The translations under genes were made by a program, and so were the position numbers. DNA of 64,000 nucleotides from Agrococcus sediminis (GTDB lineage: Bacteria; Actinomycetota; Actinomycetes; Actinomycetales; Microbacteriaceae): contig NZ_VOIR01000014.1 in NCBI RefSeq assembly GCF_007923295.1, positions 163,825 through 227,824 of the forward strand. Reading direction: 5' to 3'. Position 1 is the stretch's first letter. Each line of letters opens with the position of its first letter. The notes under the pieces were generated by a model. The model did not search any database and had not been told where the DNA came from. It saw nothing but the letters and a program-made list of their open reading frames with translations. Of this stretch, positions 1 to 64,000 are shown one piece after another.

Positions 1-212
1 ACGCCGGCCGCGGGCTCGGCGCCGAGGCGCTGCGCGAGCGGCAGGCCGAACGCGAAGGTCTTGCCGGTGCCGGTCTTGGCCTGGCCGATGATGTCCTGGC
101 CCGACAGCGCGAGCGGGATCGTCTGCGTCTGGATCGGGAAGGGCTCGAGGATGCCGCGGTCGGCGAGGGCCTGGACCATGTCGGCGTCGATGGAGAGGTC
201 TTGGAAGGTCAA
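1..212 (-). CDS. DEAD-box RNA helicase, N-terminal part (cut by window edge)
   Basis: This is the first 70 codons of a superfamily 2 RNA helicase, an ATP-driven RNA-unwinding enzyme of ribosome or mRNA metabolism. A Q-motif (FPIQTQTIPLALSGQD) and motif I (AKTGTGKT, about residues 43-50) are visible; the rest lies beyond base 1. The start is TTG at 212: an in-frame TAG sits just upstream, and no ATG or GTG occurs before the conserved TFQDLS. A -10 box (TACGCT on the minus strand, complement of 245-250) implies a leader of about 26 bases. The gene is divergent from the ferritin-like gene. Which helicase subfamily it belongs to cannot be told from this fragment. Confidence 0.9.
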   Translation of the reverse strand, partial: MTFQDLSIDADMVQALADRGILEPFPIQTQTIPLALSGQDIIGQAKTGTGKTFAFGLPLAQRLGAEPAAG

Positions 213-299
213 GAGAGGGTTCCGCCTGTTCGTCTACTCCGACCAGCGTACCCGGGGGCGTGCGGGCGCGGCCGCATCGCGGCCCTAGACTGCTCGACT

Positions 300-1025
300 G
301 TGGTGAAGTGGTTCGACAGGACGCCGCGCGACGTGACGCGCCAGCTGCTGCGGCATCACCGCGTCCCGGTGGTCGGCGACCGCGTGCTGCTGCAGGACGT
401 GCGGCCCGCGCTCGTGCCGTTCGTCGGCCAGGCGCTCGGCCTCGAGCTCGACCTCGTGGCGAAGGCCGGCCGCGTGCTGGAGCAGGCGCCGTCGCTCGAG
501 ACGCAGGTGGCGCTCGCCGACGTGGTGCGCATCCACGCGACGCGCGCGGGGGCGTTCGCGCGCATCCTGGACGGCGAGGGCGTCGAGCCCGAGGATGCGA
601 TGCGCCCGTTCGCCGATGCCACGCGGGACTTCTCGAACCTGGTCGAGGGCGCCGACTGGTACGAGCAGGTGCTCGCGATCCACGTCATCAGCGGCCTGCT
701 CGAGGACTTCTTCGTCGCGATCGTGCCGGGGCTGCCCGAGGACGACCAGGACGCCATGCTGCGGGCGCTCCGCGGCGAGAGCGCGCACGGGCACCTCGTG
801 CGCATCCTCCAGGCCGCGATCCACGCGACGCCGAGGCTCTCCGACCGGCTGGCCGTGTGGGGCCGCCGGCTCGTCGGCGACGCGCTGCTGCAGATGTACC
901 TCGCGGTCAACGGGCCCGACGACTCCGGTCGCGCCGTGCCGAGCCAGCCGCGGCTCGAGCCCGCGTTCAACGACATCGTCGCGTCGCACACCCGCCGCAT
1001 GGACGAGCTGGGCCTCACGGCCTGA
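300..1025 (+). CDS. Ferritin-like fold protein
   Basis: This 241-residue alpha-helical protein resembles the actinobacterial ferritin-like/MiaE-type family found beside DEAD-box helicases and DUF3107. Acidic and His residues that could bind a di-iron centre occur along the helices (ETQVALADVVRIHATR, DWYEQVLAIHVISGLLEDFF, ESAHGHLVRILQ), but the exact ligands cannot be proved by eye. No signal peptide is seen. The start is GTG 300 or GTG 303 (adjacent codons). A TAGACT -10 box at 286-291 lies eight bases before GTG 300 and there is no Shine-Dalgarno, so the mRNA is probably leaderless. The substrate is unknown; a tRNA hydroxylase role by analogy to MiaE is only a guess. Confidence 0.75.
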   Translation: MVKWFDRTPRDVTRQLLRHHRVPVVGDRVLLQDVRPALVPFVGQALGLELDLVAKAGRVLEQAPSLETQVALADVVRIHATRAGAFARILDGEGVEPEDAMRPFADATRDFSNLVEGADWYEQVLAIHVISGLLEDFFVAIVPGLPEDDQDAMLRALRGESAHGHLVRILQAAIHATPRLSDRLAVWGRRLVGDALLQMYLAVNGPDDSGRAVPSQPRLEPAFNDIVASHTRRMDELGLTA

Positions 1026-1060
1026 GGCAGCGCGCGCGGCTCGAGCCGTGCGGGCGGGCG

Positions 1061-1363
1061 TCAGGCCTTGCGGGCGGTGAGCGCTGCGAGGTACGCGGCG
1101 TCCGCGCGCTCGCGGCGCTGCGGCAGGACCTTCGGCAGCGCGACCGCGACGACGAGCGCGGCGACGAGGCTGCCGATCCAGGCCCAGCCGTTGTCGGCTG
1201 CGGCGCCGAGCATCGCGGCGGCCGTCCACACGACGCCGGCGGCGGCGGCGGGCGCGAGCACGTTGAGGAAGAGGCCCACCCACTCGCGGCCCGGCAGCAG
1301 GTAGCGGGCCACGAGCCCGATCGCGGCGCCGAACACCATCGGCACGATGACCAGGATGGGCAT
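1061..1363 (-). CDS. Small four-helix membrane protein
   Basis: This 100-residue hydrophobic protein has about three or four membrane segments (residues about 1-20, 27-50, 58-78) and a charged, basic C-terminus (LPQRRERADAAY). It starts at ATG 1363, overlapping the stop of the DUF3107 gene by ATGA, so the two are translationally coupled. I do not recognise a family. The coupling suggests co-expression with the DUF3107 protein but gives no function. Confidence 0.7.
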   Translation of the reverse strand: MPILVIVPMVFGAAIGLVARYLLPGREWVGLFLNVLAPAAAAGVVWTAAAMLGAAADNGWAWIGSLVAALVVAVALPKVLPQRRERADAAYLAALTARKA

Positions 1364-1581
1364 CAGGCGACGAAGCCGATCTTGCGCGTCGACTCGCTGC
1401 CGATCTCGACGTAGGCGATGTTCGCGCTCGGCACGATGTAGCGGCGCCCCTTCGCGTCGTCGAGCGCGAGGTGCCCGGCCTCGAGCGCGGCGAGCACCGC
1501 GGACTCGACCTCCTGGGCGGTCTGCGACGAGTCGAATGCGATCTCGCGTGCCGAGTCCTTGATGCCGATGCGGATGTCCAT
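1363..1581 (-). CDS. DUF3107 family protein
   Basis: This 72-residue protein matches the short actinobacterial DUF3107 family (homologue of mycobacterial Rv3208A), recognisable from MDIRIGIKDSAREI, YIVPSANIAYVEIG and the terminal RKIGFVA. Its function is unknown. In the family it sits next to the adnAB region, as here. The start ATG is preceded by a TATCCT -10 box with a seven-base spacer and no Shine-Dalgarno, so translation is probably leaderless. The stop overlaps the start of the downstream membrane-protein gene. Confidence 0.85.
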   Translation of the reverse strand: MDIRIGIKDSAREIAFDSSQTAQEVESAVLAALEAGHLALDDAKGRRYIVPSANIAYVEIGSESTRKIGFVA

Positions 1582-1588
1582 GCTCCCG

Positions 1589-1594
1589 AGGATA
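1589..1594 (-). promoter_or_regulatory. -10 box of DUF3107 gene (leaderless)
   Basis: TATCCT on the minus strand, seven bases before the ATG at 1581. There is no purine-rich ribosome site between, so transcription should begin at or next to the start codon. Confidence 0.55.
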
Positions 1595-1682
1595 GGCGAT
1601 CGGATGCGGCCGTCCCGCCGTGTCCGCCGAGGGCGATCACCTCCCTCGCGCGGCGCTCGCGCCCCCTGTGGGCGGCCGCGGA

Positions 1683-1688
1683 TACCGT
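1683..1688 (+). promoter_or_regulatory. -10 box of adnA (leaderless)
   Basis: TACCGT, six bases before ATG 1695. Together with the divergent DUF3107 promoter it leaves about 90 bases between the two -10 boxes. Confidence 0.55.
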
Positions 1689-1694
1689 GGCCGC

Positions 1695-4600
1695 ATGCCC
1701 AGCCAGAGCCTGCTCGAGACGAGCGTCGACCTCGACGAGTCCCAGCGTGCCGTGCTCACGCTGCCCGAGGGCGCATCCGCCATCGTCCTCGGCGTCGCCG
1801 GCTCCGGCAAGACCACGGCGCTCGTCGAGCTCGCCGCCGCGCGGCTCGCGGGCGGGCTCGAGCCGTCGGGCCTGCTCGTGGTGGCCGGCTCCCGGCAGGC
1901 CGCGACGGCGCTGCGCGACCGGCTCGCGCGCCGCACGGCGCGCGTCACGCCGGGGCCGCTCGCGCGCTCGATGCCGTCGTTCGCGCACGCGCTGCTCACG
2001 GCAGCCGCGATGGCCGACGAGCGGCCCGCGCCGCAGCTGCTCTCGGGCGCCGAGCAGGACCGCATCATCGCGGCGATGCTCGCCGGCCACGCCGACGACG
2101 CGGCCGAGGGCGTCGCGCGCGGGCCGCGCTGGCCCGAGCACCTGCACGCCGAGGTGCGGGAGCAGGCGGGCTTCCGCGCCGAGCTGCGCGAGCTCATGGC
2201 CGCGGCCGAGGAGCGCGGCATGGATGCGTCGGCGCTCGCTGCGCGCGCGGCCGAGCGCGGGGTGCCGGAGTGGGCGGCGGCCGCCGAGTTCATGGCCGAG
2301 CTCGAGCGGCTCCAGCGGCTCGAGCGGCGGGGCGCCGAGGCCGTGACCGCCGCGTCGCTGCTGCGCCGCGCGGCCGGCGCGATCGCCGACACCCGGGTGC
2401 CGCTGCCGAGCCTCGTGCTCGTCGACGACGCGCAGGAGCTCACCGAGGGCGCGGTCGTCGTGCTCGAGGCGCTCCGCGCGCGCGGCGCCGCGGTCGTCGC
2501 CTTCGGCGACCCCGACACGACCACGGGCGGCTTCCGCGGCGCCGACGCCGCGCTGCTCGCGGCGCTCCCCGCGCGGCTCGGGTTCGCGCACGAGCACGGC
2601 CACCGGCTCGAGCTCGCGCACGACCACCGCCACGGCGAGACGGTGCGCGCCTTCCTCGCGAGGTCCGTGCAGGGCATCGGCACCGCAGGCGGCGGCACGC
2701 ACCGGCAGGCCGCCCCGCGCGCCGAGGCGGGCGACGACGTGCTCGAGCTGCACCTCGCCCAGTCGCTCGACGAGCAGGCGCGCCGCATCGCGCGGCTGAT
2801 CCACGAGCGTCGGGCGCGCGGCGTCGGGTTCGACGAGATCGCGGTGATCGCGCGCACCGGCCGTGCCGCCGCCGAGCTCGGCTCGCTGCTGTCGGCGCTC
2901 GAGGTGCCGGTCGCGTCGGGCGGGCCGACGCGCCTGCGCGAGGCCGAGGTCGTCGAGGCGCTCGTGAGCGTGCTCGCCGTCGCGACCGGCCGCCGCGTGC
3001 TCGACGCGCAGCTCGCCGAGGAGCTGCTGCGCAGCGACCTGCTCGGCCTCGACGCCCTCGCGGTGCGGCGGCTGAAGCGCGCGCTGCGGCACCGCATCGT
3101 CGCTGCCGGCGGCCAGGTGCACGTCGCCGGGGCCGAGCTCGTGCGCGATGCGATCGTCGCCGCCGCGGCGGGCGACGACGAGCAGCTGGAGGGGCTCGCC
3201 GCAGCCCGCCAGGGCGCCGCCGGCGCCCGCCGGCTCGCGCGCATGCTCGCCGACGCGCGGGCGCTGCTCACGGCCGACGACCCGGCGGGAGCCGACCGCG
3301 TGCTGTGGGCCGCGTGGAGCGCCGCCGGCGTCGCCGAGGCGTGGCGTCGCGCGGCGCTCGCGGGCTCGGGCGTCGAGAGCGCGCTCGCGAACCGGCGGCT
3401 CGACGCGGTCGTGGCGCTCTTCGACCAGGTGGCGCGCCTGATCGAGCGGCGGCCCGACGCCGACACGGGCGCCTTCGTCGACGCGTGGCTCGCGTCGAGC
3501 GTCGACGACGACTCCCTCGCCGCCCGCGCCGAGGGCGCCCGCGTCGCGATCGGCACCCCCGGCCAGTTCGTCGGGCGCGAGCTCGACACCGTGATCGTCG
3601 CCGGGCTGCAGGACGGCGTGTGGCCCAACCTCCGGCCGCGCGGGTCGCTGCTGGGCGCCAACCGGCTCGACGGCGACCCCACCGAGGACGCCCGTGCGGG
3701 GGTGCTCCACGACGAGCTGCGCACGTTCGTGAAGGCGGTCTCGACCGCGCGCGCTGCCGTGCTGCTGACGGCGGTCGCGAGCGAGGACGAGCAGCCGTCG
3801 CCGTTCGTGCTCGCGGTCGAGCCGGAGCCGGTCCCCGGCGCCGACGACAGCTGGCACTCGCTGCGCTCGCTCGTCGCGAGCCTGCGGCGGCGGGTCGTCG
3901 ACCGCCGCCCCGACGCCGACCGGGCGGCGGCGGCGCTCCGCCGCCTCGCCGATGCGGGCGTGCCGGGCGCCTCGCCCGCCGAGTGGGCCGGGCTGCTGGC
4001 GGTCTCGACGACCGAGCGGCTCGACGCGAGCGAGCAGGTGCGCGTGAGCCCCTCGGCGCTGCAGGGCCTCGTCGAGTGCGAGCTCTCGTGGGTGGTGGGC
4101 CGGCTCGCCGGCGGCACCTCCAACCGCGCCGCGGCGCTCGGCACGATCGTGCACGACGCGGTCGAGCGCGTCGACGCGACCGACGCCGCGGCGATCGAGG
4201 CGGCCGTCGAGGCGCGCTTCGCCGAGCTCGACCACCCCTCGACGTGGGAGGCGGCGCAGCAGCGCGACGAGGTCGTGCCGATGGCGGGCGCGCTCGCCGG
4301 CTACTTCCAGGTGCTGCGCGGCGCCGGCTGGAGGATCGAGCGCGACGAGCGCGAGGCCCGCTTCTCGGTCGAGGTCGGCGGCGCGGTGCTCTCCGGCGCG
4401 ATCGACTGGATCGAGCACGGGCCGGCGGGCGAGGTGCGCATCGTCGACCTGAAGACGGGCAAGAAGGTGCCGAGCACCGTGCCCGGGCTCGGCAACCTCC
4501 AGCTGCGCGCCTACCAGCTCGCCGTCGCGCTCGGCGGCATCGAGGGCATCGAGGCGGGCGCGCAGACGACGGCGCGGCTCGTCATGCCCAAGCTCGCCCG

Positions 4601-4784
4601 CAAGGAGAAGACGGTCGACTCCGAGCCGTTCGACGAGGTGGCGGATGCGTTCCGCGAGCACCTGCGGACGGCGGTCGAGACCATGGGCGGCGCCACGTTC
4701 GTCGCCCGGCCCGAGCTGCACTGCAGCGGCGACTACAGCTTCGGCCAGTGCGCGATCCACGTCATCCCGGAGGTCACCGAGTGA
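1695..4784 (+). CDS. adnA: AdnA-like helicase-nuclease subunit (UvrD-type motor, RecB-type nuclease)
   Basis: A 1029-residue protein with an N-terminal superfamily 1 helicase and a C-terminal PD-(D/E)XK nuclease, as in the actinobacterial end-resection enzyme AdnAB, which processes double-strand breaks. Walker A is GVAGSGKTT (residues about 33-41). Walker B reads VDDAQE (about 242) where active motors have DExQ, and motif III reads GDPDTT (about 271), lacking the usual Gln. The nuclease motif IVDLKTGK is near 915 and LQLRAYQLAV follows. The order upstream of AdnB matches mycobacterial Rv3202c-Rv3201c. The start at ATG 1695 is chosen from the TACCGT box six bases upstream. The stop overlaps the AdnB start (GTGA). 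Confidence 0.88.
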   Translation: MPSQSLLETSVDLDESQRAVLTLPEGASAIVLGVAGSGKTTALVELAAARLAGGLEPSGLLVVAGSRQAATALRDRLARRTARVTPGPLARSMPSFAHALLTAAAMADERPAPQLLSGAEQDRIIAAMLAGHADDAAEGVARGPRWPEHLHAEVREQAGFRAELRELMAAAEERGMDASALAARAAERGVPEWAAAAEFMAELERLQRLERRGAEAVTAASLLRRAAGAIADTRVPLPSLVLVDDAQELTEGAVVVLEALRARGAAVVAFGDPDTTTGGFRGADAALLAALPARLGFAHEHGHRLELAHDHRHGETVRAFLARSVQGIGTAGGGTHRQAAPRAEAGDDVLELHLAQSLDEQARRIARLIHERRARGVGFDEIAVIARTGRAAAELGSLLSALEVPVASGGPTRLREAEVVEALVSVLAVATGRRVLDAQLAEELLRSDLLGLDALAVRRLKRALRHRIVAAGGQVHVAGAELVRDAIVAAAAGDDEQLEGLAAARQGAAGARRLARMLADARALLTADDPAGADRVLWAAWSAAGVAEAWRRAALAGSGVESALANRRLDAVVALFDQVARLIERRPDADTGAFVDAWLASSVDDDSLAARAEGARVAIGTPGQFVGRELDTVIVAGLQDGVWPNLRPRGSLLGANRLDGDPTEDARAGVLHDELRTFVKAVSTARAAVLLTAVASEDEQPSPFVLAVEPEPVPGADDSWHSLRSLVASLRRRVVDRRPDADRAAAALRRLADAGVPGASPAEWAGLLAVSTTERLDASEQVRVSPSALQGLVECELSWVVGRLAGGTSNRAAALGTIVHDAVERVDATDAAAIEAAVEARFAELDHPSTWEAAQQRDEVVPMAGALAGYFQVLRGAGWRIERDEREARFSVEVGGAVLSGAIDWIEHGPAGEVRIVDLKTGKKVPSTVPGLGNLQLRAYQLAVALGGIEGIEAGAQTTARLVMPKLARKEKTVDSEPFDEVADAFREHLRTAVETMGGATFVARPELHCSGDYSFGQCAIHVIPEVTE

Positions 4785-7700
4785 TCAGCGCCATCGAGAT
4801 CACCGAGGCGATCGCAGCCGTGCGGGGCCGCGAGCCGCAGCTGCCGACCGACGAGCAGATCGCCGTCATCGAGGCGCCCGAGGCGCCCACGCTCGTCGTC
4901 GCGGGCGCCGGCAGCGGCAAGACCCACACGATGGCGCAGCGCGTGCTGTGGCTCGTCGCGAACGGCTCGGTCGCGCCCGACGAGGTGCTCGGGCTCACGT
5001 TCACCCGCAAGGCCGCCGGCGAGCTCGGCGAGCGGCTGCACGCCGAGCTGCGCGCGCTGGCGCAGGCGGGGCTCGTCGACGCGGAGGTCGCCGCGACGCG
5101 CAGGCCCGTCGTGCAGACCTACAACTCCTTCGCGAGCGCGCTGTTCCGCGAGTGGGCGCTGCTCATCGGCCGCGACCCCGAGTCCGAGGTGCTCACCGAC
5201 CCGGCGGCCTTCCTGCTCGCGCTGCGCGTCGCGCGGGCCTCCGACGACCTGCGGCTCGCGGCGCTCGGCCGCGCCGAGACGATCGCCGACCGCGTCGTGC
5301 AGCTCGCCGGCACGCTCGGCGACCACCGCGTCTCGACCGCGGAGCTGCGGCGCGGGCGCTACCCGGAGCGCTTCCGCGCGCTGCTCGAGCTGCCGACCGC
5401 CGACGAGCCGAAGGACTTCCGCGCGGCCCACGCGAAGGCGATCGCGCAGGACGTGGAGCGCATCGGTGGCCTCGAGCCGCTCGCCGACCTGGTCGACGCG
5501 TTCGACGACGCCAAGCGCCGCCGCGGCGCGGTGCAGTTCAGCGACCAGGTGCGGCTCGCGCTCGACGCCGTGAGCGCGCACGCAGGCGCGGTCGACGAGC
5601 TGCGCTCGCGCCACCGCGCCGTGCTGCTCGACGAGTTCCAGGACACCTCGGTGCTGCAGCTGCAGCTCATCCACGCGCTCTTCGACGGCTCGCCCGTCAT
5701 GGCCGTCGGCGACCCGAACCAGGCGATCTACGGCTTCCGCGGCGCGAGCGCCGGCACCCTCGCCCTCTTCGCGCAGCGCTTCCGCGTCGAGCGCACCCTC
5801 ACGCTCTCGACGAGCTGGCGCAACGACGAGGACGTGCTCGCGCTCGCGCACGCGGTCGCGAGCGAGCTGCCGGAGCAGCCGGGCGTGCCGGTCAAGCGGC
5901 TCGAGCCGCGCCGGGGCGCCGGCCCGGGCGACGTCGTCGTGCGCCACCTGCCGACGATCGAGGACGAGTCGCGCGAGCTGGCAGGCTGGCTGCGCTCGCA
6001 CGGCGCCGGCGTCGCGGGCTCGCCGGTGACGGGCGCGGTGCTCGTGCGCTCCCACTCGCAGGGCGTCGAGCTCACGCGCGCGCTCCGTGCCGAGGGCATC
6101 CGCGTCTTCCGGTCCGGCGGCGGCGGGTTGCTCGACGAGCCGGAGGTCGTCGACCTCGTCGCCGCGCTGCGCGTGCTCGGCCGGCCGGAGGAGGGCTCGA
6201 GCCTCGTGCGGCTGCTCGCCGGCAGCCGCTGGCGCATCGGCGTCGCCGACCTCGCGGCGCTGCAGCGCCACGCCGCCGCGCTCGCGAAGCGCGGCCTGAG
6301 CGACGACCAGCGCAGCGCCGACCGCGGTGCGATCGCGCCGGAGGCCCACGTGTCGATCGTCGACGCGCTCGACGCGCTCGTCGACGGCCCGCAGCTCGAC
6401 GGCGCGACCGAGGTCGGGCTCGCGCGCATGCGCGAGGCGGGGTCGCTGCTGCGCGAGCTGCGCCGACGCGCCGGCATGCCGCTCGCCGAGCTCGTGCGCA
6501 GCGTCGAGCAGGCGCTGCGGCTCGACATCGAGGTGGCGGCGAAGCGCCACCACGCCCACGGCGCGCTCGACGCGTTCGGCCGCGAGGTGCAGGCGTTCGC
6601 CGCCGCCGACGAGCGCGGCTCGCTCGAGGCCTTCCTCACCTACCTCGACGTGCTCGAGGCGGGCCGCGGCCCCGATGTGCCCGAGCCTGAGCCGGAGCCC
6701 GGCTGGGTGCAGGTGCTGACCATGCACGCGTCCAAGGGGCTCGAATGGGACGTCGTGGCCCTGCCGCGGCTCGCGGCCGCGAAGCAGGACGACCAGCCGC
6801 TCGGCTGGCTGACGCACGCGACGCTGCCCTACCCGCTGCGCGGCGACGTCGACCTGCTGCCGCACCTCGAGTGGCAGGGGCACGCGACCCAGCACGACTA
6901 CGCGCTCGCGCGCGAGCGCTTCCTCGGGCAGCTCTGGGAGCACTACCAGTCCGAGGAGGACCGGCTCGCCTACGTCGGCGTCACGCGCGCCCGCCGCGCG
7001 CTGTGGCTCTCCGGTGCGCAGTGGTACGGCATGGCCCGCACGCCCGCGAAGCCCAAGCGCCTGCTCGAGCTCGCGGCCCGCGCCATAGGCGCCGAGCTGC
7101 TCGAGCAGCCCGAGAAGGGCGCCGAGAACCCGCTCGGCGACCGCAGCCCCTCGCTCGCCTGGCCCGTCGATCCGCTCGGTGCCCGCCGGGCTGCGGTCGA
7201 GGCGGCCGCCGCGAGCGTCGAGGCGGCGGATGCGTCGACGCCGACCCCGTGGGACGAGGCGATCGAGCTGCTGCTCGCCGACCGCGGCGCGACCGAGCTC
7301 ACCCTCCCGACCCGCATCGCCGCATCCGGCTTCAAGGACTGGGCGGCCGACCCTGTCGCGGTCGCCCGCCAGATCGCACGCCCCATGCCGCAGCAGCCGT
7401 TCGCCGCGACGCGCCTGGGCACGCTGTTCCACGGCTGGGTCGAGCGGCGCGGGAGCGCCGTCGGCCTCGGCGACGCGATCGACGACGAGGCCCTCGATGA
7501 GGAGCTCGTCGGCATCGACGCCGAGCGCCTCGACCGGCTGAAGCGCACGTTCGCGGCCTCGCCCTACGGCGGCCGCGCGCCGGCCGAGACCGAGATCGAG
7601 ATCCACCTGCCGCTCGCGGGCACGACCGTCGTCTGCAAGATCGACGCCGTCTACCGCGACGGCGACCGCGCGACCGTCGTCGACTGGAAGACCGGCGCCC

Positions 7701-7927
7701 TCCCGAAGGGCGCGGCCGACCTCGAGGCGAGGCAGCTGCAGCTCGCGCTGTACCGCGCGGCCTACGCGGCGCACGCCGGGCTCGACCCCGAGCAGGTCGA
7801 CGCCGAGCTCTACTTCGTCGAGCACGACCGCGTCGTGCGGCCCGAGCGCATCGAGTCGCTCGCGGAGCTCGAGGCCCGGTGGCTGCGGGCGCAGCAGGCG
7901 GTGGCGGAGGCCTCGGCGCTCGCCTGA
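4781..7927 (+). CDS. adnB: AdnB-like helicase-nuclease subunit
   Basis: A 1048-residue UvrD-family motor plus RecB-like nuclease, the predicted partner of the upstream gene in a heterodimeric DNA-end resection complex. All motor motifs look intact: AGAGSGKT (about 41-48), motif Ia LTFTRKAA, motif II LLDEFQDTS (about 284), GDPNQAIYGFRG, TMHASKGLEWD and YVGVTRARRAL (about 730). The nuclease motif VVDWKTG lies near 966. It starts at GTG 4781, whose TG is shared with the AdnA stop, so translation is coupled. The family model is that AdnB supplies the leading motor; the intact motifs here, against degenerate ones in AdnA, agree with that. Confidence 0.9.
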   Translation: MISAIEITEAIAAVRGREPQLPTDEQIAVIEAPEAPTLVVAGAGSGKTHTMAQRVLWLVANGSVAPDEVLGLTFTRKAAGELGERLHAELRALAQAGLVDAEVAATRRPVVQTYNSFASALFREWALLIGRDPESEVLTDPAAFLLALRVARASDDLRLAALGRAETIADRVVQLAGTLGDHRVSTAELRRGRYPERFRALLELPTADEPKDFRAAHAKAIAQDVERIGGLEPLADLVDAFDDAKRRRGAVQFSDQVRLALDAVSAHAGAVDELRSRHRAVLLDEFQDTSVLQLQLIHALFDGSPVMAVGDPNQAIYGFRGASAGTLALFAQRFRVERTLTLSTSWRNDEDVLALAHAVASELPEQPGVPVKRLEPRRGAGPGDVVVRHLPTIEDESRELAGWLRSHGAGVAGSPVTGAVLVRSHSQGVELTRALRAEGIRVFRSGGGGLLDEPEVVDLVAALRVLGRPEEGSSLVRLLAGSRWRIGVADLAALQRHAAALAKRGLSDDQRSADRGAIAPEAHVSIVDALDALVDGPQLDGATEVGLARMREAGSLLRELRRRAGMPLAELVRSVEQALRLDIEVAAKRHHAHGALDAFGREVQAFAAADERGSLEAFLTYLDVLEAGRGPDVPEPEPEPGWVQVLTMHASKGLEWDVVALPRLAAAKQDDQPLGWLTHATLPYPLRGDVDLLPHLEWQGHATQHDYALARERFLGQLWEHYQSEEDRLAYVGVTRARRALWLSGAQWYGMARTPAKPKRLLELAARAIGAELLEQPEKGAENPLGDRSPSLAWPVDPLGARRAAVEAAAASVEAADASTPTPWDEAIELLLADRGATELTLPTRIAASGFKDWAADPVAVARQIARPMPQQPFAATRLGTLFHGWVERRGSAVGLGDAIDDEALDEELVGIDAERLDRLKRTFAASPYGGRAPAETEIEIHLPLAGTTVVCKIDAVYRDGDRATVVDWKTGALPKGAADLEARQLQLALYRAAYAAHAGLDPEQVDAELYFVEHDRVVRPERIESLAELEARWLRAQQAVAEASALA

Positions 7928-7938
7928 GCGCCGTCCCG

Positions 7939-8979
7939 CTAGGGCCGGTCGCTGTCCGCGCGGTCGGGCGCCCCGGGCACCTCGCCCGTGGCGGCGGGCG
8001 ACTTGCCGAGGTACTCCTGCACCCCGGTGAGGTCCATGGTCTCGAGCCGCTGCGGGGCGATCGCGGCGCCCGGATCGCGGTCGACGCGGGCGACGAGGCC
8101 GGCGAGCATGCCCTTCGCGTCGTCGACGATCGACTCGTCGCCCTTCGCGACGCCGTGCAGCAGCCAGCGGGCGATGTCGAGCTCGGCGTGCAGCATCGCG
8201 CGCTGCCGCACCTGCCGGTCGCCGATGCCGCGCGCGGCGGCGTGCGCGTCGAACGCCTCGTCGACGCTGCCGAACTCGGTCGAGCCGAGCAGGAACGCCA
8301 GATCGCGGGCCGGGTCGCCCACCGAGAGCGCGTGCCAGCCGTCGAGCCCCACGACGCGCGCGCCCTCGACGCGGAACGCGGGTGCCTGCAGATCGCCGTG
8401 CACGAGCGTCGGCTTGAACTGCCACAGGCGGTCGTCGCCGAGCGCGCCCTCCCAGCGCTCGAGCAGCGCCGCGGGTACCGCACCGGTCGCGGCGGCGCGG
8501 TCGAACGTGTCGAGCAGCTGCTGGCGGAGCGCCGGCGCGCCCTCGTGCGGGAGGCCGGCGTCGGCGGCGACCGACGTCGGCAGCTCGTGGATCGCGGCGA
8601 TCGCCTGGCCGACGGCGGCGGCGAGCCCGGGGCGCGCGGGGGAGAGGTCGCCGAGCCGCATCACCTCGCCGCCGAGCCGCGTCAGCACGAACAGCCGCGA
8701 CCGGCCGGCGTCGACGGTGCCGAGCACGGACGGCACCTCGAACGGCAGGCGCGAGCGGGTCGCGAGCGTCAGGGCCGCGAGCGCGGCCGCGTGCTCCTCG
8801 GCGGAGCGCAGCGCCGCCACGGAGCGGGGGAGCACGACCTGGACGGTCTCGCCGTCCGCGAGCCGCGCGGCGACGACCGAGCGGTGCTCGTCCGAGCCGT
8901 CCTCCGAGGCGCCCACGACGTCGAGGCCCTCGACGGCGGTGGTGGCGAGCGCGGCTAGAGTGAAGGGGTTCGTGCTCAT
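7939..8979 (-). CDS. Aminoglycoside-phosphotransferase-fold protein with altered catalytic loop
   Basis: A 346-residue APH/choline-kinase-fold protein. The catalytic-loop region reads LVHGDLQAPAF: His, Gly and Asp are kept, but the Asn of the canonical HGDLxxxN is missing. The second metal site is LDGWHALSVGDPARDLAF, which keeps the Asp. It may be a weak or non-kinase member. It lies between the adnAB and nudC genes and convergent to adnB (11-base gap). Similar APH-fold genes occur at this locus in other actinobacteria, so antibiotic resistance is unlikely to be its role. ATG 8979 has a TAGCCT box seven bases upstream and no Shine-Dalgarno. Confidence 0.8.
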   Translation of the reverse strand: MSTNPFTLAALATTAVEGLDVVGASEDGSDEHRSVVAARLADGETVQVVLPRSVAALRSAEEHAAALAALTLATRSRLPFEVPSVLGTVDAGRSRLFVLTRLGGEVMRLGDLSPARPGLAAAVGQAIAAIHELPTSVAADAGLPHEGAPALRQQLLDTFDRAAATGAVPAALLERWEGALGDDRLWQFKPTLVHGDLQAPAFRVEGARVVGLDGWHALSVGDPARDLAFLLGSTEFGSVDEAFDAHAAARGIGDRQVRQRAMLHAELDIARWLLHGVAKGDESIVDDAKGMLAGLVARVDRDPGAAIAPQRLETMDLTGVQEYLGKSPAATGEVPGAPDRADSDRP

Positions 8980-8986
8980 GGATGCC

Positions 8987-8992
8987 AGGCTA
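8987..8992 (-). promoter_or_regulatory. -10 box of the APH-fold gene (leaderless)
   Basis: TAGCCT on the minus strand, seven bases before the ATG at 8979. Confidence 0.5.
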
Positions 8993-9037
8993 GGCCGACC
9001 TCGACCCGAGGCGGACGCGCCACGCGACGGAGGTGAC

Positions 9038-9952
9038 GTGCAGGTTCCCCCGCTCGCCCGATCGGGCCTCGATCGCGACCACGCGACCCGCATCGCGGAC
9101 GACGCGGTCGATCGCGCGCTCGAGGACCCCTCGACGCGGATCGTCGCGATCGCCGGCGACCGCGCGCCCGTGCGCGACGGCCGGCTCGTGCGCTTCGCCC
9201 ACGACGAGCTGCCGGATGCCGCGGTGCGCGTCGAGCCGCACGTGCCGCTGAGCTGGCTCGGCAGGCTGCGCCCGCTCCCGGACGGCACGCCGGGCGGGAT
9301 GGTGCTGAGCCTGCTCGTCGCCGAGCCGTTCGAGGTCGAGGGCGCCGAGTGGCGGTCGCTGCGCGAGGTCGGGGCCGACCTCGACGACGCCGACGCCGGC
9401 GTGCTCGTGCAGGCGGTCGCGCTCGGCGTCTGGCAGCGCGAGAGCCACCACAGCCCCGTCGACGGCAGCGCTGCGGCGTTCGAGGAGTCGGGCTGGGTGC
9501 GGCGCGACGGCGGCGGCGGCGCGCACTTCCCGCGCACCGATCCCGCGGTGATCGTGGCGATCCACGACCCCGCCGACGAGCGCATCCTGCTCGGCCACAA
9601 CGCGGCGTGGCCAGAGGGGCGGTACTCGCTCATCGCCGGCTTCGTCGATCCCGGCGAGTCGCTCGAGGCGGCCGTCGTGCGCGAGGTGCTCGAGGAGACG
9701 GGCCTGCGCGTCGAGCGGCCCCGATACCTCGGCTCGCAGCCGTGGCCGTTCCCGCGCAGCCTCATGATCGGCTTCGAGTGCGTGGCGCCCGATCCGAGCA
9801 CGATCGTGCCCGACGGCGTCGAGATCCTCGACGTGCGGTGGTTCACCCGCGACGAGCTGCGCGCGGGCGCGGTGCAGCTGCCCGGCCGCACCTCCATCGC
9901 CGCCTGGATCCTCGACGCGTGGCTCGCCCGGCAGCCGGGCTCGGTGCGGTGA
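9038..9952 (+). CDS. NudC-like Nudix hydrolase (NADH/NAD-cap family) without zinc-ribbon cysteines
   Basis: A 304-residue member of the NudC branch, pyrophosphatases that cleave NAD(H) and in some species remove NAD caps from RNA. The Nudix box is GFVDPGESLEAAVVREVLEETG split across residues about 202-223, followed by the NudC signature SQPWPFPRS (about 232). The upstream zinc-ribbon segment that normally carries four cysteines is here RESHHSPVDGS...GGGGAHFPRTDP with no Cys. The start GTG 9038 has GGAGG four bases upstream and gives a typical N-terminus; ATG 8978 is an alternative that would overlap the divergent gene. The stop overlaps the uvrD2-like start. Confidence 0.85.
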   Translation: MQVPPLARSGLDRDHATRIADDAVDRALEDPSTRIVAIAGDRAPVRDGRLVRFAHDELPDAAVRVEPHVPLSWLGRLRPLPDGTPGGMVLSLLVAEPFEVEGAEWRSLREVGADLDDADAGVLVQAVALGVWQRESHHSPVDGSAAAFEESGWVRRDGGGGAHFPRTDPAVIVAIHDPADERILLGHNAAWPEGRYSLIAGFVDPGESLEAAVVREVLEETGLRVERPRYLGSQPWPFPRSLMIGFECVAPDPSTIVPDGVEILDVRWFTRDELRAGAVQLPGRTSIAAWILDAWLARQPGSVR

Positions 9953-11658
9953 CCGCGGGCGCGAAGCCCGACGCCGACCGCATCCTCGCCGGCCTCGACG
10001 AGCAGCAGCGGCTGGCGGCGACCACCCTCGGCGGCCCCGTCGCGATCCTCGCCGGCGCCGGCACGGGCAAGACGCGCGCGATCACGCACCGCATCGCCTA
10101 CGCGGTCGCGACCGGCGACCAGGTCGAGCACGCCTCGCTCGCGCTCACCTTCACGAGCCGCGCGGCGGGCGAGATGCGCACGCGCCTCGCGCGCCTCGGC
10201 GCCGGGGGCGTGCAGGCGCGCACCTTCCACGCCGCCGCGCTCGCGCAGCTGTCGCACTTCTGGCCGCGCATCACCGGCTCGCGCATGCCGCAGCTGCTGC
10301 CCCAGAAGGCGAAGCTGCTCGCCGACGCGGCCGCGCAGCTCCGGCTCCGGCTGCCGACCGCACAGCTGCGCGACGCCGCGGGCGAGATCGAGTGGCGCAA
10401 GTCGCAGGCGATGACGATGGAGGACTACGGGCTGCAGGCGCGCATCCGGCCCATGCCGACGGGCGTCGACGCCGAGACGATGATCGACCTGCACATGGCG
10501 TACGAGCGCGTGAAGGACGAGCGCCGGCAGATCGACTTCGAGGACGTGCTGCTCGCGACCACCGGGATGCTCGAGCGCGAGCCCGTCGTCGCCGACGAGG
10601 TGCGCTCCCGCTACCGCCACTTCACCGTCGACGAGTACCAGGACGTCTCGCCCATGCAGCAGCAGCTGCTCGCCGCGTGGCTCGGCGACCGACGCGACGT
10701 CTGCGTCGTCGGCGACCCGAGCCAGACCATCTACTCGTTCGCCGGCGCCGACCCGGCGAGCCTGTCGCGCTTCGTGCACGACCACCCCGACGCCGAGGTG
10801 GTGCGGCTCGAGCGCTCCTACCGCTCCACGGCCGCGATCGTGGGCTGCGCCAACCGGCTGATGCGCGGTCGCGACGCGCTCACGCTCACCGCCGCGTCGG
10901 GGGAGCACGGCCTCGAGCCCGCGGTCGCGGTGCACGGCAACGACACCGCGGAGGCGGCGGCGATCGCGGCAGCGTGCCGCGCGCAGGTCGACGCGGGCGC
11001 CGACCCCGGCAGCATCGCCGTGCTCACGCGCTTCCACGCGCAGTCGGGCCTCATCGAGCAGGCGCTCGCCGGCGTCGGCCTGTCGTCGACGGTGCGCGGC
11101 TCGGTGCGCTTCTTCGAGCTGCCCGTCATCAAGCGCGCCGTCATGATGCTGCGGAGCGCCCCGGCCGACGGCCGGCCGGTCTTCCAGGCGGTCACCGACA
11201 TCGTGATGGGGCTCGGCTACCGCGCGGAGCCGCCGGCCACGCACGGCGAGGAGCGCTCGCAGTGGGATGCGCTGCACGCGCTCGTCACGCTCGCGGAGGA
11301 GGCGGGCGGCACCGACCTGCCCGCGTTCGCCGCCGACCTCCAGCGCCGGGCCCAGACGGAGCACGAGCCGACGGTCGCGGCCGTCACGATCGCCACGATC
11401 CACGCGGCGAAGGGCCTCGAGTGGCAGCACGTGCACGTGTGCGGCCTCGCCGAGGGGTTGCTGCCGATCTCGCACGCGACGACACTCGCCGAGATCGACG
11501 AGGAGCGCCGGCTCCTCTACGTCGCCATCACCCGCGCGCAGCGCAGCCTGTCGCTGACGTGGGCGCAGCACTCGGGCCACGCCGTCAGGCAGCCATCCCG
11601 GTTCCTCGCCGAGCTGCGTGCGGGCAGGCCCGCGGCCGCGGGCGGCGCAGCGCGCTGA
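9949..11658 (+). CDS. UvrD2-like superfamily 1A DNA helicase
   Basis: A 569-residue 3'-5' DNA helicase. Motifs: Walker A AGAGTGKTR (about 37-45), TFTSRAAGEM, DEYQD (about 227), GDPSQTIYSFAGAD, TIHAAKGLEW and LYVAITRAQRSL (about 522). It sits after nudC as mycobacterial uvrD2 (Rv3198c) does. It ends soon after motif VI, so the C-terminal HRDC domain and tetracysteine region known in mycobacterial UvrD2 are absent. It starts at GTG 9949 by GTGA overlap with the Nudix gene. Its 3' end overlaps the convergent TOMM-like gene by 74 bases. Confidence 0.88.
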   Translation: MTAGAKPDADRILAGLDEQQRLAATTLGGPVAILAGAGTGKTRAITHRIAYAVATGDQVEHASLALTFTSRAAGEMRTRLARLGAGGVQARTFHAAALAQLSHFWPRITGSRMPQLLPQKAKLLADAAAQLRLRLPTAQLRDAAGEIEWRKSQAMTMEDYGLQARIRPMPTGVDAETMIDLHMAYERVKDERRQIDFEDVLLATTGMLEREPVVADEVRSRYRHFTVDEYQDVSPMQQQLLAAWLGDRRDVCVVGDPSQTIYSFAGADPASLSRFVHDHPDAEVVRLERSYRSTAAIVGCANRLMRGRDALTLTAASGEHGLEPAVAVHGNDTAEAAAIAAACRAQVDAGADPGSIAVLTRFHAQSGLIEQALAGVGLSSTVRGSVRFFELPVIKRAVMMLRSAPADGRPVFQAVTDIVMGLGYRAEPPATHGEERSQWDALHALVTLAEEAGGTDLPAFAADLQRRAQTEHEPTVAAVTIATIHAAKGLEWQHVHVCGLAEGLLPISHATTLAEIDEERRLLYVAITRAQRSLSLTWAQHSGHAVRQPSRFLAELRAGRPAAAGGAAR

Positions 11659-12292
11659 CCGCGCCGTCGCGCTGCGCGATCCGGGCGCCCCACCCCGCCG
11701 GCAGGCCGCCCGCCTCGAGCCGCCGCAGCGCGTCCAGCACCGTCACGACGGTCTGCGCGGCGGCGCTCGGGCTCGGCACGGGCACGAGATGGCCGGGCAC
11801 GAGCGCATCGTCGACCGGCGCGCACGCCGAGCAGCCGGCGCCCTCGGGCACGTAGGGGCCCACCTGCACCCACGCGTCGCCGACGACGACGGGCAGGTGC
11901 GCGACGCCGGCGTCGAGCAGCCGCTCCTGCTCGCGCGGCGGCAGGCGCCACGCGGCGACCGGGATCACGAGCCCGTCGTCGGCGGCCGGGTGCCCCGCGG
12001 CCCGCACCGCGCGGTGCACGTCGAGGGCGAGCCGGATGCGCCCGCGCACGCGGGCGGGCACGCGCGGCGCGGTCTCGAGGAGCGCGGGCGCGAGCCGCTC
12101 GAGCAGCGCCCCGGCCGGCTCGTCGCCGAGCAGCTGCTCGAGCTCGCGGCGCACGACGCCCCGCGTCAGCAGGGCGACGCCGCGCAGCGTCGGCTCGTCG
12201 GCGTCGAGCTCGACGACCGGCTGCTGCGCGCCGATCGCGATCCGGTCGGGGGAGGTGCGGAAGACGGCGAGGTGCGGATCGAGTCGGAGCAT
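11585..12292 (-). CDS. TOMM/ThiF-like protein (cyclodehydratase leader-binding family), divergent
   Basis: A 235-residue protein. The N-terminus (RLDPHLAVFRTSPDRIAIG) and the later VGPYVPEGAGCSACAPVDD resemble the RiPP-recognition and Cys-containing parts of TOMM cyclodehydratase or ThiF-like proteins that sit beside uvrD2 in other actinobacteria. No nucleotide-binding Gly-rich loop is seen, so it is not a full E1 enzyme. There is no YcaO gene or precursor peptide nearby. Its tail is Arg-rich and overlaps the uvrD2-like gene. The family call rests on memory of similar proteins and is tentative; the actual role is unknown. Confidence 0.55.
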   Translation of the reverse strand: MLRLDPHLAVFRTSPDRIAIGAQQPVVELDADEPTLRGVALLTRGVVRRELEQLLGDEPAGALLERLAPALLETAPRVPARVRGRIRLALDVHRAVRAAGHPAADDGLVIPVAAWRLPPREQERLLDAGVAHLPVVVGDAWVQVGPYVPEGAGCSACAPVDDALVPGHLVPVPSPSAAAQTVVTVLDALRRLEAGGLPAGWGARIAQRDGAVSALRRPRPRACPHAARRGTGMAA

Positions 12293-12359
12293 GGCGGCAT
12301 GGTGCGCCAGCAGCCGCGATCGCGTCGGCGGCTCTCCACAGGCGCGGCGGCGCCCCGGC

Positions 12360-13838
12360 TCAGGCCCGGGTCGGCCCGCCGTCCGCGTCGTCGTCGGGCT
12401 CGGGCTCGTCGGCGCTGGCCTCGTCGGCAGCTGGCTCGTCGACGCTGGCCTCGTCGGCGCCGGCCTCCTCGGCCGCGGGCCCTTCGCCGTCGGCCGGCTC
12501 GGACCCCGCCGCGGGCTCCACCGCGCCGCGCTCGGCGTCGTCGAGCAGCTCCTGCAGCGCGAGGTCCATCTCGTCGAGCTCGCCCGCGCCCTGCAGGCGG
12601 GCGATCACGCGCGAGGGGTCGTCGATGTCGGCCGAGCCGGGCATGAGGTCTGGCTGGTCCCAGAGCGAGTCGCGCACCTGCGGGCCCACCGCATCCGTCA
12701 CCGCGCGCCAGAACGCCGCGGCCTCGCGCAGCCTGCGCGGGCGGATCTCGAGGCCGACGAGCGTGCCGAACGCCTTCTCGGCCGGGCCGCCCGAGGCGCG
12801 GCGGCGCCGCACGGTCTCGGCGATCGCGTCGCGCCGCGGCAGCCGCTGCGTCGCCGACTCCGTGACGGCGTCGACCCAGCCCTCGATGAGCGCGATCGTC
12901 GTCTCGAGCCGCGCGAGCGTCTCGACCTGCTCGTCGGTCTTCGGCGGGATGAGCGCGCCGCTCTGCAGCGCCTGCCGCAGCTCCTCGGGGTTGGTGGGGT
13001 CGAAGGTCTCGGCGAGCTCCTCGAGGCGGTCGACGTCGATGCGGATGCCCTCGGCGTACTCGCGCACGGAGGAGAGCACGTGCAGCCGCAGCCAGCGCGC
13101 GTGGTGGAACAGGCGCGCGTGGGCGAGCTCGCGCACCGCCATCCAGATGCGCACCTGGTCCTCGGGGATCTCGAGCCCCTCCGCGGCGGTGCGCAGGTTC
13201 ACGGGGAGCAGCGCGCCGCGCCCCTCGAGCAGCGGGAAGCCGAAGTCGCCGCCCGCGACGGTCTCGCGCGCGAGCTGGCCCACGACCGTGCCCAGCTGCA
13301 TCGCGAACATCGTGCCGCCCACGTTGCGCAGGATGCGTTCGGCGCCCGCGAGCATCTCCTGCGCCTCCTCCGGCGCGTGCTCCTGCATGGCGCGCGTGAG
13401 GGCGCTCGCGATGCTGTTGGCGACCGGCTCGCTCATCTCCTGCCAGACGGGCATCGTGGCGTCGACCCACTGCTGGCGCGAGAGCAGCTGCAGCTCGGTC
13501 GCGGCCACGCCGATGTCGGTCGTCTCGCCGAGCCACAGGGCGGCGAGGTCGGCGGCCTGGCGCACGGCGTCGCGCTCGGCGCTCGTGACGGAGCCGGGGT
13601 CGCGCTGCACGGCGGCGGACGCCTGCCGCGTGGCGGCCGACCAGTCGATGCCGTCCTCCGTGCGCGAGAGCGCCGCCTGCAGCTGCGCCATGAGCGCCTG
13701 CAGCTGCGCGGGGTCGGCGGGCATGCCCGCCGCGCCCGCGAGGCGGGTGGGGTCGATGGGCCCCTCGCCCGAGAGGAAGCGCTGCAGCATCTCTCGCAGC
13801 TCGTCCTCAGGGCGGCGGTCGTCGGAGTCCTCAGGCAT
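12360..13838 (-). CDS. DUF2342 zinc-dependent metalloprotease-like protein
   Basis: A 492-residue actinobacterial zincin-like protein, homologue of mycobacterial Rv3195. The family signature occurs as VRELAHARLFHHARWL (about residues 232-247). The last 60 or so residues are an acidic low-complexity tail with repeated EASxDEPAADEAS units, which looks disordered. It is divergent from the PDZ-Lon gene, and the two share overlapping -10 boxes. TAGCGT lies six bases before ATG 13838 with no Shine-Dalgarno, so it is leaderless. Its substrate is unknown. Confidence 0.85.
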   Translation of the reverse strand: MPEDSDDRRPEDELREMLQRFLSGEGPIDPTRLAGAAGMPADPAQLQALMAQLQAALSRTEDGIDWSAATRQASAAVQRDPGSVTSAERDAVRQAADLAALWLGETTDIGVAATELQLLSRQQWVDATMPVWQEMSEPVANSIASALTRAMQEHAPEEAQEMLAGAERILRNVGGTMFAMQLGTVVGQLARETVAGGDFGFPLLEGRGALLPVNLRTAAEGLEIPEDQVRIWMAVRELAHARLFHHARWLRLHVLSSVREYAEGIRIDVDRLEELAETFDPTNPEELRQALQSGALIPPKTDEQVETLARLETTIALIEGWVDAVTESATQRLPRRDAIAETVRRRRASGGPAEKAFGTLVGLEIRPRRLREAAAFWRAVTDAVGPQVRDSLWDQPDLMPGSADIDDPSRVIARLQGAGELDEMDLALQELLDDAERGAVEPAAGSEPADGEGPAAEEAGADEASVDEPAADEASADEPEPDDDADGGPTRA

Positions 13839-13843
13839 GCGAC

Positions 13844-13850
13844 TACGCTA
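13844..13850. promoter_or_regulatory. Overlapping bidirectional -10 boxes
   Basis: The heptamer TACGCTA reads TACGCT on the plus strand (nine bases before ATG 13859) and TAGCGT on the minus strand (six bases before ATG 13838). The two divergent starts are only 20 bases apart, so the boxes for both genes share five base pairs. RNA polymerase cannot open both at once, so the two genes are probably expressed alternately. Confidence 0.6.
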
Positions 13851-13858
13851 GCCCCGTC

Positions 13859-14995
13859 ATGTCTGAACCCGCCGGGATCGCGCCCCTGACGCCCTCCGCC
13901 GTCCGCGAACAGCACGCGCGTCCGCGCTTCCCCGACATCCGCCCGAGGCGCCTGCGGCGCATCGGCTGGGTCGGCCTCGCGGCCGCAGGCGCCGCCTCGC
14001 TCGCGCTCGCGTTCGTGCCGTCGCCCTACGTGGTCGAGGTGCCGGGGCCGACGTTCGACACCCTGGGCGAGACGGATGCGGGACCGCTCATCTCCATCGA
14101 GGGCGTCGAGACCTACCCCACGGAGGGCGAGCTGCGGCTGCTCACCGTCTCGCTCTTCGGCAACCCCGAGCGGCCGCTGACGTGGGTCGATGTCGCAGAG
14201 GCGTACCTCGACCCCTCCGACTCGATCATCCCGATGGACGCCGCGTTCCCGCCCGACGTGTCGGTGCAGGACTCGAACGAGGCCGGCCGCATCGAGATGC
14301 AGAACTCGCAGGCAGCCGCGATCGCGGCCGCGCTGCTGCACGAGGGCTACCCGGTCGACAGCGACGTGCGCGTCGCGGGCGTCATCGACGGCTCGCCCGC
14401 CGAGGGCGTCCTGCGCGAGGACGACCGCATCCTGCGGGTCAACGGCGACACCGCCTACGACGTGTGGTCGATCCGTGAGTCGATCGCCGCCGTCGACGGC
14501 GCGACGTCGTTCGAGATCGAGCGCGACGGCGAGCCGCTGACGGTCGAGGTGACGCCGCTCGTCGAAGGCGACCAGCGGCTCGTGGGCATCTACCCGGCCA
14601 ACGAGTTCGAGTTCCCCTTCGAGGTCGACATCCAGCTGCCCAACGTGGGCGGGCCGAGCGCCGGCATGATGTTCGCGCTCGGCATCGTCGACGAGCTGAC
14701 GCCGGGCGCGCTCACCGCGGGCACGCAGTGGGCGGGCACGGGCACCATCTCGGCGCTCGGCGACGTGGGCGGCATCGGCGGCATCGTGCAGAAGATGCAC
14801 GGCGCGGTCGACGCGGGCGCGACGCACTTCCTGGCGCCGGCGGACAACTGCGGCGAGGTCGTCGGGCACGTGCCGGAGGGGCTCACCGTGTACGCCGTCG
14901 AGACGCTCGACGACGCGATCGCCGCCGTCGAGGCGGTGGCGATGAACGCCGACACCTCGGGGCTGCCGGTCTGCGGAGCCGCACCGGCCTCATAG
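13859..14995 (+). CDS. PDZ-domain S16 (Lon-type) membrane-anchored protease
   Basis: A 378-residue protein, homologue of mycobacterial Rv3194c. One membrane segment at about residues 39-58 is followed by an extracytoplasmic PDZ domain (about 165-235: GVIDGSPAEGVLREDDRILRVNG region) and an S16 Lon protease domain. The Ser of the Ser-Lys dyad is in GGPSAGMMFALG and the Lys in GGIVQKMHGAVDAGA. It lacks an AAA+ module, so it is an ATP-independent envelope protease. It is the first of two genes before UPF0182; start ATG 13859. Confidence 0.88.
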   Translation: MSEPAGIAPLTPSAVREQHARPRFPDIRPRRLRRIGWVGLAAAGAASLALAFVPSPYVVEVPGPTFDTLGETDAGPLISIEGVETYPTEGELRLLTVSLFGNPERPLTWVDVAEAYLDPSDSIIPMDAAFPPDVSVQDSNEAGRIEMQNSQAAAIAAALLHEGYPVDSDVRVAGVIDGSPAEGVLREDDRILRVNGDTAYDVWSIRESIAAVDGATSFEIERDGEPLTVEVTPLVEGDQRLVGIYPANEFEFPFEVDIQLPNVGGPSAGMMFALGIVDELTPGALTAGTQWAGTGTISALGDVGGIGGIVQKMHGAVDAGATHFLAPADNCGEVVGHVPEGLTVYAVETLDDAIAAVEAVAMNADTSGLPVCGAAPAS

Positions 14996-15050
14996 GCTCG
15001 GCGGATACGATGGGCGGCACCGCCCGCACCACAGCTTGGAGCTCCACGAC

Positions 15051-18017
15051 GTGTCCGCCAACGCCGAACGACCGACCGCCTCGACGACGGGCAGGAGGGG
15101 CCCTTCGCCGCTCCTGGTGACGGTGCTGATCGTGGGTGCCATCATCGGCGCCTTCGTGATGTTCTCGGGCTTCTACGCCGACATCCTCTGGTTCGACCAG
15201 CTCGGCTTCATCCAGGTGCTCCAGACGCGCTGGCTGTCGATGCTCGTGATGTTCCTCATCGGCTTCGTCGCGATGGCTGTGCCGGTCGCCCTCAGCGTGC
15301 AGATCGCCTACCGCTCGCGCCCCGTCTACGCGCAGCTCAACTCGCAGCTCGACCGCTATCAGGAGCTCGTCGAGCCGCTGCGGAAGGTCGGCATGTGGAC
15401 GGCGCCGGTCGCGCTGGGCCTCTTCTCGGGGCTCGCGTCGGCCTCGCAGTGGGAGACGGCGCAGCTGTGGCTCAACCGGAAGCCGTTCGGCGAGGTCGAC
15501 CCGCAGTTCGGCCTCGACATCGGCTTCTACGTCTTCGAGCTGCCCTTCTACCAGCAGGTGCTCGGCTTCGCGCTCGCGGTGCTGTTCATCTCGGCCGTCG
15601 CCTCGCTCGCCACGGCCTACCTCTACGGCGCCATCCGCGTCACGGGCCGCGAGGTGCGCGTCTCCCGGTCGGCGCGCATCCAGCTCGCCGTCATCGGCGC
15701 GCTCTACATGCTCGCGCTCGGCGCTTCGATCTGGCTCGGCCAGTACGCGGCGCTCGCGCAGACCTCGCAGGGCTTCCTCGCGACCGGTGCGGGCTACACC
15801 GAGGTCAACGCCACCATCCCCGGCGCGCAGATCCTCGCCGGCATCGCCGCGCTCGTCGGCGTCTTCTTCATCGTCACCGCCGTGATCGGCCGCTGGCGCA
15901 TCGCCGTCGTCGGCACGGCCCTGCTCATCGCCGCCTCGCTCGTGGTCGGCGTCGCCTACCCGGCGATCGTGCAGCGCTTCCAGGTCGACCCGAGCGCGCG
16001 CACGCTCGAGGCCGAGTACATCCAGCGCAACATCGACGCGACCCGTGCAGCGTGGGACGTCGACGACATGGTCGAGACCGACTCCGACGCCCGCACCGAC
16101 GCCGAGCCCGGCGCGCTCCGCGCCGACGCCGAGACGACGGCGAACATCCGCATCATCGACCCCGCGCTCGTCTCCGACGCCTTCGCCAACCTGCAGGAGT
16201 ACCGCCAGTACTACGGCTTCGCCGAGCAGCTCGACGTCGACCGCTACGAGATCGACGGCGAGATCCAGGACACCGTGATCGCGCTGCGCGAGCTCGACCT
16301 CTCGGGGCTCGACGAGGACAGCTGGTACAACCGCCACATCGTCTACACGCACGGCTACGGCGCCGTCGCGGCGTACGGCAACCAGCGCGGCCAGGAGGGC
16401 CAGCCCGTCTTCCTGCAGGGCGGCATCCCCACCGAAGGCGCGCTCGGCGAGTTCGAGCCGCGCGTGTACTTCGGCGAGTCGACCCCCGACTACTCGATCG
16501 TCGGCGGCCCCGAGGGCTCGCCCGACCTCGAGCTCGACTACCCGCGCTCGACCGAGGAGGGCAGCGGCAACGCGACGACGACCTTCTCGGGCGACGGCGG
16601 CCCGCGGCTCGACAGCGTCATCAACCGGCTCGCGTACGCGCTGAAGTTCCAGTCCGAGCAGATCATCCTCTCGGACGCCGTCACCTCCGAGTCGCAGATC
16701 CTCTACGACCGCCACCCCCGCGACCGCGTCGCGGCCGTCGCGCCGTACCTGACGCTCGACTCCGACACCTACCCGGCGGTCGTCGACGAGCGGCTCGTGT
16801 GGATCGTCGACGGCATGACGACCTCGTCGAGCTACCCGTACGCGTCGCACCGGTCGTTCTCGCAGACGATCGCCGACACCACGAACGCGAACCCGTCGCT
16901 CGTGCCCGGCGACATCATCAACTACATGCGCAACTCGGTGAAGGCCGTGGTGGATGCGTACGACGGCTCGGTCACGCTGTACGCGTGGGACACCGAGGAC
17001 CCGGTGCTGCAGGCGTGGCAGCAGATCTACCCCGGCACGATCCGGCCGATCAGCGAGATGTCGGGCGACCTCATGAGCCACGTGCGCTACCCGGCCGACA
17101 TGTTCAAGCTGCAGCGCAACATCCTCGGCGACTACCACGTGACGAACCCGGCGACGTTCTTCTCGGGCGACGACCAGTGGTCGACGCCGGCCGACCCGAC
17201 GTGGTCGAACTCGCAGGTGCCCGCGCCGCCGCAGCCGCCGTACTACCTGACGATGTCGGTGGACGGGCAGGATCCGGCGTTCACGCTCTACTCCACCTTC
17301 ATCCCGCGCGACGGCCGCGAGATCCTCTACGGCTACCTCTCCGTGAACGCCGACGCGGGCTCGACGCCGGGCGAGGTCTCCGAGGACTACGGCAGGCTCA
17401 CGCTGCAGATGCTGCCCAAGGACAGATCGATCCCGGGACCGGGTCAGGTGCAGAACACGTTCGACACCGACGACGAGGTCTCGCGCGAGCTCAACCTGCT
17501 GCGGCAGGGCGCGTCCGACGTGCTGAACGGCAACCTGCTGACGCTGCCGGTCGGCGGCGGCCTGCTCTACGTGCAGCCGGTCTACCTGCAGTCGACCGGT
17601 GCGACCTCGTACCCGGTGCTGCGGAAGATCCTGGTGGCGTTCGGCGACGACATCGCCTTCGAGGACACGCTCGACGAAGCGCTCGACGCGCTCTTCGGTG
17701 GCGACTCGGGGGCTGAGGCGGGCGACTCGGACGTCGACCCCGGGGCGCCGGGGGAGGAGCCGGCCGAGCCCGGCCAGGAGCCCTCGACCGACCTGCAGGC
17801 GCAGCTCGACGCGGTGCTGCAGGAGGCCGGCGCCGCGCTCCAGGAGCGCCAGGCGGCCTACGCCGAGAACGACCTGGTCGCGGCCGCGGAGGCCGACCAG
17901 CGGCTCACGGCGGCGCTGCAGCAGGCGGTCGAGCTCTCGGCGCAGATCGAGGGCGAGCCGCTGCCGGAGGAGACCGCTCCCGCCGAGCCGGCGCCCACGG
18001 AGTCGCCCGCGCCGTAG
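15051..18017 (+). CDS. UPF0182 family large membrane protein
   Basis: A 988-residue protein of the actinobacterial UPF0182 family (Rv3193c type). It has about seven N-terminal membrane segments in the first 310 residues, a large extracytoplasmic domain (about 320-880) and an acidic, Pro/Ala-rich C-terminal tail with a short coiled-coil-like stretch. Its function is unknown. The start GTG 15051 is preceded by GGAG nine bases upstream; a TACGAT box at 15006-15011 gives a leader of about 35 bases. A TTG at 15036 is an alternative. It follows the PDZ-Lon protease, as in other actinobacteria. Confidence 0.88.
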   Translation: MSANAERPTASTTGRRGPSPLLVTVLIVGAIIGAFVMFSGFYADILWFDQLGFIQVLQTRWLSMLVMFLIGFVAMAVPVALSVQIAYRSRPVYAQLNSQLDRYQELVEPLRKVGMWTAPVALGLFSGLASASQWETAQLWLNRKPFGEVDPQFGLDIGFYVFELPFYQQVLGFALAVLFISAVASLATAYLYGAIRVTGREVRVSRSARIQLAVIGALYMLALGASIWLGQYAALAQTSQGFLATGAGYTEVNATIPGAQILAGIAALVGVFFIVTAVIGRWRIAVVGTALLIAASLVVGVAYPAIVQRFQVDPSARTLEAEYIQRNIDATRAAWDVDDMVETDSDARTDAEPGALRADAETTANIRIIDPALVSDAFANLQEYRQYYGFAEQLDVDRYEIDGEIQDTVIALRELDLSGLDEDSWYNRHIVYTHGYGAVAAYGNQRGQEGQPVFLQGGIPTEGALGEFEPRVYFGESTPDYSIVGGPEGSPDLELDYPRSTEEGSGNATTTFSGDGGPRLDSVINRLAYALKFQSEQIILSDAVTSESQILYDRHPRDRVAAVAPYLTLDSDTYPAVVDERLVWIVDGMTTSSSYPYASHRSFSQTIADTTNANPSLVPGDIINYMRNSVKAVVDAYDGSVTLYAWDTEDPVLQAWQQIYPGTIRPISEMSGDLMSHVRYPADMFKLQRNILGDYHVTNPATFFSGDDQWSTPADPTWSNSQVPAPPQPPYYLTMSVDGQDPAFTLYSTFIPRDGREILYGYLSVNADAGSTPGEVSEDYGRLTLQMLPKDRSIPGPGQVQNTFDTDDEVSRELNLLRQGASDVLNGNLLTLPVGGGLLYVQPVYLQSTGATSYPVLRKILVAFGDDIAFEDTLDEALDALFGGDSGAEAGDSDVDPGAPGEEPAEPGQEPSTDLQAQLDAVLQEAGAALQERQAAYAENDLVAAAEADQRLTAALQQAVELSAQIEGEPLPEETAPAEPAPTESPAP

Positions 18018-18022
18018 CCGAG

Positions 18023-18051
18023 TTGCCGAGCGGCGACATCCCTGGTAACGT
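18023..18051 (+). promoter_or_regulatory. Promoter of initiator tRNA
   Basis: TTGCCG (18023-18028) and TAACGT (18046-18051) are separated by 17 bases, with the tRNA 5' end 12 bases after the -10 box. This is a near-consensus housekeeping promoter. Confidence 0.7.
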
Positions 18052-18063
18052 CTCTTCTTGTGC

Positions 18064-18137
18064 CGCGGGGTGGAGCAGCTCGGTAGCTCGCCGGGCTCAT
18101 AACCCGGAGGTCGCAGGTTCAAATCCTGTCCCCGCAA
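18064..18137 (+). tRNA. tRNA-fMet (initiator, anticodon CAT)
   Basis: A cloverleaf with a seven-base acceptor stem whose 1-72 pair is a C-A mismatch, the hallmark of bacterial initiator tRNA. The anticodon stem has three consecutive G-C pairs next to the loop (CGGG/CCCG) and the anticodon is CAT. The T arm is GCAGG TTCAAAT CCTGT. The 3' CCA is not encoded (CGA follows the discriminator A). Confidence 0.95.
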
Positions 18138-18160
18138 CGAAGTCCGCGAACTGCGGCACG

Positions 18161-18190
18161 AGAAGAGGCGCCCGAGAGGGCGCCTCTTCT
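18161..18190. terminator. Strong hairpin terminator
   Basis: A perfect 13-base-pair stem (AGAAGAGGCGCCC with GGGCGCCTCTTCT) closes a GAGA loop just after tRNA-fMet. It lies between the tRNA and the convergent AIM24 gene and is symmetric, so it could stop transcription from both sides. Confidence 0.8.
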
Positions 18191-18247
18191 GCATGTCCGG
18201 GCGGAGCCCCCGGGCATGGGGTTCGCCGTCTGCAGGCGCTGAGCCCG

Positions 18248-18961
18248 CTACTCGAACAGGCCGCCGATGCCGCCGCCCCCGCCGCCGCCGTTCGAGCCCG
18301 ACGGCTGCTGCCGGCCCTCGCTCGGCTGCACGACGACGAAGCCCGGGCCGTGGAAGGCCAGCTGGAAGGCCTCGCCCGTGCCGCCGCGCAGCATCGAGCG
18401 CATGTTCATGCTGCTCACGACGCTCGGGCTGAGGTTCGACGACCAGCAGACCGCCGCGTTCGGGTCGACGAACGTGGGCTGGCGCGAGCAGTCGAGCAGC
18501 AGCGGCTGCCCCTCGCACGAGACGCCGACGGTGCCGTGCCCGCCGAGCTCGAGGTTGAAGAGCCCGCCGGCCATGATGTTGCCGCTGCGGAGCATCTTGA
18601 TGTCCCACTGCAGGTTCGGGTCGAAGGCGAGCAGGTTCTTGCCGCTCACCGACAGCCCCTCGTTCTCGAGCAGCACCGTGAACACGTTCGCGGCATCCCT
18701 GGCGAGGAACACCTCACCCTGGCCGCGCATCCGCATGAGCGGGGCGCCCTCGCCGGTGACGAGCTTCTTCAGCATGCGCACGGCGCCCGCGCCCTCGTGC
18801 TGGAACTCGATCTGGCCCTGGTAGGCGACCATCGCGCCCTTCGCGGCGAGCACGTCGCCGCCGTTCGAGACGTTGACCCGCAGCATCTTGCTCGACTGCT
18901 TGACCCACCGATCGGTCGACTGGGCCTCCTGGTTCGCCTCGGCGAACAGCTCACTCCTCAT
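18248..18961 (-). CDS. AIM24 family protein
   Basis: A 237-residue beta-rich protein of the AIM24/TRAP-like family. Typical features are KMLRVNV, a central region with MRGQGEVFLARDAANVF and FDPNLQWDIKML, and a C-terminal poly-Gly stretch (SNGGGGGGGIGGLFE). The molecular role in bacteria is not established. It starts at ATG 18961 with GGAGGGGG upstream and overlaps the stop of the thiamine-binding gene by ATGA, forming a two-gene operon. Confidence 0.85.
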   Translation of the reverse strand: MRSELFAEANQEAQSTDRWVKQSSKMLRVNVSNGGDVLAAKGAMVAYQGQIEFQHEGAGAVRMLKKLVTGEGAPLMRMRGQGEVFLARDAANVFTVLLENEGLSVSGKNLLAFDPNLQWDIKMLRSGNIMAGGLFNLELGGHGTVGVSCEGQPLLLDCSRQPTFVDPNAAVCWSSNLSPSVVSSMNMRSMLRGGTGEAFQLAFHGPGFVVVQPSEGRQQPSGSNGGGGGGGIGGLFE

Positions 18962-19263
18962 GCGTCCCCCTCCAGGGCGTGCTCGAGCCTGACGACCTTG
19001 CCGTCGAGCTCTCCGGTCCATCCCGGTCGGATGTCGGCCTTCAGGACGAGGGATGCGCGGGGGCTCACGGCGAGGACGGCGTCGGTGGCGCGCCGCACCA
19101 CGTCGAACACCTCGTCCCACTCGCCCTCGAGCGTCGTGAACATCGCGTCGGTGCGGTTCGGCAGCCCGCTCTCGCGGACGACGCGCACGGCCGCGGCGAC
19201 CGCGTCGTGCACCGAGCCCTCGGGGCCGGCGGTGGCCGGGGCGATGGAGAATGCGACGAGCAT
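18958..19263 (-). CDS. Thiamine-binding protein (YqgV/MTH1187 family)
   Basis: A 101-residue ferredoxin-like-fold protein, recognised from the N-terminus MLVAFSIAP and VVRESGLPNRTDAMFTTLEGEWDEV. Family members bind thiamine or related ligands in the cytoplasm; the physiological role is unclear. The start ATG 19263 has a purine-rich site (GAAGGGAGCAGG) directly upstream. It is the first gene of the operon with AIM24. Confidence 0.85.
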   Translation of the reverse strand: MLVAFSIAPATAGPEGSVHDAVAAAVRVVRESGLPNRTDAMFTTLEGEWDEVFDVVRRATDAVLAVSPRASLVLKADIRPGWTGELDGKVVRLEHALEGDA

Positions 19264-19324
19264 CCTGCTCCCTTCGTCCCCGCGATCCTCGCACCCCGAC
19301 CCTGAGCGCGCCACCGCGCCTGCG

Positions 19325-19330
19325 TAGGCT
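19325..19330 (+). promoter_or_regulatory. -10 box of the amidohydrolase gene (leaderless)
   Basis: TAGGCT, six bases before GTG 19337. The GGAGG in the spacer is too close to the start to act as a ribosome site. Confidence 0.5.
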
Positions 19331-19336
19331 GGAGGC

Positions 19337-20146
19337 GTGAGCGACCCGAGAGCATCCGAGCCGCCGCTGCTGGCCGCCGCCGTGCAGTGGGCGCCGAGCG
19401 AGGACGTCGAGGCCAACCGCGCGGCGGCCGCGGCGTGGATCGACCGCGCGGCCGAGCGCGGGGCGCGGCTCATCGTGCTGCCCGAGTACTCGCAGCACTG
19501 CTCCGCCGACCTCGCGGCGACCGCCCCCGCGGCCGCCGAGCCGCTCGAGGGACCCTTCACCGCGATGCTGCGCGAGCGCGCGGCGGCGCACGGCGCGCTC
19601 GTGATCGCCGGCATGCTCGAGCGGATCGAGGGCGGCGTCGCCAACACGGTCGTCGCGGTCGACGCCGACGGCATCCGGGAGGCGTACCGCAAGGTGCACC
19701 TCTACGACGCGTTCGGCACCCGCGAGTCCGACTGGCTCACGGCCGGCGACGTCGCGCAGGCGCCCGTCGTCGAGGCGCTCGGCACGCGCATCGGCATCGA
19801 GACCTGCTACGACCTGCGCTTCCCGGAGGCGACGCGCAGGCTCGTGGATGCGGGGGCCGACGTGGTCGTCGTGCCCGCGGAGTGGGTGCGCGGGCCGCAG
19901 AAGGAGCGCCACTGGACGACGCTCGTGACGGCGCGCGCGATCGAGTCGACCGTGCACGTCGTCGCCGCCGACCAGGCCCCGCCGCTCGGCGTCGGCTGCT
20001 CGGCGATCGTCGACCCGATGGGCGTCGCGCTCGCCGCGCTCGGCGACGGCGAGGGCATCGCCGTCGCGCCGATCGACCCGGCCGTGACCGCGGCGACCCG
20101 CGCGCGGAACCCGTCGCTCGCGAACCGGCGCTACCGCGTCGGCTGA
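19337..20146 (+). CDS. Carbon-nitrogen hydrolase (nitrilase superfamily)
   Basis: A 269-residue cytoplasmic amidase of the nitrilase superfamily. The Glu-Lys-Cys triad is visible: E50 (LPEYSQ), K119 (YRKVHLYD) and C157 (ETCYDLRFPE). It most resembles omega-amidase or deaminated-glutathione amidase-like enzymes, but the substrate cannot be assigned. It is convergent with the aminotransferase (4-base gap). Aminotransferase and omega-amidase would be a sensible functional pair, though they are on opposite strands. Confidence 0.85.
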   Translation: MSDPRASEPPLLAAAVQWAPSEDVEANRAAAAAWIDRAAERGARLIVLPEYSQHCSADLAATAPAAAEPLEGPFTAMLRERAAAHGALVIAGMLERIEGGVANTVVAVDADGIREAYRKVHLYDAFGTRESDWLTAGDVAQAPVVEALGTRIGIETCYDLRFPEATRRLVDAGADVVVVPAEWVRGPQKERHWTTLVTARAIESTVHVVAADQAPPLGVGCSAIVDPMGVALAALGDGEGIAVAPIDPAVTAATRARNPSLANRRYRVG

Positions 20147-20150
20147 GGGC

Positions 20151-21359
20151 TCAGCGCGCGGGCTCCAGCACCGCGTCCTTCAGGCCCGCGAGCTGCGACG
20201 CCGCCCGGTGGAGCGTGTCGTCCGACTTGCAGAAGGCGAAGCGCATCGTCGAGCGCAGGTCGCGCCGCGACGGGCGCGCGAGCGCCGACAGCGGCACACC
20301 GACCACGCCGACGAGCTCGGGCATCCGCCGCGCGAGCGCCGCAGCGTCGTCGATGCCGAGCGGTGCGGCGTCGGCGAGCAGGAAGTAGCCCGCCATCGCG
20401 TCGTGCACGGCGAAGCCGGCCTTCCGGAGGCCGCGCGCGAGGATGTCGCGCTTGCGCGCGAAGGTCTGCACGATCGTGTCGTAGTGCTCGTCGGCGAGGC
20501 GGAGGCCCACCGCGACGGCCGGCTGCAGCGGCGACGCGTTCACGAACGTGAGGTACTGCTTCACCGCGCCGATCTGCGCGATGCGCTCGGGCGTCGACAT
20601 GATCCAGCCGACCTTCCAGCCCGTGATCGAGAAGGTCTTGCCCGCCGACGAGATCGAGACGAGGCGCTCGCGCGCGGCCTCGAACGCCGCCACGGGCACG
20701 TGCCGCTCGTCGTACACGAGGTGCTCGTAGACCTCGTCGGTGACGATGATCGCGTCGCGCCGCTCGGCGACCCGCACGATGTGCCGCATCGCCTCCTCGC
20801 TGAACACCGCGCCCGTCGGGTTGTGGGGCGAGTTGACGATGATCATGCGGGTGCGCGGGCTCGTCGCGCGCTGCAGGCGGTCGGGGTCGGGCTGGAAGTC
20901 GGGTGCGGCGAGCGGCACCGGCACGAGCACGGCGCCGGCGAGCGCCGCGACCGCCGCGTAGGCGTCGTAGTACGGCTCGAAGGCGATCACCTCGTCGCCG
21001 GGGGAGAGGTACGCGAGCATCGTCGCGGCGAGCGCCTCGGTCGCGCCCGCGGTGACGAGCACGTCGCCGCGGCCGAGCCCGATGCCGTAGAAGCGCCGCT
21101 GGTGCTCGATGATCGCGTCGATGAGCTCGGGGGCGCCGCGGCCCGGGCCGTACTGGTTGCGGCCGTGGTCGATCGCGTGCTTCGCGGCGTCGAGCACGGC
21201 GCGCGGGCCGTCCTCGTCGGGGAAGCCCTGGCCGAGGTTGAGCGCCCCGGTCCTGGTCGCGAGCGCCGTCATCTCGGCGAAGATCGTCGGGGCCAGCCGG
21301 CCGTCCGCCCCGAGCAGGCCCGCGCCCGCCGCCGTCCGCTGCCAAGGTGCCTGCTCCAT
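20151..21359 (-). CDS. PLP-dependent class I/II aminotransferase
   Basis: A 402-residue fold-type I aminotransferase. The pyridoxal phosphate Lys is in SSAGKTFSITGWKVGW (about residue 241); other conserved parts are LGQGFPDEDGP, NSPHNPTGAVF and the C-terminal Arg region STMRFAFCK. It is similar to methionine/kynurenine-type aminotransferases and to DapC-like enzymes; the amino acid specificity is not clear. TAGCGT lies six bases before ATG 21359 with no Shine-Dalgarno (leaderless). Confidence 0.88.
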   Translation of the reverse strand: MEQAPWQRTAAGAGLLGADGRLAPTIFAEMTALATRTGALNLGQGFPDEDGPRAVLDAAKHAIDHGRNQYGPGRGAPELIDAIIEHQRRFYGIGLGRGDVLVTAGATEALAATMLAYLSPGDEVIAFEPYYDAYAAVAALAGAVLVPVPLAAPDFQPDPDRLQRATSPRTRMIIVNSPHNPTGAVFSEEAMRHIVRVAERRDAIIVTDEVYEHLVYDERHVPVAAFEAARERLVSISSAGKTFSITGWKVGWIMSTPERIAQIGAVKQYLTFVNASPLQPAVAVGLRLADEHYDTIVQTFARKRDILARGLRKAGFAVHDAMAGYFLLADAAPLGIDDAAALARRMPELVGVVGVPLSALARPSRRDLRSTMRFAFCKSDDTLHRAASQLAGLKDAVLEPAR

Positions 21360-21365
21360 GCTCCG

Positions 21366-21371
21366 ACGCTA
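21366..21371 (-). promoter_or_regulatory. -10 box of the aminotransferase gene (leaderless)
   Basis: TAGCGT on the minus strand, six bases before the ATG at 21359. Confidence 0.5.
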
Positions 21372-21451
21372 CCCGTTCCGGCGTCCCTTCCGGTGGATCG
21401 ACATCGGGACCGCATGGGAATCGCATGGACTCCGGTGCGATGCTCGAAGCC

Positions 21452-22834
21452 ATGAGCAACCCGCACGACCGCGTCCCGAACCCCATGGGACCGCAGCCCG
21501 CGCAGCCGCCCCAGGGCGACTGGCGCTGGCAGCACCCGACCGCATCCGTCCCCGCCGGCGCCCCCGTCGGCACCCCGGCCGCTGCCGCGCCGCAGGCCGA
21601 CCGGCCCGACCCCTGGGCCGCGACCCGGCCGTTCCAGCCGGTCCCGCAGGCGCAGCCGCACCCGGCGCCGGCCGCTCCGCGCCGGCGCACCGGACTCGTC
21701 GTCACCTCGGTCGTCGCGGCGGCGCTGCTCGGCGGCGCGGCCGGCTTCGGCGGCGGCGCGCTCGCCGGCACGCTGCAGCCGCAGGCGCAGTCGCAGTCGC
21801 AGTCGGCGACGCAGGACGCCGGCACGACGGGCGAGACGGTCGCCGACCCGCAGACGATCGCCGACGTCGCGGCCGCTGCGGGCCCCTCGGTCGTCACCGT
21901 ACAGGCGTCGTCCCAAGCGGGCTCGGGCGAGGGCTCGGGCGTGGCCGTCGCGGCCGGCGGCTACATCGTGACCAACAACCACGTCGTGACGCTCGACGGC
22001 CAGGCGGCCGACGCATCCATCACCGTCGAGACGAGCGACGGCCGGCTGCTCGCCGCCGAGATCGTCGGCACCGACCCCGTCGTGGACCTCGCCGTGATCA
22101 AGGTCGACGCCGACCTGCCGGTCGTGACCTTCGCCTCGAGCGACGACGTGCGCGTCGGCGACACGGCGATCGCGATCGGCGCGCCGCTCGGCCTGTCGAA
22201 CTCGGTCACCGACGGCATCGTCTCCGCCGTCGACCGCGGCCTGCGCATCGCCGGCAGCGCGGCCCCCGAGGGCGACGAGCAGCAGTCCGAGCAGTCGCCG
22301 TTCGGCTTCTGGCAGGAGAACGGCGCGCAGGCCGCGCAGGAGGCCATCTCGATCCCCGTGGTGCAGACGGATGCGTCGATCAACCCGGGCAACTCGGGCG
22401 GCGCGCTGCTGAACGCCTCCGGGCAGCTCGTCGGCGTCAACGTCGCGATCGCCAGCATGGGCCAGGGCGAGTCGGCCGGCTCGATCGGCATCGGCTTCGC
22501 GATCGAGTCGAGCCTCGTGCAGCGCGTCGTCGAGGAGCTCATCGGCTCGGGCGAGGCGACGCACGGCCTGCTCGGCGCGACCGTCAGCGACGTGACCGAC
22601 GCCTCCGTCGGCACGGTCGGCGCGCAGATCCGCGAGCTGTCGGAGGGCGGCGCCGCCGAGGCGGCCGGGCTGCAGCCGGGCGACGTGATCACCGCCGTCG
22701 ACGGTGCCCCGGTCACGAACGCGATCGACGCGACAGCGCAGGTGCGCGCCCATGCCGCCGGCGCGACCGTGACGATCGCCTACCAGCGCGACGGCCAGGA
22801 GGCCGAGGCGGAGGTGACGCTGGGCGGGCTCTAG
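21452..22834 (+). CDS. HtrA/DegP-like membrane-anchored serine protease
   Basis: A 460-residue envelope quality-control protease. A Pro/Gln-rich cytoplasmic tail (1-79) and one membrane helix (about 81-106) precede a trypsin-like domain with H177 (TNNHVV), D212 (DPVVDLAV) and S315 (NPGNSGGALL), then one PDZ domain (about 355-455). The start ATG 21452 is one of three in-frame ATGs (21425, 21440, 21452). It is chosen because a GATGCT box lies seven bases upstream and no Shine-Dalgarno is present. The stop shares a CTAG with the stop of the convergent gene. Confidence 0.88.
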   Translation: MSNPHDRVPNPMGPQPAQPPQGDWRWQHPTASVPAGAPVGTPAAAAPQADRPDPWAATRPFQPVPQAQPHPAPAAPRRRTGLVVTSVVAAALLGGAAGFGGGALAGTLQPQAQSQSQSATQDAGTTGETVADPQTIADVAAAAGPSVVTVQASSQAGSGEGSGVAVAAGGYIVTNNHVVTLDGQAADASITVETSDGRLLAAEIVGTDPVVDLAVIKVDADLPVVTFASSDDVRVGDTAIAIGAPLGLSNSVTDGIVSAVDRGLRIAGSAAPEGDEQQSEQSPFGFWQENGAQAAQEAISIPVVQTDASINPGNSGGALLNASGQLVGVNVAIASMGQGESAGSIGIGFAIESSLVQRVVEELIGSGEATHGLLGATVSDVTDASVGTVGAQIRELSEGGAAEAAGLQPGDVITAVDGAPVTNAIDATAQVRAHAAGATVTIAYQRDGQEAEAEVTLGGL

Positions 22835-23778
22835 CCCGCGCGGCTCTCGTCCGACGGCGCGTCGCCGGGTGCATCCTGCATCTGCGACGCGCCGTCGCCG
22901 CGTCGCAGCTCGGTGACGTCGCCGCCGACCTCCTCGTCCGGGCCGAGGCCCGGCTCGTGCTGCGGCTCCTGCGCACGCCGCTCGCGCAGCCGGCGCAGGC
23001 CCCCGGCGAGGCCCTCGCGCTCGATGTCGCGCGCCTCGCGGATGCGCTGGCCGAGGTTGGGCCGCACCTCCTTGATGACGGGGGTGAGGTTGGCGTCGAA
23101 CGAGACCGGCGCTGGCCCGAAGGCCTCCTTCGCGGCCTTCACGATCTGCCGGCCGAGGATGTTGTTGCCGACGCCGCCGACCACGGCGCCGATGCCGAAC
23201 GGCATCGCGCGGCCGAGCATCGACGCACCGGTGTTGCGCGCCATGCGCCGCAGGAAGGCGCGGCGCAGGAAGTCGACGACCTGTCCCATCGAGCCGCTCG
23301 GCAGGCGCGAGGTGATGAGCTCGCCCCAGAACGCGTTGCCGGCCGCGCCGCGGCCGAGGGCGCGCTCGGTCGCCCGCCTGACGAGCGCCGTGCCGCCGTT
23401 GCCGAGCATGATGCCCATCACGAGCGCCTTCGCGCGCTCCTCGTCCTCGACGACGATGCCGTGCACCTCGGCGACCGCCTGCGCGTAGAAGGCGCTCGCC
23501 TCGAGGAAGCCGATCGTCTCGGCCATCGTGAGCCCGAGCGAGGCGACCGTGCCGATGCCGGGCGCGACCGCGCTCGCGCCGACCGCGGCGCCGCCGGTGG
23601 AGACGGCGGCGAGGTACTGCCGCTCGAGCCGGCCGAGCATCTCGGCGGGGGTCATCTGCGGGTTGCGGCGCCGGAGCGCTCGCAGGTGGTTGACGACGAG
23701 CGGCCGCTGCACGCCCAGGATGCCCTCGAGCGTCCTGACCATCCAGCCCAGGTCCTCGTCGCGGTCGATCTCTCGCAT
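22831..23778 (-). CDS. Hypothetical protein with Gly/Ala-rich hydrophobic segments
   Basis: A 315-residue protein with no recognised family, loosely EcsC-like in pattern. Two Gly/Ala-rich hydrophobic stretches (about 60-95 and 185-215, AMPFGIGAVVGGVGNNILG) are embedded in a helical, charged protein with an acidic tail. ATG 23778 has a GGGGGACG site upstream. The gene is convergent to htrA and the two stop codons overlap within one CTAG. Confidence 0.7.
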   Translation of the reverse strand: MREIDRDEDLGWMVRTLEGILGVQRPLVVNHLRALRRRNPQMTPAEMLGRLERQYLAAVSTGGAAVGASAVAPGIGTVASLGLTMAETIGFLEASAFYAQAVAEVHGIVVEDEERAKALVMGIMLGNGGTALVRRATERALGRGAAGNAFWGELITSRLPSGSMGQVVDFLRRAFLRRMARNTGASMLGRAMPFGIGAVVGGVGNNILGRQIVKAAKEAFGPAPVSFDANLTPVIKEVRPNLGQRIREARDIEREGLAGGLRRLRERRAQEPQHEPGLGPDEEVGGDVTELRRGDGASQMQDAPGDAPSDESRAG

Positions 23779-23876
23779 GGCGTCCCCCTGCCGGTCGGTG
23801 CCGGGCCGTGCCCGGCGTACCCCAGAAGCATGGCCCAGGAGAGCCGGGAACGGGCTGAGCGTGGGATCATGGACCC

Positions 23877-24170
23877 ATGACTGACACGTTCGGACCGGAC
23901 AGCCCTGGCCCCGGCAGCGTCGGCTCCGGCGGGAGCACCGACGTGCTCGACCGCGAGCTCGAGAAGCTCCTCAACGAGGAGTCGGTGGAGGACGGCGACC
24001 ACGATCGCTTCTCCCACTACGTCAAGAAGGAGAAGATCCTGCAGTCGGCGCTCTCGGGCAAGCCGGTGCGGGCGCTCTGCGGCAAGAAGTGGACGCCGGG
24101 CCGCGACCCGGAGAAGTTCCCGATCTGCCCGAGCTGCAAGGAGATCTACGAGCGCCTGCGCGAGGAGTAG
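23877..24170 (+). CDS. DUF3039 family protein
   Basis: A 97-residue actinobacterial protein: a flexible Gly/Ser-rich N-terminus followed by a conserved core (VLDRELEKLLNEE, DHDRFSHYVKKEKI). The core has three cysteines (VRALCGKKW, FPICPSCKEIYE) that could bind zinc with His47 (SHYV). The function is unknown. A GATCAT box lies six bases before the ATG with no Shine-Dalgarno, suggesting a leaderless start. Confidence 0.8.
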   Translation: MTDTFGPDSPGPGSVGSGGSTDVLDRELEKLLNEESVEDGDHDRFSHYVKKEKILQSALSGKPVRALCGKKWTPGRDPEKFPICPSCKEIYERLREE

Positions 24171-24183
24171 CCGCGCGCCGGAC

Positions 24184-24215
24184 GCCTCAGCGGAACACGG
24201 GCCTCAGCGGAACAC
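24184..24215. repeat. Short tandem duplication at the 3' end of pncB
   Basis: The 15-mer GCCTCAGCGGAACAC occurs at 24184-24198 and again at 24201-24215 (17-base period). It includes the stop codon and the last codons of the nicotinate phosphoribosyltransferase gene, so the extra copy lies just past the stop. It looks like a recent slippage event. Confidence 0.7.
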
Positions 24216-25511
24216 CGTCGGGATGGCGGGCTCGCCGCGGGCGAGGCGGTGCGCCTCGACCGGCAGCTCCTCGACCGACGCGGCGTGGCGCTCGCGCGCC
24301 AGCTCGACGCCCCCGTGGCCGAGCCAGCGGTCGTCGATCTCCCCGCCCGCCACGAGCGGCACCTGCAGCGCGCGGCCGCCGGCGGCCGCCGCGTCGAGCG
24401 TCGCGCGGTGGTCGGTGACGAGCACCGCCTCCTCGACGGCGACGCCGCCCTCGAGGCGGCGCACGGCCACCTTCTCGCCCGGGTGCGACGCCTTGTCCTC
24501 GCTCCGCTTGCCGACGCCCACCCAGGCGCCGTCGTCGCCCTGGCGCGCGACGAGCTTGTAGACCATGCCGGCGGCGGGCGCGCCCGAGCCGGTGACGACG
24601 CTCGTGCCGACGCCGTACGCATCCACCGGGCTCGCCTGCAGGCCCGCGATCGCGTACTCGTCGAGGTCGCTCGTGACGGTGATGCGCGTGCCGGTCGCGC
24701 CGAGCGAGTCGAGCAGCGCGCGGGCATCGGCGGCCACCTCGGCGAGGTCGCCCGAGTCGAGGCGGATGCCGCCGAGGCCGGTGCCGGCGACCTCGATCGC
24801 CGTGCGGATGCCCTGCTCGATGTCGTACGTGTCGACGAGCAGCGTCGTGCCGACGCCGAGCACGTCGATCTGCGCCTGGAAGGCCTCGGCCTCGGAGTCG
24901 TGCAGCAGCGTGAAGGAGTGCGCCGCCGTGCCCATCGTGGGGATGCCCCAGCGGGCGCCCGCGGCGAGGTTGCTGGTGGCGTCGAAGCCGGCGATGTACG
25001 CGGCGCGGGCGGCCGCCACGGCCGACTCCTCGCTCGCGCGGCGCGAGCCCATCTCGGCGACCGGCCGCCCCTTCGCGGCGCGCGTCATGCGCGTCGCGGC
25101 GTTCGCCACGGCCGAGTCGTAGTTGAGCACCGAGAGCGCCACGGTCTCGAGCACGACCGCCTCGGCGAAGGTGCCCTCGACCACCAGGATCGGGGAGCCG
25201 GGGAAGTAGAGCTCGCCCTCCGCGTAGCCGCGGATGTCGCCCGAGAAGCGGTAGTCGGCGAGCCAGTCGAGCAGCTCCGCCGAGACGATGCGGTGGTCGC
25301 GGAGGAAGCGCAGCTCCGCGTCGCCGAAGCGGAACTCGGCGACCCGGTCGAGGAAGCGGCCGGTGCCGGCGACCACGCCGTAGCGGCGAGCACCCGGCAG
25401 GCGGCGGGCGAAGGCCTCGAAGACGGAGGGCCGGAACGCGGTGCCGGAGCGCATCGCGGCATCGATCATCGTCAGCTCGTAGCGGTCGGTCATGAGCGCG
25501 GTGTCGGTCAC
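24204..25511 (-). CDS. pncB: Nicotinate phosphoribosyltransferase
   Basis: A 435-residue enzyme converting nicotinate, PRPP and ATP to nicotinate mononucleotide in the NAD salvage pathway. It is recognised by ALMTDRYELTM at the N-terminus, EGTFAEAVVLETVALSVLN, GMGTAAHS-like GTAAHSFTLLH, LLVDTYDIEQG and GGIRLDSGDL. The length matches the bacterial family. The start is GTG 25511 because a TAGGCT box lies seven bases upstream and the next ATG would remove the conserved TDTALMTD context only partly. No Shine-Dalgarno is present. It is divergent from the GNAT gene. Confidence 0.9.
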   Translation of the reverse strand: MTDTALMTDRYELTMIDAAMRSGTAFRPSVFEAFARRLPGARRYGVVAGTGRFLDRVAEFRFGDAELRFLRDHRIVSAELLDWLADYRFSGDIRGYAEGELYFPGSPILVVEGTFAEAVVLETVALSVLNYDSAVANAATRMTRAAKGRPVAEMGSRRASEESAVAAARAAYIAGFDATSNLAAGARWGIPTMGTAAHSFTLLHDSEAEAFQAQIDVLGVGTTLLVDTYDIEQGIRTAIEVAGTGLGGIRLDSGDLAEVAADARALLDSLGATGTRITVTSDLDEYAIAGLQASPVDAYGVGTSVVTGSGAPAAGMVYKLVARQGDDGAWVGVGKRSEDKASHPGEKVAVRRLEGGVAVEEAVLVTDHRATLDAAAAGGRALQVPLVAGGEIDDRWLGHGGVELARERHAASVEELPVEAHRLARGEPAIPTVFR

Positions 25512-25518
25512 GAGCGCC

Positions 25519-25524
25519 AGCCTA
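25519..25524 (-). promoter_or_regulatory. -10 box of pncB (leaderless)
   Basis: TAGGCT on the minus strand, seven bases before GTG 25511. Confidence 0.5.
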
Positions 25525-25562
25525 CGACGGCGGCCTGGGGCGACCGCCTCGACGACGCCCGG

Positions 25563-25568
25563 TAGCGT
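25563..25568 (+). promoter_or_regulatory. -10 box of the GNAT gene (leaderless)
   Basis: TAGCGT, six bases before GTG 25575, with no ribosome site between. Confidence 0.5.
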
Positions 25569-25574
25569 GGCTCG

Positions 25575-26186
25575 GTGCCCCGAACCATCCGCCCCCTGCC
25601 CGACGGCGTCGCGCTGCGCGAGCCGACGCCCGCCGACGCGCCCGCCTGGGCCGCCTTCCTCGTGCGGGAGCAGGAGCGCACGTACGCGGGCCGGCTGCCC
25701 GACGACTTCGGGGTGCGCGGGCTCGCGCAGGCGAACGTCGTCGGGCTCGCGCGCGCCTTCGCGGAGCCGGGCGACGCCGTGCGCCGCATCGCGTGGCAGG
25801 GCGACCGCATCGTGGGCCTCGCGGCGTCGAGCGCCGCGCCCGCCCGCTGGGAGGTCGAGCTGGGGCTCGTGCCGCCGCCCGCCGAGCGCGAGCTCGACCG
25901 GCTCTACGTGGCGGCCGAGATGCACGGCACCGCGGTCGGCGCCGCGCTCTTCGACGCGGTCGTCGACGACCGCGCGCTGTACCTGTGGCTCATCGACGGC
26001 AACGAGCGCGCGGGCCGCTTCTACGAGCGCCGCGGCTTCCGGCACCTCGACGAGCGGGTGTCGACGGGCCCGACGTGGGGCGGCATCCCGATGCACCGCA
26101 TGGTGCGCGCGCCGGAGCTGGGGGCGGCGACCCTTTCGGGTCGCCGCCGCGACGCCAGCGCCGAGGCCCGTCTCGGGCCGAGGTGA
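25575..26186 (+). CDS. GNAT family N-acetyltransferase
   Basis: A 203-residue acyl-CoA transferase. The GNAT core is visible: strand beta4 ELDRLYVAAEMHGTAVGAAL includes the pyrophosphate-binding turn (here MHGTAVG, a variant of QxxGxG/A), and beta6-alpha4 gives LWLIDGNERAGRFYERRGF. The substrate is unknown. The last 20 or so residues are encoded across a perfect hairpin (26123-26148), so the C-terminal tail may be non-essential or the annotated stop may be beyond an ancestral one. The start is GTG 25575. Confidence 0.82.
   Translation: MPRTIRPLPDGVALREPTPADAPAWAAFLVREQERTYAGRLPDDFGVRGLAQANVVGLARAFAEPGDAVRRIAWQGDRIVGLAASSAAPARWEVELGLVPPPAERELDRLYVAAEMHGTAVGAALFDAVVDDRALYLWLIDGNERAGRFYERRGFRHLDERVSTGPTWGGIPMHRMVRAPELGAATLSGRRRDASAEARLGPR
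26123..26148. terminator. Terminator-like hairpin inside the end of the GNAT gene
   Basis: A perfect 11-base-pair stem (GGCGGCGACCC with GGGTCGCCGCC) with a TTTC loop. It lies between the GNAT core and the convergent ABC operon and could stop transcription from both sides, although GNAT coding continues 38 bases past it. No T tract follows. Confidence 0.4.
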
Positions 26187-26234
26187 GCCGGTGCGGGCGG
26201 CGCGGCGGTGCTCAGCCTCGCCCGCGTCCGCTCG

Positions 26235-27167
26235 TCAGCCGAGCAGGCCCTGCTCCTCGAGCCAGGCGGCGGCGATGTCGGCGGCCGGTGCCTGCTCGTC
26301 GACCGAACGGCCGTTGAGGGCGAGGAGCTCCTCCGAGGTCAGCGCTGCGCTCACCTCGTCGATGATGCCCTGCGCCTCCTCGTCGACGCGGTCGCTCACG
26401 ACGGGCACGACGTTCGAGGCGAGGAACAGGCCCTCGGGGTCCTCGAGCACGACGAGGTCGTTCGCGGCGATCGACGGGTCGCCGGTGTAGACGATCGCGA
26501 GCTGGACGTCGCCGTCCTGCAGCGCGCGGATCGTGAGCGGGCCGCCGCTGTCCTCGATGGGCGTGAAGCCGACCTCGATGCCGTAGGTGTCGGCGAGGCC
26601 CTGCGGTCCGTTCGGGCGGGTCTCGGCCTCGGAGTTGGCGCCCATCGTGAGCGGCTCGTCGACGTTCGCCAGGTCGGCGATCGTCGTGAGGTCGTGCTCC
26701 TCGGCGAACTCGCGCGTGACGACGTAGGAGTCCTGGTCGGTGGCCGGCGCCTGGTCGAGCACCGTGATGCCCTCGGGCGCGGCCTCGGTGAGGGCGGCGT
26801 AGACGTCCTCGCTGAGGCGCTCGGTGGGCTCCTCGGCCCACACCTGCAGCAGCGGGCCCGTGTACTCGGGGAAGACGTCGATCGCGCCCGACTCGATCTC
26901 GGGCAGGTAGACCTCGCGCTGGCCGATGCGCAGGTCGCGCTCGATCGTGTAGCCGCCGGCCTCGAGGGCCTGGGCGTAGAGCTCGGCGATGATCTCGTTC
27001 GAGTAGTAGTCCTGCGAGCCGACGACGAGGCTCGTCGCGTCGCCGCTCGTCGTGGGCTCCGCGGAGCCCTCCTCGAGCGGGTCGGCGTTCGCGCAGCCGG
27101 TGAGCACGAGGCCCGTCGCTGCGATCGCGGCGAGGGCGGCGCCCGCCTTGCGGGGGATGCTGGTCAT
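26235..27167 (-). CDS. Glycine betaine/choline-type ABC substrate-binding lipoprotein
   Basis: A 310-residue lipoprotein of the OpuC/ProX (OpuAC) family that captures quaternary-amine osmoprotectants outside the membrane. The signal peptide ends in the lipobox LVLTGC (Cys about 25). Conserved parts are VVGSQDYYSNEIIAELY, IDVFPEYTGPLLQVW and AIVYTGDPSIAANDLVVLEDP. It is the last gene of a four-gene operon and overlaps the permease stop by ATGA. Ligand type (betaine, choline, carnitine) cannot be fixed by eye. Confidence 0.88.
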   Translation of the reverse strand: MTSIPRKAGAALAAIAATGLVLTGCANADPLEEGSAEPTTSGDATSLVVGSQDYYSNEIIAELYAQALEAGGYTIERDLRIGQREVYLPEIESGAIDVFPEYTGPLLQVWAEEPTERLSEDVYAALTEAAPEGITVLDQAPATDQDSYVVTREFAEEHDLTTIADLANVDEPLTMGANSEAETRPNGPQGLADTYGIEVGFTPIEDSGGPLTIRALQDGDVQLAIVYTGDPSIAANDLVVLEDPEGLFLASNVVPVVSDRVDEEAQGIIDEVSAALTSEELLALNGRSVDEQAPAADIAAAWLEEQGLLG

Positions 27168-27874
27168 GCGGTGTTCCTCTCTGGAGCGCGGGCGGACGCC
27201 CGCGCGGGGACGGTGTGCGGTTCGGCACGACGGCCGGCCGCGGATTGGATCGCCTGGAAGACGAGCTCGACGACGAGCGAGAGCAGCGCCACGAGCAGGG
27301 CGCCGGCCAGCATGACCTCGTAGTCGCCCGCCTTGACGCCCTGGAAGATCGGCCTGCCGAGGCCCGTGTTCGAGACGTACGCGGCGAGGGTCGCGGTCGA
27401 GATGACCTGGAGGGCCGCCGAGCGCACGCCGCCGATGAGCACCGGCGCCGCGAGCGGCAGCTCGACGCGCTGCACGATCTCGCGCTCGGTCATGCCGATC
27501 GCGCGCGCCGCGCCCACCACCTGCCGGTCGACGGCCTCGACGCCGGCGTACGCCCCGGCCAGCACGGGCGGCAGCGCGAGCACGAGCAGGGCGAGGAAGG
27601 GGGCCTCGAGCCCGATGCCGAGGGCGAGGCCGAAGATCGTGAGCAGCCCCAGGGTGGGGATCGCCCGCGCGCCGCTCGTCAGCGCCACGACGAGCCCGCG
27701 ACCCCTGCCGGTGTGGCCGATGAGGACGCCGGCGGGGATGCCGATGGCGGCCGCGGCGAGCAGCACGGCGCGCGAGAAGCCGAGGTGCTCGAGGATGCGC
27801 AGGCCGAGCGAGTTCGTGCCCTGCCAGCTCGCGGGGTCGAAGAGGTGGGCGAGGGCCTCGGCGAACAGGTTCAT
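27164..27874 (-). CDS. Osmoprotectant ABC permease (OpuCB/ProW type), second permease
   Basis: A 236-residue inner-membrane permease with about five or six helices. The cytoplasmic coupling loop is [25 protein letters not shown], the usual EAA-type motif. The C-terminus is a short Arg-rich tail. It overlaps the upstream permease and the downstream binding-protein gene by ATGA on both sides, so all are translationally coupled. Confidence 0.88.
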
Positions 27875-28512
27875 GCGCGCACCGCCGCCTGCCAGGGCAT
27901 CGCGAGCCGGCCGAGCAGCAGCACGACCGCGTCGATCGCGAAGGCGACCACGACCGTGAGCACGATGCCCGTGATGATCGAGGCGTCGATGCCGCGCTGG
28001 AAGCCGTCGGTGAAGAGCGTGCCGAGGCTCGAGATGCCGATCACGGCGCCGATCGTGACGAGGCTGACGGTCGAGACCGCCATGACCCGCAGCGACGAGA
28101 CGAGCACCGGGCCGGAGAGCGGCAGCTCGACCGCCCAGAACCGCGCCCAGGGGGAGTGGCCGAGGGCGTCGGCGGCGAGCATCGTCTCGCGCGAGACCGA
28201 TCCGAAGGCGTCGGCGGCTCCGCGCACCATCAGCGCGCAGCCGTAGAGCGTGAGGCCGATGATCGCGACCCAGGGGGAGCGCGCCGAGAGGCCGACGATC
28301 GCGGGGATCATGATGAACAGCGCCAGCGAGGGGATCGCGTAGAGGAGGCCGGTGCCGGTCAGCAGCGCGGTGCGGGCGCGCGGATAGCGGGCGGCGAGCC
28401 AGCCGAGCGGGATGGAGATGACGAGCGCGAGCACGATGGGCACGATCGAGAGCCACAGGTGGTCGAGCAGCAGCGACCACACGATGTGCAGGTTCTGGCT
28501 CAGCCAGTTCAT
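27871..28512 (-). CDS. Osmoprotectant ABC permease (OpuCB/ProW type), first permease
   Basis: A 213-residue permease with the coupling motif [24 protein letters not shown] and an N-terminus ([21 protein letters not shown]) typical of OpuC permeases. It pairs with the other permease to form the membrane channel. It starts nine bases after the ATPase stop and ends by ATGA overlap. Confidence 0.88.
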
Positions 28513-28521
28513 GGGCTGGGC

Positions 28522-29334
28522 CTACTCCGCCAGCACGCCGGTGGGGCGGTCGTCGCCGTCGACGACGATCCGGCGGCCGTCGACCTCGCGCACCGAGAGC
28601 GTGCGACGCGCGGTGCCCGCCCCCACGAAGCGCGAGACGAACTCGTCCGCGGGGTGGGCGAGGATCTCGGCGGGCGTGCCGCGCTGCGCGATCTCGGCGC
28701 CCTTGCGCAGCACGAGCACCTCGTCGCCGAGCGCGAAGGCCTCGTCGATGTCGTGCGTGACGAACAGGATCGTCTTGCCGAGCTCGCGCTGCAGCGTGCG
28801 CATCTCCTCCTGCAGCTGGTCGCGCACGATGGGGTCGACGGCGCCGAAGGGCTCGTCCATGAGCAGGATGTTCGGATCGGCGGCGAGGGCGCGGGCGACG
28901 CCGACGCGCTGCTGCTGGCCGCCCGAGAGCTGCAGCGGGTAGCGGTCGCCGAGCGCCGGATCGAGGCCGACGCGCTCGAGCAGGCCGAGCGCGGCACGGC
29001 GCGCCTCGCGACGGTTCGCGCCCTCGAGCACCGGCACCGTGGCGACGTTGTCGGCGACGGTGCGGTGGGGGAGCAGGCCGCCCGCCTGGAGCACGTAGCC
29101 GATCGAGCGGCGCAGCTGCACCTTGTCCATCGCGCGCACGTCGTCGCCGTCGATGGAGACCGTGCCGCTCGTGGGATCGACCATACGGTTCACCATGCGC
29201 AGCAGAGTCGTCTTGCCGCAGCCGGAGGAGCCGACGAGCACGACGACGGCGTGCGAGGGGACGACCAGGCTGAAGTCCTCGACGGCGACCGTGCCGTCGG
29301 GGTACTCCTTGCGCACGGCTGCGAACTCGATCAC
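28522..29334 (-). CDS. Osmoprotectant ABC ATP-binding protein (OpuCA/ProV type)
   Basis: A 270-residue ATPase that powers the transporter. Walker A is GSSGCGKTT, the signature [10 protein letters not shown], Walker [14 protein letters not shown] and the H-loop FVTHDIDEA. It is shorter than typical ProV/OpuCA proteins and lacks the paired C-terminal CBS domains that sense ionic strength in some members; only a short beta-rich tail follows. GTG 29334 has AGGGAGGAG seven bases upstream, and a TATTGT -10 box (complement of 29365-29370) gives a leader of about 25 bases. First gene of the operon. Confidence 0.88.
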
Positions 29335-29411
29335 GCGGGGGCTCCTCCCTGTCGCGGGGTGCTGACAATACCGGCCGACCCCTCGGCGAGCCTGTGCCCT
29401 CGCCCCGCGGC

Positions 29412-29417
29412 TAGGCT
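29412..29417 (+). promoter_or_regulatory. -10 box of murI (leaderless)
   Basis: TAGGCT, seven bases before GTG 29425. Confidence 0.5.
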
Positions 29418-29424
29418 TGCCGAC

Positions 29425-30261
29425 GTGCAGCGGCCGATCGGAGTCTTCGACAGCGGCGTCGGCGGACTCACCGTGGCGCGCGCGATCATCGACCAGCTGC
29501 CCGCCGAGTCGATCACGTACATCGGCGACACCGCCAACGGGCCCTACGGCCCGCGCGCGCAGTCGGAGGTGCGGCGCCTCGCGCTCGACGTGCTCGACAC
29601 GCTCGTCGCGCAGGGCGTGAAGATGCTCGTCATCGCCTGCAACACCGCATCCGCGGCGACCCTCGACGTCGCGCGCGAGCGCTACGGGCAGGGGATGGGC
29701 ATCCCGGTCGTCGAGGTCATCGACCCGGCCGTGCGGGCAGCCGTGCGCCAGAGCCGCTCCGGCCGGATCGGCGTCATCGGCACCGCGGGCACGATCGGCT
29801 CGGGCGCCTACCAGCGCGCGTTCGCCGAGGCCGGCGTGCCGCACGTCGCGGCCGGCGCCGCGCCGCGCTTCGTCGAGTTCGTCGAGGCGGGCGTCACCAC
29901 CGGCGACGAGGTGCTCGCCGCCGCGCACGAGTACCTCGAGCCGCTGCTGGCCGAGGAGCTCGACACGCTCGTGCTCGGCTGCACGCACTACCCGCTGCTC
30001 GCCGGCGCGATCGGCTACGTCGCCGGCCCCGGCGTGCGGCTCGTGTCGAGCGCGGAGGAGACCGCTGCGGACGTCTACCGCATCCTGAGCGACCGGCGCA
30101 TGCTCGCGCCCGAGCACGCCGCGCCCGCCTACGCGTTCGAGGCGACGACCGCCGCGCAGGAGCCGTTCCTGCGGCTCGCGCGCCGGTTCCTCGGGCCCGA
30201 GGTGACGCACGTGGAGTTCACGCAGACCGGGGTCATCCAGCTCCCCGGCCGCACCGACTGA
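29425..30261 (+). CDS. murI: Glutamate racemase
   Basis: A 278-residue cofactor-independent racemase that makes D-glutamate for peptidoglycan. The two catalytic cysteines are C72 (ACNTAS) and C186 (GCTHYP), with the N-terminal substrate loop [10 protein letters not shown]. The start is GTG 29425, set by the TAGGCT box seven bases upstream. It is the first gene of a murI-rph-rdgB operon, an arrangement common in actinobacteria. Confidence 0.93.
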
Positions 30262-30272
30262 GAGGACCAGGC

Positions 30273-30998
30273 ATGGCACGCAAGGACGGCAGGCAGCTCG
30301 ACGAGCTGCGCGACGTGACGATCGAGCGGGGCTGGAGCCAGCAGGCCGAGGGCAGCGCCCTCATCTCCTTCGGCGCCACGAAGGTGCTGTGCACCGCATC
30401 CGTCATGCCCACGGTGCCCCGCTGGATGGCGGGCAAGGGCAAGGGCTGGGTGACGGCGGAGTACGCGATGCTGCCGCGCTCGACGAACGAGCGGATGGAC
30501 CGCGAGAGCGTGCGCGGCAAGGTCGGCGGCCGCACGCACGAGATCTCGCGCCTCATCGGCCGCTCCCTGCGGGCCGGCGTCGACATGCGGGCGCTCGGCG
30601 AGCTCTCGATCGCGGTCGACTGCGACGTGCTGCAGGCCGACGGCGGCACCCGCACCGCCGCGATCACGGGCGCCTACGTGGCGCTCGCGGACGCGATCCG
30701 CTGGGCGCAGGCCGAGGGGCGCGTGCCCAAGAGCGCGACGCCGCTGATCGACTCGGTCGCGGCCGTGTCGGTGGGGATGATCGACGGCGAGCCGATGCTC
30801 GACCTCGCCTACGTCGAGGACGTGCGCGCCGGCACCGACATGAACGTCGTCGCGACCGGCCGGGGCCTGCTCATCGAGGTGCAGGGCACCGCAGAGGGCG
30901 CGCCCTTCGACCGCGCGGAGCTCGACGGAATGCTCGACCTGGCGCTCGCCGGCACGGCGCGCCTGACCGAGCTGCAGCGAGAGGCGCTCGGCGCATGA
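30273..30998 (+). CDS. rph: Ribonuclease PH
   Basis: A 241-residue phosphorolytic 3' exoribonuclease that trims tRNA 3' ends. Family features are [13 protein letters not shown], the [16 protein letters not shown]-type segment, [16 protein letters not shown] and [17 protein letters not shown]. It follows murI by 11 bases with a GAGAGG ribosome site, and its stop overlaps the rdgB start by ATGA. Confidence 0.94.
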
Positions 30999-31612
30999 CC
31001 GACCTGGGAGCGACCGGCATCGACGTCGTCGGCGGGGGCCTGCAGGTGGTCGTGGCGACGCGCAACCCGCACAAGGTGGAGGAGCTGCAGCGCATCCTCG
31101 CGCCGCTGCTGCCCGGCGTCGAGCTCGTGCCCGACAGCGGCCCGGAGCCCGTGGAGGACGGCGAGACGTTCGAGGCGAACGCGCTCATCAAGGCGCGGGC
31201 CGCGCACGAGCGCACCGGGCTGCCCGCGCTCGCGGACGACTCCGGCATCGAGGTCGACGCGCTCGGCGGCGCGCCCGGCATCCACTCGGCGCGCTACGCC
31301 GGCACGCGCGACGACCGCGACAACCTCGAGCTGCTGCTGCAGCACCTCGCAGGCCGCACCGACCGCGGGGCGCAGTTCGTCTGCGCCGCGGCGTGGGTCG
31401 ACGCCGACGGCGAGCTCGCGGTGCGGGCCGACTGGCGGGGCGAGATCGCGGATGCGCCGCGCGGCGAGGGCGGGTTCGGGTACGACCCGGTGTTCGTGCC
31501 GCACGACGCCGACGGCAGGGCGGCCGCCGAGCTGAGCCCGGAGGAGAAGGACGCGCGCAGCCACCGGCGGCTCGCGTTCACGGCGCTCGCGGAGCGCGTG
31601 CTCGGGCGCTGA
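30995..31612 (+). CDS. rdgB: XTP/dITP diphosphatase (RdgB/HAM1)
   Basis: A 205-residue house-cleaning enzyme that hydrolyses non-canonical purine nucleotides such as ITP and XTP. Motifs are [47 protein letters not shown] and [13 protein letters not shown]...[11 protein letters not shown]. The N-terminus carries about 14 extra residues before the first beta strand. It overlaps rph by four bases. Confidence 0.93.
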
Positions 31613-31654
31613 CGGCGCGGCGCTCGCGAATGCGTCCCGAGCGGCGCTGTGGCA

Positions 31655-31676
31655 TGATTTCGGTGTGCCGAAATCA
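31655..31676. promoter_or_regulatory. DtxR/MntR-type operator over the start of the manganese operon
   Basis: A perfect inverted repeat: TGATTTCGG, a TGTG spacer, then CCGAAATCA. The predicted -10 box (CATGAT, 31653-31658) overlaps its left arm, and GTG 31665, the likely leaderless start, is in the spacer. The right arm encodes residues 2-5 of the binding protein. The gene for an MntR-type repressor closes the same operon, so negative autoregulation by Mn is predicted. Confidence 0.65.
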
Positions 31677-32591
31677 CAGCGTGCGGGACGGCGAAGGATT
31701 GCCGTGGCCGTCGCGTGCGTCGCCGCCGCGCTGACGGGCTGCGCGTCGCCGGCGCCGGCCGCGCCGGAGGACGACGGCCGGCCGCTCGTGCTCGCGACCT
31801 TCACCGTGATCGCCGACATCGCGCGCGAGGTCGCGGGCGACGCCGCCCGGGTCGAGTCGCTCACCCGCGTCGGCGTCGAGGTGCACGACTACGAGCCGAC
31901 CCCCGGCGACCTCGTGCGCACCGAGGGCGCCGACCTCGTCGTCACGAACGGCATGGGCATCGACGACTGGCTGCTGACCCTGGTCGAGCGCGCGGATGCG
32001 CCGCACGTGGTGCTGAGCGACGTCGTCGACCCGATCCCCATCGAGACCGGCCACTACGCGGGCAATCCCAACGCCCACGCCTGGGTCTCGCCCGCCGAGG
32101 GCGCGCGGTACGTCGAGGCGCTGCGCGTCGCGATCGGCGACCTCGTGCCCGCCGAGCGCGACGCGATCGATGCGCGCGCCGCAGCCGTGACGGCCGCGCT
32201 CGAGGCTGAGGGCGAGCGGCTCCGCGAGGGCGTCGAGCGGCTGCCCGAGCAGCATCGCGTGCTCGTCACGTGCGAGGGCGCCTTCAGCTACCTCGCCCGC
32301 GACGCGGGTCTCGCCGAGGCGAGCCTGTGGCCCGTGAACGCCGGCGGGCAGGGCACGCCGCAGTCGATCGCGGCGGTCGCGGGCGTCGTCGCCGAGACGC
32401 GCGTGCCGACCGTCTTCTGCGAGTCCACGACGCATCCGGGCACCCAGCAGCAGATCGCGCGGAACGCCGGCGTGCGCTTCGACGGCGGGCTGCACGTCGA
32501 CTCGCTCTCGGAGCCCGACGGGCCGGCGCCCACCTACCTCGCGCTCATCGCGCACGACATCGACATCATCCTGGAGGGGCTGGGAGCATGA
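31665..32591 (+). CDS. Manganese-type ABC substrate-binding lipoprotein (cluster A-I)
   Basis: A 308-residue metal-binding lipoprotein with lipobox AALTGC (Cys about 26). Predicted ligands are His in VHDYEPTP, His in NPNAHAWVSP, Glu in CEGAFSYL and Asp in HVDSLSEPDG. The Glu at the third position is the pattern of Mn/Fe binders (PsaA/MntA), not zinc binders, which have His. No His-rich loop, typical of ZnuA, is present. GTG 31665 lies six bases after a CATGAT box, so the start is leaderless and lies inside the operator. First gene of a four-gene operon. Confidence 0.86.
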   Translation: MPKSQRAGRRRIAVAVACVAAALTGCASPAPAAPEDDGRPLVLATFTVIADIAREVAGDAARVESLTRVGVEVHDYEPTPGDLVRTEGADLVVTNGMGIDDWLLTLVERADAPHVVLSDVVDPIPIETGHYAGNPNAHAWVSPAEGARYVEALRVAIGDLVPAERDAIDARAAAVTAALEAEGERLREGVERLPEQHRVLVTCEGAFSYLARDAGLAEASLWPVNAGGQGTPQSIAAVAGVVAETRVPTVFCESTTHPGTQQQIARNAGVRFDGGLHVDSLSEPDGPAPTYLALIAHDIDIILEGLGA

Positions 32592-33316
32592 CCGACGCCA
32601 TCGTCGCCGAGCGCCTCGGCGTCCGCTACGGCGACGTGCGCGCGCTCGCCGACGTGACCGCGCGCATCCGCACCGGCGAGATCACCGGGCTCGTCGGGGT
32701 CAACGGCTCCGGCAAGTCGTCGATGCTCGCGGCCGTGCTCGAGCGGGTGCCGCACGAGGGCACCGTGCGCATCCTCGGGCGCACCCCCGCCGAGGCGCGC
32801 CGCGCCGGCCTCGTCGCCTCGGTGCCGCAGGCCGAGACGGTCGACTGGGACTTCCCGGTGACGGTGCGCGACGTCGTCACGACCGGCCGCTACGGGCGGA
32901 TGGGGCTGCTGCGCATCCCGCGCGCCGCCGACCGCGCGGCCGTCGACGAGGCCCTCGCGCTGCTCGGCATCGCCGACCTCGCCGACCGGCAGATCGGCGA
33001 GCTCTCGGGCGGGCAGCGCAAGCGCGCCTTCGTCGCCCGCGCGATCGCGCAGGACGCCGAGCTGCTGCTGCTCGACGAGCCGTTCGCGGGCGTCGACCGC
33101 ACGAGCGAGGCGCAGATCACCGAGGTGCTGCGCGGCATCCGCGCCCAGGGCCGCACCGTGGTGATCGTGCACCACGACCTCTCGGGGGTGGCCGAGCTCG
33201 CCGACTCGGTGCTGCTGCTGCGCGGGCGGCTGCTGCACCACGGGCCGCCCGCCGAGACGCTCACGCCCGAGCGCATCGCGGCGGCCTTCGGCGCCGGCAC
33301 GAGGGAGGAGCGGTGA
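32588..33316 (+). CDS. Manganese-type ABC transporter ATP-binding protein
   Basis: A 242-residue ATPase of metal ABC importers. Walker A is GVNGSGKSS, the signature LSGGQRKRA and Walker B LLLLDEPFAGVD; the Q-loop SVPQAETVDWDFPVTV is typical for this Mn/Zn family. It overlaps the binding-protein stop by ATGA. Confidence 0.9.
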   Translation: MTDAIVAERLGVRYGDVRALADVTARIRTGEITGLVGVNGSGKSSMLAAVLERVPHEGTVRILGRTPAEARRAGLVASVPQAETVDWDFPVTVRDVVTTGRYGRMGLLRIPRAADRAAVDEALALLGIADLADRQIGELSGGQRKRAFVARAIAQDAELLLLDEPFAGVDRTSEAQITEVLRGIRAQGRTVVIVHHDLSGVAELADSVLLLRGRLLHHGPPAETLTPERIAAAFGAGTREER

Positions 33317-34188
33317 TGGATCCGGGGCTCCTCGACGCGCTGCTCGCGCCCTTCGCCTACGACTTCATGCTGCGGGCGATCCTCGTGACGCTCGTCGCCG
33401 CCGTGGCGTGCGCGCTGCTGTCGACGTGGCTCGTGCAGATGGGGTGGTCGCTCATGGGCGATGCGGTCTCGCACTCGGTGCTGCCCGGCGTCGCGCTCGC
33501 GTACATCCTGGGGCTGCCGTTCGCCGTCGGCGCCGCCGTGTTCGGCATCGGCGCGGTCGCCCTCATCGGCGGCGTGCGGGCGGCGTCGAGGATCAAGGCG
33601 GATGCGGCGATCGGCGTCGTGTTCACGACGCTGTTCGCGCTCGGGCTGGTGATCGTCTCGGTGACGCCCGCCCAGACCGACCTGCAGCACATCCTCTTCG
33701 GCAACGTGCTCGGCGTGTCGGACGCCGACATCGCCCAGGTGCTCATCGTCGGCGCGATCGTCTGCGCGACGCTCGTGGTGCTGCGCCGCGACCTGACCCT
33801 CGTCGCCTTCGACCCGGGTCACGCCCACGCGATCGGCCTGCGGCCGCGCCTGCTGCACGCGGTGCTGCTCGGCGCGCTCGCGCTCACCGTCGTCACCGCG
33901 CTGCAGGCGGTCGGCATCATCCTCGTCGTCGCGATGCTCGTCATCCCCGGCGCGACCGCGTCGCTCATCGCCGTGCGGTGGGACGCGCTGCTCGCGTGGT
34001 CGGTCGGCATCACGGTCGCCGCGTCGATGGTGGGGCTCATCGCGGCCTTCTGGATGGACATCTCGCCCGGCGGCGCGGTGGTGCTGACGCAGGGGCTCGC
34101 GTTCGGGCTAGCGTTGCTGTTCGGGCCCCGCCGGGGGCTCGTCATCCGGTGGGCGAGAGCGAGGCGTCATGCAGTCGACGGCGGCTGA
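33316..34188 (+). CDS. Manganese-type ABC transporter permease
   Basis: A 290-residue membrane protein with about eight or nine helices of the ABC-3 family. Conserved segments are GWSLMGDAVSHSVLPGVALAY and QAVGIILVVAMLVIPGATA. ATG 33316 is preferred over GTG 33313 because AGGGAGGAG is five bases before the ATG but only two before the GTG. The 3' end overlaps the regulator gene by 20 bases. Confidence 0.9.
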   Translation: MDPGLLDALLAPFAYDFMLRAILVTLVAAVACALLSTWLVQMGWSLMGDAVSHSVLPGVALAYILGLPFAVGAAVFGIGAVALIGGVRAASRIKADAAIGVVFTTLFALGLVIVSVTPAQTDLQHILFGNVLGVSDADIAQVLIVGAIVCATLVVLRRDLTLVAFDPGHAHAIGLRPRLLHAVLLGALALTVVTALQAVGIILVVAMLVIPGATASLIAVRWDALLAWSVGITVAASMVGLIAAFWMDISPGGAVVLTQGLAFGLALLFGPRRGLVIRWARARRHAVDGG

Positions 34189-34822
34189 GGACTACGTCAA
34201 GGCGATCTACCACCACACCGAGTGGCAGCCCGAGCCCATCACCCCCTCGCAGCTCGCATCCCGCCTGGGCCTGGCGAACTCCACCGTGACCGAGATGGTG
34301 AAGAAGCTCGCCGCCGCGGGCCTCGTGCGCCACCGCCCGTACGGCGCGGTCGAGCTCACCGACGACGGGCGCGCGCTCGCGGTGCGGCAGGTGCGCCGCC
34401 ACCGGGTCGTCGAGACGTGGCTCGTCGAGCGGCACGGCTACGACTGGGACGAGGTGCACGACGAGGCTGAGATCCTCGAGCACGCGCTGAGCGACCGGCT
34501 GCTCGACTCGATCGCCCGCTCGCTCGGCGACCCTGAGCGCGACCCGCACGGCGACCCGATCCCGGCCGCCGACGGCACGGTGCGGCGACCGGATGCGGTG
34601 CTGCTCGCCGATGCGGAGGTCGGCCACGCGGGCGCGGTGGTGCGCATCTCGGACGCAGACCCGGCCATGCTGCGGTTCCTCGCCGGGGCCGGGGTCGCGC
34701 TCGACGCGCGGCTGACGGTGCTCGGCCAGAAGCCCTACTCGGGCTCGATCCAGGTGCGCAGCGGCTCGACGACGATCGACGTCGGCCCCGACGTCGCGCA
34801 GGCGATCTGGCTCGCCGCCTGA
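34169..34822 (+). CDS. mntR: MntR-type metal-dependent transcriptional repressor (DtxR family)
   Basis: A 217-residue DtxR-family regulator: winged helix (about 1-70, AEDYVKAIY and TPSQLASRLGLANSTVTEMVKKL), dimerisation/metal domain (71-140) and a C-terminal SH3-like domain (150-217). Metal ligands fit the manganese type. D8 replaces Met10 of DtxR and E101 replaces Cys102, with H78, E82, E104 and H105 also present; position 11 is Lys where B. subtilis MntR has Glu. It is the last gene of the Mn uptake operon and is expected to bind the 31655-31676 palindrome when loaded with Mn. Confidence 0.85.
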   Translation: MQSTAAEDYVKAIYHHTEWQPEPITPSQLASRLGLANSTVTEMVKKLAAAGLVRHRPYGAVELTDDGRALAVRQVRRHRVVETWLVERHGYDWDEVHDEAEILEHALSDRLLDSIARSLGDPERDPHGDPIPAADGTVRRPDAVLLADAEVGHAGAVVRISDADPAMLRFLAGAGVALDARLTVLGQKPYSGSIQVRSGSTTIDVGPDVAQAIWLAA

Positions 34823-34838
34823 CCCTGCGGTCGCGCGA

Positions 34839-35564
34839 TCAGCGCTCGATGCCCGGCTGCTGGCCGGTGCCCGAGAGGTCGAGCGTCTCGACGGCGCCCG
34901 TCGCGCTGCCGTCGCGGATCTCGCGCTCGACCTCGCGCCGCGACTGGATCGCGTGCCAGACGATGAAGCAGATGGCGATCGCGACGACGCCGAGCAGCAC
35001 GAGGTCGATGTACTCGGTGACGAGGTCGGCGACGCCGGGGATGTGCGCGACGCCCCAGCCGAGCAGCGGCAGCCCCGCGCCCCAGAGCAGGCCGCCGAGC
35101 ACGTCGAGCCGGAAGAACAGCGGCCACGGCATGCGCCCGACGCCAGCGGCGACCGGCATGAAGGTGCGGACGATGCCGATGAAGCGGGCGATGATGACGG
35201 CGGCCGCGCCGTACTTCAGGAAGAAGCGGTTGGTGCGCTCGATCGTGCGATGCGAGAACAGCCCGGAGGACTTGCGCTGGAAGATGGGCGGCCCGGCCTT
35301 GTGCCCGATGAAGTAGCCCAGCTGGTCGCCCGCGACCGCGCACGCCCAGATGCAGAGCATCACGAGCCAGATGGGCTGCGGGATGACGCCGGTGTAGGAG
35401 AGCACGCCGGCGATCACGAGCAGCGTGTCGCCCGGCAGCAGGAAGCCGACCAGCAGCCCCGTCTCGACGAAGACGATGGCGCACACGAGCAGCAGCGCCC
35501 AGACGCCGGCGCCCGAGATCAGCCCCTCGATGTCGATGAGGAACTCGGCTGGCAGGTGGGGCAC
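34839..35564 (-). CDS. DedA family membrane protein
   Basis: A 241-residue SNARE-associated/DedA-type membrane protein, a family linked to undecaprenyl phosphate and phospholipid translocation. Signature parts are FVETGLLVGFLLPGDTLL, GYFIGHKAG and ARFIGIVRTFMPVAAGVGRM with the conserved Arg and Pro. GTG 35564 has AAGGAG five bases upstream. It is convergent to the mntR gene (16-base gap) and lies downstream of tRNA-Leu on the same strand. Confidence 0.9.
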   Translation of the reverse strand: MPHLPAEFLIDIEGLISGAGVWALLLVCAIVFVETGLLVGFLLPGDTLLVIAGVLSYTGVIPQPIWLVMLCIWACAVAGDQLGYFIGHKAGPPIFQRKSSGLFSHRTIERTNRFFLKYGAAAVIIARFIGIVRTFMPVAAGVGRMPWPLFFRLDVLGGLLWGAGLPLLGWGVAHIPGVADLVTEYIDLVLLGVVAIAICFIVWHAIQSRREVEREIRDGSATGAVETLDLSGTGQQPGIER

Positions 35565-35595
35565 GGACGCTCCTTCGCGCGATGGGCGGTCGCCG

Positions 35596-35678
35596 TGCGG
35601 GAGAGGGGACTCGAACCCCCACGCCACGTGGGCACAGGAACCTAAATCCTGCGTGTCTGCCAATTCCACCACTCCCGC
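35596..35678 (-). tRNA. tRNA-Leu (anticodon TAG)
   Basis: An 83-base class II tRNA on the minus strand: acceptor GCGGGAG with CTCCCGC, anticodon stem CAGGA/TCCTG with loop TTTAGGT (anticodon TAG), a long variable arm and T loop TTCGAGT. Discriminator A; CCA not encoded. A TACGCT -10 box (complement of 35691-35696) lies just upstream. Confidence 0.95.
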
Positions 35679-35742
35679 GTGGGTGTGATCAGCGTACCTT
35701 TTCGCGCAGGTCCCGACGCTCCGGCTCTGCCAAGGTTGTGCC

Positions 35743-36522
35743 ATGCAGATGCGCGCCCTCGTGACCGGCGCCTCGGCCGGGCTCGGCGCGGAGTTCGCGC
35801 GCCAGCTCGCCGCCGACGGCTTCGCGCTCGTGCTCGTCGCGCGCAGCGCCGACCGCCTGCGGGAGCTCGCGGCCGAGCTGCCCGCGCTCGGGGCGGCCGA
35901 CGTCGAGGTGCTGCCCGCCGACCTCACGGACGAGGCCGGCCTCGAGCGGGTCGCCGCGCGCCTGCAGGACGCCGCGCGGCCGGTCGACGTGCTCGTCAAC
36001 AACGCCGGGCACGCCGTCGCCGAGCCCTTCCACGCATCCGCCATCGCCGACGAGCGCGCAATGCACGAGCTGCTGACCTGGGTGCCGCTGCGGCTCGCCC
36101 ACGCGGCGCTGCCCGGCATGCGCGAGCGCGGCCGCGGCGGCATCCTCAACGTCGCGAGCCTCGCCGGCCGCCTGCCGAGCGGCTCGTACGCGGCGGCGAA
36201 GGCGCAGGTCATCGCCCTGTCGCACGCGCTCGACGCCCGCTACCGCCGCGACGGCGTGACCGTCACGGCGCTGCTGCCGGGCTTCGTCGCGACGGAGTTC
36301 CACGAGCGGATGGGCGTCGCGGCCGACACCGTGCCGCGGGCCGGGTGGGCGGATGCGCCGACCGTCGTGCGCGAGGGGCTCGCGGCCCTGCGCCGGCGCC
36401 GGGGCGTCGTCGTGAGCGACTGGCGCTACCGGCTCGCCGCGCCGCTGCTGCCGCTCGTGCCGTCGCGGCTCATCGCCGGCTTCGGGCTCGGCGCGAGGAT
36501 CGAGCGGGGGAGCGGCCGATGA
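35743..36522 (+). CDS. Short-chain dehydrogenase/reductase
   Basis: A 259-residue NAD(P)-dependent Rossmann oxidoreductase. The cofactor site is TGASAGLG, followed by LVNNAG, the catalytic Ser in NVASLAG, and Tyr/Lys in SYAAAKAQ. A C-terminal hydrophobic extension (YRLAAPLLPLVPSRL) may touch the membrane. It couples by ATGA to the 3-hydroxyacyl-CoA dehydrogenase. A CAAGGT box lies six bases before ATG 35743 with no Shine-Dalgarno; ATG 35749 is an alternative. Substrate unknown. Confidence 0.85.
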   Translation: MQMRALVTGASAGLGAEFARQLAADGFALVLVARSADRLRELAAELPALGAADVEVLPADLTDEAGLERVAARLQDAARPVDVLVNNAGHAVAEPFHASAIADERAMHELLTWVPLRLAHAALPGMRERGRGGILNVASLAGRLPSGSYAAAKAQVIALSHALDARYRRDGVTVTALLPGFVATEFHERMGVAADTVPRAGWADAPTVVREGLAALRRRRGVVVSDWRYRLAAPLLPLVPSRLIAGFGLGARIERGSGR

Positions 36523-37376
36523 GCGAGATGGTCGCGGTGCTCGGCGCCGGCGTCATGGGCGCCGGCATCGCGCGCGTGCTCGCGCGCGCCGGCCACGAGG
36601 TGCGGGTCTTCGACGTCGACCCGGCCGCCGCCGCCCGCGCCGCCGACTCGGCCGGCGCATCCGCGCACGGCTCGGTCGCCTCGGCGGTCGAGGGCGCGAC
36701 GCTCGTGCTCGAGGCCGCACCCGAGCGGCTCGAGCTGAAGCGCGCGCTGCTCGCCGAGGTCGAGGCGGCGAACGCCGACGCGGTGATCGCCTCGAACACC
36801 TCGTCGATCGGGGCCGACGCGCTCGCGGCCGGCATGCGCGACCCGTCGCGGCTCGTCATCGCGCACTTCTTCAACCCCGCCGACACCGTGCCGCTCGTCG
36901 AGGTGGTGCCGGGCCCGGCGACGCCGCCGGAGACGGTCGAGCGGATGGTGGCGCTGCTCACCGCGGCGGGCAAGACGACCGTGCCGCTCGCGCACCAGGT
37001 CGAGGGGTTCATCGCGAACCGCCTGCAGGCGGCCCTCTACCGCGAGGCGATGCACCTCGTCGAGCGGGGCGTCGCGAGCCCCGAGCAGGTCGACCGGGTC
37101 GTCACCGCCGGGCTCGGGCCGCGCTGGGCGCTCGCGGGACCGTTCGAGATCATGGACCTCGGCGGCCTCGACGTCTGGACGAGCGTGGCCGACGGGATCC
37201 TGCCGACCCTCGGCGACGCATCCGCCGCCCCCGCGATGCTGCGCGACCGGGCCGAGCGCGGCGACCTGGGCGCGAAGACCGGGCGGGGCTTCCTCGAGCG
37301 CGAGGCGGATGCGCCGGCGCGGTTCGCGGCGAGGCTCGCGGCGCTCATCGCGGCCCGCGACGCGCTCGAGCCGTAG
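36519..37376 (+). CDS. 3-hydroxyacyl-CoA dehydrogenase family protein
   Basis: A 285-residue two-domain dehydrogenase of the FadB/HbdA family: N-terminal NAD domain with AVLGAGVMGAGIARVLARAGH and IASNTSSI, HFFNPADTVPLVEVV with the catalytic His, and a C-terminal dimerisation domain with EGFIANRLQAALYREA. It oxidises 3-hydroxyacyl-CoA or a related hydroxy acid. It is the second gene of an operon with the SDR. Confidence 0.88.
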   Translation: MSEMVAVLGAGVMGAGIARVLARAGHEVRVFDVDPAAAARAADSAGASAHGSVASAVEGATLVLEAAPERLELKRALLAEVEAANADAVIASNTSSIGADALAAGMRDPSRLVIAHFFNPADTVPLVEVVPGPATPPETVERMVALLTAAGKTTVPLAHQVEGFIANRLQAALYREAMHLVERGVASPEQVDRVVTAGLGPRWALAGPFEIMDLGGLDVWTSVADGILPTLGDASAAPAMLRDRAERGDLGAKTGRGFLEREADAPARFAARLAALIAARDALEP

Positions 37377-37450
37377 CCTCCAAGAGGTTCCGGACGATGA
37401 GCGCCGAACTGCCATGGCGCTCCCAGCCGCTCCGTGCCAGCGTGGAGGGC

Positions 37451-38155
37451 ATGACCGAGACCCTCAAGGCCGTCTACGTCAACGGCAGCCTCACCCCGTC
37501 CCCGGGCGAGAGCCACACCGACCTGCTGATCGAGGCGAGCGCGCGCATCCTGCGCGAGCAGGGCGTCGAGGTCGAGGTCGTGCGCGCCGTCGACCACGCG
37601 ATCGCCCCGGGCGTACAGCCCGACATGACCGAGCACGGCGCCGCCGAGGACGCCTGGCCCGCCATCTGGGAGCGCGTGCTCGCGGCCGACATCCTCGTGC
37701 TCGCGACACCCATCTGGCTCGGCGACGCCTCGAGCACCACGCGCCGCGTGGTCGAGCGCCTCTACGCCGAGTCGGGCGAGCTCAACGAGCACGGCCAGTC
37801 GATCTACTACGGCAAGGTCGGCGGATGCCTCGTCGGCGGCAACGAGGACGGCATGAAGCACGTCGCGCGCGAGGTGCTCTACGCCCTGCAGCACCTCGGC
37901 TGCACCATCCCGCCGCAGGCCGACGCGGGCTGGGTGGGCGAGGCGGGCCCCGGCCCCTCCTACGGCGACGAGCTCGACGACGGCTCGCACGCGGGCGCCG
38001 ACAACGACTTCACGCAGCGCAACATCACCATCATGACGTGGAACCTGCTGCACCTCGCGCGCATGCTGCGCGGCGGCATCCCGACCGAGGGCAACGACCG
38101 CAACGCCTGGGAGCGCGGCGAGCGCTTCGGGTTCCAGAACCCCGAGTACCGATAG
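37451..38155 (+). CDS. Flavodoxin-fold NAD(P)H-dependent oxidoreductase
   Basis: A 234-residue FMN reductase-like protein. The first strand gives AVYVNGSLTPSPGESHTDLLI, with ILVLATPIWLGDASSTTRRVVERLY and a Gly-rich loop KVGGCLVGGNEDG near the flavin. ATG 37451 is chosen over ATG 37397 because it starts directly before the first beta strand and has a CAGCGT box seven bases upstream. It is followed by the hydrolase and cyclase-like genes, and together they look like one operon. Confidence 0.82.
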   Translation: MTETLKAVYVNGSLTPSPGESHTDLLIEASARILREQGVEVEVVRAVDHAIAPGVQPDMTEHGAAEDAWPAIWERVLAADILVLATPIWLGDASSTTRRVVERLYAESGELNEHGQSIYYGKVGGCLVGGNEDGMKHVAREVLYALQHLGCTIPPQADAGWVGEAGPGPSYGDELDDGSHAGADNDFTQRNITIMTWNLLHLARMLRGGIPTEGNDRNAWERGERFGFQNPEYR

Positions 38156-38165
38156 GAGCGCGACC

Positions 38166-38969
38166 ATGACCGACATCCGCCTGCACATCGAGGACTCCGG
38201 CGGCGACGGCCGCCCCGTCGTGCTGCTGCACGGCTGGCCGCTCTCGGCCGAGGCGTGGGCGGCGCAGACCGCGGCGCTCACCGCCGCCGGCCACCGCGTC
38301 GTCGTCTACGACCGCCGCGGCTTCGGCCGCAGCGACAAGCCCGACGAGGGCTACGACTACGACACGCTCGCGGCCGACCTCGACCGGGTGCTCACCGAGC
38401 TCGACCTGCGCGACGTCGCGCTCGTCGGCTTCTCGATGGGCGGCGGCGAGGTCGCGCGCTACGTCTCGACCTACGGCGAGGAGCGCGTGCGCTCGGTGGT
38501 GTTCGCGGCAGCGGTCCCGCCGTACCTGCTGCACGCCGACGACAACCCGGAGGGCCCGCTCACCGAAGAGGCCTACCGCTCGCTCCGCGCCGGGCTCGAG
38601 GCCGACCGCGACGCGTTCTTCGACGAGTTCACGACCGGCTTCTTCTCGACCGAGGAGGGACTGCAGGTGAGCGAGGCGCAGCGCCAGGAGGGCATCCGGC
38701 TCGCCCTGCAGTCGCACCAGCCGGCGGCGCTCGGGGCGATGGACGCGTGGGCGACCACCGACTTCCGCGACGACCTCGGCACGATCACCGTGCCGGTGCT
38801 CGTGCTGCACGGCGACGGCGACCAGACGGTGCCGTTCGAGGGCTCCGGCCGCCGCACGCACGAGACGATCGAGCACAGCGAGCTGCACGTCATCTCCGGC
38901 GCCCCGCACGGCTGCAACGTCAGCCACGCCGACGAGTTCAACCGGGCCCTCATCGCGTTCCTGGGCTGA
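38166..38969 (+). CDS. Alpha/beta hydrolase (cofactor-free haloperoxidase/esterase type)
   Basis: A 267-residue alpha/beta hydrolase. The nucleophile elbow is GFSMGGG (Ser about 91), with Asp in LHGDGDQTVP and His in GAPHGCNV. The oxyanion loop is LLHGWPLSAEAW and DRRGFGRS is conserved in the non-haem chloroperoxidase group. GGAG six bases before the ATG gives ribosome binding. The next gene begins inside its stop codon (TGATG). Confidence 0.88.
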   Translation: MTDIRLHIEDSGGDGRPVVLLHGWPLSAEAWAAQTAALTAAGHRVVVYDRRGFGRSDKPDEGYDYDTLAADLDRVLTELDLRDVALVGFSMGGGEVARYVSTYGEERVRSVVFAAAVPPYLLHADDNPEGPLTEEAYRSLRAGLEADRDAFFDEFTTGFFSTEEGLQVSEAQRQEGIRLALQSHQPAALGAMDAWATTDFRDDLGTITVPVLVLHGDGDQTVPFEGSGRRTHETIEHSELHVISGAPHGCNVSHADEFNRALIAFLG

Positions 38970-39895
38970 TGGAGGTCACCGACTGGCTGCTGCAGGGCGA
39001 TCCCTCGATCCGCTGGCAGGCGATGGCCGACCTGCTCGACGAGGATCCGGATGCCGTGGCCCGCGAGCGCGCGAGGGTCGCGCACGAGGGCCATGGCGCG
39101 GCGCTGCTCGCCGCCCGCGGGGCCGACGGGCAGTGGGCCGGCGGCGCGCACTTCCCGAAGGCCGAGCCGACGCTGCCCGGCCAGCCGTGGACATCCACCG
39201 CCCACGTGCTCACCGAGCTGCGGCTGCTGGGCGTCGACCCTTCGGACGCCGCGGTGCGGGAGGCGATCGCCGACGTCAAGCGCGTCACGCGCTGGGAGTA
39301 CGACGACGAGCCGTTCTTCGAGGGCGAGGTCGAGCCGTGCATCAACGGCGCGCTCGTGACGAACGCCGTCTACTACGGCGAGGACGCGACGCCGATCGTC
39401 GAGCGGCTGCTCGGCGAGCGCATGGAGGACGGCGGCTGGAACTGCGAGCAGGAGCGCGGCTCGGTGCGCTCGTCGTTCGACACGACGATCGCGGTGCTCG
39501 AGGCGCTCGCGGCGTTCGAGCGCGTGAGCGACGACCCGCGCGTGCCCGAGGCGCGGGCGAGCGGCGAGGCCTACCTGCTCGAGCGCTCGCTGCTGCGACG
39601 GCGCTCGACCGGCGAGATCGTCGACGAGGGCTACCTGCGCTTCGCGTTCCCGCCGCGCCACGAGTACGACGCGCTGCGGGCGCTCGAGCACTTCCGTGCC
39701 GTCGCCGCCCGCCCCGACGAGCGGATGGCCGAGGCGATCGAGCTCGTGCGCTCGAAGCGGCGGGACGACGGCCGCTGGCCGCTCGACGTCGTGCACGGCG
39801 GCGACCGGGTCGTCGGCTACGGGCCGGTCGGGGAGCCGAGCCGCTGGATCACGCTCAAGGCGCTGCGGGTGCTGCGGTGGGCTGACGGGGGCTGA
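38969..39895 (+). CDS. Terpene-cyclase-like (squalene cyclase repeat) protein
   Basis: A 308-residue protein with alpha/alpha-barrel repeats. Motifs such as ADGQWAGG, EDGGWNCEQ, SSFDTTIAVLEAL and DGRWPLD resemble the QW repeats of squalene-hopene cyclases and prenyltransferases. It is half their length and no DxDD proton donor is seen, so it is not a normal cyclase. Its start overlaps the hydrolase stop (TGATG), which suggests joint function. The real activity is unknown. Confidence 0.72.
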   Translation: MEVTDWLLQGDPSIRWQAMADLLDEDPDAVARERARVAHEGHGAALLAARGADGQWAGGAHFPKAEPTLPGQPWTSTAHVLTELRLLGVDPSDAAVREAIADVKRVTRWEYDDEPFFEGEVEPCINGALVTNAVYYGEDATPIVERLLGERMEDGGWNCEQERGSVRSSFDTTIAVLEALAAFERVSDDPRVPEARASGEAYLLERSLLRRRSTGEIVDEGYLRFAFPPRHEYDALRALEHFRAVAARPDERMAEAIELVRSKRRDDGRWPLDVVHGGDRVVGYGPVGEPSRWITLKALRVLRWADGG

Positions 39896-39950
39896 GGCGC
39901 CTGTGGACAACTTCCGCGAGGCCTGACGCGCTCGCGGTTCACTGGCTCGC

Positions 39951-41180
39951 ATGCGCCAGGCCGTCGCCGAGATCACCGCCACCGTGCGGGCGCGGGTGCG
40001 CCGCGAGGGCGTCGACCTGGCCCGCTCGGGCGACCTCGCCGAGCGCTACGTGCGCGACGCGGTGCGCTCCTACGCCGAGCGCTCGCTCGGCGGCAGCGTG
40101 CCGCTGCTGGCCGACGAGCGGCAGGCCGAGCGCGACGTGCTCGCGGCGGTCTCGGGCTACGGGCCGCTGCAGCCCTACCTCGACGATCCGGAGGTCGAAG
40201 AGCTGTGGGTCAACCACGGCTCGCGCGTCTTCTGCGCGCGCGGCGGCGTCAGCGAGCAGCTGCCGATCCGGCTCACCGAGACCGAGGTGCGCGACCTCGT
40301 CGAGCGCATGCTCTCGACGACCGGCCGCCGCGTCGACCTCTCGTCGCCCTTCGTCGACGCGTCGCTGCCCGACGGCTCCCGCCTCCACGTCGCATCCGGC
40401 GACGTCGCCCGCGGCGCGATGTCGATCAACATCCGCAAGTTCGCCCGGCGGCTCGCCGCGCTCTCGGCGCTCGTCGAGCGCGGCGCGCTCAGCCAGCAGG
40501 CGGCCGCGTTCCTGCGCAGCGCGGTCGTCGCCGGCTGCAACATCCTCGTCTCCGGGCCGACGCACGCCGGCAAGACCACCATGCTGAACGCCCTGCTCGC
40601 CGCCGTGCGGCCGGGCGAGCGGGTGGTGACGGTCGAGGAGACGTTCGAGCTCGATCCGCCCGTCGACGACATCGTGGGGCTCCAGTGCCGGCAGCCGTCG
40701 CTCGAGGGCACGGGCGAGATCTCGCTGCGGCGGCTGGTGAAGGAGAGCCTGCGGATGCGCCCCGACAGGCTCGTCGTCGGCGAGGTGCGCGAGGCCGAGG
40801 CGCTCGACCTGCTCGTGGCGCTCAACTGCGGCGTCTCCGGCATGTGCTCGATCCATGCCAACTCCGCGCGTGACGCGCTCACGAAGCTCACGACCCTGCC
40901 GCTGCTCGCGGGGCGCAACATCGACGCCGGGTTCGTCGTGCCCACCGTCGCGCAGTGCGTCGACCTCGTGGTGCACCTCGCGATCGACGCCCGCGGCAAC
41001 CGCCGCGTCGTCGAGATCCTCGCGCCCACCGGGCAGGTCACCGCCGGCGTCATCGAGGCGTCCGTGCTGTTCGCCCTCCGCGACGGGCTGCTCGAGCCGA
41101 CCGGGTCGCATCCGGCGAGGACGGCGAAGTTCGCCGCGGTCGGCGTCGACCCCGTCGCGCTGCTCGGGAGCCGCGCATGA
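39951..41180 (+). CDS. tadA: Tad/Flp pilus assembly ATPase (CpaF/TadA family)
   Basis: A 409-residue type IVc secretion ATPase that drives Flp pilus assembly. Walker A is SGPTHAGKTTM (about 200-210), the Asp box TVEETFEL, the Walker B-like DRLVVGEVREAEALD and the His box MCSIHANSARDAL. First gene of a seven-gene Tad locus; no TadZ/CpaE-type gene is upstream. The promoter is weak: TTCACT lies seven bases before the ATG. It overlaps the next gene by ATGA. Confidence 0.9.
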   Translation: MRQAVAEITATVRARVRREGVDLARSGDLAERYVRDAVRSYAERSLGGSVPLLADERQAERDVLAAVSGYGPLQPYLDDPEVEELWVNHGSRVFCARGGVSEQLPIRLTETEVRDLVERMLSTTGRRVDLSSPFVDASLPDGSRLHVASGDVARGAMSINIRKFARRLAALSALVERGALSQQAAAFLRSAVVAGCNILVSGPTHAGKTTMLNALLAAVRPGERVVTVEETFELDPPVDDIVGLQCRQPSLEGTGEISLRRLVKESLRMRPDRLVVGEVREAEALDLLVALNCGVSGMCSIHANSARDALTKLTTLPLLAGRNIDAGFVVPTVAQCVDLVVHLAIDARGNRRVVEILAPTGQVTAGVIEASVLFALRDGLLEPTGSHPARTAKFAAVGVDPVALLGSRA

Positions 41181-42034
41181 CGTGGCTGCTCGGCTGCCTC
41201 CTCGGCCTTGGCATCGTGCTCGCCGTCAGCCCGTGGCTGTGGCCGCGAAGCGCCCGCACGCCGGATCCGCAGCCGCGCCGCCGACTGCTCGACCGCCTCA
41301 CGCACGCGGGCCTCGAGGGCGTCCCGCCGGTCGCGCTCGCGGCGGTGTCGGTGCTGGCCGGCGTCCTCGCCGCGGGCGTCGCGCTCGCCCTCGCACCGGT
41401 GGTCGCCGTCGCGGCCGCCGCGTTCGCCGCCGGCGCCGCCGGGCCCGTGATCGCCGTGCGCTGGCGCGCCAAGCGGCGCCGCCGAGCGCAGGCGTCGGTC
41501 TGGCCCGACGTCGTCGACCACCTGGTCTCCGCCGTGCGGAGCGGGCTGGCGCTGCCGGATGCGGTGGCGCAGCTCGCGCACGCCGGTCCGGAGATCACGC
41601 GAGCGGCCTTCACCGCCTACGCGGCCGATCACCGCGCGACCGGCTCGTTCGCCTACGCCCTCGACCGCCTGAAGGACCGCCTGGCCGATCCGGTCGCCGA
41701 CCGCATCCTCGAGACGCTGCGGATGGCGCGCGAGGTCGGCGGCACGGAGGTGACGACGGTGCTGCGCGAGCTCGCCGCCTACCTGCGCGTCGACCTCGCC
41801 ACTCGCGGCGAGCTGGAGGCGAGGCAGACGTGGATCGTCAGCGCGGCACGGCTGGGGGTCGCCGCGCCGTGGATCGTGCTGCTCATCCTCTCGACCCGCC
41901 CCGAGGCGGCCCAGGCCTACAACGCCCCCGGCGGACTCGCGCTCATCGCCAGCGGCGCGGTCGTGACCTTCATCGCGTACCGCGTGATGCTGCGCATCGG
42001 CGCACTGCCGACCGAGGCGCGGTGGTTCGCGTGA
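41177..42034 (+). CDS. tadB: Tad pilus membrane platform protein (TadB type)
   Basis: A 285-residue protein with two N-terminal helices, a type II secretion F domain (about 110-215, VDHLVSAVRSGLALPDAVAQLA and EVGGTEVTTVLRELAAYLRVD) and two C-terminal helices. It forms the inner-membrane platform with TadC. It overlaps both neighbours. Confidence 0.85.
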   Translation: MTWLLGCLLGLGIVLAVSPWLWPRSARTPDPQPRRRLLDRLTHAGLEGVPPVALAAVSVLAGVLAAGVALALAPVVAVAAAAFAAGAAGPVIAVRWRAKRRRRAQASVWPDVVDHLVSAVRSGLALPDAVAQLAHAGPEITRAAFTAYAADHRATGSFAYALDRLKDRLADPVADRILETLRMAREVGGTEVTTVLRELAAYLRVDLATRGELEARQTWIVSAARLGVAAPWIVLLILSTRPEAAQAYNAPGGLALIASGAVVTFIAYRVMLRIGALPTEARWFA

Positions 42035-42966
42035 CCGCGTCGGTCGGGTGGAGCCTGATCCTCGGCGCCGGCCTCGGGCTCGGGCTGTGGATGCTCGTGA
42101 GCCTCGTGCCGATCCTGCGCCGACCGCTGCTGCTGCACCGGGTCGCGCCCTACGTGCTCGACGTCTCGCCGGGCGCGCGCGACCTGCTCGCACGCAGGCG
42201 CGTGGACCCGGCGCGCGTGCTCGGCGTGGTCGCGTCGCCGGTCGGCGATCGGCTGGCGCCGCTCGTGCACGCGGTGCTCGGCGCGCCCGACGGCATCCGC
42301 TTGCGGCTGCGGCAGGCGGCGGCGAGCGAGACGGTGAGCGACTTCCGCGGGCGCCAGCTGCGCTGGACGGTGCTCGGAGCCGCCGTCGGCGCGGCGCTCG
42401 GGGTGGTGGGCGCGGTGCAGCAGGGGCAGCTCGCGCTGCCCGCGGGGCTCGCGCTGCTCGGCGCCGCGATCGGCGCCGCCGCCGTCGACTGGCTGCTCCA
42501 GCGACGCGCGAAGCGGCGGCTCGCGCGCATCTCGAGCGAGCTGCCGTCGATCCTCGAGTTCCTGTCGCTGAGCCTCGCCGCGGGGGAGGGCCTGCAGGAC
42601 GCGCTGCGCCGGGTCGGCGCCGCGGGCCGCAGCGCGCTCGGGAGCGAGCTCGCGGGTGTCGTCGCGCGGTCGGCGGCGGGGGAGAGCCTCTCGAGCGCGC
42701 TCGGGGCGCTGGCCGACGAGCTCGGGCACCCCGGGGTCACTCGCAGCGTCGAGCAGATGCGCGGCGCGATCGAGCGCGGCACGCCGCTCGCCCAGACGCT
42801 GCAGGCGCAGGCGCTCGACGCGCGCGACGCCGCGAAGCGCGACCTGCTCGAGGCGGCGGGCCGCAAGGAGATCTCGATGCTCGTGCCGCTCGTGTTCGGG
42901 CTGCTGCCGACCACGGTGGCGTTCGCGATGTGGCCGGGCATCCATGTGCTGCAGGTCGGATTCTGA
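42031..42966 (+). CDS. tadC: Tad pilus membrane platform protein (TadC type)
   Basis: A 311-residue platform protein with a T2SF domain (LPSILEFLSLSLAAGEGLQDAL and GTPLAQTLQAQALDARD). Helices lie at the N-terminus, at about 110-155 and at the C-terminus. It starts at GTG 42031 by GTGA overlap with tadB. Confidence 0.85.
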   Translation: MTASVGWSLILGAGLGLGLWMLVSLVPILRRPLLLHRVAPYVLDVSPGARDLLARRRVDPARVLGVVASPVGDRLAPLVHAVLGAPDGIRLRLRQAAASETVSDFRGRQLRWTVLGAAVGAALGVVGAVQQGQLALPAGLALLGAAIGAAAVDWLLQRRAKRRLARISSELPSILEFLSLSLAAGEGLQDALRRVGAAGRSALGSELAGVVARSAAGESLSSALGALADELGHPGVTRSVEQMRGAIERGTPLAQTLQAQALDARDAAKRDLLEAAGRKEISMLVPLVFGLLPTTVAFAMWPGIHVLQVGF

Positions 42967-42977
42967 AGGAGGAGACC

Positions 42978-43166
42978 ATGTCCACGATCAGCTGTCGCTT
43001 CGCCCGCCTCGTCGGGAGGGTTCGCGACGAGGAGCGCGGCGACGTGCCCGGCTGGGTGCTCGTCACGCTCATGACGGCGGGGCTCGTCATCGTCATCTGG
43101 ACGGTCGCCGGGCCCGCCCTGTCGGGTGTGTTCGAGCAGGCCATCGCGAGGGTCACGAGCTTCTGA
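42978..43166 (+). CDS. Small Flp-type pilin-like protein
   Basis: A 62-residue protein with a basic N-terminus, an ERGDVPGW junction at about residues 19-26 and one hydrophobic helix (about 27-45). Size, position after tadC and the Gly before a hydrophobic helix fit an Flp-type major pilin. The usual Glu at position +5 after the cleavage site is missing if cleavage is at the Gly (GDVPGWVL), so processing is uncertain. Its strong ribosome site (AAGGAGG) contrasts with the coupled starts around it, as expected for a protein needed in many copies. Confidence 0.7.
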   Translation: MSTISCRFARLVGRVRDEERGDVPGWVLVTLMTAGLVIVIWTVAGPALSGVFEQAIARVTSF

Positions 43167-43546
43167 TGCGCCTGGCCGACGAGCGTGGCTCGGCGGTCGC
43201 GGAGTTCACGATGGTCGCCGGGCTGCTCGTGCTGCTCGTGCTCTCGGTCGTGCAGCTCTCGCTCGCGCTGCACGTGCGCGCGACGCTCGCCGACGCGGCC
43301 GCGGAGGGGGCGCGGCACGCGTCGCTGGTCGGGTCGGATGCGTCGGCCGGCATCGCGCGCACGCGCGAGCTGATCACGACCGCCGTCGGGCCCGCCTACG
43401 CGGAGCAGGTGTCGGCGGGGACGGCGGTCGTCGCAGGGCTCGAGACGATCGAGATCCGGGTCGCGGCGCCGCTGCCCGTGATCGGGCTCGTCGGCCCCGT
43501 GGGACTGGAGGTGCGCGGGCATGCGCCGCTCGAGTCGCTGGGCTGA
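43166..43546 (+). CDS. TadE-like minor pilin
   Basis: A 126-residue pseudopilin: short basic N-terminus, then DERGSAVAEFTMVAGLLVLLV, the TadE signature with a Glu five residues after the presumed cleavage site, and an extracellular domain. It starts in the stop of the pilin-like gene (TGATG) and overlaps the next gene by 26 bases. Confidence 0.85.
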   Translation: MRLADERGSAVAEFTMVAGLLVLLVLSVVQLSLALHVRATLADAAAEGARHASLVGSDASAGIARTRELITTAVGPAYAEQVSAGTAVVAGLETIEIRVAAPLPVIGLVGPVGLEVRGHAPLESLG

Positions 43547-43994
43547 GCTGCGGCGCGCGCTCCGCGACGACGCCGGCAGCGCCTCGCTCGAGTTCCTGAC
43601 GGTCGGGGTGCTGCTGTTCGTCCCGCTCGTCTACCTGTCGCTCTCGCTCGGGCAGATCCAGCACGCCGTGCTCGGCATCGAGGGGGCGGCGCGGCACGCG
43701 GCGCGCGTCATCGCCGCGGCCGACGGGCACGACGAGGGGCTCGCCGCAGCCGACCGCGCGATCCGCGTCGCGCTGGCCGACGCGGGGCTCGAGCCTGCGG
43801 CTGCCGAGGTCGCGATCTCGTGCGCGCCGGCGGCGGGCGACTGCCAGACGCCGCGCGGCACCGTCTCCGTGCAGGTCGACGCGACGGTGCCGCTGCCGCT
43901 CGCGCCGCCCGTGCTCGCGCTCGACGTCGGAATGGGCGTCCCGGTCTCGGCGCTCGCGTCGCAGCCGGTCTCGGCGTTCGGCGGCGCGCCGTGA
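43521..43994 (+). CDS. TadE/TadF-like minor pilin
   Basis: A 157-residue pseudopilin with DDAGSASLEFLTVGVLLFVPL, the TadE/F signature, and two cysteines in the C-terminal part (SCAPAAGDCQT) that may form a disulfide outside the cell. It overlaps both neighbours. Confidence 0.83.
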   Translation: MRRSSRWAELRRALRDDAGSASLEFLTVGVLLFVPLVYLSLSLGQIQHAVLGIEGAARHAARVIAAADGHDEGLAAADRAIRVALADAGLEPAAAEVAISCAPAAGDCQTPRGTVSVQVDATVPLPLAPPVLALDVGMGVPVSALASQPVSAFGGAP

Positions 43995-44437
43995 AGAGCG
44001 TGCTGCGGCGCCTCGCGCGCGAGGACGACGGCTCGACGCTCGTGCTCACCATGGGGTTCGCGGCGCTCGCGCTCGCGCTCATCCTCGCGGTGACGGCGGC
44101 GACCAGCATGCTGATCGAGCGGCGCCGGCTCTTCACCGTCGCCGACGGCGCGGCGCTCGCGGCGGCCGAGGCGTTCGCGCTCGAGCAGGTGCGCTTCGAC
44201 GGCACCGCCGCCGCGCCCGAGCTCGCCGACGCGGCCGTCGACGAGGCGGCCGCGTCGTGGGCGTCGCGCGCTGCCGCCGGCCTCGCGGACGTGCGCGTCG
44301 ACGGCGCGAGCGCCGACGCTCGCAGCGCCTCCGTCACGGTCTCGAGCGCGTGGCGCCCGCCGGTGGTCTCCCTCTTCCTGCCGGAGGGCATCCGCCTCGA
44401 CGTGACGTCGACCGCGAGGGCGGTCTTCGTCGACTGA
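43991..44437 (+). CDS. TadG-like pilus-associated protein (Rv3654c type)
   Basis: A 148-residue protein with an N-terminal EDDGSTLVLTMGFAALALALILAV helix and a DGAALAAAEAFALE segment typical of short actinobacterial TadG-like proteins that close Tad loci. Much shorter than proteobacterial TadG. It starts at GTG 43991 by GTGA overlap. Last gene of the locus. Confidence 0.8.
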   Translation: MKSVLRRLAREDDGSTLVLTMGFAALALALILAVTAATSMLIERRRLFTVADGAALAAAEAFALEQVRFDGTAAAPELADAAVDEAAASWASRAAAGLADVRVDGASADARSASVTVSSAWRPPVVSLFLPEGIRLDVTSTARAVFVD

Positions 44438-44449
44438 CGTCGCCGGCGC

Positions 44450-46660
44450 TCAGGGCTCGGTGACGGTGATGCGGTCGAAGGCGACGCTGCCGCCGCCCGG
44501 GTTGTTCGGCACGTAGGTGAAGACGCTGACGGCGCCGGGTGCCTGGAGGGCGGCGAGGCTGTTCGTCCCCGAGCGCAGCCAGCCGGGCTCCGCCTGCCCG
44601 ACCGGCCACAGCTTCGCCCGCACAGTGGTGGGCGAGGTGCCCGTCACCTCCATGCTGAAGGCGTACTGCTGGCCCGGCGCGATCGTGATGGGCACCTGCA
44701 GCATCGGCGCGATCGCGGTCGCGCCGTCCTGCAGCAGGTACATCCGCACGCCGCCGTCGGCCTGCAGCCGCAGCCTCGCGATGTAGTTCGCCGAGCCGAT
44801 GCGACGCCCGACGAGCGAGACGTACTGCGCCTCGACCAGCGAGCCGACGGAGAAGACCGCGTCGATGCGGGTGCTCGCGCTCGAGACGCCGTTGAGGTCG
44901 GCGAAGACCGTCTGGGTCGTGGCGGGCGGGATGGTCATGCGGCCGGCCCCGCCGGAGACCGAGAACCTGCTCGCCGTGCCCCGCAGGGTCCAGGGGCCGC
45001 CGACATCCGCCGACCCCCATGCGTTGGCGAGCGTGCGGGTGAAGGCGTCGAGGGCGAGCACGCGCTCTGCGGGGTCGAGCACGGTGACGCTCCGGACGGC
45101 CTCGCCGCTCGCGCCCTCGTCGTCGGTCACGGTGAGGGTGATCGGGTAGACGCCGGTGCCGGCGTACGTGTGGGTCACGGTCTCGCCCGTGGCCGTGCTG
45201 CCGTCGCCGAGCTGCCATGCGTACGACGCGATGGTGCCGTCGGCGTCGCTCGAGCCGCTCGCGCTCGCCGTCACCGCGAGGCCGTCGGACTCCACGGCGA
45301 TCGATGCCGTCGGCGGGGCGTTGGCGGCGGGGGTGCGCAGCGTCCACGTCGAGGACGTCGTGGTCGACGCCCCGTCGGAGACGACCGCTCGCCACTCGTA
45401 TTCGGTGCCCAGCGCGAGGTCGGGCCACTCCACGGAGGCGACCTCGCCCGCGTCGACCCGCGCGGTGCCGATCGGCTCGAACGGCGCCGGCTCCCGCGAG
45501 GTCAGGTCGAACGGGAGGGTGAAGGACGAGTCGGCGTCGGTCTCGTACTGCCCGAGCACCGGCGAGTAGGTGGTCGCGGTCAGCGTGCCCTCCGTCGGCT
45601 CGAACGAGTAGTACCGCAGCCACCCGTTGCCGCCGTTGGCCCGGGCCTGGTAGTCGGTCAGGATCTGGTGCACCGGCTGGCCGCAGACGTTCTCGTCGGT
45701 GCGGCTCGCCTCGCCGAGGTCGCCGTCGTGCTCGTGGCCGGAGAGGACGAGGCGGATCTGGCAGTGCTGCGCGACGAAGTCCTGCCACATCGCCGCGGGT
45801 GCGGTCCCGCCCGGGCGCTGGGGCGTCGTGCGGTGGGTCCCCGTGATGCTCAGGAAGCTGTGGGTCGCCATGATGACCGTGCGGTCAGGGTGCGCGTCGA
45901 GCACGCGGTCGGCCCAGTCGAGCGCGTAGCCCGGCGCCTCTCACTCGAGGTTGAGCAACAGGAAGTCGACGCCGCCGGCGGTGAAGAGCGCGTAGCTGTC
46001 GGCGTTGCCGCGGTCGATGGGGTCCGGCCCGAACTGGTCCTGCCCCAGATAGCCGCCATAGCGGGTGGTCTCCGTGCTCCACGAGCCCTCGGCGTAGCGC
46101 GACGGCGGGAAGTGGGCGTTGTACGGGCCCATGTCGCCGGTGGCGATGTCGAAGTCGTGGTTGCCCGGCACGACGCTGTTCGGCACCGCGCCGTCGTCGA
46201 GGATCCGGAAGGCGTCCGAGATGTTGTCCCAGCCGCGCTCGAGCGTCCAGTCGTTGACGAGGTCGCCGAGCTGGATCACGAACGCGGTGTCGAGCGCGTC
46301 GCGGCTGTCGCGCACCCAGGTCAGCTGCTGCTGCAGCAGCGCCTGCTTCCCGTCGCTGTAGTTCTGCGTGTCGGGCACCACGACGACCGTGAAGCCCTCG
46401 GCGGCGGGGTCGCTCGGCACGGTCGCGCCGTGCTCGCGCCCCTCGAACGCGACGTCGACGCTGCCCCCGTCCGGGTCGCTCGCGGCCACGCTCAGCGTCG
46501 GGCTGACGGATGCGGTGGTGCTGCCGTCGGCGGGAGCCACCAGCAGGGGGGCGGCGGGCGGCGCGGCCGAGGCGGCGATCGGCACCGTCAGGCTCAGCAC
46601 CATCGCGGCGATGACCGCGCAGCCGACGCTCGTCGTGCGGGAGAGGGGTCGACGCGCCAC
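44450..46660 (-). pseudogene. Secreted metallophosphoesterase with PKD-like domain, split by an in-frame TGA
   Basis: One reading frame of 736 codons encodes a signal peptide (AAMVLSLTVPIAASA), an Fn3-like segment, a calcineurin-type phosphoesterase, a second Fn3-like segment, a PKD domain (SYAWQLGDGSTATGETVTHTYAG) and a C-terminal jelly-roll. A single TGA at 45941-45943 follows LLLNLE, and the frame continues at once with EAPGYALDWADRVLDAHPD. Catalytic motifs are split: DTQ, GDLVND and GNHDFD before the stop, ATHSF and SGHEHDGD after it. Homologues carry an aromatic residue here, so TGG to TGA is likely. The start is GTG 46660 with GGAG eight bases upstream. Readthrough, sequencing error or true loss cannot be told apart. 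Confidence 0.8.
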
Positions 46661-46771
46661 GGTGTGCTCCAGAACCGGCCCGTGACGCCAAGCGGATCGT
46701 GGGAGCGGCTGGGTGGGGCTCCCTGACGCGCATGATCCCACCGGCGCCGGACGGCGACAAGGGGTGCCCGG

Positions 46772-46777
46772 TAGCCT
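46772..46777 (+). promoter_or_regulatory. -10 box of the 79-residue gene (leaderless)
   Basis: TAGCCT, seven bases before ATG 46785. Confidence 0.5.
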
Positions 46778-46784
46778 CGCGGGT

Positions 46785-47024
46785 ATGAGCCCGAACCCCG
46801 ACGAGCTGCCGTTCGACGTCGACGCCGTGGCGGCGAGCCTGCCGACCGACCAGCCCGAGCGCGCAGCCGAGGGCCTGCGCGCCCTGATGGAGCACCCGGG
46901 GTTCCGGCAGCTCGTGCAGCAGGTGCAGGCCGGCGAGCTCGGCGACGACGAGCTGCGCGAGGAGGCCACCTCGATCGCGCACGACCTCGCGGCCCGGCAG
47001 GAGCTCCGCCGCGACGAGCCGTAG
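46785..47024 (+). CDS. Small helical hypothetical protein
   Basis: A 79-residue acidic, mostly helical protein (RAAEGLRALMEHPGFRQLVQQVQAGE). No family is recognised. The start is supported by a TAGCCT box seven bases upstream and no Shine-Dalgarno. It ends six bases before the stop of the convergent MFS gene. Confidence 0.65.
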   Translation: MSPNPDELPFDVDAVAASLPTDQPERAAEGLRALMEHPGFRQLVQQVQAGELGDDELREEATSIAHDLAARQELRRDEP

Positions 47025-47030
47025 GGCTGG

Positions 47031-48263
47031 CTACTCCCGCGGCTTCCGCGGCAGCCAGCGCAGCAGCATCCCCGCCCCCGCGACGCACATCACGGCGAGG
47101 CCGCCCGCAGCCCACGCGATCGACGCGACCGAGACCAGCAGCGAGATGAGCAGCGGCGCCGCCGCGCCCCCGAGGTCGACGGTGAGGCGCCACGCGCCGA
47201 GGAACGGCGCCGGGTTCTGCCGATCGGCGAGGTCGGCGCCGAGCGTCATGAGGATGCCGGAGCCGAGCCCGTTGCCGAGCGCGAGCACGATCGCCGCGGC
47301 GATGAACCAGGTCGTGGCCGCGTCGAGGTCGTGCGACGCGGCCAGCAGCACGAACGCGATCGCCATGATCGACAGCGACGGCACGACGCTCCACAGCCGG
47401 CCGAAGCGATCCATCACCCAGCCCGAGACGAAGAACAGCGCGAAGTCGACGCCGCCCGCGATGCCGATCACGAGGCCAGTGGTGACGCCGTCGAGCCCGA
47501 TCGACACCGCCCACAGCGGCAGCAGCACGCTGCGCGCCGAGCGGGCGAGCGACAGCATCGCCGCCCCGACGCCGACCGTGCCGAGCACGCGCGCGTGCTC
47601 GCGCACCACCTGCCACACGCCTGCGCGCTCCGACGCCAGCTCGATCACGCCCGTCGTCGCGGGCGTGCGCTCGAAGACCGACGTCGGGTCGGGCAGCACC
47701 ACGAGCACGGCGATCGCGATCACCGTGCCGATCGCGCACACGACCCACACGGCGCCGAGCCCGAGCCCGAGCCCGAGCACGGCCGAGCCGATCAGCGGGC
47801 CCACGAACATGCCCATGCGGAAGATGCCGCCGAGCGTCGACAGCGCGCGGGCGCGGTAGCGCAGCGGCACATACGTGGTCATGAACGCGTGGCGGGCGAG
47901 CCCGAAGACCGCGTGGCCGAGGCCGAGCACGAAGACCGCGACCCCGAGCATCCACACCTCGCTCGCGACGAAGGCCAGCGCGAGCGCGACGAGCACGAGC
48001 AGGCCCGCGCCGATCATCGTCGGGCGCTCGCCGAAGCGCCCCACGACCGCGCCGCCCGGCACGTCGCCGGCCAGCTGGCCGACCGTCAGCATCGCGGCGA
48101 CGACCGCCGCGACCGCGAGCGACGCGCCCAGGTCGCCGGCGATCAGCGGGATGTAGGGGATGACCGCGCCCTCGCCGATCGCGAACGCGGCGGTGGGCAC
48201 ATAGGCGGCGCCGGCGACCCTGCGCCAGGGGAACCGCTCGGACTGGTCGACGCCGCTCACCAT
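47031..48263 (-). CDS. MFS transporter
   Basis: A 410-residue protein with about 12 membrane helices. The loop between helices 2 and 3 reads GDVPGGAVVGRFGERPTM, and the second half has GWVMDRFGRLW, both variants of the MFS GxxxDrxGrr motif. It resembles drug-efflux type members; substrate unknown. The listed start is ATG 48263, but a TAGGCT box (complement of 48267-48272) lies six bases before the next codon GTG 48260, so the leaderless start may be that GTG. Confidence 0.85.
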   Translation of the reverse strand: MVSGVDQSERFPWRRVAGAAYVPTAAFAIGEGAVIPYIPLIAGDLGASLAVAAVVAAMLTVGQLAGDVPGGAVVGRFGERPTMIGAGLLVLVALALAFVASEVWMLGVAVFVLGLGHAVFGLARHAFMTTYVPLRYRARALSTLGGIFRMGMFVGPLIGSAVLGLGLGLGAVWVVCAIGTVIAIAVLVVLPDPTSVFERTPATTGVIELASERAGVWQVVREHARVLGTVGVGAAMLSLARSARSVLLPLWAVSIGLDGVTTGLVIGIAGGVDFALFFVSGWVMDRFGRLWSVVPSLSIMAIAFVLLAASHDLDAATTWFIAAAIVLALGNGLGSGILMTLGADLADRQNPAPFLGAWRLTVDLGGAAAPLLISLLVSVASIAWAAGGLAVMCVAGAGMLLRWLPRKPRE

Positions 48264-48325
48264 CCGAGCCTACGGCGGATGCGCGGGGCGGCCGGGCGGT
48301 CGCTCGTCGGTAGGCTGGGGGGACC

Positions 48326-49441
48326 ATGGCCGATCTCGACATCGCCGGCGACATCGCCGCCCTCCGCTCCACCTTCGCCGACATCAAGGCGGTGGCCGAC
48401 GTCGACAGGCTCGCCGCCGACATCGAGCGGCTCTCCGAGGAGGCCGGCGCCCCCGACCTCTGGGACGACCCCGACGCCGCCCAGAAGGTCACGAGCCAGC
48501 TGAGCCACGCGCAGACCGACCTCAAGCGCATCACCGAGACCGAGTCGCGCATCGACGACCTCGAGGTGCTCGTCGAGATGGCCAACGAGGAGGGCGACGA
48601 GGAGACGCAGCAGGAGGCCAAGAAGGAGCTCGCCGCGATCCAGCGCATCGTCGCCGACATGGAGATCCAGACGCTCCTCGACGGCGAGTTCGACCCGCTG
48701 CCGGCCGTCGTCACGATCCGCGCCGGCGCCGGCGGCGTCGACGCCTCCGACTTCGCCGAGATGCTGCTGCGCATGTACCTGCGCTACGCCGAGCAGCACG
48801 GCATGCCCGTCACCGTCTACGAGACGAGCTACGCGGAGGAGGCGGGCATCAAGTCGGCCTCGTTCGAGCTGAGCGCCCCCTACGCCTTCGGCAACATGTC
48901 GGTCGAGGCGGGCACGCATCGCTTGGTGCGCATGAGCCCGTTCGGCGCCGCTGGCAAGCGCCAGACCTCGTTCGCCGCCGTCGAGGTCGTGCCGCTCTTC
49001 GAGCAGGTCGACGAGGTCGAGGTGCCCGAGAGCGACATCCGCGTCGACGTGTTCCGCTCGTCGGGCCCCGGCGGCCAGAGCGTCAACACCACCGACTCCG
49101 CCGTGCGCATCACGCACCTCCCGACCGGCACGGTCGTCTCGATGCAGAACGAGAAGAGCCAGATCCAGAACCGCGCCGCCGCCATGCGCGTGCTGCAGAG
49201 CCGCCTGATGCTGCTCAAGCGCGAGGAGGAGGCGGCACGCAAGAAGGAGCTCGCCGGCACCATCAGCGCGAGCTGGGGCGACCAGATGCGCTCCTACGTG
49301 CTCGCGCCGTACCAGATGGTCAAGGACCTCCGCACGCTGCACGAGGTCAACAACCCGAGCGCGGTCTTCGACGGCGACCTCGACGGCTTCATCGCCGCCG
49401 GCATCCGCTGGCGCAAGCAGCAGCAGCTCGCCGATGACTAG
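48326..49441 (+). CDS. prfB: Peptide chain release factor 2
   Basis: A 371-residue release factor recognising TGA and TAA. The GGQ motif is at G249-Q251 ([11 protein letters not shown]) and the SPF element is in [16 protein letters not shown]. The frame is open from ATG 48326 with no programmed frameshift site, so the autoregulatory +1 shift of E. coli is absent. TAGGCT lies nine bases before the ATG with a G-rich spacer. In most actinobacteria it is next to ftsE; here an hpaB-like gene lies between. Confidence 0.95.
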
Positions 49442-49462
49442 GCCGAGCGGCAGGGGAGCGCC

Positions 49463-50863
49463 ATGACCGAGCCGCAGACGGGCAGCGACTACCTCGCGAG
49501 CCTCGACGACGGGCGGGCGGTCGTCCACGACGGCGCGCGCGTCGAGCGCGTCGCCGACCATCCCGCCTTCGCCGGCGCCGCATCCACCATCGCCTCGCTC
49601 TACGACCGCCTGCACGGCGATGAGGCGGATGCGCTGACGACGGTCGTCGACGGCGTGCGCACCCATGCGTTCTACGCGATCCCGCGCTCGCGCGACGACC
49701 TCCGGGGGCAGCGCGACGCGATCCGCGCCTGGCAGCGCACGACGCACGGGTGGATGGGCCGCACGCCCGAGACGCTCGCGTCGGTGCTCACGTCGATGGC
49801 CGCGCACGCCTCGTCCTACGGCCGCTTCGCCGACGGCGTGCGCGGCACGCTCGCGCGCGACGCCGCCGCGGTCACGCACTACGCGCAGGCGCTCGTCAAC
49901 CCGCCCGTCGACCGCGACCTGCCGCCCGACGAGGTCGGCGACATCTTCCTGCACGTCGTGCGCGAGACCGACGAGGGCGTCGTGCTGCGCGGCGCGAAGG
50001 CGGTCGTCACCGGCGCCGCGACCGCGCAGCGGCTGCTCGTGTCGCACTTCGGCGGCGAGGTGCAGGACGACGACTTCGCGATCGCCGCGACGGTGCCGGT
50101 CGGCGCGCCCGGCATCACGCTCTACACGCGCGGCACGCCCGCGCGCGACGACCAGCCGCTCGCGACGCGCTTCGCCGAGCACGACGCGCTCGTCGTCTTC
50201 GACGACGTGCTCGTGCCGTGGGAGGACGTGCTCATCCGCGACGCCGAGACGATGCTCGCCCACAACCGCGGCGCCGTCGGCTGGAACGCGCGGCTGGCCT
50301 TCCAGTCGGCGACACGGCTCGAGGCCAAGCTCGAGTGGATCGCCGGGCTCGCGGTGCGGGCCACGGAGATCATGGGCACGGGCGAGCTGCGCGGCGTGCA
50401 GGCGGCGCTCGGCGAGGTCATCGCGCTGCGGCACACGGTCGCGGGGCTGCGCGACGCGATGATCGAGCAGGCGGGGCCGGTCGGCGACGACGACCCTGCC
50501 GGGCGCGCGTGGGGACCGGCGGTCGAGCCGGCGCTCGCCTTCTCGGCGCTCGCGCCCGACGCCTACGGCCGCATGCGCGCGCTGCTGCAGACGGCCCTGG
50601 CCTCAGGCCTCGCGCACCTGCCGCTGCCCGCCGGCGCGCTCGCCGACCACCCCGACGCGGCGCGGCTGCTGCGCGGCTCGGGCGGGGCGGATGCGACGGA
50701 GCGGCTGGCGGTCTTCGGGGCCCTGTGGGACGCGGTCGCCTCGGGCTTCGGCGCCCGGCACGAGCTGTACGAGCGCAGCCACTGGGGCCAGCCGGAGCGC
50801 ACCCACGTCGGCATCCTGGGGCACGCGCGCGCGACCGGGCGCCTCGACGCCTGGCAGAACTAG
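49463..50863 (+). CDS. 4-hydroxyphenylacetate 3-monooxygenase-like flavin-dependent oxygenase (HpaB family)
   Basis: A 466-residue protein of the HpaB oxygenase family, which hydroxylates phenols using FADH2 from a reductase partner. The N-terminus [19 protein letters not shown] and [19 protein letters not shown] are typical, as are VPWEDVLI and [21 protein letters not shown]. No HpaC-type flavin reductase is nearby. The gene interrupts the usual prfB-ftsE pair and starts 21 bases after prfB with GGGGAG six bases before ATG. Confidence 0.82.
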
Positions 50864-50888
50864 CGCCGCGCCGGGGCGGTACGCGGCC

Positions 50889-50903
50889 GCGGGCCGGGCC
50901 CGC
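50889..50903. terminator. Weak hairpin between hpaB-like gene and ftsE
   Basis: GCGGGC, a CGG loop and GCCCGC form a six-base-pair stem just before the TACCCT box of ftsE. It may separate the two transcripts but lacks a T tract; low confidence. Confidence 0.25.
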
Positions 50904-50921
50904 CCATACCCTCGACAGGCC

Positions 50922-51650
50922 ATGATCCGCTTCGACGAGGTCTCGAAGACCTACTCCCGCAAGGCCCGGCCAGCCCTCGACGGCGTCTCCTTGGAGATCC
51001 TCAAGGGCGAGTTCGTCTTCCTCGTCGGCGCCTCCGGCTCCGGCAAGAGCACCCTCATCCGCATGGTGCTGCGCGAGGAGAGCCCCACGAGCGGCGAGGT
51101 GCACGTGCTCGGCCAGCGGCTGAAGGCGCTGCCGAGCCGCCGCGTGCCCTTCTTCCGCCGCAACCTCGGCGTCGTCTTCCAGGACTTCCGCCTGCTGAAC
51201 AACAAGACGGTCTACGAGAACGTCGCGTTCACGCTGCAGGTGATCGGCAAGAGCCGCGGCTTCATCTCGGAGGCGGTGCCCGACGTGCTGAAGATCGTCG
51301 GCCTCGCCGGCAAGGCGAGCCGCCTGCCGCACGAGCTCTCCGGCGGCGAGCAGCAGCGCGTGGCGATCGCCCGCGCGGTGGTGAACCGCCCGCCGATCCT
51401 GCTCGCCGACGAGCCCACCGGCAACCTCGACCCCTCGACGAGCGCGGGCATCATGGCGCTGCTCGCCCGCATCAACGAGGGCGGCACGACGGTCGTCATG
51501 GCCACGCACGAGGCGTCGATCGTCGACGAGCTGCAGAAGCGCGTCGTCGAGCTCGACGCCGGCCGCATCATGCGCGACGAGGCGCACGGCAGCTACCGCC
51601 GGCACCTCGAGGAGCTGCGCGTCGACGAGCTCGAGGAGGAGACCGCGTGA
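50922..51650 (+). CDS. ftsE: Cell division ATP-binding protein FtsE
   Basis: A 242-residue ABC ATPase that with FtsX controls peptidoglycan hydrolases at the septum. Walker [10 protein letters not shown], signature [14 protein letters not shown], Walker [20 protein letters not shown] lies nine bases before the ATG. It overlaps ftsX by GTGA. Confidence 0.94.
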
Positions 51651-52561
51651 GGCTCCAGCTGATCGCCAACGAGGTCTGGAACGGCCTGCGCCGCAACCTC
51701 TCGGTCGTCGTCTCGGTCGTGCTCGTCACGTTCATCTCGCTCTCGTTCGTGGGCGCGGCGATCCTGCTGCAGATGCAGATCAACCAGATGAAGGGCTTCT
51801 GGTACGACCGGGCCCAGGTGGGGATCTACTTCTGCGGGCCGGTCGACTCGACCGCGACCTGCACGCAGACCGCCGCCACCGAGGAGCAGGTGCAGGCGGT
51901 GCGCGACGTGCTCGACAGCGGCGCGATCGAGCCGTACGTCGCCGCAGTCGAGTTCGAGGACCGCCAGCTCGCCTACGAGCACTTCATGGAGCAGTTCAGC
52001 GGCACCGCGAGCGCGGAGTTCGCGAGCCCCGAGACCATGAACGAGGCGCTGTGGGTGCGCCCCACGTCGCCGCAGGACGCCGACCTCATCCGGGAGGCGA
52101 CCTCGGCGCTCCCGGGGGTGCTGGAGGTGCGCGACCAGCGCGCGCTGCTCGAGCCGATCTTCCAGGTGCTCAACACCGCGAGCCTCGCGGCGATCGGCGT
52201 GGCCGTGCTCATGCTCGTCGCGGCCGTGCTCCTGATCTCCACGACCATCCGCCTCTCCGCCTTCTCGCGCAAGCGGGAGCTCGGGATCATGCGGCTCGTG
52301 GGCGCGTCGAACCGGTTCATCCAGACGCCGTTCATCATCGAGGGGGTGGTCGCGGCGCTCATCGGAGCGGTGCTCGCCGCCGGATCGGTGGTGGCGCTCG
52401 TGCACTTCTTCCTGCAGGGCTACGTGGCCCCGATGCTGCAGACCATCGCGATCGTCACGATCGACGACGCGCTCGTGGTGGCGCCCGTGCTCGTCGGGAT
52501 CGGCGTGCTCTTCGCCGGGGTGGCCGCAGCGGTCGCGATCCGCCGGTACCTCAGGATCTGA
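51647..52561 (+). CDS. ftsX: Cell division membrane protein FtsX
   Basis: A 304-residue protein with four membrane helices (about 20-42, 175-197, 225-247, 268-295) and a large extracellular loop between helices 1 and 2. The loop has two cysteines ([14 protein letters not shown]) that may pair. It is the partner of FtsE. Confidence 0.93.
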
Positions 52562-52626
52562 TCGCGCGCTAGACTGGTCGGCTGCCCGTCCGGGCATCCG
52601 ACGACCGCACACCCCAGGAGCACGCC

Positions 52627-53103
52627 ATGCCTCGCGAACAGGGCCAGAAGGTCGTGGCGCAGAACCGCAAGGCGCGCCACGACTACACGATCGAGGACCG
52701 CATCGAGGCGGGCCTCGTGCTCACCGGCACCGAGGTGAAGTCGCTGCGGGCAGGGCGCGCGTCGCTCGTCGACGGCTACGCCTACGTCGACCGCGGCGAG
52801 GCATGGCTCGACGCCGTGCACATCCCCGAGTACGGCCAGGGCACCTGGACGAACCACCCGCCGCGCCGCAAGCGCAAGCTGCTGCTGCACCGCGACGAGA
52901 TCGACAAGCTCGCCGCCAAGGTGGCGCAGGGCGGCTACACGCTCGTGCCGCTGTCGCTCTACTTCTCCGACGGCCGGGCGAAGGTCGAGCTCGCCGTGGC
53001 GAAGGGCAAGAAGGAGTACGACAAGCGCCACGCGCTGCGCGAGCGGCAGGACAAGCGCGAGGCCGAGCGGGCGATGCGCACGAGGAACCGCCTCAACGAA
53101 TAG
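52627..53103 (+). CDS. smpB: SsrA-binding protein SmpB
   Basis: A 158-residue tmRNA-binding protein needed for trans-translation. Features are [29 protein letters not shown] and the C-terminal basic helix [28 protein letters not shown] box at 52570-52575 gives a leader of about 45 bases, with AGGAG six bases before the ATG. Its partner RNA lies 1.2 kb downstream. Confidence 0.95.
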
Positions 53104-53190
53104 CGGCACCGGTTCGACATCGCCATGCGCCGACGGGTTGAATGGTCGGCACCGGCAGGATTCACCCAGGGCCCTCCGGTGGAAGGCGAA

Positions 53191-54219
53191 ATGCGAGTCG
53201 GCATCCTCACATCCGGCGGCGACTGCCCCGGACTCAACGCAGTCATCCGCGCCGCCGTGCTCACCGGCATGGTGCACCACGGCCTCGAGTTCGTGGGCAT
53301 CCGCGACGGCTACCGAGGCCTCGTCGAGGGCGATGTGCGCGTGCTCAACCGCTCGTCGGTGCGCGGCACGTCGCGCATCGGCGGCACGATCCTCGGCACG
53401 AGCCGCACGAACCCCTACGAGGGCCCCAACGGCGGGCCGGTGAGGATCGCCGCGACGCTCGAGCGGCTCGGCATCGACGCGGTGATCGCGATCGGCGGCG
53501 AGGGCACCCTCGCGGCGGCCAACCGCCTCGCCGAGGACGGCATCCCGATCGTGGGCGTGCCGAAGACGATCGACAACGACCTCGACGCCACCGACTACAC
53601 GTTCGGCTTCGACACCGCCGTGCAGATCGCCACGGAGGCAGGCGACCGCCTGCGCACCACCGGCGACTCGCACATGCGCTGCATGGTGCTCGAGGTGATG
53701 GGCCGGCACGTCGGCTGGATCGCGCTGCACACCGGCATCGCGACCGGCGCGCACGTCACCCTCATCCCCGAGCAGCCGCGCTCGATCGAGTGGATCTGCG
53801 AGTACGTGCAGTCGGTCTACGACCGCCGGCGCGCGCCGCTCGTCGTCGTCTCCGAGGGCTTCAAGCTCGAGGGGATGGAGGAGGAGTACTCGCGCAAGGG
53901 GCTCGACGCCTTCAACCGCCCTCGCCTCGGCGGCATCGGCGAGGTCATCGCGCCGATGATCGAGGAACGCACCGGCATCGAGTCGCGCGCGACCGTGCTC
54001 GGCCACATCCAGCGCGGCGGCGCGCCGAGCGGCGCCGACCGGGTGCTCGCGACCCGCTTCGGCCTCGCCGCGATCGACGCGATCACCGACGAGGCGTGGG
54101 GCTCGATGGTCTCGCTGCGCGGCACCGACATCGTGCGCGTGCGGATGGCGGATGCGCTCGGCGACCTCAAGCGCGTGCCCGACCACCGCTACCGCGAGGC
54201 GGAGCTGCTGTTCGGCTGA
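53191..54219 (+). CDS. pfkA: 6-phosphofructokinase (actinobacterial group III)
   Basis: A 342-residue glycolytic enzyme that phosphorylates fructose 6-phosphate. Motifs are LTSGGDCPGLNA, GGEGTLAAA (about 101-109), VPKTIDNDLDATD and GHIQRGGAPS. The Gly after GGE is the residue typical for ATP use; pyrophosphate-dependent members have Asp there. The Lys in PKTIDND is the group III pattern. ATG 53191 has GGAAGG upstream. It separates smpB from its RNA. Confidence 0.9.
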   Translation: MRVGILTSGGDCPGLNAVIRAAVLTGMVHHGLEFVGIRDGYRGLVEGDVRVLNRSSVRGTSRIGGTILGTSRTNPYEGPNGGPVRIAATLERLGIDAVIAIGGEGTLAAANRLAEDGIPIVGVPKTIDNDLDATDYTFGFDTAVQIATEAGDRLRTTGDSHMRCMVLEVMGRHVGWIALHTGIATGAHVTLIPEQPRSIEWICEYVQSVYDRRRAPLVVVSEGFKLEGMEEEYSRKGLDAFNRPRLGGIGEVIAPMIEERTGIESRATVLGHIQRGGAPSGADRVLATRFGLAAIDAITDEAWGSMVSLRGTDIVRVRMADALGDLKRVPDHRYREAELLFG

Positions 54220-54327
54220 CGTTTGCCGGCCGACGGCCCGACGCGGTACCATGGTGGGCTGGCCCCGCCAGCGCGCCGGACGCATCCGGCCTTGACAACT
54301 CCACAGCGTGCGACTCGCACCCAGCAC

Positions 54328-54698
54328 GGGGATGATCGGTTTCGACATCGTCTCAGTCGCTGCGGGAAGCGGGTAGAGGATGCAGGGTCATCTCTTCAAC
54401 GCCCCCTGCAAACCCATAGGTGCCAACGCAAAGCGCACCGACTTCGCCCTCGCTGCCTAAGCGAGCCTGAAGTCCGTCAGACCGGAGACGCCCTCGCTCC
54501 GGACCCTGGCGTCATGAAGAGGGCTTGCTGCGATGCTGCGTCACAGGGCATCGCGGGACTTTTCCTGTGACTGGGCTCGTCGACCTAGGTGCTCAGGACA
54601 AAGGTCGGAGCCGAGCAGAACGCCACCCCTGAGCTGCACCCGGAGAAGCCGCACGGTCCGAGCGTTGGACGGGGGTTCGATTCCCCCCATCTCCACCA
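54328..54698 (+). ncRNA. ssrA: tmRNA (transfer-messenger RNA)
   Basis: A 371-base single-piece tmRNA that rescues stalled ribosomes. The 5' end GGGGATGATCGGTTTCGAC pairs with CATCTCC at the 3' end, followed by encoded ACCA. The T arm is GGGGGTTCGATTCCCCC. The tag frame is at 54422-54460. TTGACA at 54292-54297 is a good -35 box, but no clear -10 follows it; TACCAT at 54247-54252 is another possible -10. Confidence 0.95.
54422..54460 (+). other. tmRNA proteolysis-tag reading frame
   Basis: GCC AAC GCA onwards encodes ANAKRTDFALAA followed by TAA. The hydrophobic end ALAA is the degradation signal read by Clp proteases. Confidence 0.88.
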
Positions 54699-54777
54699 TC
54701 GGTCGAGTCGCACGCTGTGAGAGTCCCTCGCCGCCGCCCCAGTACGCTGGGATCATCCGATCCTGCGAGGAGGCAGC

Positions 54778-56145
54778 GTGAGCGAGTACCGGGTCACCGA
54801 CCCCTACACCGGCCAGGTCGTCAAGGAGTTCCCGACGGCGACCGACGAGCAGATCCGCGCCGCGATCGAGCGCGCCGACGCGGCGTACGAGCCGTGGTGC
54901 ACGACGCCGATGGCCGAGCGCGCGGCGATCCTCGGCCGGGCGGCCGACGCGTTCGCGTCGCGCTCGCGGGAGCTCGCCGAGATCATCCGCACCGAGATGG
55001 GCAAGCCGCTCGGGCAGGGCATCGCCGAGGCGGAGTTCTCGGGCGAGATCGTGCAGTACTACGTCGACAACGCCGAGGCCTTCCTCGCCGACGAGGTGCT
55101 CGAGGTGCGCTCCGGCGTCGACGCGCGCATCCGCAAGTCGGCGCAGGGCGTGATCCTCGGCATCATGCCCTGGAACTTCCCGTACTACCAGGTCGCGCGC
55201 TTCGCCTTCCCGAACCTCATGCTCGGCAACACGGTGCTCCTGAAGCACGCGCCGCAGTGCCCGTGGTCGGCGACCGCGATCGCCGAGATCCTCGCCGAGG
55301 CGGGCCTGCCGGCCGGCGCGTACGAGAACATCTTCGCGACGAACGAGCAGATCGCCGACATCGTCATCCCCGACCCGCGCGTGCGCGGCGTCTCTCTGAC
55401 CGGCTCGGAGCGCGCCGGCGCGGCCGTGGCCGAGGTCGCCGGCCGCCACCTCAAGAAGGTCGTGCTCGAGCTCGGCGGCTCCGACCCCTTCGTGGTGCTG
55501 TCGGCGGACGACATGGATGCCGTGGTGCAGGCGGCGGTCGACACGCGGCTCGAGAACTCGGGCCAGTCCTGCAACGCGTCGAAGCGCTTCATCGTGCTCG
55601 ACGAGCTCTACGACGACTTCGCGTCGCGGCTCGGCGCCGCGATCGCCGCGGTGCCGGTGGGGGAGCCCGGCGACGAGGACGCCCTCGTGGGTCCCCTGTC
55701 GTCGCAGGCCGCCGCCGAGCGGCTGCGCCAGCAGACGGCGTCGGCCGTCGCCGAGGGCGCCGAGGTGCTCGCCGGCTCGCTCGACGACGGCGGCGACGCC
55801 CGCGTCGCCCCCGCGCTGCTCGGCGGTGTGACCGAGCAGATGCAGGCCTACCGCGAGGAGCTCTTCGGGCCCGTCGGCACCGTCTACCGCGCGAAGGACG
55901 TCGACGACGCCGTGCGCATCGCGAACGGCACGCCCTTCGGCCTCGGCGCGCGCGTCTGGTGCACCGACCCCGAGCTCGCCCTCGCGGTCGCCGACCGGCT
56001 CGACGCCGGCATGGTGTCGATCAACGGCGCCGGCTCTGAGGACGTCGACATGCCCTTCGGCGGCACGAAGCGCTCGGGCTTCGGCCGCGAGCTGGGCCCG
56101 CACGGCATGGAGGAGTTCATGAACAAGAAGCTCGTCGTCGGCTGA
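54778..56145 (+). CDS. NAD(P)-dependent aldehyde dehydrogenase (succinate-semialdehyde type)
   Basis: A 455-residue aldehyde dehydrogenase. The general base E231 lies in LELGGSDPFVV and the catalytic C265 in SGQSCNASKRF, the NSGQSCNASKR pattern common in short succinate-semialdehyde dehydrogenases; MPWNFPYYQ is also typical. The substrate is inferred from this likeness only. GTG 54778 has GAGGAGG upstream and a TACGCT box at 54743-54748. It begins 80 bases after tmRNA. Confidence 0.88.
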   Translation: MSEYRVTDPYTGQVVKEFPTATDEQIRAAIERADAAYEPWCTTPMAERAAILGRAADAFASRSRELAEIIRTEMGKPLGQGIAEAEFSGEIVQYYVDNAEAFLADEVLEVRSGVDARIRKSAQGVILGIMPWNFPYYQVARFAFPNLMLGNTVLLKHAPQCPWSATAIAEILAEAGLPAGAYENIFATNEQIADIVIPDPRVRGVSLTGSERAGAAVAEVAGRHLKKVVLELGGSDPFVVLSADDMDAVVQAAVDTRLENSGQSCNASKRFIVLDELYDDFASRLGAAIAAVPVGEPGDEDALVGPLSSQAAAERLRQQTASAVAEGAEVLAGSLDDGGDARVAPALLGGVTEQMQAYREELFGPVGTVYRAKDVDDAVRIANGTPFGLGARVWCTDPELALAVADRLDAGMVSINGAGSEDVDMPFGGTKRSGFGRELGPHGMEEFMNKKLVVG

Positions 56146-56171
56146 GCCGGCGCGAGCGCTGCGGGGTCTGC

Positions 56172-56972
56172 TCAGTCGAGCAGGCCCCGCATCTTCTTGG
56201 CGATGATGCCGCCGACCTTCGCGGGCATGAGGCGCGCGAGCCGGTCGAGCGCCCGGGCGTCCTTGCCGATGACGACGCGGGGCGCGCCGGAGGCCACGGC
56301 ATCGACGATCTGCCGCGCGGCGTCCTCGGGGCTCGTGAGCGAGCCGGCCGACGCCGAGGCATCGGCGGTGCGCCGCATGGTGACGCCCGAGTTGCCGGTG
56401 ATGTTCGTGCCGACGCCGCCGGGGAAGACGACCGTGACGGCGACCGGTGTGCCCTCGAGCTCGGCGTGCATGCCCTCGGTGAGCAGCTTGACGGCCGCCT
56501 TGCTGGCGCCGTACGCCGACTGGCCGGGCACCGGCGCGAGCGCGCCCATGCTCGAGACGTTGACGACAGACGCGGCGGGCCGCGCGCGCAGGAGGGGCAG
56601 GAACGCGCTCACGGTGTGCACGACGCCCCAGAAGTTCACCTGCATGACGCGCTCGATCTGCTCGAAGGGCAGCTCGCCGATGCGCTGGAACGGCTGGATG
56701 ATGCCGGCGACGTTGAGCAGCCCGTCGACCTGGCCGTGCGCGGCGAGCACCGCCTCGGGCAGCGCCTCGACGGCGGCGCGGTCGGCGACGCTGAGCCGGT
56801 GCGTGGAGAGCCGGTCGCCCGCGGCGCCGAGCCGCGCGGTCTCGGCGAGACCGTCCTCGCTCAGGTCGACGGCTGCGACGCGCGCGCCGCGGCGCAGCAG
56901 CTGCAGCACGACCTCGCGGCCGATGCCGTTGCCGCCGCCGGTGACGACGAAGGTGCGCTGGGTGATCTCCAT
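56172..56972 (-). CDS. Short-chain dehydrogenase/reductase
   Basis: A 266-residue SDR: TGGGNGIGREV, NVAGIIQPF, Ser in NVSSMGA and Tyr/Lys in SAYGASKAA. Upstream-extended starts exist, but ATG 56972 has a strong GAGGAGGAG site. A palindrome (56995-57009) just upstream of its ribosome site fits a binding site for the TetR regulator encoded immediately upstream on the same strand. Substrate unknown. Confidence 0.88.
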   Translation of the reverse strand: MEITQRTFVVTGGGNGIGREVVLQLLRRGARVAAVDLSEDGLAETARLGAAGDRLSTHRLSVADRAAVEALPEAVLAAHGQVDGLLNVAGIIQPFQRIGELPFEQIERVMQVNFWGVVHTVSAFLPLLRARPAASVVNVSSMGALAPVPGQSAYGASKAAVKLLTEGMHAELEGTPVAVTVVFPGGVGTNITGNSGVTMRRTADASASAGSLTSPEDAARQIVDAVASGAPRVVIGKDARALDRLARLMPAKVGGIIAKKMRGLLD

Positions 56973-56994
56973 GGGTCTCCTCCTCGAGTGAACT

Positions 56995-57009
56995 GTCAAC
57001 TAAGTTGAC
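56995..57009. promoter_or_regulatory. Probable TetR-family operator
   Basis: GTCAAC, TAA, GTTGAC: a perfect 6-base inverted repeat in the 51-base gap between the TetR gene and the SDR gene, over the likely SDR promoter. Confidence 0.55.
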
Positions 57010-57023
57010 GCCTCGAGGCGATG

Positions 57024-57569
57024 CTACGCGATCGCCGCCTGGATCACCGCGCCGTAGCAGCGCACGAGCGCGTCCCGATCGGCGTCGAGCGCCTCGTCGC
57101 CCACCGCCCACAGGGCGTAGAGCAGCCCGCCGGCCGCGGCCGCGGCGAGCCGCGCGCGGAGGTCGGCGGCGTCGCCGCCGCCCAGCCGCTCGCGCAGCGG
57201 CGCCACGAAGCGCTCCTCGTGCGCGTCGCGCAGCCGCGAGCCGATGCCCTCGGCGTCGCTCGCGCGCAGCAGTGCGAGGAAGACGCCCTGGGTGTCCTGC
57301 CGGCTGTCGAGCAGCGCCGCGGCGCACCGCTCGCCGAAGGTGTCGAGCGGGCCGTCGAGCGTCGCCCGCCATGCCCGCGCGAGCTCCTCCGACTCCATGG
57401 TGCGCAGGAACAGCGCCTCCTTCGAGCCGAAGCGGCGGATGACGACCGCGGGATCGACGTCGGCCGCGGCCGCGATGTCGCGCACGGTCGTCGCGGCGTA
57501 GCCGCGGTCGACGAACAGCCGGGCCGCGGCCCGGGCGATCGCGTCGGAGTCGGCGGGGGAGCGCGCCAC
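57024..57569 (-). CDS. TetR family transcriptional regulator
   Basis: A 181-residue repressor-type protein. The N-terminal helix-turn-helix is ARLFVDRGYAATTVRDIAAAADVDPAVVIRRFGSKEALF; the C-terminal ligand domain is not recognised. Its GTG start lies one base after the rhodanese stop, so it is coupled to that gene. The likely target is the downstream SDR promoter. Confidence 0.87.
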   Translation of the reverse strand: MARSPADSDAIARAAARLFVDRGYAATTVRDIAAAADVDPAVVIRRFGSKEALFLRTMESEELARAWRATLDGPLDTFGERCAAALLDSRQDTQGVFLALLRASDAEGIGSRLRDAHEERFVAPLRERLGGGDAADLRARLAAAAAGGLLYALWAVGDEALDADRDALVRCYGAVIQAAIA

Positions 57570-57570
57570 C

Positions 57571-57861
57571 TCAGACCACGGGGCCGGTCATCGGCCGGCC
57601 CTCGGCGGCCCAGCGCAGCGTGCCGCCCTCGACGTTCGCCGCATCGAGCCCCTGCTGCGCGAGGTAGGCGACCACCTGGGCGCTGCGGGCGCCGGAGCGG
57701 CAGATGATCGCCGCGCCGTCGGGCACCTCGGCCACGCGGGCGACGATCTCGCTCATCGGGATGTGGATGGCGCCGTCGGCGTGCCCCGCCTGCCACTCGT
57801 GCGGCTCCCGCACGTCGACGATCGGCAGGGCGGCGGCCTCGGCGGGCGTGATCTCGCGCAT
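57571..57861 (-). CDS. Rhodanese-like domain protein
   Basis: A 96-residue single-domain sulfurtransferase. The active-site Cys is in IICRSGARSAQV and the domain start is LPIVDVREPHEW. Start ATG 57861 has a TAGCCT box seven bases upstream and no Shine-Dalgarno. First gene of a rhodanese-tetR-SDR cluster. Confidence 0.88.
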   Translation of the reverse strand: MREITPAEAAALPIVDVREPHEWQAGHADGAIHIPMSEIVARVAEVPDGAAIICRSGARSAQVVAYLAQQGLDAANVEGGTLRWAAEGRPMTGPVV

Positions 57862-57868
57862 GGATCCG

Positions 57869-57874
57869 AGGCTA
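57869..57874 (-). promoter_or_regulatory. -10 box of the rhodanese gene (leaderless)
   Basis: TAGCCT on the minus strand, seven bases before ATG 57861. Confidence 0.5.
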
Positions 57875-57899
57875 CCCAAGGCGCGCGCCGAGGAGCATC

Positions 57900-58388
57900 A
57901 TGGCCCCCATGACCGACGTGCGCACAGTGCTCTGGTTCGACGGCCGCATCGAGGAGGCCGCCGAGCTCTACGTCTCGCTCGTGCCGGGCTCGCAGATCAC
58001 CGACGTGCTGCGGATCCCGGCCGGCGACAACCCGTGGCCCGGCGACGCGCCCGCCGGCGAGGCCCTCACGGTCGACCTGACGATCGGCGGCGCCCCCTTC
58101 CAGCTGCTGGACGGCGGGCCGCAGTTCCCGCAGTCCGAGGCCGTGTCGATCTCGGTCACCGTCGACGGGCAGGAGGAGGTCGACCGGCTCTGGGAGGGGC
58201 TGATCGCCGACGGCGGTGCCGAGTCCCAGTGCGGCTGGTGCCGCGACCGCTTCGGCGTCTCGTGGCAGGTCATCCCGAAGCAGCTCGGCGAGCTCATGCA
58301 GACGCCGCGCTCGGCGGAGGTCACCCGCGCGATGCTCACGATGCAGAAGCTCGACGTCGCGGCGCTCCAGGCGGCCGCCGCGGGCTGA
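57900..58388 (+). CDS. VOC superfamily protein (PhnB-like)
   Basis: A 162-residue glyoxalase/bleomycin-resistance fold protein of the PhnB-like group: VLWFDGRIEEAAELYVSLVPGS, FQLLDGGPQF and CGWCRDRFGVSWQVIP. Function unknown. AGGAG four bases before ATG 57900 supports that start; ATG 57909, seven bases after a CATCAT box, is an equally good leaderless alternative. It is convergent with the methyltransferase gene (one-base gap). Confidence 0.85.
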   Translation: MAPMTDVRTVLWFDGRIEEAAELYVSLVPGSQITDVLRIPAGDNPWPGDAPAGEALTVDLTIGGAPFQLLDGGPQFPQSEAVSISVTVDGQEEVDRLWEGLIADGGAESQCGWCRDRFGVSWQVIPKQLGELMQTPRSAEVTRAMLTMQKLDVAALQAAAAG

Positions 58389-58389
58389 C

Positions 58390-59034
58390 TCAGGCCGCGA
58401 CGAGGCCCTGCACCCGCCACGGCCACCCGCGGCCGGGCAGCACCGCACGCATCCCACCCTCCTCGAGCGCGCGCAGCATGGCGCTCGGCGCGTGCAGGAA
58501 GGAGCGGTAGCGGATGCCGCGGGCGCCCGCGAGCGCGTTCTCGATCGCCGAGACGACGCGCGACGCGGGATCGCGGCTCGGATGCGTGAACGCGAGCCGC
58601 CGGCGGCAGCGGCCGGCCGCGGCCGAGAGCAGTCGCCCGGCGTCGGGGTAGCAGCACACGACCCGGTGCAGCACCACGAGGTCGGCCCGCTCGACCGCCT
58701 CGGGCTCGGCGGCGAGGTCGACGATGCGCCGCCGCACCCGGTCGGCCATGCCCGCATCGGCGGCGAGCCGCGCCGCCTGCTCGTCGTAGGCCGACGACAG
58801 CTCGAGCGTCGTGCAGCGCTCGGCGCCGCGGCGCAGCAGCTCGAGCCCGATCTCGCCCACGCCGCCGCCGATCTCGAGCACCGTCGCGCCGCGCACGCCG
58901 TCGGCCGCGAGGAAGTCGACGAGGCGCCGCTCGGCGCGGGTGAGGCCGCGCCGGCGGTAGCGCGCCGCCATCCGCTCGGCGAACGCGGCGTCGAACTCCT
59001 CGGCGCACCCGCGCGAGTCGCAGCACTCGGCCAT
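58390..59034 (-). CDS. Class I SAM-dependent methyltransferase
   Basis: A 214-residue methyltransferase with the SAM loop VLEIGGGVGEIGLELL (about 65-80), the acidic strand end TTLELSS and the motif IV region ADLVVLHRVVCCYPD. A Cys-rich N-terminus (ECCDSRGCAEEF) may bind metal. The substrate is unknown. ATG 59034 lies six bases after a CATACT box. Confidence 0.82.
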   Translation of the reverse strand: MAECCDSRGCAEEFDAAFAERMAARYRRRGLTRAERRLVDFLAADGVRGATVLEIGGGVGEIGLELLRRGAERCTTLELSSAYDEQAARLAADAGMADRVRRRIVDLAAEPEAVERADLVVLHRVVCCYPDAGRLLSAAAGRCRRRLAFTHPSRDPASRVVSAIENALAGARGIRYRSFLHAPSAMLRALEEGGMRAVLPGRGWPWRVQGLVAA

Positions 59035-59079
59035 GGCGCCAGTATGCGCGCGCCGCGGCCCGCGCGACAGCACCTCGCC

Positions 59080-59856
59080 TCAGCGCGCGAGCCGCTCCAG
59101 CAGCGCGTCGTGCAGGCGCCCGTTGGTGGCGAGGGCGGAGCCGTGCCAGGGCCCCGGCTGCCCGTCGACCGAGGTGAAGGTGCCGCCGGCCTCCTGCACG
59201 ACGGGCACGAGCGCGGCCATGTCGTAGGGCTGCAGGTCGAACTCCGCCACCGCATCCACCTTGCCCTCCGCGAGGAGCATGTAGCTCCACGCGTCGCCGT
59301 AGGAGCGGGCGCGCCAGACGTCGCGCTGCAGCGCGACGAGGTCGTCGATCCGGCCCGCGCCGTCCCAGCCCTGGATGGCGTTGTACGACAGCACCGCATC
59401 CGACAGCGCGCCGACGCCCGAGACCCGGATGGGCCGCGGCCGCGCGGGGTCGGTCCACGCGCCCTGCCCCTCGGCGGCCCACCAGCGCGCGCCGAGCGCG
59501 GGGGAGGAGACGACCCCCACGACCGGGCGGCCGTCGACCGCGAGCGCGATGAGCGTCGCCCAGATGGGCGCGCCGCGCAGGAAGTGCGCGGTGCCGTCGA
59601 TCGGGTCGATGATCCACTGCCTGCTCGCGTCGCCGGAGGTGCCGAACTCCTCGCCGAAGATCGCGTCGTCGGGGCGCTCCTCGGCGAGCACGGCGCGGAT
59701 GCGCTGCTCGACCGAGCGGTCGGCGTCGGTGACGTGGGTGGTGTCGGCCTTCGTCGTCACCTCGAGGTCCTGCGCGCCGAAGCGCTCCATCGAGATGGCG
59801 TCGGCAGCATCCGCCAGGCGCAGGGCGAGGTCGAGGTCGTCGTCGTAGCCGGTCAC
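59080..59856 (-). CDS. hisN: Histidinol-phosphatase / inositol monophosphatase family
   Basis: A 258-residue Mg-dependent phosphatase. Metal-ligand motifs are FGEEFG and IDPIDGTAHFLRG, with GDAWSYMLLAEGKVDAV near the C-terminus; this pattern, together with the neighbours rsgA and aroA, fits the actinobacterial histidinol-phosphate phosphatase HisN. GTG 59856 lies six bases after TACGCT. Activity on other monophosphates is possible. Confidence 0.85.
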   Translation of the reverse strand: MTGYDDDLDLALRLADAADAISMERFGAQDLEVTTKADTTHVTDADRSVEQRIRAVLAEERPDDAIFGEEFGTSGDASRQWIIDPIDGTAHFLRGAPIWATLIALAVDGRPVVGVVSSPALGARWWAAEGQGAWTDPARPRPIRVSGVGALSDAVLSYNAIQGWDGAGRIDDLVALQRDVWRARSYGDAWSYMLLAEGKVDAVAEFDLQPYDMAALVPVVQEAGGTFTSVDGQPGPWHGSALATNGRLHDALLERLAR

Positions 59857-59862
59857 GATCCC

Positions 59863-59868
59863 AGCGTA
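59863..59868 (-). promoter_or_regulatory. -10 box of hisN (leaderless)
   Basis: TACGCT on the minus strand, six bases before GTG 59856, inside the rsgA-hisN gap. Confidence 0.5.
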
Positions 59869-59878
59869 CGGCGGCGCG

Positions 59879-60919
59879 TCACTCCTGGTGGCGCTGCTCG
59901 CGCGCGGCGACGAGCGTGCCGAGCATGCGCTGCATCGAGTCGACGCGGCGCGGCTCGAGGCGGCCGTCCGCGGCCGCGATCGCGAGCTCGCAGTACTGCT
60001 CGTCGACGAGGTGCGTGCAGCCGCGCGGGCAGTCCTCGGCGACCTCCGCGAGGTCGGGGAAGCCGCGCAGCACGTTCGCGGTGGCGACGTGGCCGAGCCC
60101 GAAGGAGCGCACGCCCGGGGTGTCGATGATCCAGCCGGAGCCGAGCTTGAACGACACCGTCGACGACGAGGTGTGGCGGCCGCGGCCGGTCACGGCGTTC
60201 ACATGGCCGACGGCGCGCCTGGCCTCCGGCACGAGCGCGTTGACGAGCGTCGACTTGCCGACGCCCGAGTGCCCCACCGCGACGGTCGTGTGGCCGTCGA
60301 GCCGCTCGCGGAGCGCCTCGACGGGCGGGTCGTCGATCGACGAGCGCCACACCTCGATGTCGAGCCCGGCGAAGTTCGCGAGGAACGGCTCGGGGTCGGC
60401 GACATCCGTCTTCGTCACGACCATGATCGGCGTGATGCCGGCGTCGAGCGCCGCGACCAGGTAGCGGTCGACGAGCCGCGGCCGCGGCTCGGGGTCTGCG
60501 GCGGCGACGACCATGAGGAGCACGTCGGCGTTCGCGACGATGACCCGCTCGACCACGTCGGTGTCGTCGGCGGAGCGGCGCAGCACGGTCGTGCGCGGCT
60601 GGATGCGCACGATGCGAGCGAGCGAGCCCGTCTCGCCGGTGGTGTCGCCCACGACGTCGACGCGGTCGCCGGCGACGATCGCCTGCTTGCGCAGCTCGCG
60701 CGCGCGGGCGGCGGTGACGATCGCCTCGTCCTGCTCGTCGATGCGCACCGCGAGCGTGTACCGGCCGCGGTCGACGGCGGTGACGATGCCGGTGACGGCG
60801 TCCTCGTGCTCGGGGCGCTGCTTCGAGCGCGGCCGGTTGGCCTTCGGGTTCGGGCGCTCGCGCACGCTCGACTCGTCGTACTGCTCGTACGGGTCCTCGT
60901 GCTCGGTCATCCAGCTCAT
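59879..60919 (-). CDS. rsgA: Ribosome small-subunit biogenesis GTPase RsgA
   Basis: A 346-residue circularly permuted GTPase that matures the 30S subunit. Motifs occur in the order G4 (TKTD), G1 (GHSGVGKST), G3 (DTPG), after an OB-fold, and a C-terminal zinc site CPRGCTHLVDEQYC. The first 40 residues are charged and variable. ATG 60919 follows the aroA stop by seven bases. Confidence 0.92.
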   Translation of the reverse strand: MSWMTEHEDPYEQYDESSVRERPNPKANRPRSKQRPEHEDAVTGIVTAVDRGRYTLAVRIDEQDEAIVTAARARELRKQAIVAGDRVDVVGDTTGETGSLARIVRIQPRTTVLRRSADDTDVVERVIVANADVLLMVVAAADPEPRPRLVDRYLVAALDAGITPIMVVTKTDVADPEPFLANFAGLDIEVWRSSIDDPPVEALRERLDGHTTVAVGHSGVGKSTLVNALVPEARRAVGHVNAVTGRGRHTSSSTVSFKLGSGWIIDTPGVRSFGLGHVATANVLRGFPDLAEVAEDCPRGCTHLVDEQYCELAIAAADGRLEPRRVDSMQRMLGTLVAAREQRHQE

Positions 60920-60926
60920 GCGCGGC

Positions 60927-62237
60927 TCACTCCAGCTCGCCCGCGAGCATCGCGGCCCACAGCTCCGGGAACTCCGGGATGGTCTTGGCGGTGGCGCCGA
61001 TGTCGTCGACCTCGACGCCCGGCACGCGGAGGCCCACGACCGCGCCGGCGGTCGCGATGCGGTGGTCGTCGTAGGCGCGCCACGGGCCGCCGGTCAGGGG
61101 TGCCGGCTCCACGCGGATGCCGTCGGGCAGCGCCGTCGCCGAGCCGCCGAGCGCGGCGATGTCGTCGACGAGGGCCTGGATCCGGTCGGTCTCGTGCCCG
61201 CGGATGTGGCCGATGCCGGTCACCTCGACCGGGCCCGACGCGAGCGCGCCGAGCGCCACGATGGTCGGCGCGAGCTCGCCCGCGGCGTGCATGTCGAGCG
61301 TCGCGCCGGGGATCTCGCCGCCGACGGCCTCGATCGTGAGCGAGCCGTCGGCGACCGACGACGTCGCGCCGAACGGGGCGAGCAGCTCGGGCAGCAGCCG
61401 CCCCACCTGCGTCGTCCCGTCCGGCCAGCCGTCGAGCACGACTCGGCCGCCCACCGCGACCACGGCCGCGAGGAACGGCGCGGCGTTCGACAGGTCGGGC
61501 TCGATGCGCTCGTCGAGCGCCCCGATCGGGCCGGGCTCGACCCGCCACGAGGCCTCGCCGATCGCGCGGGCGTCGACGCCGCGCTGCCGCAGCGCCGCGA
61601 GCGTCATCTCGATGTGCGGCAGCGACGGCAGCCGCTCGCCCCGGTGGTGCAGCGTGAGGCCCTCGTCGAAGCGGGCGGCGACGAGGAGCAGCGCCGACAC
61701 GAACTGGCTCGAGGCGCTCGCGTCGATCTCGAGCTCGCCGCCGCGCACCCCGCCCGCGCCGTGCACGGTGAACGGCAGGCGCGGCTCGTCGGCGTCGACG
61801 CGCACGCCGAGGCCGCGCAGGCTCCCGATCGTCTGGTCCATGGGGCGCTTCCGCGCGTGCGGGTCGCCGTCGAACGCGACCGGGCCGTCGCCGAGCGCCG
61901 CCATGATCGGCAGGAAGCGCATCGCCGTGCCGGCGAGCCCGCAGTCGATGGATGCGCCGCCCACGACGGGGCCAGGGGCGACGACGAGGTCGGGGCCGAA
62001 TCGGCCGTCGCCGGGCGCCTCGCGGATGTCGGCGCCGAGCGCGCGCAGCCCCGCGGTCATGAGCTGCGCGTCGCGGCTGCGCAGCGGCCGGTGCAGCGTC
62101 GAGGGCGCGTCGGCGAGGGCCGCCAGCAGCAGCGCGCGGTTCGTGAGGCTCTTCGAGCCGGGCAGCTGCACGCGGGCGTCGAGGCGCGCGGTCGCGGTCG
62201 GCGCGGTCCAGGGGCGGGAATGCTCGAGCGGGCTCAT
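60927..62237 (-). CDS. aroA: 3-phosphoshikimate 1-carboxyvinyltransferase (EPSP synthase)
   Basis: A 436-residue enzyme of the shikimate pathway joining shikimate 3-phosphate and PEP. Motifs are [29 protein letters not shown] (the LxGNAGTAxR region with Leu-Ala instead of Asn-Ala), [10 protein letters not shown] and [19 protein letters not shown] 62237 is chosen because TAGATT lies seven bases upstream; a TTG at 62246 would fall inside that box. Its 5' end carries the divergent SigH-type promoter. First gene of aroA-rsgA. Confidence 0.92.
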
Positions 62238-62242
62238 CGGTT
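62217..62242 (+). promoter_or_regulatory. SigH/SigR-type promoter of the sigma-factor gene
   Basis: GGAAT (62217-62221), exactly 18 bases, then GTT (62240-62242): the SigR/SigH consensus. Most of it lies inside the 5' end of aroA, pointing the other way. Predicted start about 62249, giving a leader that contains the GGAGGAGG site and GTG 62282. Confidence 0.75.
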
Positions 62243-62244
62243 GC

Positions 62245-62250
62245 AATCTA
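62245..62250 (-). promoter_or_regulatory. -10 box of aroA (leaderless)
   Basis: TAGATT on the minus strand, seven bases before ATG 62237, adjoining the GTT element of the divergent SigH-type promoter. Confidence 0.5.
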
Positions 62251-62281
62251 TCGGTCGGGCAGTACAGCGGAGGAGGGGCCG

Positions 62282-62332
62282 GTGGCAGGGACGACGGTCA
62301 TGGCGCCGACGGCGACACTAGACTCGCCCGCG
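62282..62332 (+). other. N-terminal extension of SigH (long isoform)
   Basis: Seventeen in-frame codons from GTG 62282, preceded by GGAGGAGG about six bases upstream. Translation from here would give a 217-residue sigma factor, the counterpart of the long, short-lived SigR isoform known in Streptomyces. Confidence 0.6.
62319..62324 (+). promoter_or_regulatory. Housekeeping -10 box of the short SigH isoform
   Basis: TAGACT, eight bases before ATG 62333, inside the N-terminal extension of the long isoform. A transcript from here can only make the short form. Confidence 0.5.
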
Positions 62333-62935
62333 ATGGACGAGCAGCGTGACGAGGCCAAGCGCGACGACTTCGTGGAGCAGGCGATGCAGTACGCCGACCA
62401 GCTCTACGCGGCCGCCATGCGCATGACGCGCAACCCGGCCGACGCCGCCGACCTCGTGCAGGAGACCCTGCTCAAGGCCTACGCCGCGTACGACTCGTTC
62501 CAGCAGGGCACGAACCTGCGGGCGTGGCTGTACCGCATCCAGACCAACACCTACATCAACACCTACCGCAAGCAGCAGCGCAGGCCGTTCGAGGCGCCCC
62601 TCGACGACCTGGAGGAGTGGCAGATCGGCGACGCCGAGTCGTTCACCGCCATGTCGTCGCGCAGCGCCGAGGCCGAGGCGATCCACCGGATGCCCTCCGG
62701 GATCGTGAAGGACGCACTGCAGCAGGTGCCCGTCGACTTCCGCATGGCGGTCTACTGGGTCGACGTCGAAGGGCTCAGCTACGCCGAGACCGCCGAGGTC
62801 ATGGAGACCCCCGTCGGCACCGTCATGAGCCGCCTGCACCGCGGCCGCAAGCTGCTGCGAGGCCTGCTGGCCGACTACGCCCGGGAGCAGGGCATCGCCG
62901 TGCAGGACACCATCGTGAAGGAGAAGAAGCCGTGA
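62333..62935 (+). CDS. sigH: ECF sigma factor of the SigH/SigR thiol-stress group
   Basis: A 200-residue ECF sigma factor. Region 2 is visible as [22 protein letters not shown] and the Arg/Asn-rich [20 protein letters not shown]. Region 4 is [45 protein letters not shown]. The linker [11 protein letters not shown] is typical of the SigR/SigH group. It is coupled by GTGA to an RsrA-type anti-sigma gene. Two starts are possible: ATG 62333 (short) and GTG 62282 (long). It probably activates its own upstream promoter and oxidative/disulfide-stress genes. Confidence 0.9.
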
Positions 62936-63192
62936 GCGAGACGCCCCAGGCCACGAAGGACTGCACCGAGGCCCGTGCCGCCCTCGAGGAGTACCTGCAC
63001 CACGAGCTCTGCGCCGAGGACGCCGCGGATGTGCGTGCGCACCTGGCGGAGTGCGAGGAGTGCTCGGCCGAGCACCACGTCGGCGAGATGCTGACCGCCG
63101 CCCTGCAGGGCGCCTGCAAGGACCGCGCCCCCGAGGAGCTGCGAGCGAAGCTGCTCGAGAGCCTCCGGGCCGCGAAGGCGAGCCACGCCTGA
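62932..63192 (+). CDS. rsrA: Zinc-binding redox-sensing anti-sigma factor (RsrA/RshA type)
   Basis: An 86-residue ZAS-family anti-sigma factor. C11, H37, C41 and C44 are present at exactly the positions of the zinc/disulfide switch of Streptomyces RsrA (HLAECEEC motif). On thiol oxidation zinc is lost and the sigma factor is freed. C27 and C-terminal C near 65 are extra. The GTG start overlaps the sigma-factor stop and has AAGGAG upstream. Confidence 0.9.
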
Positions 63193-63205
63193 CACGAAAC
63201 GCGAC

Positions 63206-63232
63206 GGGGCGGGATCCCTCGGACCCCGCCCC
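63206..63232. terminator. Hairpin terminator between sigH-rsrA and malate synthase
   Basis: GGGGCGGG pairs with CCCGCCCC, extended by TCC/GGA around a CTC loop, with one A-C mismatch. It lies between two convergent genes and could serve both. Confidence 0.7.
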
Positions 63233-63264
63233 GCGCATCCGTCGCCGGTCTGCACCCGCGCCGC

Positions 63265-64000
63265 TCAGGCCGCGACGCGCTCCTGCACCGGGATGGGGCC
63301 GGTGATCGGCCGCTCGGCGCCGTCGCCCAGGTAGCGCTCGGTGCCGGCGAGCGTGAGGAAGGCCGGATAGGTCTCCTCGAGCGCGATCTCGCGGAACAGC
63401 GCGATGGCCTCGCGGTAGCGGTTGCCCGGGTTCCGGTCGAAGCCCGCGGCCAGCTCGTCGACGATGGCCTCGCAGCGCTCGCGCGTGATCGTGCGGCCGT
63501 CGGCGGTGGCCGACTCGTTGTGGATCCACTGCCAGACCTGCGAGCGCGAGATCTCGGCGGTCGCGGCGTCCTCCATGAGCGAGTGGATCGCGACGGCGCC
63601 GTGGCCGCGCAGCCACGCCTCCATGTAGCGGATGCCGATCTCGATGTTCGAGCGGAGCCCCGCCTCGGTGATGTCGCCCTCGGTGGTCGAGAGGTCGATG
63701 AGCGCCGCGCCGTCGACCGGCACGTCCTCGCGGGTGCGCTCGAGCTGGTTGGGGCGGTCGCCGAGCACCGCGTCGAACGCGCTCCGGCAGGTCTCGACGA
63801 GGCCGGGGTGCGCGACCCACGAGCCGTCGAAGCCGTCGCCCGCCTCGCGCGCCTTGTCGCTCGCGACCGCCGCGAGCGCGCGCTCGGTCGCCTCTGGGTC
63901 CTTCGCGCTCGGCACGAAGGCCGCCATGCCGCCGATCGCGTGCGCGCCGCGGCGGTGGCATGCGCGCACCAGCTGCTCGGTGTAGGCGCGCATGAACGGC
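63265..64000 (-). CDS. aceB: Malate synthase A, C-terminal part (cut by window edge)
   Basis: The last 244 or so codons of malate synthase, the second glyoxylate-shunt enzyme (glyoxylate plus acetyl-CoA to malate). Typical parts are MRAYTEQLVRACHRRGAHAIGGMAA, WVAHPGLV, SNIEIGIRYMEAWLRGHGAVAIHSLMEDAATAEISRSQ split along residues 120-160, and the terminal YLGDGAERPITGP. The frame is open through base 64000, so the N-terminus lies outside the window. Confidence 0.93.
   Translation of the reverse strand, partial: PFMRAYTEQLVRACHRRGAHAIGGMAAFVPSAKDPEATERALAAVASDKAREAGDGFDGSWVAHPGLVETCRSAFDAVLGDRPNQLERTREDVPVDGAALIDLSTTEGDITEAGLRSNIEIGIRYMEAWLRGHGAVAIHSLMEDAATAEISRSQVWQWIHNESATADGRTITRERCEAIVDELAAGFDRNPGNRYREAIALFREIALEETYPAFLTLAGTERYLGDGAERPITGPIPVQERVAA

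Follow-up and report, generated by a model that had tools for sequence, protein, structure and literature searches.

We describe a sigH locus in Agrococcus sediminis that is likely to form a two-promoter, two-isoform circuit of the SigR/SigH type, and whose autoregulatory promoter would exclude the promoter of the divergent gene aroA. That the two promoters make two isoforms is the part we hold with good confidence. Physiological significance of the exclusion of aroA is a more tentative proposal, to which we give somewhat less than even credence. Positions below refer to the window, the whole 64-kb stretch of DNA that was analysed.

Results

The upstream promoter, P2, is of SigH type and reads GGAAT-N18-GTT at 62217-62242 of the plus strand, with GGAAT at 62217-62221, an 18-nt spacer and GTT at 62240-62242, as a preliminary description of this DNA had reported. 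It is the single occurrence of that pattern in the window on both strands, where base composition predicts 0.23. Genome-wide, GGAAT-N17/18-GTT is found at 29 sites, against one for the reversed pattern. The sigH gene was present in 24/24 genomes of the genus Agrococcus, with P2 kept in 24/24 loci, and was matched in 284 of 299 sampled Microbacteriaceae genomes. The family comparison covers 93 sigH loci from 54 genera, the remaining family matches not having been fetched; P2, in the form GGAA[T/C]-N17-19-GTT, stands upstream of sigH in 92 of them, and the genera with a P2 match number 53. For GGAAT-Nk-GTT alone, the spacer is 18 nt in 77 family loci, 17 in 12 and 19 in 3, and any other length from 10 to 26 occurs in just 0-3 loci. 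The sole family locus outside the P2 pattern (L077) reads GGAAT-N18-ATT and is omitted from the counts with n = 92. Chance as the source of P2 was ruled out by the 29 versus 1 count in the organism's own genome and by the conservation in the family. The comparison across Microbacteriaceae that had been proposed for the upstream region therefore found its elements conserved in the family loci examined and bears out a SigH-type promoter ahead of sigH, which we infer to be the autoregulatory promoter of the gene.

The downstream promoter, P1, is recognised by its putative -10 element, TAGACT at 62319-62324 (plus strand), which lies eight bases before the ATG at 62333, as previously noted; TAGACT-N8-ATG is unique in the window. 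This ATG opens the short isoform of SigH (62333-62935, plus strand), an ECF sigma factor. Searched with the long form, SigH scores 268.4 bits against TIGR02947, above the cut-off of 251.55, and the match begins at residue 22. An in-frame TANNNT stands exactly 8 nt before the ATG in 93/93 family loci, and at spacings of 3-7 and 9-13 nt it is found in none of the 93. The hexamer is TAGACT in 53 of these loci, TAGAAT in 18 and another sequence in the remainder. The base preceding the short ATG is G throughout (93/93), with C or T ahead of that G in all cases, so transcription would start at the G and leave a 1-nt leader. The short SigH mRNA would accordingly be nearly leaderless, and the second element, positioned as expected for such a form, is present in every family locus as a putative promoter of the SigR-independent type downstream of the long start.

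This regularity bears on whether there is only one real start, GTG 62282 or ATG 62300, with TAGACT-N8-ATG as a chance feature of coding sequence. Such a reading could draw on the fact that ATG 62300 is also in frame, and gene callers would probably pick an upstream start. It is nevertheless very improbable, given the invariant 8-nt spacing and a G before the ATG at all 93 loci despite the peptide encoded over the element, which varies (LDSPAM, LDWPVM, LELALM, GSSPM) while the DNA pattern stays constant.

The long isoform would begin at GTG 62282 (62282-62935, plus strand) and carry a 17-aa N-terminal extension before the short start. Its Shine-Dalgarno sequence, GGAGGAGG, was found where the preliminary description had put it, at 62269-62276 (plus strand), with 5 nt between AGGAGG and GTG. 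AGGAGG-N5-GTG is unique in the window, and the distance of 5 nt to the start recurs in many loci of the same genus. Across the family, an ATG or GTG with a Shine-Dalgarno match of at least 4 nt and a frame open to the -10 element occurs in 88/92 loci when the sigH frame is read, whereas the two alternative frames give 4 and 9; 4 of the 92 have no start backed in this way. With a match of at least 5 nt the numbers are 68 against 2 and 2, and with one locus per genus 49/53 against 2 and 5. Over the 12 codons that precede the -10 element, stops number 1/1050 in frame and 11/1045 and 21/1037 out of frame. A translatable long form is thus supported by an open, ribosome-binding-site-backed frame in the family. 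The extension has a median length of 20 aa (range 10-50).

Between GTG 62282 and ATG 62333 the sigH frame has a further possible start, ATG 62300, which was absent from the preliminary description. Its product resembles the long SigH N-termini of sister species.

The extension often contains a short box, L[ED][RA]P. In the sigH frame it is present in 22/92 family loci and 20/53 genera, and in neither of the other frames, a pattern that was picked after the peptides had been inspected; residue shuffling gave a mean of 0.28 and a maximum of 3 (n = 53). The 20 cases use 19 different codon strings, which indicates conservation as protein. In other families, a second set that had likewise already been seen, the box occurs in 15/69 loci; neither alternative frame has it, and the shuffle mean is 0.53. 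The A. sediminis extension contains TLDSP in place of a strict match; L015 has MPTTMLEAPR and L014 MPTMTLEAPR. Four loci from large genomes of the class, probably Streptomyces (L186-L189), lack TANNNT-N8-ATG, and in three of them the long form begins with MGSTICP or MGFTICP, which may be a divergent form of the box.

We consider L[ED][RA]P a candidate degradation tag that would destabilise the long form. Published accounts of the Streptomyces long isoform, SigR', as excerpted here, ascribe its instability to the entire extension without singling out a motif (PMC5472188, PMC4921905, PMC6282962). Another explanation has both starts in use and the extension arising only as a by-product of the need for a Shine-Dalgarno sequence on the P2 mRNA, so that the two proteins are alike and no degradation feedback exists. 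The variable length of 10 to 50 aa, a middle that appears unconserved to the eye, and the finding that no clpP or Clp_N gene lies behind a SigH-type site would suit it. It does not predict an in-frame box in 20/53 genera and 15/69 loci of other families, with synonymous codon variation and none in other frames, and SigR' is unstable in Streptomyces in the excerpted text of PMC4921905. On balance we regard the by-product explanation as fairly unlikely and keep the box as the candidate for instability.

The sigH gene is followed by a gene for an RsrA-type zinc-binding anti-sigma factor (62932-63192, plus strand), whose GTG overlaps the sigH stop. This assignment combines a score of 55.8 bits against TIGR03988, below the cut-off of 62.5, with a zf-HC2 match, the adjoining position and the string HLAECEEC, that is H-x3-C-x2-C, which we take to be the ZAS motif.

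On the opposite strand, aroA (3-phosphoshikimate 1-carboxyvinyltransferase; 60927-62237, minus strand; 325 bits against TIGR01356, cut-off 287.25) starts at ATG 62237 and is probably leaderless. Its putative -10 element, TAGATT at 62245-62250 (minus strand), lies 7 nt before this ATG and over the expected P2 start site. The preliminary description had this element touching the GTT of P2; two bases, 62243-62244, separate them. It had also placed the promoter inside aroA. This holds for the -35 element, which covers aroA codons 6-7; the spacer contains the aroA ATG itself, with the GTT a short way upstream of that codon. The placement of P2 across the start of aroA is conserved in the family. 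GGAAT begins exactly at nucleotide 21 of the divergent aroA in 82/92 loci and 48/53 genera, and in these 82 overlapping loci the aroA ATG sits within the P2 spacer. Their aroA genes carry TANNNT 7, 8 or 9 nt before the ATG in 30, 26 and 26 cases, respectively.

The overlap constrains aroA at the DNA level. In the 82 overlapping loci, codons 6-7 are TAT-TCC in 58, CAT-TCC in 23 and AAT-TCC in one, and over the same aroA genes TAT accounts for 9/99 Tyr codons, CAT for 92/743 His codons and TCC for 25% of Ser codons. At the ten loci where P2 lies outside aroA, ATTCC at the site of codons 6-7 is found in none (0/10). We therefore rejected the possibility that GGAAT is kept merely for the Tyr/His-Ser residues of AroA, since the codons are sparingly used and loci with a displaced P2 have lost the residues.

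A tree of the 93 loci, built with FastTree from SigH and AroA columns, places overlap at the midpoint root and needs 5 changes, whereas 200 sets of shuffled labels gave a mean of 9.6 and a minimum of 6; L077, whose aroA has ATTCC at the right place, was scored as overlapping. With about five losses, the overlap is dispensable. Agrococcus is one genus with both the overlapping and the separated state, and in L025-L027, one branch of the genus, P2 lies 35-54 nt outside aroA, a natural contrast against which exclusion could be judged.

Alternatively, the circuit could be the same and the overlap a result of passive genome compaction in the family ancestor, with both elements fixed in place as soon as the spacer contained the aroA ATG, and with no effect of either gene on the other: five escapes within the family show that separation is tolerated, aroA lies hundreds of nucleotides from P2 in nearly all cases seen in other families, and a promoter caught around an initiation codon would hold its geometry without any benefit. 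We put passive compaction at not far short of an even chance. It leaves unaccounted for the persistence of the overlap in 48/53 genera with P2 although separation was possible, and two fully overlapping promoters could hardly be occupied simultaneously. Exclusion of the aroA promoter by P2 would follow from that geometry, and it would extend beyond aroA itself. Behind aroA, rsgA (ribosome small subunit GTPase; 59879-60919, minus strand; TIGR00157, 150 bits, cut-off 100) follows after 7 nt, and hisN (histidinol-phosphatase; 59080-59856, minus strand; TIGR02067, 281.7 bits, cut-off 275.15) after another 22 nt. With gaps of only 7-22 nt, aroA-rsgA-hisN (59080-62237, minus strand) is probably one operon cotranscribed from the aroA promoter, so any effect on that promoter would reach both downstream genes.

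In 15 family genomes no strong SigH match was found, and 11 of these 15, a small sample, had an aroA match. Five of the eleven (L150-L154) have a weak sigH match at the usual spot beside aroA, and the L159 open reading frame at that position looks like a sigma-factor gene. ATTCC occurs close to the start of aroA in these six genomes, three of which (L150, L152 and L159) retain the exact GGAAT-N18-GTT. The other five (L155-L158 and L160) have neither ATTCC near the aroA start nor GGAAT-N18-GTT. We had considered these genomes as natural knock-outs of sigH and set that use aside.

The SigH-type sites elsewhere in the genome suggest the content of the regulon. We scanned with Pfam 30 open reading frames beside 26 of the 29 GGAAT-N17/18-GTT loci, leaving out L126, L127 and the sigH locus (L140). 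Twenty of the 30 had a match and ten had none. The matches include a thioredoxin reductase-type flavoprotein, NrdI, SufB, an Fe-S biosynthesis protein and a DsbA-like protein, as well as RibD, YceI, DUF4193 and three luciferase-like monooxygenases. This set, scanned without a control set, presumably resembles the SigR regulon. Some of the sites are probably due to chance, such as the one beside a TrwC relaxase. Sites lie upstream of the open reading frame with the NrdI domain (C1:315851-315876, L120) and of that with the SufB domain (C13:89695-89720, L134), which suggests that ribonucleotide reductase and Fe-S assembly may belong to the regulon. Variants with GGAAC, at 57 matches genome-wide against 4 for the reversed pattern, mostly have 17-nt spacers and are probably coding; we left them unused as regulon sites.

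Clp protease genes were considered as SigH targets, and a scan for exact sites found no GGAA[TC]-N17/18-GTT before clpP1P2 or the two Clp_N-domain genes of the genome. At the clpP loci the only match was a GGAAC site with a 16-nt spacer on the other strand. A loop in which SigH induces the protease that degrades its long isoform accordingly has no sequence support in this organism.

We also examined a wider set, 144 of 147 loci, with L205, L279 and L284 lacking an anchor. These loci were divided into 24 of the family type and 120 others according to whether aroA lay at most 130 nt from P2, except that L203 was assigned manually to the others. The 24 aroA-adjacent loci, almost all labelled as Microbacteriaceae or one of its genera and at least one of which (L206) duplicates a genome of the first family set, all carry P2 and TANNNT-N8-ATG (24/24). 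Among the 120 others, P2 is present in 115 and TANNNT-N8-ATG in 71, indicating that the two-promoter plan predates the Microbacteriaceae. TANNNT-N8-ATG is absent from the loci seen in Micromonospora, Nonomuraea, Rhodococcus, Mycolicibacterium, Blastococcus and Amycolatopsis; the one Mycolicibacterium locus (L259) has P2. In the other group, aroA was seen at 36 loci. Its aligned part lies 72-1226 nt from P2, in one case below 576 nt, and this distance is partly set by the 130-nt rule. The nesting of P2 in aroA looks like the Microbacteriaceae's own variant of a more widespread plan.

Discussion

The preliminary description had proposed the same two-isoform feedback as in Streptomyces. Two promoters and an upstream long start agree with that proposal, and the 17-aa extension and the lack of a SigH-type site before the Clp genes scanned do not. 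In the excerpted literature, the sigR-rsrA locus of Streptomyces coelicolor has two promoters, sigRp1 and sigRp2, and an unstable SigR' isoform (PMC5472188, PMC4921905); the instability of SigR' in Streptomyces is also described in PMC6282962. As far as these excerpts go, the two loci share an upstream SigR-dependent and a downstream SigR-independent promoter, a long start upstream, and a sigma factor stop that overlaps the start of the anti-sigma gene. They differ in the length of the extension, given as 58 aa (PMC5472188) or 55 aa (PMC4921905) in Streptomyces, compared with 17 aa in Agrococcus. The short form starts at GTC with a strong ribosome-binding site in S. coelicolor, whereas in Agrococcus an ATG comes right after the -10 element and the mRNA would be nearly leaderless. 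Furthermore, the Agrococcus P2 spans aroA, unlike that of S. coelicolor in the excerpts seen, and no SigH-type site was found ahead of clpP1P2 or Clp_N genes, in contrast to the Streptomyces model.

The sigH-rshA locus of Corynebacterium glutamicum shares the ECF sigma/anti-sigma pair and TANANT housekeeping-type promoters (PMC3489674). Four SigA-type promoters precede sigH there, with three mapped starts at 22, 89 and 93 nt from the start codon, and the excerpted text of that paper describes no SigH-dependent promoter before sigH, unlike the arrangement in Agrococcus. In Mycobacterium tuberculosis, SigH is of the same family and autoregulated (PMC4803200, PMC3489674), apparently only so in the excerpted account of PMC3489674, compared with the two-promoter plan in Agrococcus. 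Our literature searches on sigR/SigH with aroA and on Microbacteriaceae with RsrA found no paper on the sigH-aroA overlap, and a search on SigH isoforms with ClpP found nothing on the sigH-aroA arrangement.

We propose the following sequence of events. In unstressed cells, the housekeeping RNA polymerase would recognise TANNNT, 8 nt ahead of ATG 62333, giving a nearly leaderless mRNA for short SigH. Thiol oxidation would release SigH from its RsrA-type anti-sigma factor, and the freed SigH-polymerase would use P2 to make a longer mRNA starting near 62249, from which the strong Shine-Dalgarno sequence and GTG 62282 would yield long SigH with its short N-terminal tag. By geometry, transcription from P2 would start near 62249 and that of aroA near 62237-62238, about 11 nt apart and diverging. 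The two promoters occupy almost the same DNA on opposite strands, so a polymerase at one should exclude the other, and full induction of sigH would lower transcription of aroA and of rsgA-hisN.

A more speculative extension, which we think rather improbable as a whole, treats P2 as a two-way switch with aroA-rsgA-hisN. SigH-polymerase would turn the operon off in thiol stress, housekeeping polymerase at aroA would in turn restrain the self-activation of SigH, and L[ED][RA]P would terminate the response as a degradation tag common to the Actinomycetes.

The exact 8-nt distance from the -10 element to the ATG gives a sharp prediction of near-leaderless sigH transcripts, and the N-terminal box can be tested as a candidate source of instability in the long SigR/SigH isoform. 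The GGAAT element that dictates two residues of the AroA enzyme is a clean case in which regulatory DNA has shaped a protein. With a stress promoter held over the start codon of a metabolic gene in most of the genera examined, these bacteria would likewise be a clean case for promoter exclusion.
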